From NCBI GenBank assembly GCA_026984515.1, contig JALSRZ010000155.1:1-38179 (forward strand): DNA of 38,179 bases, written 5' to 3'. The translations under genes were made by a program, and so were the position numbers. Source of the stretch: Thiohalobacter sp. Lineage in GTDB: Bacteria; Pseudomonadota; Gammaproteobacteria; DSM-19610. Position 1 is the stretch's first letter, and every line of letters starts with the position of its first letter. Below, piece by piece: positions 1-38,179 of this stretch. Below the pieces are notes generated by a model. That model made no database searches. It saw only the letters and a program-made list of their open reading frames with translations, and was not told where the DNA came from.

Positions 1-241
1 GCGCAACCAACTCGCTGACGGTATAACTGTGCCAGCCCTGTTGCGACAGCCAGCGCAGCTGCCTGGCAAATACCCCGGGAGCCACACGCAGGCCGTTGAA
101 GCGCGCGCCACGGCGCGGTGCGGCAATCATGTGATACATCAGGATGCGCGGACAGCGGTAACTGACGGCAGGGCGCCACCAGGCATAGCGCAGGGAAAAC
201 CAGGCCAGCACGGCGACTGCCGGCAACCACAACAGGGTCAT
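1..241 (-). CDS. Polysaccharide deacetylase family protein, N-terminal part (cut by window edge)
   Basis: Only the first 80 codons are in the window; the gene runs off the left edge. The translation begins with a hydrophobic segment (LLWLPAVAVLAWFSLRYAWW, about residues 3-22), probably a membrane anchor. It then has ILMYHMI, followed by FNGLRVAPGVFARQLRWL and GWHSYTVSEL. This is the usual opening of the NodB-type polysaccharide deacetylase family: metal-dependent removal of acetyl groups from cell-envelope sugars, with the first catalytic block preceded by a YHxI strand and an F..QL.WL helix. The catalytic HxxxH region would lie outside the window. The ATG overlaps the TGA of the preceding glycosyltransferase gene (ATGA), so the two are probably co-translated in an envelope polysaccharide operon. 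The family call rests on a short N-terminal piece, so the substrate is unknown. Confidence 0.72.
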   Translation of the reverse strand, partial: MTLLWLPAVAVLAWFSLRYAWWRPAVSYRCPRILMYHMIAAPRRGARFNGLRVAPGVFARQLRWLSQQGWHSYTVSELVA

Positions 242-1356
242 GCGTGCTGCAACCGGCGGTAGACAGCGAGCGTCCGGTCGACCATATCCTGCACGGTGGC
301 GAAAGCGGCGGGAGCCGTCTCTACCGGGCGCTCCAGCAGTGCCCGGCTGGTCTTTTCCAACGCATCGAGATCACCGCGCGGCACTCGTCCCTGCGGAAAC
401 ACCCTGGCCAGCACGTCGCCGACACCACCGTCATCGTAACCAACCACCGGCACGCCCAGGCTGAGCGCCTCGTGCGCGGTGCGCCCGAAGGACTCGGGCC
501 TGGTCGACAGCGAACAGACGATATTGGAGACGGCCAGAATGTCGCGCAGGTCCATGCGATGGCCGGTAAAACTCAGCGCACCCTCCAGCCCCAGTTCCTG
601 CACCCTGTGCTGCACTTCGCGCCGGTACGCCGCGTGCGCCGGGTCATCACCGCCAACGATCAGGCCATACACCGGGAGATCCGCCTGCACCAGCCTGGCC
701 AGCAGCTGCAGGAAATCCAGGTGGCCCTTGAGCCGCGTAATCCGCCCCGGCAAGGTCAACACCTGGCGTTCCAGCAGGAAAGGAAAATCCTGGTACCAGC
801 GTGCCATCCAGGAATCCGCCGGGCGGTAGGCAAAGGGGTAGACTTTGGGGTCGATGCCACGCTCGATGACGTGGATACGGCTGCTTTCAGTTTTGGGGTA
901 GTGCTCCTGCACATAGCGCCGCGCTGCATCCGAGACCGCGATCACGGCTTCACCGCGGGTCATGACGCGGCTGTAACGGCTGACGGAATACAGGCCGTGC
1001 ACCGTGGTAACGAAGTGCGGCCGGATCGGCTCCGGCATGCCGCGCCAGGCCAGCCAGGCGATCCAGGCCGGCAGCCGGGAACGCGCATGCAGGATGTCGA
1101 TACCCCGGTCCAGCACCAGCGCACGCAGGCGCCTGACCAGGCGCAGTGTCCAGAGCGACTTCCGGCCGATGGGCCACTCGATGTGTTCACTGCCCTGTCC
1201 TGTCAGGCGACTGACCAGCTGACCGCCGGAAGACATCACCAGCGAACGGTGACCCGCTTTCACCAGGCCGGCGCCCAGCTCCAGGGTACCGCGCTCGACA
1301 CCACCCGATTCCAGCGCGGGCAGCAGTTGCAGGACGGTTAGTGGTTTGTCAGCCAA
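238..1356 (-). CDS. Glycosyltransferase family 4 (GT-B), LPS-core-type
   Basis: This 372-residue protein transfers a sugar from a nucleotide donor to a growing envelope glycan at the inner face of the cytoplasmic membrane. It shows the two-domain GT-B layout. The N-terminal half has an acceptor-side loop near residues 16-21 (ESGGVE) and the motif TTVHG at 117-121. The C-terminal half opens with LPGRITRLKG at about 202-211 and carries the GT4 EX7E motif at E288/E296 (within RPESFGRTAHEAL), followed by GVPVVGYDDGG. The only start that fits the N-terminus is TTG at 1356, inside the 3' end of the ELM1-family gene (19-base overlap). There is only a weak AGAG upstream of it. Gene order after glnE and ilvE resembles the pseudomonad waa locus, so an LPS-core role is likely, but acceptor and donor cannot be read from the sequence. 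Confidence 0.87.
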   Translation of the reverse strand: MADKPLTVLQLLPALESGGVERGTLELGAGLVKAGHRSLVMSSGGQLVSRLTGQGSEHIEWPIGRKSLWTLRLVRRLRALVLDRGIDILHARSRLPAWIAWLAWRGMPEPIRPHFVTTVHGLYSVSRYSRVMTRGEAVIAVSDAARRYVQEHYPKTESSRIHVIERGIDPKVYPFAYRPADSWMARWYQDFPFLLERQVLTLPGRITRLKGHLDFLQLLARLVQADLPVYGLIVGGDDPAHAAYRREVQHRVQELGLEGALSFTGHRMDLRDILAVSNIVCSLSTRPESFGRTAHEALSLGVPVVGYDDGGVGDVLARVFPQGRVPRGDLDALEKTSRALLERPVETAPAAFATVQDMVDRTLAVYRRLQHA

Positions 1357-2234
1357 TGTACTCTAATCCAGTCGGCGCAACGCTGCGCTTCGTTCAGGGG
1401 CTGAGGCGGCCCGGCCACCAGTTGCCGGCTTCCCGGTGCAGCCACCCATTGATCCTGCACCAGTGCATCGACGCCCGCTGTGACGCGGTTCGCGCGCCTG
1501 CGTGGCACCTGCAGGAGCCCGACGCGGGCGCCGGCCGTCAACGCTTCATACACCATCGACACACTGTCTTCACTCACCCAGGCTTCGCCGGCCGCGGCCA
1601 GGCTGTCCGCCAGCCAGTTGCGCGGCGCAGATTCCCAGGGTGTGATTTCCATTCCGTAGCGCTCATCCAGCACCTGCAGCAGCCTTGCCGGTGTCCGCGG
1701 TGAGGTACCCAGCATCCAGCGTTTGAGCGGGCGCTGCTGCACCAGTCGCCCGAGCTGGGACAGGATAGCATCGTCATCCCAGTGGTAGTGACGCGAAGGC
1801 CCGCCCAGCAATACCAGCCCGGTGTCCGCATCATGCGCACCACCGGCCGTGATGGAGTTGAGCACCCCGCGCGTGCTCAGCACGTTGGGCGCTGCAAACC
1901 GGCCATCGTGTTGCGGCACCAGGCACAGGTCAAAACAGGCGAGCGGCAGCGTCGGTTTCATCAGTACCACCGCACGCCCGCCCCGGCACCTGCGCGCCGC
2001 CAGCAGGTGCCAGTGCGTGGCATGCCCGGCGCCCAGCAGCAGGTCGGGCGCGGGCAGTTCCCGGCCGGGTTCATAGCGTGCGGTCAGCCACCAGCGCAAC
2101 CCGCTGCCGGCTTTCTCCACCGGGATATCGAAAACATCGAGCGCAAGCCGTTCCTGCAATGCGGCAGCCAGTCCCCGGCTTTGTGCGTCATGACCGGCTT
2201 TGCCATCGACAAAGCGCCACAGGGTTACTGGCAA
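1338..2234 (-). CDS. ELM1/GtrOC1-family protein (mitochondrial fission ELM1-like)
   Basis: The protein matches the bacterial branch of the ELM1 family (Pfam Mito_fiss_Elm1), which has a GT-B-like fold and sits in lipopolysaccharide loci. Its biochemical role in bacteria is not firmly established; a glycosyltransferase activity is often assumed. Visible hallmarks are WRFVDGKAGHDAQSRGL at the N-terminus, LLLGAGHATH, VLLGGPSRHYHWDD and, near the C-terminus, VSEDSVSMVYEALTAG. I place the start at a TTG (2232-2234) because GGAGGA lies exactly 7 bases upstream and the protein then opens at the family signature (298 residues). An upstream in-frame ATG at 2306 would add 24 low-complexity residues, and that ATG lies inside a dispersed repeat arm. 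The gene overlaps the next glycosyltransferase by 19 bases. Confidence 0.82.
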   Translation of the reverse strand: MPVTLWRFVDGKAGHDAQSRGLAAALQERLALDVFDIPVEKAGSGLRWWLTARYEPGRELPAPDLLLGAGHATHWHLLAARRCRGGRAVVLMKPTLPLACFDLCLVPQHDGRFAAPNVLSTRGVLNSITAGGAHDADTGLVLLGGPSRHYHWDDDAILSQLGRLVQQRPLKRWMLGTSPRTPARLLQVLDERYGMEITPWESAPRNWLADSLAAAGEAWVSEDSVSMVYEALTAGARVGLLQVPRRRANRVTAGVDALVQDQWVAAPGSRQLVAGPPQPLNEAQRCADWIRVHWLTNH

Positions 2235-2241
2235 GGCGATG

Positions 2242-2247
2242 TCCTCC
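2242..2247 (-). promoter_or_regulatory. Ribosome binding site deciding a TTG start (ELM1-family gene)
   Basis: On the minus strand this reads GGAGGA, 7 bases before TTG at 2232-2234. It is the best Shine-Dalgarno match in the area. It places translation at the conserved N-terminus rather than at the ATG at 2306. Confidence 0.6.
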
Positions 2248-2300
2248 GTGGGAAAACAGGGGGCACCTGAACCTCCCGTGTCAGGAAACCCTGATCCAGT

Positions 2301-2382
2301 CGTCATTGCGGCTCAGAGGCTTCCGGAAGATTGTGGTGCCACTTCGTAATGACGGGAACGTTGAATGAACCAGGGCTTCCCC
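2301..2382. repeat. Dispersed intergenic repeat, family B (copy 1)
   Basis: This lies in the gap between the zinc-finger and ELM1-family genes. CGTCATTGCG at 2301-2310 pairs with CGTAATGACG at 2345-2354 (9 of 10 bases complementary). It is followed by GAATGAACCAGGGCTTCCCC at 2363-2382, which on the minus strand resembles the GGAAGC..CTG.TTCATTC block found at 3670, 21270, 30788 and 31811. No reading frame with recognisable content crosses it. Confidence 0.5.
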
Positions 2383-2419
2383 AGAATTACGCGGCCGTGA
2401 AACAGCCGGGTTACGCCCG

Positions 2420-2638
2420 TCAGTCCGTGAGCACGTACTCGGCTCCACAATACGGGCATTTTGCCCTGCCCGTATCCTCGATGGGCAGGTACACGCGCGG
2501 GTGCGAGTTCCACAGGGTCATGCTGTCCATCGGACAGTGCAGCGGCAAATCCGCGCGGGTGACCTCGTAACGGTTTTCTGCGTTGGCTTCAATGTATTGC
2601 TTGCCGCCGGCATCCGCCGCGGTATTGGGACTGGGCAC
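2420..2638 (-). CDS. Small zinc-finger protein (zf-CHCC family)
   Basis: This is a 72-residue protein whose C-terminal half is the CHCC zinc-finger domain also found in the NDUFS6 subunit of mitochondrial complex I. The metal ligands are visible as LHCP, then SHPRVYLPI, then KCPYCGAEY, which gives Cys-His-Cys-Cys. The bacterial free-standing proteins bind zinc; no specific reaction is known. The start is taken as GTG at 2636-2638, five bases after the ilvE stop, because GAGGT lies 7 bases upstream. A GTG at 2674 inside ilvE would give 84 residues. The tight linkage to ilvE suggests co-transcription. Confidence 0.82.
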   Translation of the reverse strand: MPSPNTAADAGGKQYIEANAENRYEVTRADLPLHCPMDSMTLWNSHPRVYLPIEDTGRAKCPYCGAEYVLTD

Positions 2639-2643
2639 AGTGA

Positions 2644-3576
2644 TTACCTCGTTGATCCTGTCGGTGTCAGCCACCCGGCGTGCTCGGCACGCCGGCCGTG
2701 GACCTGGTCAAAATACAGACTCTGCAGCTTTTCCGTGATCGGGCCGCGTGCACCGGCGCCGATGGTGCGGTTATCCACTTCCCGGATCGGCGTCACCTCG
2801 GCCGCGGTACCGGTAAAGAACGCTTCATCAGCGACATACACTTCATCGCGGGTAATGCGTTTTTCGCGGATCTCCAGCCCCTGTTCCCGGGCCAGGGTCA
2901 TGACGGTGTCGCGGGTGATCCCTTCCAGTGCAGAGGTCAGGTCCGGCGTGTACAGCACGCCGTTGCGCACGATAAAGATATTCTCGCCACTGCCTTCGGC
3001 GACATAACCCTCGTTATCCAGCAGCATCGCCTCGTCGTAACCGTCGGTCATGGCTTCGTTCAGCGCCAGCATGGAATTCATGTAGTTGCCGTTGGCCTTG
3101 GCCTTGCACATGGTAATATTGACGTGGTGCCGGGTGTAGGAAGAGGTGCGGATACGAATACCCTTCTCCAGGTTTTCCTTGCCCAGGTAGGCACCCCATT
3201 CCCAGGCCGCGACGATCACGTGCACTTTCAGGTTGTCCGCGCGCAGGCCCATGCCTTCCGAACCGTAGAAACACATGGGCCGCAGGTAGGCCGAATCCAG
3301 TCCGTTCTCGCGCACCACGTCGAGCTGTGCCTGGTTGAGTGTATCCCGGTCGAACGGCATCGGCATCTGCAGGATGTGCGCGGAACGGAACAGGCGGTCG
3401 GTGTGTTCCCGGAGGCGGAAGATCGCCGTACCCTGCTCGGCGTGATAGGCCCGCACACCCTCGAAGACCCCCATGCCGTAGTGCAGGGTGTGGGTCAGCA
3501 CGTGGGTGGTGGCATCCCGCCAGGGACGCATTGCCCCGTCGTACCAGATGACACCGTCACGATCGGCCATCGACAT
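2644..3576 (-). CDS. ilvE: Branched-chain amino acid aminotransferase
   Basis: The enzyme catalyses the last step of valine, leucine and isoleucine synthesis, moving an amino group between glutamate and the branched-chain 2-oxo acids in the cytosol with pyridoxal phosphate. It is a 310-residue fold-type IV aminotransferase of normal length. The PLP lysine is K160 in CKAKANGNYMNS, aligning with the AAKAGGNY lysine of the E. coli enzyme. Other family signatures are GVFEGVRAY (36-44), YLRPMCFYG, EGSGENIF, LEGITRDTVM and FFTGTAAEVTPI. The ATG at 3574-3576 has GGAG about 9 bases upstream. It lies just downstream of glnE on the same strand, with a possible promoter in the gap, and is followed by the zinc-finger gene. 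The glnE-ilvE pair is common in gammaproteobacteria. Confidence 0.97.
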   Translation of the reverse strand: MSMADRDGVIWYDGAMRPWRDATTHVLTHTLHYGMGVFEGVRAYHAEQGTAIFRLREHTDRLFRSAHILQMPMPFDRDTLNQAQLDVVRENGLDSAYLRPMCFYGSEGMGLRADNLKVHVIVAAWEWGAYLGKENLEKGIRIRTSSYTRHHVNITMCKAKANGNYMNSMLALNEAMTDGYDEAMLLDNEGYVAEGSGENIFIVRNGVLYTPDLTSALEGITRDTVMTLAREQGLEIREKRITRDEVYVADEAFFTGTAAEVTPIREVDNRTIGAGARGPITEKLQSLYFDQVHGRRAEHAGWLTPTGSTR

Positions 3577-3652
3577 GCAATTTCTCCTTCATTCGTACTT
3601 TCTGTTCAGCGTCGTTATCGGCTTACGTTCACCAGTTCGGTTGCGCGACTGT

Positions 3653-3681
3653 AGTATACCGGCACCGGGATGACGAATGAA
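3653..3681 (-). promoter_or_regulatory. Possible sigma-70 promoter of ilvE
   Basis: On the minus strand a good -10 box, TATACT (3653-3658), is preceded at 17 bases by TTCATT (3676-3681), a poor -35 match. It lies about 75 bases before the ilvE ATG. The -35 falls inside a family B repeat copy. Only the -10 is convincing. Confidence 0.3.
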
Positions 3682-3696
3682 TCAGCGCTTCGCTAA
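3670..3696. repeat. Dispersed intergenic repeat, family B (copy 2)
   Basis: On the minus strand the copy starts with TAGCGAAGCGCTGATTCATT and continues to CGTCATCCCGG. The first three bases are the glnE stop codon. The block matches copies at 2363, 21270, 30788 and 31811 with a few substitutions. Confidence 0.5.
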
Positions 3697-6599
3697 CTCT
3701 CCATCAAGCGCTTCCAGATATCCGCGACCTTTTTGCGCTGCATGGGCAGCACATCCTCCGCCACCACGACCGACGCATCCGCCAGGGTCAGCCGGTGGCT
3801 GACAGCGCGGTATTGCCGGTAGGCCTCGATCAGCGTCTGGGCATAGGCGGATTTCAGCAAGCCCGCGGTCGCCAGCGCTTTCAGCAGGTGGATGGTATCC
3901 GTATGTTGCAGCAATTCCGGGTGGTCGTTACACCAGCGCAGAACGAGATATTGGACCATAAATTCGATATCAACGATACCTCCCCGGCCCTGTTTGAGGT
4001 GGAATCCGCCGCCACGCACCTTGCCCAGCTCGGCGCGCATGCGTTCGCGCATGTCGCGCACTTCCGCGCGCAGGTTTTCCAGCCGGGCATCGGCACTGAG
4101 TACCTGCTCCCGTATCCTGTTGAACGCCTTGCCCAGTGCCCGGTCACCGGCCACCGGCCGCGCACGCACCAGCGCCTGATGCTCCCACACCCAGGCGTCC
4201 TCTCGCTGGTAGCCCGCGAACGCATCGAGACTGCTGACCAGCATCCCTGAATTGCCGGAGGGGCGCAGCCGCATGTCCACCTCGTACAGGGTACCGGCCG
4301 CAGTGAAGGTCTCCAGCATGTGGATGATGCGTTGCCCGAGGCGCGTCAGGAACACGGTGTTGTCCACGGCCTTGCGGCCCGCGGTCTTCTGCGTGCTGCC
4401 CGCGCTGTCGTGCAGAAACACCAGGTCCAGGTCCGAACCATAGCCCAGCTCCATGCCGCCCAGCTTGCCGTAGGCGATGATGGTAAATGCAACCGGCCGC
4501 CGCTTGCCGCCGTGCCGACAGTGCGGCGCGCCGTAACGCCGCACCATCTCCGCCCAGGCAATGGACAGGACTTTTTGCAACACGACTTCGGCGATCATGG
4601 TCAGTTCATCGCTCACCAGGGTAACGGGTGCCGCACCGGCAATATCGGCCGCTGCAACACGTAATACCATGCTGCGCCGGAACTGGCGCAGACGATCCAT
4701 CTGCTGCTCCAGGTCGCCGGCTTCCACTGTACCCAGGTATTGCTGCTCCAGTTCGGTCTCGAGTTCGCTGCGCACCAGCGGGGCATACAGGGTACGGGGG
4801 TCGAGTAACTGGTCCAGCAGCATCGGGAAGCGCGCGATCTGCTCGGCGATCCAGGCGCTGGCCGCGCACAGTTTGACCAGTTGTGACAGTACCAGGGGGT
4901 TTTCCTGCAGCAGGGCGATGTAGGTGGTGCGACCGGCAATATGCTCCAGCACCCCGACCAGCCGGCCCATGACACAGGCCGCCTCGGACTGACGCCCGAC
5001 CGCGGCCAGCACCATGGGCAACAGCGCATCAAAGCGGATCCGCCCCTGCGGACCCAGGTGGCGTGATGCCGCGCCCGAGCGCAGCTGCTCCACCCAACGC
5101 AGTGCCTCTGTCGCATCCTCAAAACCGGTCGCCTCCAGTACCTTGCGCGCCTCTTCATCGGACAGGCGACCCAGCCACAACTCGGTCAGGGCGTCGGGCG
5201 CCTCGGCCTGCTGCGCCTGTGGCGATGCAAATACCTGCTGAAAGTGCGTTTCCACCTGGCGGCGGTGTTTATTCAGTACGGCGCGGAAAGCTTTCCAGTC
5301 TGTGCACCGCATGGCTTCGGCCAGGCAGGCGCGTTCCGGTTCGGACGCTGGCAGGTTATGTACCTGCTGGTCGTGCATGGCCTGCAGGCGGTTTTCCGCA
5401 CGCCGCAGAAAGCGGTAGGCATCGATCAGCTCGGTAACACAGTGTGCCGGCAGCAGCTGCAGGTCGGCCAGGCTGTTCAGCACATCGATCACGCCGCGCT
5501 GGCGCAGGCGCGCCTCGCGCCCGCCGCGCACCAGCTGAAACGCCTGGGCGATGAACTCGATTTCGCGGATGCCACCCGGGCCCAGCTTGAGATGATCCTC
5601 CTGGCCCTTGCGCTCGATCTCGTTGTGGATCTGCCGTTTGAGGTCACGCAGGGCATCGAAGGTGTGAAAATCCAGGTAGCGGCGGTACACGAAAGGACGC
5701 AACAGCTCCATCAGGGCGGTTTTTGACGACTCGTCGCCCGTCACCGGCCGCGCCTTGATCATGGCGTAGCGTTCCCATTCACGTCCCTGCGACTGGTAGT
5801 AGTCTTCCAGCGCTTCAAAACTGCACACCAGTGCACCGGCATCTCCGTACGGCCGTAGTCGCATGTCCACCCGGAACACGAAACCGTCCTGGTCGCGGTT
5901 GGACAACGCCTGGATCAGCGCCTGTCCCAGGCGGGTGAAATACTGTTCCGGGCTCAGCGCACCACGCCTGCGGGCGGCGACTGCATCCGGATAGGCAAAT
6001 ATCAGGTCGATATCCGAGGAAAAATTCAGCTCAAAGGCACCCAGCTTGCCCATGGCAATCACCATCAGCGGGACCGGGCGCCGGTCCGGACCGACCGGCG
6101 CAGGTGTCTCTCTGGCCTGCCAGGCCGTCAGCTGCTCCAGGGCGCCCTGGATACAGGCGTCCGCCAGGTCGGACAGGTCACGCAGGGTCTCTTCCAGGCT
6201 GGCCCAGCCTGCCAGATCCCGCCAGGCGATACGCAGCATCTCCCGCTGGCGCAGTGTGCGCAGTGTGCGGTGCAATTCCGTTTCCGTGCGGCAGCGGGCA
6301 AGCTGGTCCCGCACCCGTTGCGCCAGTATCCCCGGCCAGGAATCCGCCAGCAGGTCACCGCTATCCAGCAGGTCCCGTAGCAGCCCGGGCGCCCGCTGGC
6401 AGAGACCGGCGACAAACGCACTGATGGCGAAGACACGACGGCCGATGGCCTGGAAACAGGGGTCCTGCGGCACCCGCTGCGATGCAGCGACCGCGGCCTG
6501 CCGGTAATCCTCCCAGCGGTTTGCCGCCGGTTCCCGCAGTGCTGCGGGAAGCTGGATACAAGCCCCTGTACCAGTGGATTTTTTTCTTTTCCCTGCCAC
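3693..6599 (-). CDS. glnE: Bifunctional glutamine synthetase adenylyltransferase/deadenylase
   Basis: GlnE attaches AMP to glutamine synthetase when nitrogen is plentiful and removes it when nitrogen is scarce, under control of PII. The 968 residues hold two nucleotidyltransferase domains in the known order. The N-terminal deadenylylation domain has GKLGAFELNFSSDIDLIF at about residues 184-201. The C-terminal adenylylation domain has GKLGGMELGYGSDLDLVF at about 708-725. Each is followed by an RLRP block, and the PII-responsive domain lies between them. Length is close to the E. coli enzyme (946). The frame opens with GTG at 6597-6599 and has no in-frame ATG nearby; the Shine-Dalgarno is weak, so the exact start is less certain than the gene. 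It ends in TAG, which is the first triplet of a dispersed repeat. ilvE follows on the same strand. Confidence 0.96.
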   Translation of the reverse strand: MAGKRKKSTGTGACIQLPAALREPAANRWEDYRQAAVAASQRVPQDPCFQAIGRRVFAISAFVAGLCQRAPGLLRDLLDSGDLLADSWPGILAQRVRDQLARCRTETELHRTLRTLRQREMLRIAWRDLAGWASLEETLRDLSDLADACIQGALEQLTAWQARETPAPVGPDRRPVPLMVIAMGKLGAFELNFSSDIDLIFAYPDAVAARRRGALSPEQYFTRLGQALIQALSNRDQDGFVFRVDMRLRPYGDAGALVCSFEALEDYYQSQGREWERYAMIKARPVTGDESSKTALMELLRPFVYRRYLDFHTFDALRDLKRQIHNEIERKGQEDHLKLGPGGIREIEFIAQAFQLVRGGREARLRQRGVIDVLNSLADLQLLPAHCVTELIDAYRFLRRAENRLQAMHDQQVHNLPASEPERACLAEAMRCTDWKAFRAVLNKHRRQVETHFQQVFASPQAQQAEAPDALTELWLGRLSDEEARKVLEATGFEDATEALRWVEQLRSGAASRHLGPQGRIRFDALLPMVLAAVGRQSEAACVMGRLVGVLEHIAGRTTYIALLQENPLVLSQLVKLCAASAWIAEQIARFPMLLDQLLDPRTLYAPLVRSELETELEQQYLGTVEAGDLEQQMDRLRQFRRSMVLRVAAADIAGAAPVTLVSDELTMIAEVVLQKVLSIAWAEMVRRYGAPHCRHGGKRRPVAFTIIAYGKLGGMELGYGSDLDLVFLHDSAGSTQKTAGRKAVDNTVFLTRLGQRIIHMLETFTAAGTLYEVDMRLRPSGNSGMLVSSLDAFAGYQREDAWVWEHQALVRARPVAGDRALGKAFNRIREQVLSADARLENLRAEVRDMRERMRAELGKVRGGGFHLKQGRGGIVDIEFMVQYLVLRWCNDHPELLQHTDTIHLLKALATAGLLKSAYAQTLIEAYRQYRAVSHRLTLADASVVVAEDVLPMQRKKVADIWKRLMES

Positions 6600-6727
6600 C
6601 CGGCAAGGTTAACCTGAAACACTGTGGTGCGCAGCTGTAATTGCACTTGCAGCAAGGCCGGTCGATGCCCACCCTCAAATGCGGATGTAATACCTTGAAA
6701 CCCGTGCAAAAGCACAAAAATCCACCG

Positions 6728-6753
6728 GCAGGAGCGGGCTTGCCCGCTCCTGC
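6728..6753. repeat. REP-like palindrome, single copy
   Basis: GCAGGAGCGGGC (6728-6739), TT, GCCCGCTCCTGC (6742-6753) is a perfect 12-base inverted repeat. It sits in the 220-base divergent gap between glnE and the sigma-factor gene. It resembles pseudomonad REP palindromes and recurs at 10911 and as an inverted pair at 20117-20183. No T-run follows, so it is not a typical terminator. Confidence 0.75.
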
Positions 6754-6770
6754 GGTATGATTCAGGGGGG

Positions 6771-6795
6771 GGAATAAACCGGCTTTTGTATCGTC
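6771..6795 (+). promoter_or_regulatory. Candidate ECF-type promoter of the sigma-factor gene
   Basis: GGAATAAA starts at 6771 and CGTC at 6792, giving GGAAT-N16-CGTC, the spacing and core of many ECF sigma promoters. It lies 25 bases before the ATG at 6820. ECF factors commonly activate their own gene, so this is a likely autoregulatory promoter. It rests on motif shape only. Confidence 0.42.
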
Positions 6796-6819
6796 TTTAC
6801 GGGAAGAGCGAATATTGGC

Positions 6820-7371
6820 ATGAATGTGATCACGACGCTGTGCAAACACCAGCAGTTCAGGCGTACCCTGGCGGACTACCGGGGCAACCTGTATCGCATT
6901 GCCTATTCCTGGTGCCACAACCCGGCGCTGGCCGACGACCTGGTCCAGGAAACGCTGACCAAGGCATTGAAAAACAGCAGCCAGCTGCGCGACCCGAAAA
7001 CGGTGAAGGCCTGGCTGTACCGCATCCTGAGCAACTGCTGGCGCGACCACTTCCGGCGCAGCAAGGACACGGTCGATGTCGATGATGTGGTCCTGATCGA
7101 AACCAATACGCCGGACCGCCATCATGACCGGCAGCAAATCGTCAACCGGGTCAGGAACGCAATTGCCTGCCTGCCCATGGGACAGCGCCAGGTCATCACC
7201 CTGGTAGACCTGGAAGGCTGCACCTATATCGAGGTGGCGCAGATTATCGACGTGCCGATTGGCACCGTGATGAGCCGCCTGTCGCGGGCAAGAAAGGCGC
7301 TCAAGGAACGGCTGCTGGAATCCGAAGTGGAGAGTTGCAGCAACGTTCACCGCCTGAGGAAGGTACCATGA
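6820..7371 (+). CDS. ECF-family RNA polymerase sigma factor
   Basis: This 183-residue protein directs RNA polymerase to a small stress regulon. It has only the two ECF sigma domains. Region 2 carries YRIAYSWCHNPALADDLVQE (about 25-44), and the segment TVKAWLYRILSNCWRDHFRR follows. Region 4 runs over about 118-165, with LPMGQRQVITLVDLEGCTY and a helix-turn-helix through IDVPIGTVMSRLSRARKAL. The ATG at 6820 follows GGGAAGAGC about 10 bases upstream. Its stop overlaps the start of the next gene as ATGA, the usual sigma/anti-sigma pairing with coupled translation. A GGAAT-N16-CGTC element just upstream suggests autoregulation. The inducing signal is not visible; the partner's DsrE-like domain hints at a sulfur or redox cue, which is inference. 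Confidence 0.93.
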   Translation: MNVITTLCKHQQFRRTLADYRGNLYRIAYSWCHNPALADDLVQETLTKALKNSSQLRDPKTVKAWLYRILSNCWRDHFRRSKDTVDVDDVVLIETNTPDRHHDRQQIVNRVRNAIACLPMGQRQVITLVDLEGCTYIEVAQIIDVPIGTVMSRLSRARKALKERLLESEVESCSNVHRLRKVP

Positions 7372-8138
7372 GCAAGCACGAACGTATCTCAGAAGAACGC
7401 CTCAACGCCTTTATTGATGGTGAACTGGATACGCATGAAAAAAACGAGGTGTTCGAGGCGCTGGGAGACGATGCCACGCTGAGCCACCAGATCTGCGAAC
7501 TCCGCCAGCTCAGCGAGCTGGTTCGACACGCCTATGATCATCCCCCGGAAAGTGAAAAATACGTCCGGCCGGAACCCCGCCGCATGAGCCTGTGGAGTCG
7601 GGCTGCCGCAGCCACCGTACTGCTCGCCCTCGGCGCACTGCTGGGCTGGGAGGGTCATCAGCCACCCGCAGTTCCCCGGGCCGACGCGGAAATGCACGCC
7701 ATGTACTGGGACAAGGACCGCTCATTCCAGAACACTGACCTCAGCAAGGTTACCAGCCAGCAGGGCACCAAACGGATTATTCTGCACCTGAACACCTCCA
7801 GTGTTGCGCGGTTTGACAAGGCCCTGGATACCGCAGAGCGTATTCTCGAAACCTATGCCAACAGCGAACAGGGCGCGGAAGTGGAAGTGGTCGCCAATGC
7901 CAGCGCTATCAAGTTGCTGCGCACCGGGTACTCGCCGTACGCCCAACGCGTACACGACCTGCAGGAACGCTACCTGAACCTGACCTTCCTGGCCTGCAAG
8001 GACGCCATGGACCACGTGCGAGAACTGGAAGATCTGAAAACCGATGTCACCCTTCTGCCGGACGTGGATGTAACGCCGTCTGCGCTTGAACATATTCTCA
8101 ACCGGCTGAGCGAAGGCTGGGTGTACCTGAACGTTTAA
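7368..8138 (+). CDS. Putative membrane anti-sigma factor with C-terminal DsrE-like domain
   Basis: The 256-residue protein has three parts. Residues 1-60 look like a short anti-sigma domain (ERLNAFIDGELDTHE, then LSHQICELRQLSEL); the zinc-binding HxxxCxxC pattern is absent, with only one His and one Cys there. Residues 77-96 form one transmembrane helix. Residues 134-256 (KRIILHLNTS, EVEVVANASAIKLLRTG, TFLACKDAM, then VTPSALEHILNRLSEGWVYL) resemble the DsrE/DsrF-like fold, with a single conserved-type Cys at 210. The ATG is chosen because GAGGAAGG lies just upstream and it overlaps the sigma stop as ATGA; an upstream start at 7335 would lie within the sigma gene. Expected role is to hold the sigma factor at the membrane and release it when the outer domain senses a signal. 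The anti-sigma role comes mainly from context. Confidence 0.78.
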   Translation: MSKHERISEERLNAFIDGELDTHEKNEVFEALGDDATLSHQICELRQLSELVRHAYDHPPESEKYVRPEPRRMSLWSRAAAATVLLALGALLGWEGHQPPAVPRADAEMHAMYWDKDRSFQNTDLSKVTSQQGTKRIILHLNTSSVARFDKALDTAERILETYANSEQGAEVEVVANASAIKLLRTGYSPYAQRVHDLQERYLNLTFLACKDAMDHVRELEDLKTDVTLLPDVDVTPSALEHILNRLSEGWVYLNV

Positions 8139-8188
8139 TTCCGGAACCCCTGGATGACTCGCGGCGTTCACCGCGCAAGCGCTTTTGT

Positions 8189-8208
8189 CCGGCCTGCGCC
8201 GGGATGAC
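8189..8208. repeat. Dispersed repeat fragment, family B type
   Basis: On the minus strand this reads GTCATCCCGGCGCAGGCCGG, close to the CGTCATACCGGCGAAGGCAG part of the copy at 30811. It lies in the convergent gap between the anti-sigma gene and groEL. Confidence 0.4.
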
Positions 8209-8237
8209 GGGCCGCGATTTGTCAGGCCCGCGAACAC

Positions 8238-8265
8238 AAAAAAAGCCCGCCTTTCGGCGGGCTTT
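8238..8265 (-). terminator. Rho-independent terminator of groEL (probably bidirectional)
   Basis: AAAGCCCGCC (8242-8251), loop TTTC, GGCGGGCTTT (8256-8265) forms a 10-base-pair stem. On the minus strand it is followed by a run of seven T residues (8238-8244), some of them part of the stem. It lies about 25 bases after the groEL stop. In the plus direction the stem is followed by CTGTTTG, so weak termination of the sigma/anti-sigma transcript is also possible. Confidence 0.9.
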
Positions 8266-8290
8266 CTGTTTGCCGTAAAGACTGCCTGAT

Positions 8291-9946
<1,656 letters not shown>

Positions 9947-9982
9947 CTAAATCTTGAAATTCTGTAAATTTTTACTGACAGA

Positions 9983-10273
9983 TCAGGCTTCTACAACCGC
10001 CATGATGTCTTCTTCGCGCATCACCAGCAGCTCTTCGCCTTCCACTTTGACTTCGGTGCCGGAATATTTGCCGAACAACACGGTGTCGCCGACCTTGACG
10101 TCCAGCGGCACCACTTTGCCACTGTCGTTGAGCTTGCCGTTACCCGCTGCGATCACGGATCCGCGGATGGGTTTTTCGGTGGCGCTGTCAGGAATTACAA
10201 TACCACCCGGAGAGGTACGCTCCTCTTCCATGCGCTTGATGATCACTCGATCATGAAGGGGACGAAGGTTCAT
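9983..10273 (-). CDS. groS: Co-chaperonin GroES (Hsp10)
   Basis: GroES is the seven-subunit lid of the GroEL folding chamber. The 96-residue protein opens with [14 protein letters not shown] and has the mobile loop with [11 protein letters not shown] (about residues 22-32), then [21 protein letters not shown] and the C-terminal strand [10 protein letters not shown]. It is the first gene of the groESL operon. It is preceded by a sigma-70 promoter whose -10 box abuts a perfect CIRCE operator, so heat control by the HrcA repressor is expected. Confidence 0.99.
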
Positions 10274-10322
10274 CAGAAATTACTCCTTTCGCTCAATGCG
10301 TTGGTTAGATACGAGCGCATTA

Positions 10323-10349
10323 TTAGCACTCACCCTTAGTGAGTGCTAA
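10323..10349 (-). promoter_or_regulatory. CIRCE operator (HrcA binding site)
   Basis: TTAGCACTC, nine bases (ACCCTTAGT), GAGTGCTAA is a perfect match to the CIRCE consensus. It lies between the -10 box and groES, about 50 bases before the groES ATG. HrcA bound here blocks groESL transcription until heat or unfolded protein occupies GroEL. hrcA itself is not in the window. Confidence 0.97.
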
Positions 10350-10376
10350 TAATAGTCGGCAAATGCCGGGAGTCAA
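10349..10376 (-). promoter_or_regulatory. Sigma-70 promoter of groESL
   Basis: On the minus strand TTGACT (10371-10376), 16 bases, TATTAT (10349-10354). Both boxes are good matches, and the -10 runs straight into CIRCE, so initiation would fall within the operator. No sigma-32-type box was seen. Confidence 0.82.
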
Positions 10377-10397
10377 GGGGGAATGTGCGCAGGGCGC

Positions 10398-10844
10398 TCA
10401 GTCGTCTTCGCGGCGACATTCGCCTTCGATGGTACAGGGACCGGAACCGGCCGGCCCGGAAGGGCCACCGGGCCGATGGACAGATATCGAAGATTTATTT
10501 AAAAACCAGTGAATTACAGCCTTCCGGAGCGCCGGGACCAGGAACAGGAAACCGATGGTATCGGTCACAAATCCCGGCGTCAGCAGCAGCGCACCGGCAA
10601 GCACCAGTAACACGCCCTCGAACATTTCCGTGGCCGGCACCTGGCCCTGCGCCAGCGCTGCCCGGGTACGCTGCAGGGTTGTCAATCCCTGCACGCGCAG
10701 CAACATGGCGCCCAGAAGCGCGGTAAATATCACCAGCGCGATGGTGGGAATAGCCCCGATCACGCTGCCCACCTGGATGAGAAAGTAGATTTCGACCAGC
10801 GGAATCAACAGGAAAAGCAGGAACAGGAGGCCGACCGGGTTCAT
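10398..10844 (-). CDS. fxsA: FxsA family membrane protein
   Basis: FxsA is a small cytoplasmic-membrane protein; in E. coli, overproduction relieves exclusion of phage T7 by the F plasmid, and its cellular role is otherwise unclear. The 148 residues contain hydrophobic helices at about 4-24 (LLFLLFLLIPLVEIYFLIQV), 29-49, and a pair through EGVLLVLAGALLLTPGFVTDTIG. The LLTPGFVTDTIGFLLF-type motif is the family signature. The tail is polar with Pro-Gly repeats. I use ATG at 10842-10844, where the family's conserved N-terminus begins; an ATG at 10901 would add 19 residues. It is upstream of groES on the same strand, a proximity conserved with E. coli (fxsA near groSL). Confidence 0.9.
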   Translation of the reverse strand: MNPVGLLFLLFLLIPLVEIYFLIQVGSVIGAIPTIALVIFTALLGAMLLRVQGLTTLQRTRAALAQGQVPATEMFEGVLLVLAGALLLTPGFVTDTIGFLFLVPALRKAVIHWFLNKSSISVHRPGGPSGPAGSGPCTIEGECRREDD

Positions 10845-10910
10845 AGGCGCACCATAACTGCTGGTCGGGTCGCAGACAAGCCAGCAAGGCCTCGGTTCCA
10901 TACCAACCCT

Positions 10911-10936
10911 GCAGGGGCGGGCAAGCCCACTCCTAC
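10911..10936. repeat. REP-like palindrome, degenerate copy
   Basis: GCAGGGGCGGGC, AA, GCCCACTCCTAC. It matches the perfect copy at 6728 with three or four substitutions, mostly in the right arm. It lies in the divergent gap between fxsA and cutA. Confidence 0.55.
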
Positions 10937-10982
10937 GGGGGAGGACTGTTCGGCATTATGTGCAGGATTTCAGTGATAGTAT

Positions 10983-11015
10983 TAGGGCCTGTTAACACTA
11001 TGCGAACAGGCCCTA
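10983..11015. repeat. Inverted repeat with 11-base arms upstream of cutA
   Basis: TAGGGCCTGTT (10983-10993) and AACAGGCCCTA (11005-11015) are perfect complements around an 11-base loop. It ends 45 bases before the cutA ATG. It could be a transcript hairpin, an operator or a mobile-element remnant. The string GGCCTGTTAA recurs at 31836. Confidence 0.6.
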
Positions 11016-11060
11016 GCAAATCGACATAATGACCCGGCAGACAACAGGGCCAAACCCACC

Positions 11061-11396
11061 ATGAGCAGCGCCGAAGAGGTCCAGATCGTATTCTGCACGG
11101 TTCCGGACCCGGACTGCGGGCAGCGCATTGCCCGCTACCTGGTGGAATACCGGCTGGCGGCCTGCGTCAACCTGTTACCCGGGATCCAGTCTGTATACCG
11201 CTGGCAAGGTGAAATCTGCACGGCGGCCGAAACCCTGCTCATGATCAAGGCCCGCACTGCCGACTATAAGGACCTGGAAAGCGCGATACGGAAGCTGCAC
11301 CCCTACGAACTTCCGGAAATCATCGCAGTCCCACTGAGTAACGGTCTGGCCGGGTACCTGGACTGGATACATTCTGTAAAAAACGAGGCGCAATGA
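11061..11396 (+). CDS. cutA: Divalent cation tolerance protein CutA
   Basis: CutA1 is a small trimeric cytosolic protein linked to copper and divalent-metal tolerance; its exact reaction is unknown. The 111 residues cover the full ferredoxin-like fold: IVFCTVPDPDCGQRIARYLVE, then RLAACVNLLPGIQSVYRWQGEI, then ETLLMIKA and HPYELPEIIAVPL, ending in YLDWI. These are the family's conserved blocks in order. The stop overlaps the dsbD start as ATGA, so the two are probably translated together. The same cutA/dsbD pairing is seen in enterobacteria. Confidence 0.97.
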   Translation: MSSAEEVQIVFCTVPDPDCGQRIARYLVEYRLAACVNLLPGIQSVYRWQGEICTAAETLLMIKARTADYKDLESAIRKLHPYELPEIIAVPLSNGLAGYLDWIHSVKNEAQ

Positions 11397-13648
11397 GACA
11401 CTGGTTTCTGGTATTGCTTGCAGGCTGGCTTCCGCTTGCCCATGCAGGCCTGTTTGGTGACGACGAGTTACTCCCTGTTGACGAAGCGTTCGCTTTTGCG
11501 GCCACCAGCGAGGATGGGGATCGCATCCGCGCGGTGTGGACCATAGCGGACGGCTACTACCTGTACCGCAACAAATTCCGCTTTGAGACCGACGCCCGGG
11601 GCATCCGCTTCGGCACCCCGGTTTTCCCCCCCGGCAAGATCAGGAAAGACGAATTCTTCGGCGAAATCGAAACCTACCGCAAGCAGGTTGCGGTCGAAAT
11701 TCCCGTTATCCGGGAGCCGGGAGCCGCGCAGAAATTTAATCTCAAAGCCAGCTCGCAGGGCTGTGCCGATCTCGGCGTCTGCTACCCGCCACACACCCAG
11801 GTGGCCAGCCTGGAACTGCTCCCGGCCGGCGTCGCCAAACAGAAGCCCGGTGCTGCGTTGCAGGCACTGGGCGAGCTGGGGACCGGCCTCGGTTTCGGCA
11901 ACGATGACGACGAACTACTGCCACCGGACGAGGCTTTTCAGCTCGATGTAGCGGTCAGCGATGCCAACACCCTCACCGCCACCTGGAACATCGCGGAGGG
12001 GTATTACCTGTACCGACACCGCTTCAACTTCGAAATCGAGCCGGTCGATGGCGTGACCCTGCTGCCGGCACAGTTGCCGGATGGCGAACACAAGACCGAC
12101 GAGTTTTTCGGCGACATCCAGGTCTACCACCGGCAGGCACAGGCCACGCTGCCGTTGCAGCGCAGTGACGATGCGGCAACCACCGTTGCACTGACCGTCA
12201 AGTACCAGGGCTGCGCAGAACGCGGCGTCTGCTACCCGCCCATCAGCAAGACCCTGAACCTGCTGTTGCCGGCCGCAGCCGCCGCTACGGTAGCCGGCGC
12301 GGAATCCACCCCGCCGCCACCGACGCACGGCCTGCTCAGCGAACAGGACCGGATTGCCAAACGCCTGACCGAAGGCAACCTGCTCGCCACCCTGCTGGCC
12401 TTCTTCGGCTTCGGCCTGTTGCTGGCGTTCACACCCTGCGTGTTCCCGATGATCCCGATCCTGTCCTCGATCATCGTCGGCCAGGGCGAAAAAATCACCG
12501 CCGGCCGGGGCTTTGTGCTGTCGTCGGTGTATGTGCTGGCCATGGCGCTGACCTACACGGTGGCCGGCGTGTTTGCCGGGGTGTTCGGCGAAAACCTGCA
12601 GGCCGCCTTCCAGAATCCCTGGATCCTGTCCTCCTTCGCCGCACTATTCGTACTGCTGTCCCTGTCCATGTTCGGCTTCTATGACCTGCAGATGCCTGCG
12701 TTCGTGCAGAGCCGGCTCACCGATGTCAGCAACCGGCAGAAGGGCGGCAGCCTGACCGGCGTCGCAGTCATGGGTTTCCTGTCAGCGCTGATCGTCGGAC
12801 CCTGCGTGGCCGCACCGCTGGCCGGGGCGCTCATTTATATAGGTCAGACCGGTGATGCCGTCCTCGGCGGACTGGCGCTGTTTGCGCTCAGCCTGGGTAT
12901 GGGTACACCCCTGATCGCCATCGGTACCGGCGCCGGCAAACTGCTGCCCACGGTCGGACCCTGGATGGACAAGATCAAGGCCGTGTTCGGCGTCATGCTG
13001 CTCGCCGTAGCCATCTGGATGCTGGAACGCATCCTGCCGGGACCGGTTACACTGGGACTGTGGGCCACCCTGCTGATCCTGTCCGCGGTCTACCTGCGCG
13101 CGCTGGATGGTCTGGCGGTCGAGGCCACCGGCTGGTCACGCCTGTGGAAAGGCGTGGGCGTGGTATCGCTGGTATACGGCATCCTGTTGCTGATCGGTGC
13201 TTCGAGCGGTGCTCAGGATCCACTGCGCCCCCTGCAGAACGTATTTGCGGCCCGGTCGTCCGGCATGGCACAGGACCAGCATGCCGAACTGCCGTTCCGG
13301 CGCATCAAGACGGTCGCTGACCTGGACCGCGCACTGGCTGCCGCCGCGCAACAGGGCAAGCCGGTGATGGTCGACTTCTACGCCGACTGGTGCACCAGCT
13401 GCAAGGAAATGGAGAAGTACACTTTTGCGAAACCGGAAGTCCGGCAGGCGCTGGCGAGCATGGTGCTGCTGCAGGCCGATGTCACCGCCAACGATGCGGC
13501 CGACAAGGCCCTGCTGAAACGCTTTAAACTGATTGGACCGCCAAGCATCCTGTTCTTCGACGCCGACGGCAGGGAACGCAAGGAGCTGGCGCTGGTTGGC
13601 TACAAGCCGGCGGATGAATTCGTGGAACACATACAGGTGTTGAGATAA
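11393..13648 (+). CDS. dsbD: Thiol:disulfide interchange protein DsbD with two alpha domains
   Basis: DsbD carries electrons from cytosolic thioredoxin across the inner membrane to keep periplasmic DsbC, DsbG and cytochrome-maturation proteins reduced. This form has 751 residues against about 565 in E. coli. A signal peptide (about 1-18) is followed by two tandem copies of the periplasmic alpha domain. Copy 1 spans about 21-145 with the redox pair C124/C130 (QGCADLGVCYPP). Copy 2 spans about 171-293 with C274/C280 (QGCAERGVCYPP). The membrane beta domain has FTPCVFPMIP (C349) and, further on, GPCVAAPLAGAL. The C-terminal gamma domain has the thioredoxin motif WCTSC (C667/C670). It follows cutA with ATGA overlap and converges on prsR. 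The extra alpha domain accounts for most of the added length. Confidence 0.96.
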   Translation: MRHWFLVLLAGWLPLAHAGLFGDDELLPVDEAFAFAATSEDGDRIRAVWTIADGYYLYRNKFRFETDARGIRFGTPVFPPGKIRKDEFFGEIETYRKQVAVEIPVIREPGAAQKFNLKASSQGCADLGVCYPPHTQVASLELLPAGVAKQKPGAALQALGELGTGLGFGNDDDELLPPDEAFQLDVAVSDANTLTATWNIAEGYYLYRHRFNFEIEPVDGVTLLPAQLPDGEHKTDEFFGDIQVYHRQAQATLPLQRSDDAATTVALTVKYQGCAERGVCYPPISKTLNLLLPAAAAATVAGAESTPPPPTHGLLSEQDRIAKRLTEGNLLATLLAFFGFGLLLAFTPCVFPMIPILSSIIVGQGEKITAGRGFVLSSVYVLAMALTYTVAGVFAGVFGENLQAAFQNPWILSSFAALFVLLSLSMFGFYDLQMPAFVQSRLTDVSNRQKGGSLTGVAVMGFLSALIVGPCVAAPLAGALIYIGQTGDAVLGGLALFALSLGMGTPLIAIGTGAGKLLPTVGPWMDKIKAVFGVMLLAVAIWMLERILPGPVTLGLWATLLILSAVYLRALDGLAVEATGWSRLWKGVGVVSLVYGILLLIGASSGAQDPLRPLQNVFAARSSGMAQDQHAELPFRRIKTVADLDRALAAAAQQGKPVMVDFYADWCTSCKEMEKYTFAKPEVRQALASMVLLQADVTANDAADKALLKRFKLIGPPSILFFDADGRERKELALVGYKPADEFVEHIQVLR

Positions 13649-13662
13649 CCCGCAGGAGCGGG
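13649..13662. repeat. Short hairpin, possible half REP copy, between dsbD and prsR
   Basis: CCCGC, AGGA, GCGGG fills the 21-base convergent gap. GCAGGAGCGGG matches the left arm of the REP copy at 6728. It could help end either transcript, but no T-run follows on either strand. Confidence 0.4.
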
Positions 13663-13669
13663 TGTTACG

Positions 13670-15025
13670 TTACTTCAGGTTGTACTTCTTGATCAGGTCG
13701 TACATGGTCGGGCGGCTGACGCCCAGCAGTTCGGAGGCCTGTGAGATCTTGCCCCCGACGTGCCCCATGGCGCGCACGATGGCCTGGCGTTCGGCCTGCT
13801 CGCGGATCTCGCGCAGGTTGAAGGTGCGGGTATCATCGAGACCGGCGCCACCCAGCTCGAGGTCGGATACCGATATCTGCTTGTGCTCGGCCATGATCAC
13901 CGCGCGTTTTACCCGGTTCTCCAGCTCGCGCACGTTGCCGGGCCAGGGATAGGCCTCGATGGCCGCCAGTGACTCCTTGCTGAAACGGTGCTGCTGCTTA
14001 CCGATCGACTTGCTGAACTTTTCCAGGAAGACCCTGGCCAGTAACAGGGTGTCGCCCTCGCGCTCGCGCAATGCCGGGATGCGGATACTGATTTCACTGA
14101 TGCGGTAGTAAAGATCCTCGCGAAACTCCTTTTCCCGCGCCAGCTGCGGCAGGTCCTTGTGGGTTGCACAGATGACACGCACGTCCACCGGGATCTCCTG
14201 GCGCCCGCCGACACGCTCGATGACACGCTCCTGCAAAAAGCGCAGCAGCTTGGCCTGCAGCGCCAACGGCATGTCGCCGATCTCGTCCAGGAACAGCGTG
14301 CCCCCGTTGGCCAGTTCGATTTTGCCCTGTGTCTGTTTTACCGCGCCGGTGAACGCGCCTTTTTCATAGCCGAACAACTCGCTTTCCAGCAGGTTCTCCG
14401 GGATGGCCGCACAGTTGATAGCCACGATCTTGCTGTCCGCCCGCCCGCTCATGGCGTGCACTGAACGGGCGATGAGCTCCTTGCCGGTACCCGATTCACC
14501 GAGGATCAGCACCGTCGCATCCGACGGCGCCACCTTTTCAACCGTGCTGCACACCTTCAGCATCTCCGGGCTGCCGGTGATCACGCCTTCCAGCGAGGAA
14601 TCCCCCCCGGTTACGTGCAGGCGCTGGTTTTCGTCCTCGATTTCACGCAGGCGATAGGCCCGGTTGACGATAAAGCCCAGCAGATCGGCATCGATCGGTT
14701 TGTAGAAAAAATCGTAGGCGCCCATTCCCACCGCCTGCAGAGCGTGCTGGCGGTCATTGTTGCCCGTCACCACGATCACCTTGGTGGCCGGCGCACGGGT
14801 AAGAATGGTTTCGAGTGTCTGGAAGCCTTCGCTGGTGCCGTCCGCGTCGGGCGGTAGCCCCAGGTCGACGGTTACAACAGGGGGGCGGTGTTTCTCAAGT
14901 TCGCTCAGTGCAGTTTCACGATCGCCTGCGATGATGACGTCATAGCCTTCAAAACACCATTTCAGCTGGGTCTGTAATCCCGGATCATCCTCAACAACGA
15001 GCAGTTTCCTTGAATTGGCGGTCAT
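13670..15025 (-). CDS. prsR: PEP-CTERM system response regulator PrsR (sigma-54 activator)
   Basis: PrsR is an NtrC-type activator that, once phosphorylated by PrsK, turns on sigma-54 promoters of PEP-CTERM and exopolysaccharide genes (known from floc-forming Zoogloea). The receiver domain starts KLLVVEDD and has the phospho-acceptor D54 in VTVDLGLP. The AAA+ domain follows with Walker A GESGTGKE, the sigma-54 contact loop GAFTGA, and the Walker B region [14 protein letters not shown]. The Fis-type helix-turn-helix is at the C-terminus ([20 protein letters not shown]). I use the ATG at 15023-15025, with GGGAAG about 7 bases upstream; an ATG at 15037 adds four residues. It overlaps prsK by 35 bases, so the pair is co-translated. 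Confidence 0.96.
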
Positions 15026-17138
15026 CAATCTTCCCATTATTGCTATTGTCGGAGGACTTTACACTATTTTTTGTTTCTTCGCTAATCGGGATACGCATGC
15101 GGAATGTGGTGCCTTCGGCCACGCGGCTGATGACTTCCACCTCGCCACCGAGGCCACGCACAAAATCCCGGGTCTCGTAAGCGCCTATCCCCATTCCTGA
15201 TTTTCCCTTGGTAGTGGTAAAAGGCTTGAACAGACCGTCGCGCATAAAGGCTTCGTCCATCCCTTCACCGTTATCCTGCACCTCGATGACTGCCTGGTCG
15301 TTCTGTTTAAACAAGCGAATAATCACCACGCCATCGTCCGGTGTTGCATCCTGGGCATTACGGACCACATGACCGATCACGGCAGTCAGACGTTCCCGGT
15401 CTCCCAGCACATGCAGCCCGGTGGCCTGACAATCCAGCCCCGGTCTGGGCAACCCGGCAGACATGGTGCGAACTACGTCGTCCAGCACCTCGCAGAGATC
15501 CAGCTGCGACACGTTCTGTTCCGGGTCACGACCGCTGCGCAGGTTGGTCAGCAGGCGGTTCATTTTGTTGACCGAGTTTTCCACCGTCTGGATCGCATCC
15601 TCCATGAACTGCGGATTGTTCTTGTGCCGGGCCGCGTTGGAAACCACCAGGGAAAGCTGGGCAATCAGGTTCTTGAGGTCGTGCATGACGTAGGAGGACA
15701 GTTTGTTGCAGGCTTCGAACTGCCGCGCCTGTGACAGCGCCATGGCCGCATCCAGCTGCGCCAGGTGCGCCGCGGACTGGCGGCCGATAATCCGCAGCAG
15801 GTCATAGTCCTCCCAGTTCATGCTGTGCGCTGCGGGAGGACGCGCCAGTACCACCATACCCAGCAGGCGGTCGTGAAACACCAGCGGTGTAATCAACCAG
15901 GCGTTTTCGATTTCAGCAAACCAGTCCGGCAATTCCAGGCCATGATAGACCCCGGGGTCATGCCGGTACTCATCACAGTTGATGACCCACTCTTCCTTAC
16001 CGAGGTACTGTGTCAGTGAACTGTCACCACCCAGGAACGTTGCAGATGCCGGCATCGGCATCTGCCAGTTGGCCACCAGTTCGTAGCGGTGCCCGTCCCG
16101 GTACTGCCACAGCAATCCGCCCGGGCACTGGTAGATATCGGCGATGGCCTTGATGGTCCTTTCACGCAATTGTTCGCCGGGCTCTTCGGAAGTCAGCGTG
16201 TGGATAAACCGCAGCCATTCCTCGCGGTACTCAAACTTGTAGTGAAAAAAGTGCTTGTTGATCATCACCCGCAGGGTGGCGCGCAACTGGGCCGAGAACA
16301 GCAGGATCGACAGCATCAGTATGGCGCCGAACAGGAAGATCACCTGCGCAATCGTGCCCCAGGTACCACCGTATTCACGAATGACATAGCCACCGGCGCC
16401 CATGGCCAGCAGGTAGATGCCGGCGCCCATCAGCGCAGCGGTATGAAACACGACGCGTCGTGAAATAAAGATGTCCAGCGACCAGTGCGGGTCGCGGACT
16501 GCGGCAATCCCGATCACGGGCACTACCAGGGCGTTGATAAAACCGCGCGCATTCCAGAGCGCCGGGTCAACGCCTTTGAACAGCAGGGCGTGGGAATACA
16601 GGTAGAAATCGTAGACAAACAGGGCACCCAGTCCCATGCACAGGTACTTCACCGAACGCCTGGATTCGGAGCGGGCATTGCGGATCAGCTGCTCGACCAG
16701 CACGAGACCCACAATCGCCATGACCAGGAATCCCGCCAGCAGGAAATCCAGCCCCGCGGGGGCGGACATCGCACCTCCCGAAACGATACGGAACACCACC
16801 ATCATCACCAGAAAGAGCGTATAGGCGGCCAGCACACTGAGCGTACGCCGGCGATAACGGACAGCTTCCGCCGGTTTTGAATAGGCGGCGCTCAGAATAT
16901 GGACCAGGAAGGCCAGCAATGCGAGGTTGCGGAGCGGTTCGAGCAGGTACGATATGGCTAGCGACGAATCATGACTTGCCAGGTAGGCGGTAATGGCCAT
17001 CCATACCGAGCTGACCAGCGACGCTACCATAAGCGCCACCTTGTGCGGCCGTCCGCGCTGCCCGGTCATCAGCACCAGCGACAGGATCAGGAAGACCCCT
17101 GAACCGATGGCATAGCTGATTGTGCCGATATTATCCAT
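14991..17138 (-). CDS. prsK: PEP-CTERM system histidine kinase PrsK
   Basis: PrsK is the membrane sensor that phosphorylates PrsR. The 715 residues begin with about eight transmembrane helices over roughly residues 1-285 (first one YAIGSGVFLILSLVLMTG). A GAF-like middle region follows to about 465. Then come the phospho-acceptor helix with HDLKN (His at about 484) and an HATPase domain with the ATP-lid elements DNGEGMD, then GLFKPFTTTKGKSGMGIGAY. This matches the PrsK family layout in full. Its 3' end overlaps prsR, and prsT lies upstream in the same orientation after a 312-base gap. The ligand of the membrane part is unknown. Adjacent prsT and the exosortase genes make PEP-CTERM/exopolysaccharide control the likely job. 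Confidence 0.95.
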   Translation of the reverse strand: MDNIGTISYAIGSGVFLILSLVLMTGQRGRPHKVALMVASLVSSVWMAITAYLASHDSSLAISYLLEPLRNLALLAFLVHILSAAYSKPAEAVRYRRRTLSVLAAYTLFLVMMVVFRIVSGGAMSAPAGLDFLLAGFLVMAIVGLVLVEQLIRNARSESRRSVKYLCMGLGALFVYDFYLYSHALLFKGVDPALWNARGFINALVVPVIGIAAVRDPHWSLDIFISRRVVFHTAALMGAGIYLLAMGAGGYVIREYGGTWGTIAQVIFLFGAILMLSILLFSAQLRATLRVMINKHFFHYKFEYREEWLRFIHTLTSEEPGEQLRERTIKAIADIYQCPGGLLWQYRDGHRYELVANWQMPMPASATFLGGDSSLTQYLGKEEWVINCDEYRHDPGVYHGLELPDWFAEIENAWLITPLVFHDRLLGMVVLARPPAAHSMNWEDYDLLRIIGRQSAAHLAQLDAAMALSQARQFEACNKLSSYVMHDLKNLIAQLSLVVSNAARHKNNPQFMEDAIQTVENSVNKMNRLLTNLRSGRDPEQNVSQLDLCEVLDDVVRTMSAGLPRPGLDCQATGLHVLGDRERLTAVIGHVVRNAQDATPDDGVVIIRLFKQNDQAVIEVQDNGEGMDEAFMRDGLFKPFTTTKGKSGMGIGAYETRDFVRGLGGEVEVISRVAEGTTFRMRIPISEETKNSVKSSDNSNNGKIDDRQFKETARC

Positions 17139-17450
17139 TCAGATTGGTTCCCGGCATTGCAAGGTGGCCCGGCAGGCCTTCAGGAGCGCACACATCGGAT
17201 GCATGGAGTCCTGATCATCCCGTGAAACAGGCGTTGGATTGTAAACCAAAATCGTGCATCCCGCCCGAACTATTACACCCTCAAACCGGACAGAACCGGG
17301 ACAGCGATCCCGGTACAGCCAGTTATCAGGTTGATTTTCGGCAGGTTTTACTGGAACTTTAACCCAAAAACAATGGGCAAGGTCGAATATTTTTACAGGC
17401 TCCCGCCACAGCCGCAGTGGCTGTGGCTGTGGCTGTGGCCGGTCCTGATC
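17139..17450. other. 312-base gap between prsT and prsK
   Basis: No convincing gene is visible. The part next to prsK could hold its promoter, but no good -35/-10 pair or GG-N10-GC sigma-54 box was found on the minus strand. The left end holds the hexamer repeat and hairpin at 17405-17440. A short imperfect inverted repeat, ACCGGGACAGCGATCCCGGT, lies near 17295-17315. Confidence 0.5.
17405..17440. repeat. Hairpin plus GGCTGT tandem repeat after prsT
   Basis: GCCACAGCC (17405-17413), GCAGT, GGCTGTGGC (17419-17427) forms a 9-base-pair stem. It merges into three tandem GGCTGT units (17419-17436). It starts about ten bases past the prsT stop. It lacks a T-run on the prsT side, so it is a weak terminator candidate at best. 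Slippage could vary the unit number. Confidence 0.6.
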
Positions 17451-20099
17451 TTACTGCAGTTTTTTCAGCGTCTCACGCGCCTCATCAATACCGTCGTAGC
17501 CGGCTTCTGCAGTCGTCGCCTTACGCAAATGCTCGGCAGCGGCCGACTTGTCACCCAGGCCAAAGTACGCCATACCCAGGTGATACTGGAACACCGGCAC
17601 CTCGGGCTGACTGTCTACTGCCTTTTTCAACACCTCAACGGCTTTCTTGTAATCACCCTTGCGGTAATACACCCATCCAGCGGTATCCAGAAATGCAGCC
17701 TGATCGGATTGCTCAAGGATGGCCGCCAGTTCCATCGCTTTTTCCAGGCTGGCTGCATCGTTGCGGTGATCCGACAACAGGGCAGCGAGATTATTGACTG
17801 CAACCGCGTTGTTTGGATGCTGATCCAGTACTTTCTCGTAAATCGAGATGGCGGCCTCATAGTCTTTCTGGATTTCACGCATACCCGCCAGCGCCAGTTG
17901 CAGGCTTACATTGTCCGGCAGCTTCTCAAGCCCCTGCTGCAGCGCTGCAACGGCACCCTCGACGTCGTCCTGAAGCCTGCGTGACTGGGAAAGCTGGATA
18001 TACGTAGAAGCCGTTTCAGGACTGATTTCGATTTGCCGCTCGAAGGCTTTTTCAGCCGCGGCATAATCTTTGTTGGAGGAATACAAAATACCCAGCAAGC
18101 CATTGGCGGAAGCGTGTTGCGGATTGTCCTTCAGGATGTCCAGCAAGCGCTTTTCGGCCTCTTCCTTCCTGCCCTCCTTCACCTCCAGGCCAATCAGGAC
18201 ACTCAACGCCTCGGCGGAATCGGGCGCTTTCTCCAGTACCAGCTCGTACTGCTTGATGGCTTCTTCCGGTTTACCCTGCGCCTGCAGCAGTTTACCCCTG
18301 CGGTAATAGGCCTCTGGAATCCCCGGACTGATTTCCAGCAAACGGTCGGTCAGGACCATGGCCCCGTCATACTTTTTCTGTGCCGTCAGCACATCCATTT
18401 TTGCCAGCACGGCCGAAATACTGTCCGGGTTTTTCTCCAGCGCCCTGTCCAGAAGGGTGATTGCTGCATCGTAATCCTTCTGTGCATAACGCAATCTCGC
18501 CTCCTCGATATAACCCGTTTCCTTGTCCGGGGCGATTTCCTGCATCAGCCTGGCCACTTCTTCCACACCCTTTGCATCACCCTTCCTGGCCAGCAAATCA
18601 AACTTTACCTGCAACGCCCTCTGGTTTTTTGCGTCGTCCTTCAATACGAGGTCAACCTGCCTTAACGCACTGTCGATATCGCCCTGCCTTGCCAGAAGGT
18701 TAGCCAGACGAAGATGCAGTGCAACACTGCCCGGATTGATCTCGACACCGCTCTTCAGGGTATCAACAGCCAGTTCCTTTTCACCGTTGGCCAGGTGTGC
18801 TGCAGACAACAGCAGCAGGACTTCTTCTGAATCCGGCTGATCCTTGAGTACAGAGCGAAAATCACCGATCGCCTCCGCAAAGTTCTTCTGGTAAGCTGCC
18901 AGCTTGCCCTTGACCAGTAGTGCGTCGTTATCACCCGGATTTTCTTTCAGCACTTCCGCAATTAATTCCGGTACCCGCTCATCACCCATGTCAGCCGCAG
19001 CCAGCAACCGTGCCAGTATTACCCTGGCCCGCAGCCCTGCCGGATCAGTACCCTGCTGTTTAATCACATCTTCAAGGGCTTTCACAGCCTCATCCCGCTG
19101 CTCATTAGCGAGATACAGTTTTACCAGCGCAAACCTCAGGTCTGTCAGCTCCGGCTTGTCTGCTGCAGCTTTCGACAGCTCGTCTATGGCCGCCTGCTTG
19201 TCACGTTTTGCGGCAAGAAACTCTGCCAGCAGCAGGTAGCGCTGCGCATCATCGGGATCTGCCGCGACCGTATCACGCAACGCCTGCTCAGCCTTGTCGA
19301 CCTGTTCCGTCCTTGCCAGGAAAGAAGCAAGATCCACACGGGCAGCCATGTTACCCGGATCATTTTTCACAATCTCCCGCAATACCGCTTCCGCCTTGTC
19401 ATTTTTTCCATGCAGGGTGTAGATCTGGCTAAGTCGCTTCTGGAACACAACCGACTTGTCGGAGGATGCAATCGCTTTCTCGAGTATCGCCTCGGCGTCA
19501 CCCTTGCGCCCTGCCCTCTCGTACAACCCGGAAAGCAGCACTACGCCGGACCGGTTTGCCGGGTCTTTTGCGGCAACCTGCTCGAGCTGCGCGATCGCCT
19601 TGTCGACTTCACCATCGTTCGCCCATACCGTAGCTTCCAGCACAAGTCCATCCAGGCTATCCGGGGCACGGGAACGAATCTCGTTGATCTGTTCCTGCAA
19701 CAGCCCCATGACGTTAGCCAGTGACTTCTCGCTTTCACGTACAGCCGGCGCACTGGCCTGCGCCAGGAACAACCTGGCCAAATGCACGCGCGCATCGACC
19801 AACCCAGGATCCAGCTGTACCGCCTTGTCAAAATTTGCCATCGCCCCCGACCAGCTTTTCTTCTTCTCCTGTACCAGTCCCAGGTAGTAATAACCTTCAG
19901 CATCCTTGGGGTCTATCTGCAGGACATTTCTGAATTCAACGCTGGCCTTGTCATAATTTTCTTCCGCCAGGTAGGTCTTGCCTTTCTCAAGGTACTTCGC
20001 CTTGCGTTCTTCTTTACCACCGCAGGCAGACAACAGGCCAACGGTTAGCGTAATAATCAGCAGCTTTTTTAACAGGCCGTTGAATGTTTTCATGTTCAT
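17451..20099 (-). CDS. prsT: PEP-CTERM system TPR-repeat lipoprotein PrsT
   Basis: PrsT is a very long tetratricopeptide-repeat lipoprotein that occurs with PrsK/PrsR and exosortase A; a scaffold role in exopolysaccharide export is assumed. The 882-residue protein starts with a lipoprotein signal ending in the lipobox LSAC, so Cys26 is the likely lipidated residue. The rest is a near-continuous array of TPR units of about 34 residues, recognisable by repeated A-x-x-x-Y/L...A-x-x-x-x-x-x-A patterns such as YDKASVEFRNVLQIDPKD and YEAAISIYEKVLDQHPNN. I chose ATG at 20097-20099 because GGAG lies 8 bases upstream and the signal peptide starts there; a start at 20171 would run through a REP pair. 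It is followed by prsK and preceded by fcl. Confidence 0.93.
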   Translation of the reverse strand: MNMKTFNGLLKKLLIITLTVGLLSACGGKEERKAKYLEKGKTYLAEENYDKASVEFRNVLQIDPKDAEGYYYLGLVQEKKKSWSGAMANFDKAVQLDPGLVDARVHLARLFLAQASAPAVRESEKSLANVMGLLQEQINEIRSRAPDSLDGLVLEATVWANDGEVDKAIAQLEQVAAKDPANRSGVVLLSGLYERAGRKGDAEAILEKAIASSDKSVVFQKRLSQIYTLHGKNDKAEAVLREIVKNDPGNMAARVDLASFLARTEQVDKAEQALRDTVAADPDDAQRYLLLAEFLAAKRDKQAAIDELSKAAADKPELTDLRFALVKLYLANEQRDEAVKALEDVIKQQGTDPAGLRARVILARLLAAADMGDERVPELIAEVLKENPGDNDALLVKGKLAAYQKNFAEAIGDFRSVLKDQPDSEEVLLLLSAAHLANGEKELAVDTLKSGVEINPGSVALHLRLANLLARQGDIDSALRQVDLVLKDDAKNQRALQVKFDLLARKGDAKGVEEVARLMQEIAPDKETGYIEEARLRYAQKDYDAAITLLDRALEKNPDSISAVLAKMDVLTAQKKYDGAMVLTDRLLEISPGIPEAYYRRGKLLQAQGKPEEAIKQYELVLEKAPDSAEALSVLIGLEVKEGRKEEAEKRLLDILKDNPQHASANGLLGILYSSNKDYAAAEKAFERQIEISPETASTYIQLSQSRRLQDDVEGAVAALQQGLEKLPDNVSLQLALAGMREIQKDYEAAISIYEKVLDQHPNNAVAVNNLAALLSDHRNDAASLEKAMELAAILEQSDQAAFLDTAGWVYYRKGDYKKAVEVLKKAVDSQPEVPVFQYHLGMAYFGLGDKSAAAEHLRKATTAEAGYDGIDEARETLKKLQ

Positions 20100-20116
20100 C
20101 TCCAGATCGTAATTGT

Positions 20117-20183
20117 GCAGGGACGGGCTTGCCCGCGAACGGGATGAATCGCCACCATTGTTCGCGGGCAAGCCCGCTCCTGC
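20117..20183. repeat. Inverted pair of REP-like palindromes (BIME-like)
   Basis: GCAGGGACGGGCTTGCCC with GCGAAC (20117-20140) is matched on the other strand by 20160-20183 with about two mismatches in 24. A 19-base spacer lies between. Each arm contains the GGGCTTGCCC core of the copy at 6728. It lies between the fcl stop and the prsT start, so the transcript would fold into a long hairpin there. Confidence 0.8.
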
Positions 20184-20211
20184 AGGAATATTTTCTTCAC
20201 TCTACGCGAGC

Positions 20212-21159
20212 TCAACCTATCCCACGCAACTCCGCCTGGTTGTCCAGGAACCATTGATAGGTCTGTGCGATACCCTCTCGCAAGCCGATTTTCGCCCGCC
20301 ACCCCAGGCCGGTTATTTTACCAACGTCCACCAGCTTGCGCGGGGTTCCGTCCGGTTTGGAGGTATCGTACACAATTTCACCGTCGAAACCCACGACATC
20401 ACGGACAATGCCAGCCAGATCGGCAATACTGAGGTCCTCGCCGACGCCGATATTCACAATCCCTTCCCCATTGTAGTTTTCCATCAGGAACAGACAGGCA
20501 TCCGCCATGTCGTCCACGTGCAGGAACTCCCTCAACGCCTTGCCGGTACCCCACAGGGTAACCGCCGGTTCACCGCTCAGCTTTGCCTCGTGGAACTTGC
20601 GCAGCATTGCGGGTAACACGTGCGATTTCTCCAGGTCGAAGTTGTCACCCGGCCCGTAGAGATTGGTCGGCATGGCGGCAATGAATTTGCACCCGTACTG
20701 CCGCTGGTAAGCCTGGCACAGCTTGATGCCGGCAATTTTTGCTACCGCGTACCACTCGTTGGTTGGCTCCAGCGGACCGCTGAGCAGGTATTCTTCCTTC
20801 ATCGGTTGCGGGGCCAGCCTGGGGTAGATGCAGGTACTCCCCAGCGCCAGCAGCTTACTGACCCGGTTTTGGTACGACGCGTGGATGATATTGGCCTCCA
20901 TCATCAGGTTGTCGTAGATGAATTCTGCCGGATAGGAATCGTTCGCCAGAATACCGCCGACTTTGGCAGCGGCCAGGATCACATGATCCGGCTTTTCCTC
21001 CGCGAAAAAGTCCCTGACCGACTGCTGTTCCCGCAGGTCCAGCTCGCTGCTGGTACGAAATACCAGGTTCTGAAAACCCGCCGCCTGCAGGCGGCGCACG
21101 ATAGCAGCGCCCACCAGTCCCCGGTGACCGGCCACGTAGATCTTTGCATCTTTGTTCAT
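20212..21159 (-). CDS. fcl: GDP-L-fucose synthase
   Basis: The enzyme epimerises and reduces GDP-4-keto-6-deoxymannose (made by Gmd) to GDP-L-fucose with NADPH in the cytosol. The 315 residues follow the short-chain dehydrogenase fold. The cofactor loop is at 10-16 (AGHRGLV). The catalytic Ser108 is in LGSTCIYP, and Tyr137 and Lys141 are in YAVAKIAG, one residue shifted from the E. coli S107-Y136-K140 triad. Further signatures are MPTNLYGPGDNFD and REFLHVDDMADA. The start ATG at 21157-21159 is clear. It is preceded by gmd in the same direction, which completes a two-step GDP-fucose route for the glycan made by this locus. Confidence 0.97.
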   Translation of the reverse strand: MNKDAKIYVAGHRGLVGAAIVRRLQAAGFQNLVFRTSSELDLREQQSVRDFFAEEKPDHVILAAAKVGGILANDSYPAEFIYDNLMMEANIIHASYQNRVSKLLALGSTCIYPRLAPQPMKEEYLLSGPLEPTNEWYAVAKIAGIKLCQAYQRQYGCKFIAAMPTNLYGPGDNFDLEKSHVLPAMLRKFHEAKLSGEPAVTLWGTGKALREFLHVDDMADACLFLMENYNGEGIVNIGVGEDLSIADLAGIVRDVVGFDGEIVYDTSKPDGTPRKLVDVGKITGLGWRAKIGLREGIAQTYQWFLDNQAELRGIG

Positions 21160-21231
21160 AATTGTTTTTTCTTGTCAGTGCCTTGCATGAGTTCAGCAGT
21201 GGATGCGGATCACCCCGGGGAAATCCTGATA

Positions 21232-21290
21232 CGTCGTTCATTGCGAGGAACAAAATGACAGGCTTTCCCGAATAAGCCGGAGCTTCCCGG
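21232..21290. repeat. Dispersed intergenic repeat, family B (copy 3)
   Basis: CGTCGTTCATTGCGAGGAAC (21232-21251) and AATGACAGG are followed by GAATAAGCCGGAGCTTCCCG (21270-21289). On the minus strand the latter reads GGGAAGCTCCGGCTTATTC, like the copy at 2363. It fills most of the 136-base gap between gmd and fcl. Confidence 0.45.
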
Positions 21291-21295
21291 GAGCG

Positions 21296-22399
21296 TCACT
21301 CATTATAGTCAAAAACCCTGAAACCTTCCCGTTTCAGCAATTCGTCGCGCTCGGCTATTTTCAGATCCTCACGCACCATTTCCGCCACCATGTCTTCCAG
21401 CGAAATCTCCGGCTCCCAGCCCAGCTTTTCGCGCGCCTTGCTGGAATCGCCCAGCAGGGTCTCCACTTCAGTAGGCCGGAAATAGACCGGGTCCACTTGC
21501 ACCAGCACCTTGCCACTGGCACTGTCGATGCCTTTTTCATCTAGCCCCGAGCCTTCCCAGCGCAGCTCGATACCAACTTCCTTGAAAGCCGCATCGACAA
21601 AATCCCGCACAGAATACTGCACCCCGGTAGAAATACAGAAATCCTCCGGCTCATCCTGCTGCAACATCAGCCACTGCATCCGGACGTAATCTTTCGCATG
21701 ACCCCAGTCGCGTTTGGATTCCAGGTTACCCAGGAACAGCTTGTCCTGCAGCGCCAGTTTTATGCGCGCCACCGCACGGGTGATCTTGCGCGTTACAAAG
21801 GTTTCACCACGTACCGGCGATTCGTGGTTGAACAGGATACCGTTACAGGCATAGATGCCGTACGCCTCACGGTAGTTCACACAGATCCAGTACGAATACA
21901 TTTTGGCGACTGCGTAGGGACTGCGCGGATAGAAGGGCGTAGTTTCCTTTTGCGGAATTTCCTGCACCTTGCCGAATAATTCGCTGGTGGACGCCTGGTA
22001 AAACTTCGTCTTGTTCTCCAGGCCCAGGATACGAATAGCCTCCAGCAGACGCAGCGTACCCAGCGCATCACAGTTGGCGGTATATTCCGGTGTCTCAAAG
22101 GATACGGCTACATGGCTCTGCGCGGCCAGGTTATACAGTTCGTCCGGCTGGACCTCCTGGATGATACGGATCAGGTTGGTTGAATCCGTCAGGTCTCCAT
22201 AATGGAGTATAAAGTTGCGATTTTCCTCGTGGGGGTCGCGGTACAGGTGGTCAATACGGTCGGTATTGAATGAAGACGCGCGGCGCTTGATGCCATGTAC
22301 CTGGTAGCCTTTTTCAAGCAGCAATTCAGCCAGGTAAGACCCGTCCTGACCGGTAATACCGGTAATCAGCGCTACTTTCTGTTTATTTTTTCCAGTCAA
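21296..22399 (-). CDS. gmd: GDP-mannose 4,6-dehydratase
   Basis: Gmd converts GDP-mannose to GDP-4-keto-6-deoxymannose with bound NADP, the first step to GDP-L-fucose and related sugars. The 367-residue protein has the cofactor loop [13 protein letters not shown] near residue 13. The catalytic set is T138, E140, Y162 and K166 (STSELFG and [10 protein letters not shown]). Other family blocks are LHYGDLTDS and [17 protein letters not shown]. No ATG is available at the N-terminus. I place the start at TTG (22397-22399) because AGAGGTGA lies 5 bases upstream and the protein then begins close to the family start. TTG at 22417 or GTG at 22408 are alternatives. It follows the WecA-like gene by about 25 bases and precedes fcl. 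Confidence 0.96.
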
Positions 22400-22404
22400 A
22401 ACGA

Positions 22405-22412
22405 TCACCTCT
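22405..22412 (-). promoter_or_regulatory. Ribosome binding site deciding the gmd TTG start
   Basis: The minus strand reads AGAGGTGA, a strong Shine-Dalgarno, 5 bases before TTG at 22397-22399. It favours this start over the TTG at 22417, which has no such site. Confidence 0.6.
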
Positions 22413-22424
22413 TGCAATCTGAAT

Positions 22425-24032
22425 TTATAGCAACCTGAATGACAACACCAGCAGCACAGCTGCCATCCCCAACGTAAAGCAGTTCCAGGTCTCCTGCATG
22501 TGGCGCATGATCAGTTCAGCTGCGTAGAATAACACCACCATGCCCAGCACCACCGGCACCAGCGTCGCCTCTATCATCCCCTGCTGGTACAGCACACCTA
22601 CACCGCCAGCCAGGGCTATCACCAGCAGGTCGGTCGGGGTCGTCTGAAATGTCTGGTCTTTTGTCGACCGTATGACAAGCAACATGAGCACCATCAGTAG
22701 AAAAAACAGTCCGGCACTCACCGCCGGTGACAACAGGGCGACTATGGTCGGGTCACGGTGGGCAAGATACACGGTAAAGGCAATACTGGGGAATACCAGC
22801 AGACGCAGGGGAATAATCCGCAGGTATTGTGCCCACACCAGCCTTACGAGCAGGATAAGCAACAATATCAATGAAGTAAGTGAAATATCAAATGGCACCT
22901 CGGACAACAACAACGCTCCGGCAAGCAAATAGGCCGGCACCCCGCAGCTGATAGCGCCCAGCGCCCAGACCCGGGTTTTCGCACTCCGGTCCAGCCGGTT
23001 GATCTGTTGTGTGAGCCGTCCGGAACCCGGACCCGACCTGTGCTTCAGCAGTACCAGCCCTCCGAAGATCGCACCCGTCAATCCCAGGTATGCCAGGAAC
23101 ACCACAGCGTCTGACTGGTAGCGCAGCAGGAATGCTACCACCAGGAAGGACAACTGCGAGAGATAGATCACGCTGACCGCTTCGTAATGTGCCATCCCCA
23201 GGTCGAGCAGGCGATGATGCATATGGGTCTTGTCCGCTGCAAACGGCGAGCGGCCTTCGTTAATCCGGCGGGTCATCACAAACAGGGTATCGACTATGGG
23301 CAATCCCACCAGAAACAGGGGTAACAGGGGATTCAGGGCCGTGTTCACCTGCTGGGTAAGCATGATCGATAAAACACCGACGGTGAAACCCAGCAGCTGG
23401 CTGCCGGTGTCACCCATGAATATGCGAGCAGGATAGGTGTTATAACGAAGAAATCCGAATATCGTCCCTGCCACAATGAAGCAGACCAGCACAACTTCCT
23501 GGCCACTCACCAGGTTTGCCAGCAGCGCAATCGCACCCACCGAAAGCAGGGCCACGCCTGCAGCGAGACCATCCAGGCCGTCAGAGAGATTTACGGCGTT
23601 GGTTACTCCAACCAGGAAAATAATCGTAAAGGGGATCGATACATACGCCGGGACCGGTTCCAGGCCGGTGAAGGGAAAAACGGCGATATTCAGGCCGCCG
23701 GCAAAAACCATCACACCAACGGCCAGGAACTGGCCCAGGAACTTCAACCGGTAATCGATCTCCTTGCTGTCATCCCAGGCGCCGAAGATCAACAGGATGA
23801 GCAACGCGCCCAGAAATGCCGTAAACACAGCCGTGTGCGGCAGCCATAGCAGGACCGGGATACAGGCGCCGACCACCATCGCAATACCACCTATGCGCGG
23901 GATCACACCGGTGTGTACTTTTCTTTCGTTCGGTGTGTCGACCACTGACAGCCGTACCGCCACGCGCATCAACGGTGGTATCAGCACCATGGTCAGCACC
24001 AGCGCAGTAAGAAAAGCCGAAAATAACAGCAT
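22425..24032 (-). CDS. WecA/MraY-family undecaprenyl-phosphate sugar-1-phosphate transferase, with C-terminal membrane extension
   Basis: This membrane enzyme would start glycan assembly by moving a HexNAc-1-phosphate (usually GlcNAc) from a UDP-sugar onto undecaprenyl phosphate. The first roughly 345 of 535 residues match the WecA/TagO group: [18 protein letters not shown] (32-49), the catalytic WDDSKEID (86-93), [11 protein letters not shown] (145-155), GDTGS (207-211) and the sugar-binding HMHHR (270-274). About 190 further residues are hydrophobic, with some six more predicted helices and no motif I recognise; WecA itself has about 370 residues. The start ATG lies a few bases past the stop of the xrtA fusion gene, and gmd follows, so it is inside the operon. 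Confidence 0.93.
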
Positions 24033-24034
24033 AC

Positions 24035-25603
24035 TCAGTCAGGCACGTATTCGTCGAGTATACGGCTGACTTCCCCGGCAAATTCAGAAAGGCTTTTTTC
24101 GGCGTCACCTACATCATCATCCGGGCCTATAAAAGTAGTCAGCCTGACCAGCGCGCCATCCGAGCGATGTTTTCGCAAGGCATCCCAGAACAGGTACCAC
24201 TTGACCATATACTCGTTGGTAATCACCCGGCCCCTGCCCTGGAACCAGTAGTACACCAGCTGGGTATAGTCGCCCTTTCTGATAAGGACGCGGTTGACCC
24301 TGAGGTGTTTGCCATTCGACATGGTGGCATCAAGCCGCTTCTGGTCGAACTCGACCATCTTCCACCCGCCGCCCGGAAGACAGGAACGTGGCGAATGCGC
24401 AGACTCACCCTTGCTTTGCGAACCATAGTAGGCAACATAGAAGTTTACGGATCTCCCGCCGGGTTTGAAATAATCCGCAATAATGTAGTCATCGAATTTC
24501 AGTGTATCGATATAGATCGACTCAAGCCTGTCCCGCTTCCCGGTCCACTCACCAAGCTTGAGCGGAAATCCCAGAAAGTCTGCTCTTTCCGGGATGATCT
24601 CTTTGCGCCCTTCCAGCGTTGCAGACCCAAGCATCGCCAGGATGGCCACCACCACGGAAGCGTACAGTGTCACAGGCGTTTTCCTGGGCCGCTTTTGCAC
24701 GCCTTCCGGCACCGGCTCAGGAAATTCGATAGCAAAAGCCTCACTCAGTGGTTTCCGGTCACGTCCGATGAAGGACAATACCCACATCTCCAGCAACAGC
24801 ACGCCCAGGCAGGCCATGAATACCACCCAGCCCTCGAAATCGTGCAGGAAGCCTTCTGCCATCTCCTGACCCCAGTATTCGACCAGCACACCGATCGCAC
24901 CGATGCGGAAACTGTTCATGAAGACCGTGATCGGGATCGTGGAGAAGAAAACCAGCATCTTTTTCCAGAATGACGCCTCGTAAATGTAGGCCATGATAAA
25001 GCCGAGTGTCATCAGCGGGAAAAGGTAGCGCAACCCGCTACAGGCCTCTACAACCTGTAGCTTGTAAACACCGAGATCAATGACATTGCCTTCCAGGTAT
25101 ACTGAAATCCCGAACAGCCGGATCACCCATACCCCGATCTCCGAAGAAATCAGCTGTAACTGCGCAGACAGATTGTTGTAGAGAAATCCCGGCAGCGGGA
25201 TCGCGAATGCCAGCAACAAAAGAGGCACCCATATAACCCGCAGGCCTTTCCAGCCCAGCCAGGCCAGGACCAGCCCATACAGCGACACGATGAATGCATA
25301 CTGAATAACAATAAAGAGCGCACTCAACTCCCCGAGAATAAACAACGCAACACCAAGCAACAGGACCAGCAGCCCGGCCCACGAACCCTTGAAGGGAGTC
25401 TGTTCCAGCTCGTTCTTTTTCTGCCAGACGAGAAACAGGACAATCGGGGGAATCAGGAAACCGTGACTGTATTCTTCGTGGCTGCTCCAGGCCCGGACCA
25501 GATCCGCCAGACCGTCGTAGCTGATCAGGCCGATAAACAGGGCCGCAAGCGCAAAAAGCGCCCAGGCCACCGGTGTTGCATGGAAAATTCTTGTCTCGTT
25601 CAT
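24035..25603 (-). CDS. xrtA: Exosortase A fused to EpsI domain
   Basis: Exosortase A is the membrane transpeptidase-like enzyme thought to cleave proteins at a C-terminal PEP-CTERM signal and pass them to the surface, in step with exopolysaccharide export. In this 522-residue protein the N-terminal part (about 1-280) has eight or so membrane helices and the family's catalytic residues: C188 in VEACSGLRYL, R233 in NSFRIG and H254 in FLHDFEGW. From about 300 the sequence is EpsI (one membrane helix, then a periplasmic domain with ERADFLGFPLKLGEW and the conserved AHSPRSCLPGGGW). EpsI is a separate gene in some genomes and fused in others. It precedes the WecA-like gene with two bases between stop and start and is followed upstream by a WbuB-like enzyme. 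Confidence 0.96.
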   Translation of the reverse strand: MNETRIFHATPVAWALFALAALFIGLISYDGLADLVRAWSSHEEYSHGFLIPPIVLFLVWQKKNELEQTPFKGSWAGLLVLLLGVALFILGELSALFIVIQYAFIVSLYGLVLAWLGWKGLRVIWVPLLLLAFAIPLPGFLYNNLSAQLQLISSEIGVWVIRLFGISVYLEGNVIDLGVYKLQVVEACSGLRYLFPLMTLGFIMAYIYEASFWKKMLVFFSTIPITVFMNSFRIGAIGVLVEYWGQEMAEGFLHDFEGWVVFMACLGVLLLEMWVLSFIGRDRKPLSEAFAIEFPEPVPEGVQKRPRKTPVTLYASVVVAILAMLGSATLEGRKEIIPERADFLGFPLKLGEWTGKRDRLESIYIDTLKFDDYIIADYFKPGGRSVNFYVAYYGSQSKGESAHSPRSCLPGGGWKMVEFDQKRLDATMSNGKHLRVNRVLIRKGDYTQLVYYWFQGRGRVITNEYMVKWYLFWDALRKHRSDGALVRLTTFIGPDDDVGDAEKSLSEFAGEVSRILDEYVPD

Positions 25604-25657
25604 GTTCTGCTCACTAGAATATTTATACCCGGATCTGCTGCAATACCCTCTTGCCCA

Positions 25658-26866
25658 TCATGCAACATCCAGGGTCTCACGCCACCTTTGCAGGCTTTTC
25701 CCCATCCCGTACACATGCTCAAACGCAAGCCGCGCATTGGCGCCCATACGTTCACACTGTAGCGGCGCCTCCGCCAGCTGTTCGACCACATCTGCCAGCG
25801 CCCGTGCGTCGCCGGGATCGACGGTGACACCGCTGCCGGTATCCTGCAGCATGCGGGCAATTTCCCCCTGCGGCGACCCCGCAAAGATCACCGGGCGCCC
25901 TGCCGCTGAAATACCGTAGTACTTGCTGGGCACAATCAGGCCCTCCAGTTCCGGTTTCAGGGAAATAAAATGAACGTCCGGCACACTGAGACTCTCGGCA
26001 AGCTGCGTCCGCGGCTGGTAAGGTTTGAGCAACACATTCGTCATTTTCCGTTCGCTGACCTGGTCCTCGATCCACGCACGCCTGGCGCCATCGCCAATGA
26101 ACAGAAAAACGATATCCTCCCGTTTGCGCAACAACTCTGCAGCATCGAGGACAACACCAAACTCGTGTGCCCTGCCCATGTTGCCGGAATAACCCAGCAC
26201 AAACTTGTCGGACAGGCCCCATTGCTTTCTCAGGGGGTTCCTGCTTTTTGCAACAGGATGAACGGTTTCAGCGTCCGACCAGTTGTGAATAATCGTGATC
26301 CTTTCTGCGGGGACGCCCTCATCGATCAGTCTGTCACGCATCTTTTCACCGAGCACAATGTTCTGCCTGGCCTGTCTCAGTGAAAAATTGCGTACCCGCC
26401 GCAGCAGGCGTCCCAACCTCCCCCGAAGGAAAGCAAACCCGAGCTCAACCGCCACCTCCGGGAACAAATCCTGGACCCAGTTTACCAGATCAGCACCTTT
26501 TCTCTTTGCAGCGAAACAGGCGACTACCGATATCAGCGGTGGATCCGTCTCGGCGACAATGATGTCCCCTCTGGCGGCCTCACGCAGAAGCCTCGTTAAC
26601 ACACTGAAATAGAAAGTAATATAGTCAATCCCGCGACCAGCCAGTGCAGCACGCCCGAACGACGATGTCCATACCCGTAGTACCTGTACACCATTGATCG
26701 TCTCCCGGGACGGCAAACTGGCCGCCGGGTCGTCGTAGATCTGCCGGCTGCTTATAACCAGGATCCGGGCTTGCCTGCCGGCCAGATCGAACGCCAGATC
26801 ACTCAGCAGCTGGCTGGTGGCCGAATGATCCGGGAAAAAATATCGGTTTACAAAAATTATTTTCAT
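25658..26866 (-). CDS. Glycosyltransferase family 4, WbuB-like
   Basis: This 402-residue GT-B enzyme resembles WbuB, a fucosamine/HexNAc transferase of O-antigen loci, and the exosortase-linked group. It begins MKIIFVNRYFFPDHSATSQL, followed by TDPPLISVVACFAAKRKGADLVNWVQDLFPEVAVELG, a WbuB-type signature. Its C-terminal donor half has LGYSGNMGRAHEF, LFIGDGARRAW and LIVPSKYYGISAAGRPVIFAG. The start is ATG at 26864-26866, where the family N-terminus begins, although the ribosome site is weak; an ATG at 26938 would overlap the GT2 gene by 49 bases. The fucose genes downstream fit a deoxy-sugar glycan. Donor and acceptor remain inference. Confidence 0.9.
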   Translation of the reverse strand: MKIIFVNRYFFPDHSATSQLLSDLAFDLAGRQARILVISSRQIYDDPAASLPSRETINGVQVLRVWTSSFGRAALAGRGIDYITFYFSVLTRLLREAARGDIIVAETDPPLISVVACFAAKRKGADLVNWVQDLFPEVAVELGFAFLRGRLGRLLRRVRNFSLRQARQNIVLGEKMRDRLIDEGVPAERITIIHNWSDAETVHPVAKSRNPLRKQWGLSDKFVLGYSGNMGRAHEFGVVLDAAELLRKREDIVFLFIGDGARRAWIEDQVSERKMTNVLLKPYQPRTQLAESLSVPDVHFISLKPELEGLIVPSKYYGISAAGRPVIFAGSPQGEIARMLQDTGSGVTVDPGDARALADVVEQLAEAPLQCERMGANARLAFEHVYGMGKSLQRWRETLDVA

Positions 26867-26889
26867 TATTTTCAGGTGGTTAATAGATG

Positions 26890-27720
26890 CTAGAAGGGCA
26901 AGCCGGTTTTCCTGCGCTTCAGCTCTTTTGTTTTGCACACGATCATATACTCATAAATCGTCTTCAGCATGCTCAACATGAATCCTGCCCGCCCTTCGAG
27001 CAGTCCACCGCGCAGAAAATAAAACACGATGAAAACAAGCAGCGGTCTTCCCGGCAATGAGTACACCAGTGCCTTCTGCATTTTGCGCCGCTGCACCGGA
27101 TCCCTGCTGAACAGGTCGTGCCACCGGTGCTCCCCCGGCGGCGCCTGCAATTTCAGCTCGGCCTCCATGGTCGAGTAACGATTGTGTTTCTCGAACCACG
27201 CGTGCAGCCCCTTGTTGAAAGGGTAGTGGTACAGGTGATGCTCCAGTGAACCAACCTTGCCGTCCGTGCAATACTCCTCGTTAATACTGCGCTCGACCCG
27301 AACCTGCCCTTTCCGGATCAGACGCCCGAACCAGGTCGGGTAACCGCTGCTGTGTTTCAGCCACTTGCCCATCAGGAAATCCTTGCGGCGCATCCGGAAC
27401 ATGCTCACCTCATCCGGGCATGAGTCAACGACTGCCCTGATTTCATCGGCCAGTTCGACAGGCACCACCTCATCCGCATCAACCATCAGTATCCAGGGAT
27501 ACTTATACTCAATGTCTTTGAGTCCGTAGTTCCGCTGTGCGGCATAATTGTCAAACGCACGGTACTCCACCCTGACACCCGCCTGTTGCGCCAGCTCCCG
27601 GGTGCGATCACTGCTGCCGGAATCCAGTACCACTACATCATCTGTCCACCCCAGAGAATCCAGGCAACGAGGCAGATTGGCTTCCTCGTCCAGCGTGAGA
27701 ATCAGAACGGATATACTCAT
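26890..27720 (-). CDS. Glycosyltransferase family 2, WaaE/KdtX-like
   Basis: This is a 276-residue GT-A enzyme. The nucleotide-binding part begins VLILTLDEEANLPRCLDSL, with VVLDSGSSDRT. The metal-binding motif is DADE in MVDADEVVP (about 75-80). The acceptor side has LIRKGQVRVE and HHLYHYPF. The C-terminus has a hydrophobic segment through LLVFIVFYFLRGG and a basic tail (KTKELKRRKTG), as in WaaE-type beta-1,4-glucosyl transferases of the LPS core. It probably works at the membrane face. Its ATG overlaps the kinase-like gene's TGA (27717-27720), so they are co-translated. Confidence 0.93.
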   Translation of the reverse strand: MSISVLILTLDEEANLPRCLDSLGWTDDVVVLDSGSSDRTRELAQQAGVRVEYRAFDNYAAQRNYGLKDIEYKYPWILMVDADEVVPVELADEIRAVVDSCPDEVSMFRMRRKDFLMGKWLKHSSGYPTWFGRLIRKGQVRVERSINEEYCTDGKVGSLEHHLYHYPFNKGLHAWFEKHNRYSTMEAELKLQAPPGEHRWHDLFSRDPVQRRKMQKALVYSLPGRPLLVFIVFYFLRGGLLEGRAGFMLSMLKTIYEYMIVCKTKELKRRKTGLPF

Positions 27721-28382
27721 CGCTCCCCTCCGGGTCTGGTCTTCTCCACCACCTGTTTAACGGCCTCTTCGATGGTTGAGTTGTTTTCAACCGTTTCTAC
27801 CCAGGAACGAGCGGCATACTCCCGGTATAAATCCCAGCGCCGCTGAAAGTTACCATCATGCACATTTTCCGGCCGACACTGAAGAACCGCCTGCTGATCC
27901 CGCATGATGAGGAAGCACTGGGCATGCGCCGGCATCAAACCACGAAACAGCCTTTCCAGTCGTCCGCCGGCCATAAACCGGATCCGGGTATCGACTTCCA
28001 GATCGATCATGATATCCAGCACATAACGGTCGCACACCAGCGCTTGTGAACCCAGGGCGGAAGGCAGGTAAACCAGCAGGATACTCACCAGCAGGGTATC
28101 CAGGTAGGTAAAAATGATGAACAGCCAGGACACAACACGGGATTTGTAGAAATCGTGGTACCCCACCCGCACACCGTCGGGGTATTCATAGCGGGTCAGT
28201 CCGGCCAGCCGGCAGAATGCCAGCAGTAACTTTGTCAGATAGTGATTGTAGCGGAGCCACACGTACCGGGTCGGCAGGCCAGCGGCCTCGAGTCCGCACC
28301 TGACCCCCTCGATGATAGATGTTTTTCCACAGCCGTCTATTCCGCTGACACAAATCACCGGATGCCGGCGCTGCCTGCTCAC
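27717..28382 (-). CDS. Thymidylate-kinase-like P-loop protein
   Basis: This 221-residue protein resembles the TMP kinase fold. Walker A is GIDGCGKTS at 14-22. The family's DRY motif is at CDRYVLD, and a LID-like RPENVHDGNFQRRWDLY region follows. Between them lies an unusually hydrophobic stretch (VSWLFIIFTYLDTLLVSILLVYL) not expected in a soluble nucleotide kinase. The start is GTG at 28380-28382, overlapping the TGA of the preceding glycosyltransferase (GTGA), with GGAG about 8 bases upstream; a much longer open frame to 28856 reads out of phase through that gene. Sitting between two glycosyltransferase genes suggests a sugar or lipid kinase role, but the substrate is unknown. A general tmk is usually found elsewhere, near holB. 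Confidence 0.8.
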   Translation of the reverse strand: MSRQRRHPVICVSGIDGCGKTSIIEGVRCGLEAAGLPTRYVWLRYNHYLTKLLLAFCRLAGLTRYEYPDGVRVGYHDFYKSRVVSWLFIIFTYLDTLLVSILLVYLPSALGSQALVCDRYVLDIMIDLEVDTRIRFMAGGRLERLFRGLMPAHAQCFLIMRDQQAVLQCRPENVHDGNFQRRWDLYREYAARSWVETVENNSTIEEAVKQVVEKTRPGGER

Positions 28383-29581
28383 TGCACTTCTCCGCGAACG
28401 GCTGCAATCCCGGCAGATATACAATCCAGCCATTGGTCCACCATTTCGTCCCAGTCCGGATGATGCCGGTAACAGGACAGCGTCGCCGCACACCGGTCTG
28501 CATAAAATGTGCTGTCCGACAACAGGCGCTGCATGGAAGCAGCCAGCCCGTCCACGTCCCCCAGCGCCACGGCCATACCGGACTGGCTTACGTAGTCGCC
28601 AGTGCCACCGGTCAGCGTTGTGATGACCGGTTTCCCATAACGCATGGATTCTATTATGGCCAGCGGAATCTCGGAGGGGACGGTTACAAACGGAAGCACA
28701 ACGCTGTGGCAGGCCGCAATATAGGCATCCAGCAGCACCCGTTCCACGGACTCCCACACGGTATATACCCTTGCGCGGTATTTCATGCCTTCGATCAGAC
28801 GCCGAAGTCGCGCCGATTCCAGTGGTGCGTCCGAACGGAACAGGCACAGCAGACAAACATCCCTGTTTTCCTCCGCAAGCCGCTCAAAGGCACCGAGTAA
28901 TTCGTAAATCCCACGAATGCCACTGGGCGGCCCGGCAAACAGGTAGTATGGACGCTCACCGCGCCAGGCAATAAAGTCATCGGGCAATGGTTTCATTTCC
29001 ATATCGATTTCGCCACTCTCCCGCCCTGGAGGGATCGCCCGCACCTCATCACCACTCCAGCCCCCTGCACGGGCCGCGGCTGCCGTAAGCTCAGTCATTG
29101 CGATCAGCCGGACAAAATCCCGTTGCCTCCAGCGGGACAATTGCCGGCTTTTTGCGCTCAAGGCCTCCACGATATAGGGCAGCGCACCCCGAAGACCAAT
29201 ACGTTTGGCCGCATAAAGCGTATCGACCAGTCGATAGACACCCCCGGGGAAATAGCCGACCAGCGGTACGCCCAAACGGGAGATCGCCCGGACACGCCAG
29301 CCGGGTTCCCGCCAGACCAACGGCCAAACCAGTGCATCGCAGGGCCAATCCTCCAGCACCGCCTCCATTTCCTGTTGCAGAACCTCCCTGCCTTTTGGTA
29401 TGGACAAGGTACCGGCAGGAATTCCCTGCCCCCCCAGTTCGGCCCTTTGACTTCCCAGGGACAGGAGCCTGGACTCACAACCCCGGTTCCGCGCACGGCC
29501 CACCACTTCACACACAGTGCGCCACGGCATCAGGTGCGCATTGCACTCCGTCAAGTCATGCGTTACCACAAGAATCCGCAT
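28379..29581 (-). CDS. Glycosyltransferase family 4
   Basis: This is a 400-residue GT-B protein. The N-terminus is MRILVVTHDLTECNAHLMPW, followed by LGVPLVGYFPGGVYRLVD and RLIAMTELTAAA. The C-terminal half has FAGPPSGIRGIYELLGAFERL, CLLCLFRSDAPL and the GT4 motif in LPFVTVPSEIPLAIIESMRYGKPVITT (E-x7-E-like, with E in PSEIPLAIIES). Its start is ATG at 29579-29581, with AGGAAG and AGGTG upstream. It is followed by the kinase-like gene in a GTGA overlap and preceded by another GT4 gene 28 bases away. It lengthens the glycan; the sugar is unknown. Confidence 0.88.
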   Translation of the reverse strand: MRILVVTHDLTECNAHLMPWRTVCEVVGRARNRGCESRLLSLGSQRAELGGQGIPAGTLSIPKGREVLQQEMEAVLEDWPCDALVWPLVWREPGWRVRAISRLGVPLVGYFPGGVYRLVDTLYAAKRIGLRGALPYIVEALSAKSRQLSRWRQRDFVRLIAMTELTAAAARAGGWSGDEVRAIPPGRESGEIDMEMKPLPDDFIAWRGERPYYLFAGPPSGIRGIYELLGAFERLAEENRDVCLLCLFRSDAPLESARLRRLIEGMKYRARVYTVWESVERVLLDAYIAACHSVVLPFVTVPSEIPLAIIESMRYGKPVITTLTGGTGDYVSQSGMAVALGDVDGLAASMQRLLSDSTFYADRCAATLSCYRHHPDWDEMVDQWLDCISAGIAAVRGEVQ

Positions 29582-29609
29582 TGCACCTGCTTCCTGAATA
29601 ATGAACAGC

Positions 29610-30788
29610 TCATCCCGTTTTCGCCTGCCTGTCCAGACAGGCACCCAGCCAGTCCGCTGTTTTATCCAGCATGACACCCTCGCTGAATTCTGCCAGGAAC
29701 CTGGTGCGCGCCGCATTGCCCAGTTGCGCTCGCAACGCCGGCTGCGCTACCAGTCTCTCCAGTGCGTCCTGCAGACCGCTGACATCCGCAGGCCTGACCA
29801 CCAATGCTTCTTTCTCATGACGAACCGATTCCGTGTTGCCACCCACATCAGTGGCCACGATGGCCTTGCCCGCGCGCATGGCTTCCAGCAGGGCGATAGA
29901 GTGATACTCCGCCAGGGAAGGCAAGGCAAAGATATCGAAGGCCGAAAGGCAGGCCTCGATATCCGAGCGAAAACCGGTAAAACGCACGCGCGACGCCAGA
30001 CCCAGCTCTTGCGCTTTTGCCTGCAATTCCCGCTCCACAGATCCCGTCCCTACCACAACCAGCACAAGCCGGGCATGCTTTTCTGCCAGACGGGAAAAAG
30101 CTGTCAGCAGATATTCAATGCCTTTAACCGGGTCGAGCCGGGAAGCAATTCCGATTGCCAGCCAGCCCTCATCCAGCTGCCATTCTTCACGCAGCCTGCG
30201 GCCTGCTTGCGCTGCACACTGGCGGTCTTCTATGCCGTTGTGTATAACCGTCACCAGGTCTTCGGCCACTCCTTTCCCGACCAGATACTTTTTTGAATAA
30301 GCGGCTACCGCTACCGTGCCCAACGTTCTTCGTATATGCCATTCCGTAAAGCCGTTGAACAGCGGGGCCAGCCATTTCCTGGCCCGGGTGGTGGCGTGGT
30401 ACAGGCCGTGATAGGAACTGATGATGTCACCCTTGAAACAGCCACCCAGCTGCAGCAATCTGGCCACAAAGTGCCCGTTGAAGCCGTGAGTCAGGATCAA
30501 ATCCGGCTGTGCTGCTCGCAAGTGTCTGCAAAGTTTGCGCAGCCATGAGAAATCACCCCTGGAATTCAGCACGATTTCCAGTGCGTTCAGCTCAGCCAGG
30601 GTTTCCTCGTCGACCTGCCAGTTCCGGCCCCGTATGCAGACATGCTCGATACCGATGCCCGCCCGGTGCGCAGCCTTGTCGACCAGTACACCGTACTTGC
30701 CGACCCCGCCGATCGAATATCCCCAATGAAGACTGAGTACTTTTTTATCGCCTGGATCTGCCACTTCTTTATAACTCGTTATACGCAA
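29610..30788 (-). CDS. Glycosyltransferase family 4
   Basis: This is a GT-B enzyme of about 392 residues. The acceptor side has LSLHWGYSIGGVGKYGVLVDKAA, LTHGFNGHF and SYHGLYH. The donor half has IGIASRLDPVKGIEYLL, LVVVGTGSVER, VRFTGFRSDI, then LPSLAEYHSIALLEAMRAGKAIVATDVGGN with the E-x7-E pair. The outermost start is TTG at 30786-30788, with no clear ribosome site and adjoining a dispersed repeat. GTG at 30762-30764 would remove eight residues and is as likely. It may lead the operon running to fcl, with candidate promoters at 30946-30973. Confidence 0.9.
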   Translation of the reverse strand: MRITSYKEVADPGDKKVLSLHWGYSIGGVGKYGVLVDKAAHRAGIGIEHVCIRGRNWQVDEETLAELNALEIVLNSRGDFSWLRKLCRHLRAAQPDLILTHGFNGHFVARLLQLGGCFKGDIISSYHGLYHATTRARKWLAPLFNGFTEWHIRRTLGTVAVAAYSKKYLVGKGVAEDLVTVIHNGIEDRQCAAQAGRRLREEWQLDEGWLAIGIASRLDPVKGIEYLLTAFSRLAEKHARLVLVVVGTGSVERELQAKAQELGLASRVRFTGFRSDIEACLSAFDIFALPSLAEYHSIALLEAMRAGKAIVATDVGGNTESVRHEKEALVVRPADVSGLQDALERLVAQPALRAQLGNAARTRFLAEFSEGVMLDKTADWLGACLDRQAKTG

Positions 30789-30837
30789 GGAAGCTGATTT
30801 ATTCGATGTACGTCATACCGGCGAAGGCAGGAATCCT
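30788..30837. repeat. Dispersed intergenic repeat, family B (copy 4, longest)
   Basis: AGGAAGCTGATTTATTC (30788-30804), then CGTCATACCGGCGAAGGCAG (30811-30830) and GAATCC. It joins both halves of the family seen apart elsewhere (3670 and 8189). It lies directly upstream of the GT4 start. Confidence 0.5.
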
Positions 30838-30930
30838 GCGCAACCGGCCGATCAGGGCTTTATCCATGCCAAGCAGAAAACGGGCACTGATTTTTGCTGC
30901 CTCATCCCACTATCATACCGGTCAGCCCGC

Positions 30931-30959
30931 TTGTTTTATTGTCGGAATATACTTATATT
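30931..30959 (+). promoter_or_regulatory. Candidate sigma-70 promoter of the nucleotidyltransferase gene
   Basis: TTGTTT (30931-30936), 17 bases, TATATT (30954-30959). The -10 matches in five of six positions, while the -35 is weak. It overlaps the palindrome at 30944-30961. Confidence 0.38.
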
Positions 30960-30961
30960 CC
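30944..30961. promoter_or_regulatory. Palindrome in the divergent promoter region, possible operator
   Basis: GGAATATA, CT, TATATTCC is a perfect 8-base inverted repeat. It covers the -10 of the plus-strand promoter and of a minus-strand candidate (TGTACA at 30968-30973, 16 bases, TATATT at 30946-30951). Such a site could let one regulator control both directions. Confidence 0.4.
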
Positions 30962-31121
30962 CCTTTCTGTACAGGCTCCTGATTCTGGCACCAACCGCCT
31001 GTAAATAAAACTGTTTTTGATGCAATCCCCTACCCGGGCTCCAGCCACACTGCAGCCCGGCAATGTACAGGCAGGCAGCGCACCAGTCGTCCCGCAGCGA
31101 GCAGAATACGACAGTCAGGCA

Positions 31122-31814
31122 ATGGCCCGGAAAAAGAAAATAAAATCGTCGCACGACGGAAAGTTCCATTTTACCAATTTCCTGAGGAACTGGCTGCATC
31201 AGGCTATTACTTACATGGATAAAGGTGAGCGGACCATACGTCTGCTCATGGAAAGCGGTGAAGTCCTGATCCTGTGGCTTATCCTGGTAAACACGACCGC
31301 ATCCTCCAGCTCCGGACAGTACGCAATACTGCTGTTTGCTATCGTGCTGGTGCACACCCTGAACTGGCTACTCAATGGTAATTTCTGGGCTTTATATCTG
31401 TTCGCAGTTCCGTCAGCCAGAAACCCGGGGGAAGTAGAAACCGTACGCTACCTCAACGAAATGGCAACCCGGCTCAGCCGCTATGATTCCATTACCGGCC
31501 TGGCTATTTTCGGCAGTGTCACGCGCGGCAAATGGCACAACTGCAGCGATATCGACATCCGGATCATCAGGAAGCCCGGGGTGACCAACCTTATTTCAGC
31601 TTCACTTGTATCTATCAGGGAACGCGCTCGCGCCTTCTTCAAAAGACAACCCCTGGACCTGTTTCTTGCAGATGACATCAGCTTCCTGCGCAAAATGCGC
31701 AGCGATGAAACACCGGTATTTCTGATTAAACGGGATTCACGACTGGAGAGGGAATACCCGGACAACCCGGCTATCGCCCTGGAAAGACTTGCAGCACACC
31801 CTCCGGAAAACTAG
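31122..31814 (+). CDS. Membrane-anchored nucleotidyltransferase-domain protein
   Basis: The protein has a basic N-terminus, two adjacent membrane helices (ILWLILVNTTASSSS to about LLFAIVLVHTLNWLL), the motif LNGNFWALYLFA, then a MNT-type nucleotidyltransferase core. The core has IFGSVTRGKWHNCSDIDIRI, with the GS and two catalytic-type Asp, and PLDLFLADD, with a third acidic site. Family members move NMP groups to proteins, RNA or sugars, and this one's target is unknown. It is the only plus-strand gene in the polysaccharide block. ATG at 31122 (230 residues) is preferred because the frame upstream is low in recognisable content; ATG at 31017 would add 35 residues, and neither has a good ribosome site. 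Its TAG stop is the first triplet of a dispersed repeat. Confidence 0.78.
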   Translation: MARKKKIKSSHDGKFHFTNFLRNWLHQAITYMDKGERTIRLLMESGEVLILWLILVNTTASSSSGQYAILLFAIVLVHTLNWLLNGNFWALYLFAVPSARNPGEVETVRYLNEMATRLSRYDSITGLAIFGSVTRGKWHNCSDIDIRIIRKPGVTNLISASLVSIRERARAFFKRQPLDLFLADDISFLRKMRSDETPVFLIKRDSRLEREYPDNPAIALERLAAHPPEN

Positions 31815-31824
31815 GGAAGCGCTG
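31811..31824. repeat. Dispersed intergenic repeat, family B (end fragment)
   Basis: CTAGGGAAGCGCTG. It matches, with one change, the minus-strand end at 3670-3696 (TAGCGAAGCGCTG). It carries the stop of the nucleotidyltransferase gene. GGCCTGTTAA at 31836-31845 repeats part of the inverted repeat near cutA. Confidence 0.4.
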
Positions 31825-31860
31825 CAATCTCTAACGGCCTGTTAAACCTGTCAGGCTGCA

Positions 31861-33129
31861 TTATCGCCTGGCATACAACACTCTAGCCGGCTTTTCTTCC
31901 TTGTGCTCCCGCTTGTTTTCGTCCACATCATCGTTCTCACCTGGCTCAAGCAGCGACAAATTGGCAATCAGGCCCATCAGGAAAAACATATGCAGGATAC
32001 GAGCACCTGTCACGTCATTAGTAATAGCGATCAAAATCAGCATGGTATAGGAACACCACAATATTTTGCCCAATGACGTGACGAGCTCAGTATCGTTCGG
32101 GATCGAATTCAGACACTTGTAGGTTCCCCATATAAGCAGCATAAAGATCACCAGACCGGGTACACCACCAACTATCAAGGAACTGATCAGCACGTTGTGA
32201 ACTGAACCAAGGTGGAAAGCCGTCCCCCCCCTTGTCCCCACGCTATATCCGGCTCCTCCCGTACCCAGCACCGGGTTGTCCATCGCAATTTTAGCCATGC
32301 GCCCCCAGAACGCCAGCCTTCCCGTCAGATCCTTGATATAGAGATCAATGTTATATACCCGCTCAATAGATGTCTGAACCTCCTTTTCATCCTCTATGTA
32401 AACATCCTCAAATGCGACCGAACTTGCCATAATCACCGCAACAAACGCACCTATAAATATCATAAATGCATACGATGCATAGCGTCGTAGCCCCATATTC
32501 ATCCACAACCTGTGAGCAACCGGAGTAAAAATTACAAACGAAATAATTGCCATGCGCGTAAAACTGATAATCAACGCGGCAAATAGAACCGCGCAGGATG
32601 ACATGACAATAACGTATTTCGTTTTACCGCTTACGTGGGTGCGCAAAAACAGCAGTACCCACGTACCAACGGCAAAGATTGCGCTCAGCGTTATGGTGCT
32701 GTACATCACGCCTTCAACCCCTTCGGGACGCACACCATAGGTAATGTAGTAGTGGATAAACATCGCCGCCTGCACCAGCATCCCCGGGGTAAGAAACAGC
32801 AGTCCGTATTTCATCACCTGGGGAGTGATATGTGCTTTTCGCAATACGAAATAGATAATCACCGGAGCCAGCACGTTCCAGCGGTAGTAACGCATAGACA
32901 CATACCAGTCGTCACCACCTGCGCCTACTGACACCAGGTTAAAGACAGCGTAAACGATAATAACCACATCCAGGAAAAGTATACGCTTGACAGCACCGCT
33001 GTTTTCACCGGACATCAGCATGGCAAAGACAACACCGAGCAGGACAATCTCCAGCAGTAAAACGTGACCGCCCACCGTCACCTGTGTGAGCGGCATGACA
33101 GCGAACAAAGCGTAGAGTGACCACTTCAT
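31861..33129 (-). CDS. O-antigen ligase/polymerase-like (Wzy/WaaL) membrane protein
   Basis: The 422-residue protein has about eleven membrane helices and a large periplasmic loop holding RLAFWGRMAKIAMDNP, then LGTGGAGYS and, after it, HNVLISSLIVGGVPGLVIF. This is the pattern of the Wzy_C/O-antigen ligase family, which joins or polymerises lipid-linked repeat units in the periplasm. Exosortase loci often hold such a ligase. The C-terminus is polar and charged (EPGENDDVDENKREHKEE). I use ATG at 33127-33129; a TTG at 33141 would add four residues. It follows a GT4 gene by 15 bases and converges on the nucleotidyltransferase gene. Base composition is visibly poorer in GC than in the dsbD-prsR part. 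Confidence 0.86.
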   Translation of the reverse strand: MKWSLYALFAVMPLTQVTVGGHVLLLEIVLLGVVFAMLMSGENSGAVKRILFLDVVIIVYAVFNLVSVGAGGDDWYVSMRYYRWNVLAPVIIYFVLRKAHITPQVMKYGLLFLTPGMLVQAAMFIHYYITYGVRPEGVEGVMYSTITLSAIFAVGTWVLLFLRTHVSGKTKYVIVMSSCAVLFAALIISFTRMAIISFVIFTPVAHRLWMNMGLRRYASYAFMIFIGAFVAVIMASSVAFEDVYIEDEKEVQTSIERVYNIDLYIKDLTGRLAFWGRMAKIAMDNPVLGTGGAGYSVGTRGGTAFHLGSVHNVLISSLIVGGVPGLVIFMLLIWGTYKCLNSIPNDTELVTSLGKILWCSYTMLILIAITNDVTGARILHMFFLMGLIANLSLLEPGENDDVDENKREHKEEKPARVLYARR

Positions 33130-33144
33130 CAGACGTAACAACCG

Positions 33145-34281
33145 TTATATAGCAAGTTTTTCAATATACCGGACCAGACTTCTCGCCTGCCGTTTCCAGC
33201 TTATTATCTCTTCCAGCATGGGTCTTGCCACCGGCGCGCTACCCTTCTCGATCAGGTTTGCGATTGCAACCGCCAGATTCTCCGGCAAGGAGTCGATGGC
33301 CAGCTCCACTCCGCCGGTCTGGTCTGAAACCCATCGATGCGCGGGAATGTCAGTAGCCACAATGGGTATACCCATCGCCAGGTACTCCATCAATTTGATG
33401 GGGCTGCTCACCCGCCACCAGACAATATCCGGAAACGGAAGAATCGCGACATCGGCCGTTCGCACATACTTCGGCACATCCGCATACGGGACTTTCCCGG
33501 TAAATATCACACGCTCTGATATCGCCATATCAGAAGCAAGCGCTTCCAGCTCCGCTTTGCCCTTGCCGTCTCCCACGATCAGAAACACGAGATCCGGGTA
33601 GCGATCCTTTAACGATGCGACCGCCCGGATCGCATCCTGTAAACCGCGGTTGGGCGAAAGTGTGCCGTGGTAGAGCAACACCCTTTTATTGTCCAGGCCC
33701 AGCTCCAGGCGCATGGATCCACCCTCAGGTTCAAAATGCTCCAGGCACACTCCGGATGTCCATACACCAAGCTCCCCCCTGATATGCTTCAAGTGCGGTC
33801 TTACCGTATCACCCAGCATGGGAGTTATAACAGTCATCCCGTCACAAAACCGGTCTGCAAGACGAATGGCTGCATTGTAACGCCAGACCTCGCGTTTGCT
33901 ACGCCAGCCATGATCAAGATCAACGGGAATAGTTCGTATATCCAGAACATATCTGGGCCTTCTCCCCCTGAACAGGGCAAACAGACGCAGAAACGGCAGC
34001 AAGTGACAAACCTGCGATCCGAACATCACGGCTTCTGCGTCCGTGGCAAGTGCCGCACTGAACATCCTCCAGTGAAAGCGAACCCTTGCCGCCACGGATG
34101 AAGGCGGTGTGTGTACATACTCCACATGGCTGAAACCGTCCAGCGGGATCTTCTCCTTTCGGTAGGCGACCACGGTTTCCATCTCGTGACCCTGTTCGGC
34201 CAGCCCCCTGGCCATCTCGTTCTTGCTGGTAAACTGAAATGCTCCATCCACAGTCAGCGGAATCAACCATACAATTTTCAT
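33145..34281 (-). CDS. Glycosyltransferase family 4
   Basis: This 378-residue GT-B enzyme starts MKIVWLIPLTVDGAFQFTS, with KNEMARGLAEQGHEME. The middle has YVLDIRTIPVDLDHGWRS, then GMTVITPML. The donor half has LYHGTLSPNRGLQDAI, FLIVGDGKGKAELE, VIFTGKVPYADVPKY, ILPFPDIVWWRVSSPIKLMEYLAMGIPIVATD. The E in KLMEYLAMG is the second Glu of the motif. It lies one base after the toroid-like gene's stop and just ahead of the Wzy-like gene, so it belongs to the right-hand operon. The sugar transferred is unknown. Confidence 0.92.
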   Translation of the reverse strand: MKIVWLIPLTVDGAFQFTSKNEMARGLAEQGHEMETVVAYRKEKIPLDGFSHVEYVHTPPSSVAARVRFHWRMFSAALATDAEAVMFGSQVCHLLPFLRLFALFRGRRPRYVLDIRTIPVDLDHGWRSKREVWRYNAAIRLADRFCDGMTVITPMLGDTVRPHLKHIRGELGVWTSGVCLEHFEPEGGSMRLELGLDNKRVLLYHGTLSPNRGLQDAIRAVASLKDRYPDLVFLIVGDGKGKAELEALASDMAISERVIFTGKVPYADVPKYVRTADVAILPFPDIVWWRVSSPIKLMEYLAMGIPIVATDIPAHRWVSDQTGGVELAIDSLPENLAVAIANLIEKGSAPVARPMLEEIISWKRQARSLVRYIEKLAI

Positions 34282-34282
34282 A

Positions 34283-35545
34283 TCACGTCATCGCAGTCGG
34301 AGGAATGAACCAGCCCAGCCCCGGGGCAGAAAGAAATCGCCACTCATTCCGACTTTCAGGAGTATCGATTATCATGGATGCGTAGGCAATCACCAGAAGC
34401 CGGAACCAGGTCGAGAACAAATCGCTTTCCTCTATTGGTATCGGTTTGCTCACCCAGCCCTGCGGGTGGCGCGGTTTTACCGGGTTCAACTGCTGTTCCC
34501 GCAGGAAGCGACGGTTCACGAACACCCACTGATACCAGTCAGGCTGGCGCCAGAACGAAAACAGATTCCGTAGATACATCATGGGACCATAGCGCTTCCT
34601 CACGCCCCAGATAAATCCGCCACCCGGGGCTTCCAGCGCGCAAACCGCATCGTAAACACGGCGCAGGCATTTCCGCACATCGCCCTCCCTGTAACCCGTG
34701 CGCAGATACAGGTTGACCAGCGTGTCTACTGCGTCGATATCCTCGCAGCCACCGCCACCCATCTGCGGAGCAAACATACCGTCGATGTTCTGAAATGAAA
34801 GCGTCTTATCAATAATAGCTTCCTTACAACCAAGATCACGGCCGGCATAAAAATAGAGCAGGTACTGATGGTAGGCACCAAACAGGCCATTATGGTACTC
34901 GGCCAACCGGCCTTCACCCCAGAACCCGGTTTTTTTATTCTGGTAATTGTCGTGCCAGTCAAAAAAGGCCGTAACCGCAGGGTCGGAGTCAAGTGCAATC
35001 CCGCGGTTCTCGGCATCGCAGATCAGGAATATGCCCAGGAACATGGCCAGGTTTCCCGAGCCCCAGGTGCTGTGCCAGTTGAAACTTTCGAGCATCGCGC
35101 ATACGCCAGCAGGGGTGTTCAGTCCCTCATCCCCGAGGAAGCTCAACGGATATTTGAGCTCGCCACCCAGTGCGCGCACCGCACTGATGCAGAAGGTGGA
35201 AAGCTGCCACGTCACGTAACGCGTGTCATGACCGCTGTGCAGGTTGCGGTTCTCAACTTCCGGGTCTACAAACAACCCTGTGGCTTCGTCCTGAAATGAA
35301 AGTATGTAGTTGAGCCACTCCTGTTTCCTGGATGCATCCAGCCGGCTCATTCCCCCCGTCAATTCATACACGAATGCCGCAAAGCACGATGTAAACACAG
35401 TATCGTCACTCGACCGGCTCATCCTGAACCTGCCGAATTTCTCGTCAGGCACCGCCAGGCTCTCAAGCCACTTGCCTGTCCTCTCCAGCAGGTCAGTATT
35501 GTCACTCATTAGTATTGGCTGCTCATTCTCGTCGGCTTCACACAT
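34283..35545 (-). CDS. Unrecognised protein, possible alpha/alpha-toroid (terpene-cyclase-like) fold
   Basis: I do not recognise a named family. The 420-residue protein has no signal peptide or membrane helix. It has four related short motifs: FQDEATGLF (84-92), YQNKKTGFW (201-209), FQNIDGMF (251-258) and LEAPGGGFIWG (304-314), with about 50 residues between the later ones. Each is followed by a His/Asp-rich turn, the clearest being CEDIDAVDTL (267-276). Such spacing recalls the alpha/alpha-toroid of prenyltransferase and terpene-cyclase proteins, or a glycan-active (alpha/alpha)6 barrel. The ATG at 35543-35545 overlaps the flippase gene by eight bases, with GGCGGAAG upstream. Between flippase and glycosyltransferase genes, a glycan- or lipid-linked role is inferred. 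Confidence 0.68.
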   Translation of the reverse strand: MCEADENEQPILMSDNTDLLERTGKWLESLAVPDEKFGRFRMSRSSDDTVFTSCFAAFVYELTGGMSRLDASRKQEWLNYILSFQDEATGLFVDPEVENRNLHSGHDTRYVTWQLSTFCISAVRALGGELKYPLSFLGDEGLNTPAGVCAMLESFNWHSTWGSGNLAMFLGIFLICDAENRGIALDSDPAVTAFFDWHDNYQNKKTGFWGEGRLAEYHNGLFGAYHQYLLYFYAGRDLGCKEAIIDKTLSFQNIDGMFAPQMGGGGCEDIDAVDTLVNLYLRTGYREGDVRKCLRRVYDAVCALEAPGGGFIWGVRKRYGPMMYLRNLFSFWRQPDWYQWVFVNRRFLREQQLNPVKPRHPQGWVSKPIPIEESDLFSTWFRLLVIAYASMIIDTPESRNEWRFLSAPGLGWFIPPTAMT

Positions 35546-37049
35546 TAAATATCTTCCGCCTGAAAAATGTATTCACCAGGCTTTTTTCGCGCACTTCCAT
35601 GAAATTATTTACCAGGGTGGCACCAACATACGTTCCACCCCCTGCCAGCAGGGCTGTCACCAGGTAAGCCGGTGAATCACCTGCACCCAGAATGGTATAG
35701 GTCACCGCGCCGGCCAGCACAGCGTTGATCGCAATACGCATCAGTGCGCCCCATGGGATGGATATACCTGTATAGTGCTTCGCCATGTAATAAAAAAACA
35801 GGCATTTAAACATGAGTGCGCTGCCTGTTGCGAAGGCTACGCCCATGATGCCGATGTGGTTCATCAGTATAATCGCGGCCACCACATTATATACAGCAAA
35901 AACCTGGGCATACAGGCGGACCTCTACCTTCTCGATAGCCTGAAGCACCAGGTCGCTGGTCAGTTCCAGGACTGTAAATACGTTAAACAGCAGTAACATG
36001 ATGAAAATTCTGTCGGCAGCCGCATATTTCTCACCGAATACTGCGCCGATCAGCGGCGCTGCAGACAGGCTTACAATAACGAGCGCGGGCACCAGGATCA
36101 TGGCAATCAGATTGACCAATGTACGAAACAGCCTGTTTAATTCTTCTTTTCTGTCCGCGACCGCATAATAACGCTGGTAAAATGCCGGTCTGATTATGCT
36201 TTGCAACAGATTCTGTGGCATAACGGATACCAGCATTTTCGACGCCCTGGAGGCTAGCGCATAAATACCCAGGTCATAGGGATTGGCCATTGCTGCGATG
36301 ACAAAGTAATCCATCGAATTGCTGTACAGAATTCCACCCGGCTGAACCAGCGCATTAAACCCGGAATAGCGGGCCAGTCGCCGGGTTTCAAAGGTGGCTG
36401 CCTCATTTTTCCGGCAAGCTATCCGCCTCGGCAGTATACGCGTGACAAACACGTACCCCAGCAACCCGAGGCCGGCAGCATAGCTCAATGCCTCTGCGGC
36501 CAGAACCCCGGTCAGGCCAAGACCAGCCTCGAGCACTAAGAACACCAGCACATACTTCAGCACTGTATAGAAAACCTGCACAATCGAAACTGCCTTGTGC
36601 ATGAACAACGCATTGAACTCAATCTGGAAATATTCTACCTGGAATAAGATAAACGCCCCCAGCGCAAAAACCATAAACTCCTCGCGCCTGTCAGCGATAT
36701 TGAAGAACCCCGCCCACTGCTGAAACAGCACAAGCGCAACAAGAAGGCTTAGCAGGGAAAGAGCAATCCTGATTGCATGGGAAATAACGATCGTTTTAAC
36801 GATGCGTGCAAACTGTTTCAGCTCCGCATACTCCGGAAGAAACCGCTGCAGCGATGAACCCAGACCAAAATTACTAAGGTAGCTGAACACCAGCACGCCA
36901 CCTACAATAAAATTATAGACCCCGTAATCATCAACCGTCAGGCCACGCGCCAGAAGTACTACATAAAGGAGGCCCAGCACTTTCGTCAACATTTGTGCCG
37001 GCAGAACGAACAAGGTGCTCGTTCTTGTTTTATCCAGTAAACTAGCCAA
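35538..37049 (-). CDS. Wzx-like oligosaccharide flippase
   Basis: This 503-residue integral membrane protein of the MOP/polysaccharide transporter group should flip undecaprenyl-linked repeat units across the inner membrane. It opens with LFVLPAQMLTKVLGLLYVVLLARGLTVDDYGVYNF, a typical Wzx start. About 12-14 helices follow, with SYLSNFGLGSSLQRFLPEY near the second helix and PLIGAVFGEKY in the second half. The only start is TTG at 37047-37049: a TGA lies in frame two codons upstream. Its 3' end overlaps the toroid-like gene by eight bases. Confidence 0.92.
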   Translation of the reverse strand: MASLLDKTRTSTLFVLPAQMLTKVLGLLYVVLLARGLTVDDYGVYNFIVGGVLVFSYLSNFGLGSSLQRFLPEYAELKQFARIVKTIVISHAIRIALSLLSLLVALVLFQQWAGFFNIADRREEFMVFALGAFILFQVEYFQIEFNALFMHKAVSIVQVFYTVLKYVLVFLVLEAGLGLTGVLAAEALSYAAGLGLLGYVFVTRILPRRIACRKNEAATFETRRLARYSGFNALVQPGGILYSNSMDYFVIAAMANPYDLGIYALASRASKMLVSVMPQNLLQSIIRPAFYQRYYAVADRKEELNRLFRTLVNLIAMILVPALVIVSLSAAPLIGAVFGEKYAAADRIFIMLLLFNVFTVLELTSDLVLQAIEKVEVRLYAQVFAVYNVVAAIILMNHIGIMGVAFATGSALMFKCLFFYYMAKHYTGISIPWGALMRIAINAVLAGAVTYTILGAGDSPAYLVTALLAGGGTYVGATLVNNFMEVREKSLVNTFFRRKIFNV

Positions 37050-37132
37050 GGCTCAAAGGACCCATCAGAAATGGCATATAACTGCGCTGCCTTTATAACA
37101 GAAAAACATACCGAATTTTCGGGGCGTGTCGT

Positions 37133-37783
37133 TCACGAACCAGCACGGGGCATGGAACGATCCAGGAATTCATCCACTGACAGATTCCTGTCGTAGAACA
37201 AAGGCACATTTTTCAGCACCCTTTCCGTTTCCCAATCCCACCAACGCGCCGCAAGCAACTTGGTTATATCTTCATCCGAGAAACGCATCTTCCTCACGGT
37301 AGCAGGCGCACCGGCTACAACCGAGTAGGGTGGGACATCCCTGGTAACCACAGAGCCTGCCCCAACTACAGCACCATCACCTATATTGACTCCTGACAGG
37401 ACTATTACATTCACACCTATCCATACATCACTGCCGATCGTGATATCACCCCGACTGGTCCCGTGATTCAACCCGGGATGATCTTCTTTCGGAAAAAAGT
37501 TTGAAAGCGGGTAGTTTGCAATGTAGCTGTTGTGGAGCGCACCTATAGCCTGAAGTCCAGAGGCAATCGAGGTATACTTCCCAATTGTAACCTTGGTATC
37601 GGGCAAGCTTGATATTCTACCAGGCCCTCCAATATACGTATGCTCGCCTATTGTCAGGTGGCCTGCATTTATCTCCAGTTCGGGATGGAGTTTTGCTGAC
37701 CTGGCGACATTGAAAGATGTGGTTTTTCGGTGCGCCCCCCCTCTGAACACCCCAATAATTTTCTTCACTACTTTCTTAATCAT
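37133..37783 (-). CDS. Hexapeptide-repeat acetyltransferase (CatB/XAT-like)
   Basis: The 216-residue protein is a left-handed beta-helix acyltransferase that would acetylate a sugar of the glycan with acetyl-CoA. Hexapeptide repeats are clear over about 108-165: ITIGSDVWIGVNVIVLSGVNIG then DGAVVGAGSVVTRDVPPY. The acetyl-CoA end signature VVAGAPATVRKMRF follows, then the helical tail. The His at ALHNSY is a candidate for the catalytic base. It lies between the flippase gene and the glycosyltransferase gene at the right edge. Confidence 0.92.
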   Translation of the reverse strand: MIKKVVKKIIGVFRGGAHRKTTSFNVARSAKLHPELEINAGHLTIGEHTYIGGPGRISSLPDTKVTIGKYTSIASGLQAIGALHNSYIANYPLSNFFPKEDHPGLNHGTSRGDITIGSDVWIGVNVIVLSGVNIGDGAVVGAGSVVTRDVPPYSVVAGAPATVRKMRFSDEDITKLLAARWWDWETERVLKNVPLFYDRNLSVDEFLDRSMPRAGS

Positions 37784-37820
37784 GTTTCACCAGCTCTTGG
37801 CAATCTGCCTGCCCGGGAAA

Positions 37821-37840
37821 GCAATGATAATACCGGGCCG
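37821..37840 (-). promoter_or_regulatory. Weak candidate sigma-54 promoter upstream of acetyltransferase gene
   Basis: On the minus strand GG, ten bases (TATTATCATT), GC. TTGCT at -12 is a full match but the -24 side (CGGTATT) is poor. It lies 38-55 bases before the ATG. It is listed because PrsR needs sigma-54 targets; it may be chance. Confidence 0.18.
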
Positions 37841-37869
37841 AGACCTTTTCTGTTCAGCCAGCCAACTTG

Positions 37870-38179
37870 TCAGCCACCTTCAATTATCCGGTCTACAATA
37901 CCAAGGTAACGTTCGCCAACAGCTTTTGCTGTATAGTCTGCATTGTATCTGGCTCGCCCATCACGCTGCAAACCTTCATACAAGCTGTCCGAATCCAGCA
38001 GACCGTTTATTACACCCGGCAGGCTTTCACAATCATTCGCAACCAGCGCATCTACACCGGGGTTTAGAAATCCACCCAGATTATGCGTGGTCACCAACGG
38101 TGTCCCTGTTCCCCAGCAATCACCGATAAAACCCAGGCCGCAATCCTTCACCGGTGTATACCCGTAACCTGATGCACAA
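37870..38179 (-). CDS. Glycosyltransferase, C-terminal part (cut by window edge)
   Basis: Only the last 102 codons are in the window; the gene enters from the right. The visible protein has DCGLGFIGDCWGTGTPLVTTHNLGGF, then DALVANDCESLPGVINGLL, ARYNADYT and RYLGIVDRII. This is the donor-domain end of a GT4-type enzyme: the glycine-rich turn, the region after E-x7-E, and the closing helices. It is on the same strand as the acetyltransferase gene, 86 bases upstream of it. A GTG at 38149-38151 lies mid-domain and is not a plausible start. Confidence 0.75.
   Translation of the reverse strand, partial: CASGYGYTPVKDCGLGFIGDCWGTGTPLVTTHNLGGFLNPGVDALVANDCESLPGVINGLLDSDSLYEGLQRDGRARYNADYTAKAVGERYLGIVDRIIEGG

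Follow-up and report, generated by a model that had tools for sequence, protein, structure and literature searches.

An unnamed family of predicted alpha/alpha toroid proteins with a member in an exosortase-type polysaccharide locus of Thiohalobacter sp.

The toroid gene and its locus

The window, a stretch of 38,179 nucleotides from Thiohalobacter sp., carries an exosortase-type polysaccharide locus with an XrtD-type exosortase, PrsK/PrsR/PrsT, GDP-fucose genes, a WecA-type transferase and several glycosyltransferases (GTs). Between its flippase gene and a GT4 gene lies a gene which belongs to no named protein family, raising the question of what its product is and what it could do in a polysaccharide locus. 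We call it the toroid gene after the predicted fold of its product. The genes concerned are as follows.

34283..35545, minus strand: toroid gene, 420 codons (ORF call), with an ortholog of about 70% identity in genome G493
35543-35545, minus strand: start ATG of the toroid gene
35507-35509, minus strand: possible alternative start of the toroid gene, an in-frame ATG at codon 13
35538..37049, minus strand: Wzx flippase gene (Polysacc_synt), upstream partner of the toroid gene
33145..34281, minus strand: GT4 glycosyltransferase gene, directly 3' of the toroid stop
37133..37783, minus strand: hexapeptide acyltransferase gene, two genes upstream of the toroid gene, an order kept in G493
31861..33141, minus strand: Wzy_C O-antigen ligase/polymerase-type gene, where the shared cassette ends

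The ORF at 34283-35545 on the minus strand is a real gene, as an earlier note made from the sequence had proposed. The same note had described an 8-base overlap with the Wzx gene, a GT4 directly after the stop and the peptide CEDIDAVD at residue 267, all of which were confirmed; the overlap arises from the Wzx stop at 35538-35540 and the toroid ATG. In G493 the toroid gene and Wzx do not overlap, and the start of the ortholog falls between the positions of the codon-1 and codon-13 ATGs. The maximum 19-residue hydropathy of the toroid protein is 1.46 and its N-terminus is charged. By hydropathy and inspection of the N-terminus it has neither a signal peptide-like start nor a membrane helix, which makes the cytosol its probable place of action.

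The GC content of the toroid cassette is 0.52, against 0.61 in the first 20 kb of the window, and the toroid gene is present in only 1 of 17 genomes of its own genus. Both values fit acquisition of the cassette as one block.

The matching cassette in G493

The closest relative was found in G493, a genome from another family of the same class, where a toroid copy lies in a matching cassette ordered sulfotransferase, hexapeptide transferase, Wzx, toroid, three extra genes, GT4 and ligase. The extra genes between toroid and GT4 encode a DegT aminotransferase, a GNAT protein and a GT, and the locus also has a UDP-glucose/GDP-mannose dehydrogenase-type gene. Identity between the window and G493 is 53% for the hexapeptide protein, 57% for Wzx, 69% for the toroid, 56% for GT4 and 35% for the ligase. 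Since the toroid has the highest identity while fourfold sites in the cassette are 64-81% different, which is near saturation, it is the most constrained gene of the cassette. This type of Wzx occurs in 2 of 339 class genomes, which are the two with a standalone toroid; the toroid domain itself was detected in 3 of 369 sampled class genomes, the third being a fusion.

Searches for known families

Searches with the toroid protein gave no significant match in Pfam, NCBIfam or PDB sequences. For the toroid domain of the relatives there was no Pfam match beyond subthreshold PF00432 traces in two family members (E 0.03), and family sequence profiles found nothing significant in PDB, where a Rab geranylgeranyltransferase beta trace stayed below threshold (E 2.1). 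Peptide patterns for close homologs had no hit in a genome contig collection, the phage collection held no toroid relatives, and the viral structure library gave no clear toroid family and no match with E under 0.09. Literature searches turned up nothing relevant on the domain, on toroids in exopolysaccharide loci or on hexapeptide-toroid fusions. The view of the earlier note that the family is an unknown one thus stands: Pfam, NCBIfam and PDB offered no family of settled function, and the predicted fold is still a toroid.

A conserved-peptide scan of the genome contig collection revealed about 500 relatives. Sequence comparison therewith supports a broad, widespread and unnamed family, to which the toroid belongs, without a Pfam or NCBIfam entry.

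Branches of the family

To one side of the window and G493 proteins stand three further groups, namely a branch of about 375 aa, a branch fused to an acyltransferase, and two copies from Microvirga. Profile comparison of the query pair gave a probability of 98.3 (E 1.4e-14) with the fused branch and 97.8 (E 7.7e-13) with the ~375-aa branch. The mutual probabilities of these three are 97-98%, and pairings with the two Microvirga copies reach 69-98%, while the same profile test against hopene cyclases, AGE epimerases and GH88 returned 12% or less. That the four groups form one family is well supported at the level of profiles. The window protein is placed in this hexapeptide-linked toroid family by profile similarity together with residues W157, W161, G207 and D271.

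The ~375-aa branch comes from three genera in the phylum of the window (n=19 loci). Of the 19 loci, 17 have a same-strand GT2 downstream of the toroid, and in 11 a GT4 lies between the two; the exceptions are one locus at a contig edge and one with the GT2 on the opposite strand. No hexapeptide match was seen within the stretches searched around these loci, and a uppP-like gene, read by eye, lies near some of them. The Microvirga copies are tandem and standalone, on a plasmid beside a sugar ABC transporter, with no GT annotated nearby.

The fused branch is the largest one. An N-terminal hexapeptide acyltransferase fusion was present in 77 of 80 inspected loci (out of about 500), and among the other three, two lie at contig edges and one is split into overlapping genes. 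The split one is from Buttiauxella sp. A111 (L076 9057-10954), in which a hexapeptide ORF is followed by a toroid ORF with a 4-base overlap. Hosts include Alphaproteobacteria, Paenibacillus, Actinomycetota, a Clostridia MAG and a Verrucomicrobiia MAG, and in the archaeon Haloarcula a relative is annotated as acyltransferase. Such proteins (“acyltransferase” or “DapH/DapD/GlmU-related protein” in Rhizobium, Streptomyces and Haloarcula) have, by profile comparison, the same C-terminal domain as the window toroid; they differ from it in forming one polypeptide with the acyltransferase and, in several cases, in lying in catabolic rather than assembly clusters, and they are uncharacterised. The alignments exclude one relative (L068), which has an internal stop.

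Both the window and G493 have a separate hexapeptide transferase in the cassette. The one in the window (37133-37783) resembles Vat/CatB-type enzymes, whereas the domain in the fusions seems closer to maltose O-acetyltransferase or AntD, so the two arrangements are not one split fusion.

Neighbours of the fused members were counted from 17 loci, as lower bounds with crude ORF calls in GC-rich neighbours. Two GH28 genes are near the Streptomyces member, GH88, DUF2264 and glucuronate isomerase genes are near the Clostridia MAG member, and GH88 and DUF2264 genes are near the Haloarcula member. Heparinase-like genes also occur beside some fused members, while some have no adjoining sugar genes. 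The shared occurrence of GH88 and DUF2264 beside the fusion in a Clostridia MAG (L083 7975-12750) and an archaeon (L163 3604-6723) may mark a conserved uronide-degradation module.

A constant association of homologues with Wzx and a GT4, which the earlier note had raised, did not hold. This Wzx accompanies the toroid in the two closest genomes only; the ~375-aa branch has a GT2, or a GT4 followed by a GT2, and the rest have a fused acyltransferase.

Predicted fold and comparison with known toroids

The AlphaFold model of the query, built on 29 distant relatives, has six inner and six outer helices with a mean pLDDT of 68 and a pTM of 0.71. It is good for the greater part of residues 50-310 and poor beyond 314, and the last 100 residues are unreliable. 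Foldseek matched this model to other helical rings (C4d/C3d in the top rows, GH76 at E 0.037, prenyltransferases), none of them below E 0.01. In VIA-align it reached Z 14.2 with geranylgeranyltransferase-I beta, 12.9 with glucose 2-epimerase and 12.2 with squalene-hopene cyclase, values near the range where a match may mean only a common arrangement of helical proteins. With a pLDDT of 92 the model of a fused relative is far better, and the second domain of that relative aligned to prenyltransferase beta subunits such as RabGGTase beta with Z 19.9 and rmsd 3.7 over 282 residues; for this reason a six-hairpin alpha/alpha toroid is well supported as the predicted fold. The repeat-built toroid suggested in the earlier note is in line with both the structure prediction and the fold search. 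No function follows from the fold.

Protein prenyltransferase beta subunits (PF00432), the best fold match of both models, resemble the toroid in the six-hairpin all-alpha ring and in the Q..(D/E)..G.F turns. They differ in that the toroid has no significant sequence match to them and its relatives include acyltransferase fusions and members of sugar clusters. Such subunits are recognised by D-x-C and a His further on as zinc ligands, and no D-x-C motif exists anywhere in the query. The DXDD motif of class II terpene (squalene-hopene) cyclases is missing too, and four hopene cyclases gave profile probabilities of about 2% or less. The absence of the zinc and DXDD motifs argues against prenyltransferase and cyclase chemistries.

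These matches bear on an explanation in which the toroid grips the undecaprenyl diphosphate of the lipid-linked repeat unit, as a protein prenyltransferase grips a prenyl diphosphate. The Z values, the subthreshold PF00432 and Rab traces, the position with Wzx and GT4 and the uppP-like gene near some ~375-aa loci are consistent with it. However, a common fold proves no function, the catalytic motifs and any profile similarity to hopene cyclases are lacking, and in the largest branch the toroid is fused to an acyltransferase, several members lying by sugar uptake or uronate genes, a setting in which one would not expect a prenyl carrier. We regard this explanation as distinctly unlikely. The earlier note had left glycan, lipid carrier and isoprenoid as targets; the glycan is favoured, and the lipid carrier or isoprenoid is not, because of this fusion and the sugar and uronate catabolic clusters of several members.

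AGE/cellobiose 2-epimerases and GH88/GH105 unsaturated uronyl hydrolases also have an alpha/alpha barrel and sugar substrates, and GH88 genes adjoin some fused members, but the toroid has no sequence or profile similarity to these enzymes. For AGE/GlcNAc 2-epimerase (PF07221) there was no Pfam match and profile comparison gave 0.1-12%; for GH88 (PF07470) there was no Pfam match either, and the one GH88 sequence compared gave a probability under 1%. Complement C3d/C4d thioester domains form a similar helical ring, but a thioester domain (C3d/alpha-2-macroglobulin) was rejected, the CGEQ/CLEQ motif being absent in the query and in 29 fused members.

Conserved motifs and residues

Motifs and candidate functional positions of the toroid, all on the minus strand, are as follows.

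35270..35293: motif 1, Q85-DEATGL-F92, x4 spacing, in the turn after outer helix 1
34919..34942: motif 2, Q202-NKKTGF-W209, x4 spacing, with G207 invariant
34772..34792: motif 3, Q252-NIDGM-F258, exact Q-x3-G-x-F/W form
34613..34633: motif 4, E305-APGGG-F311, exact Q/E-x3-G-x-F/W form
35063..35077: W157-HST-W161, at an inner-helix start, both Trp invariant in all four subgroups
34733..34747: C267-EDI-D271, at an inner-helix start, D271 invariant in all subgroups
34370..34429: E373-I392, sixth inner helix by prediction, modelled with low confidence in the query

The pattern [QE]x3-4 G x [FWY] has 5 matches in the toroid against a mean of 1.0 in 5000 composition shuffles of its sequence (P about 0.003). 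Four Q/E-x-x-x-G-x-F/W motifs had been claimed before; they are present above chance, but only those at 252 and 305 have the exact form, those at 85 and 202 have x4 spacing, and a fifth (EYHNGLF at residue 216) had been missed. Motifs 1 and 2 (at 85 and 202) are kept in the toroid relatives, and Q85 and G90 of motif 1 are conserved across the family. The matching His/Asp turns described alongside them do not repeat, as His occurs only at 103, 106, 158, 198, 218, 226 and 360.

Seven residues are invariant in all four subgroups (A56, L152, W157, W161, G207, G223 and D271), and C267 is kept in all except the Microvirga pair. Conservation at inner-helix starts is weakly above the rest, a level which 36 of 345 circular shifts reach. 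The segment E373-I392 corresponds, by eye from the alignment, to LQGTEMWLS in fused members and EGDIHGTCL in ~375-aa ones. The acid of this last inner helix varies, being D in the query and the ~375-aa branch and Q/E in the fused branch.

Invariance weighs on the idea of a non-catalytic scaffold which keeps the glycosyltransferases, and the acyltransferase, together at the membrane. A near-constant GT neighbour in one branch and an acyltransferase fusion in another would suit a scaffold, but invariant Trp, Gly and Asp across about 20% identity suggest a ligand or active site rather than a surface alone, and the Microvirga tandem copies have a sugar transporter and no annotated GT beside them. 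A scaffold is therefore very unlikely.

D271 is plausibly a functional Asp, judged from its conservation. The possible acidic active site of the earlier note gains that much from the invariance of D271 in CEDIDAVD. This Asp is the starting point for reading the toroid as a glycan enzyme itself, an alpha/alpha-barrel lyase, glycoside hydrolase or epimerase using D271 and the acid of the last inner helix, which would edit the repeat unit in assembly loci and process an acylated or unsaturated uronide in the fused branch. Many alpha/alpha toroids are sugar enzymes, GH76 and AGE/cellobiose 2-epimerase (Z 12.9 and below) are among the matches of the query model, and uronate enzyme genes adjoin some fused members. 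Against this, there is no GH88 or AGE profile link (at most 12%) and no Pfam family, the last acid differs between subgroups, and the toroid looks cytosolic, unlike the editing enzymes of well-known exopolysaccharide loci, which are periplasmic. Such an enzyme is somewhat unlikely.

Putative role

Members are fused to sugar-acylating enzymes or adjoin glycosyltransferases, so the toroid probably handles sugars. While fold and family are well supported, its carbohydrate activity is something we infer. The reading we prefer, held tentatively, is a cytosolic alpha/alpha toroid that binds, and perhaps processes, carbohydrate alongside acyl- and glycosyltransferases. It would act on the exopolysaccharide repeat unit or a sugar precursor at the cytosolic face, before Wzx flips the unit. 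The glycan would sit in a putative pocket lined by W157, W161, N219 and D271, proposed from helix positions and conservation rather than coordinates. Trp residues in general are known for stacking on sugars. Held there, it could be presented so that the hexapeptide acyltransferase and GT4 act on the right unit. That the pocket binds sugar, that the toroid and the acyltransferase cooperate and in which order the steps run are all inferred.

For the whole family, the simplest common role is recognising, and perhaps modifying, a sugar, which may be a uronic acid in view of the partners, the uronide genes and the dehydrogenase-type gene in G493. A bolder form, which we consider rather unlikely, is a widespread new class of carbohydrate-processing toroid enzymes that link the acylation of a uronic-acid sugar to a chemical step on it, serving breakdown in the fused branch and recruited here to lipid-linked polysaccharide assembly.

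The family has roughly 500 loci in one genome collection and covers bacteria and an archaeon, and the way its members are fused and placed indicates a specific task in acylating sugars and assembling glycans. The structure or activity of one member would help in annotating the rest and in explaining an extra part in an exosortase-type polysaccharide locus.

Other genes of the window

Three further genes were observed in the locus. The product of the one at 31017-31814 (plus strand) has 265 aa, a hydrophobic stretch and a nucleotidyltransferase domain of the polymerase-beta type, for which PF18765 and PF01909 barely pass the cut-off. The gene lies on the opposite strand inside the locus and is an unusual part for a polysaccharide locus; in the G493 stretch a 33%-identical counterpart (L052 17419-18000) lies at the edge. 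The gene at 27717-28856 (minus strand), among GT genes, encodes a 379-aa protein with weak P-loop-like traces at 155-198 and otherwise no Pfam or NCBIfam match. The gene at 24035-25603 (minus strand) is an exosortase-EpsI fusion scoring as XrtD (VPLPA-CTERM) with 611 bits at a cut-off of 400; it scores 207.1 against XrtA (cut-off 208), and the PrsK/PrsR/PrsT regulators in the same window are XrtA-type.
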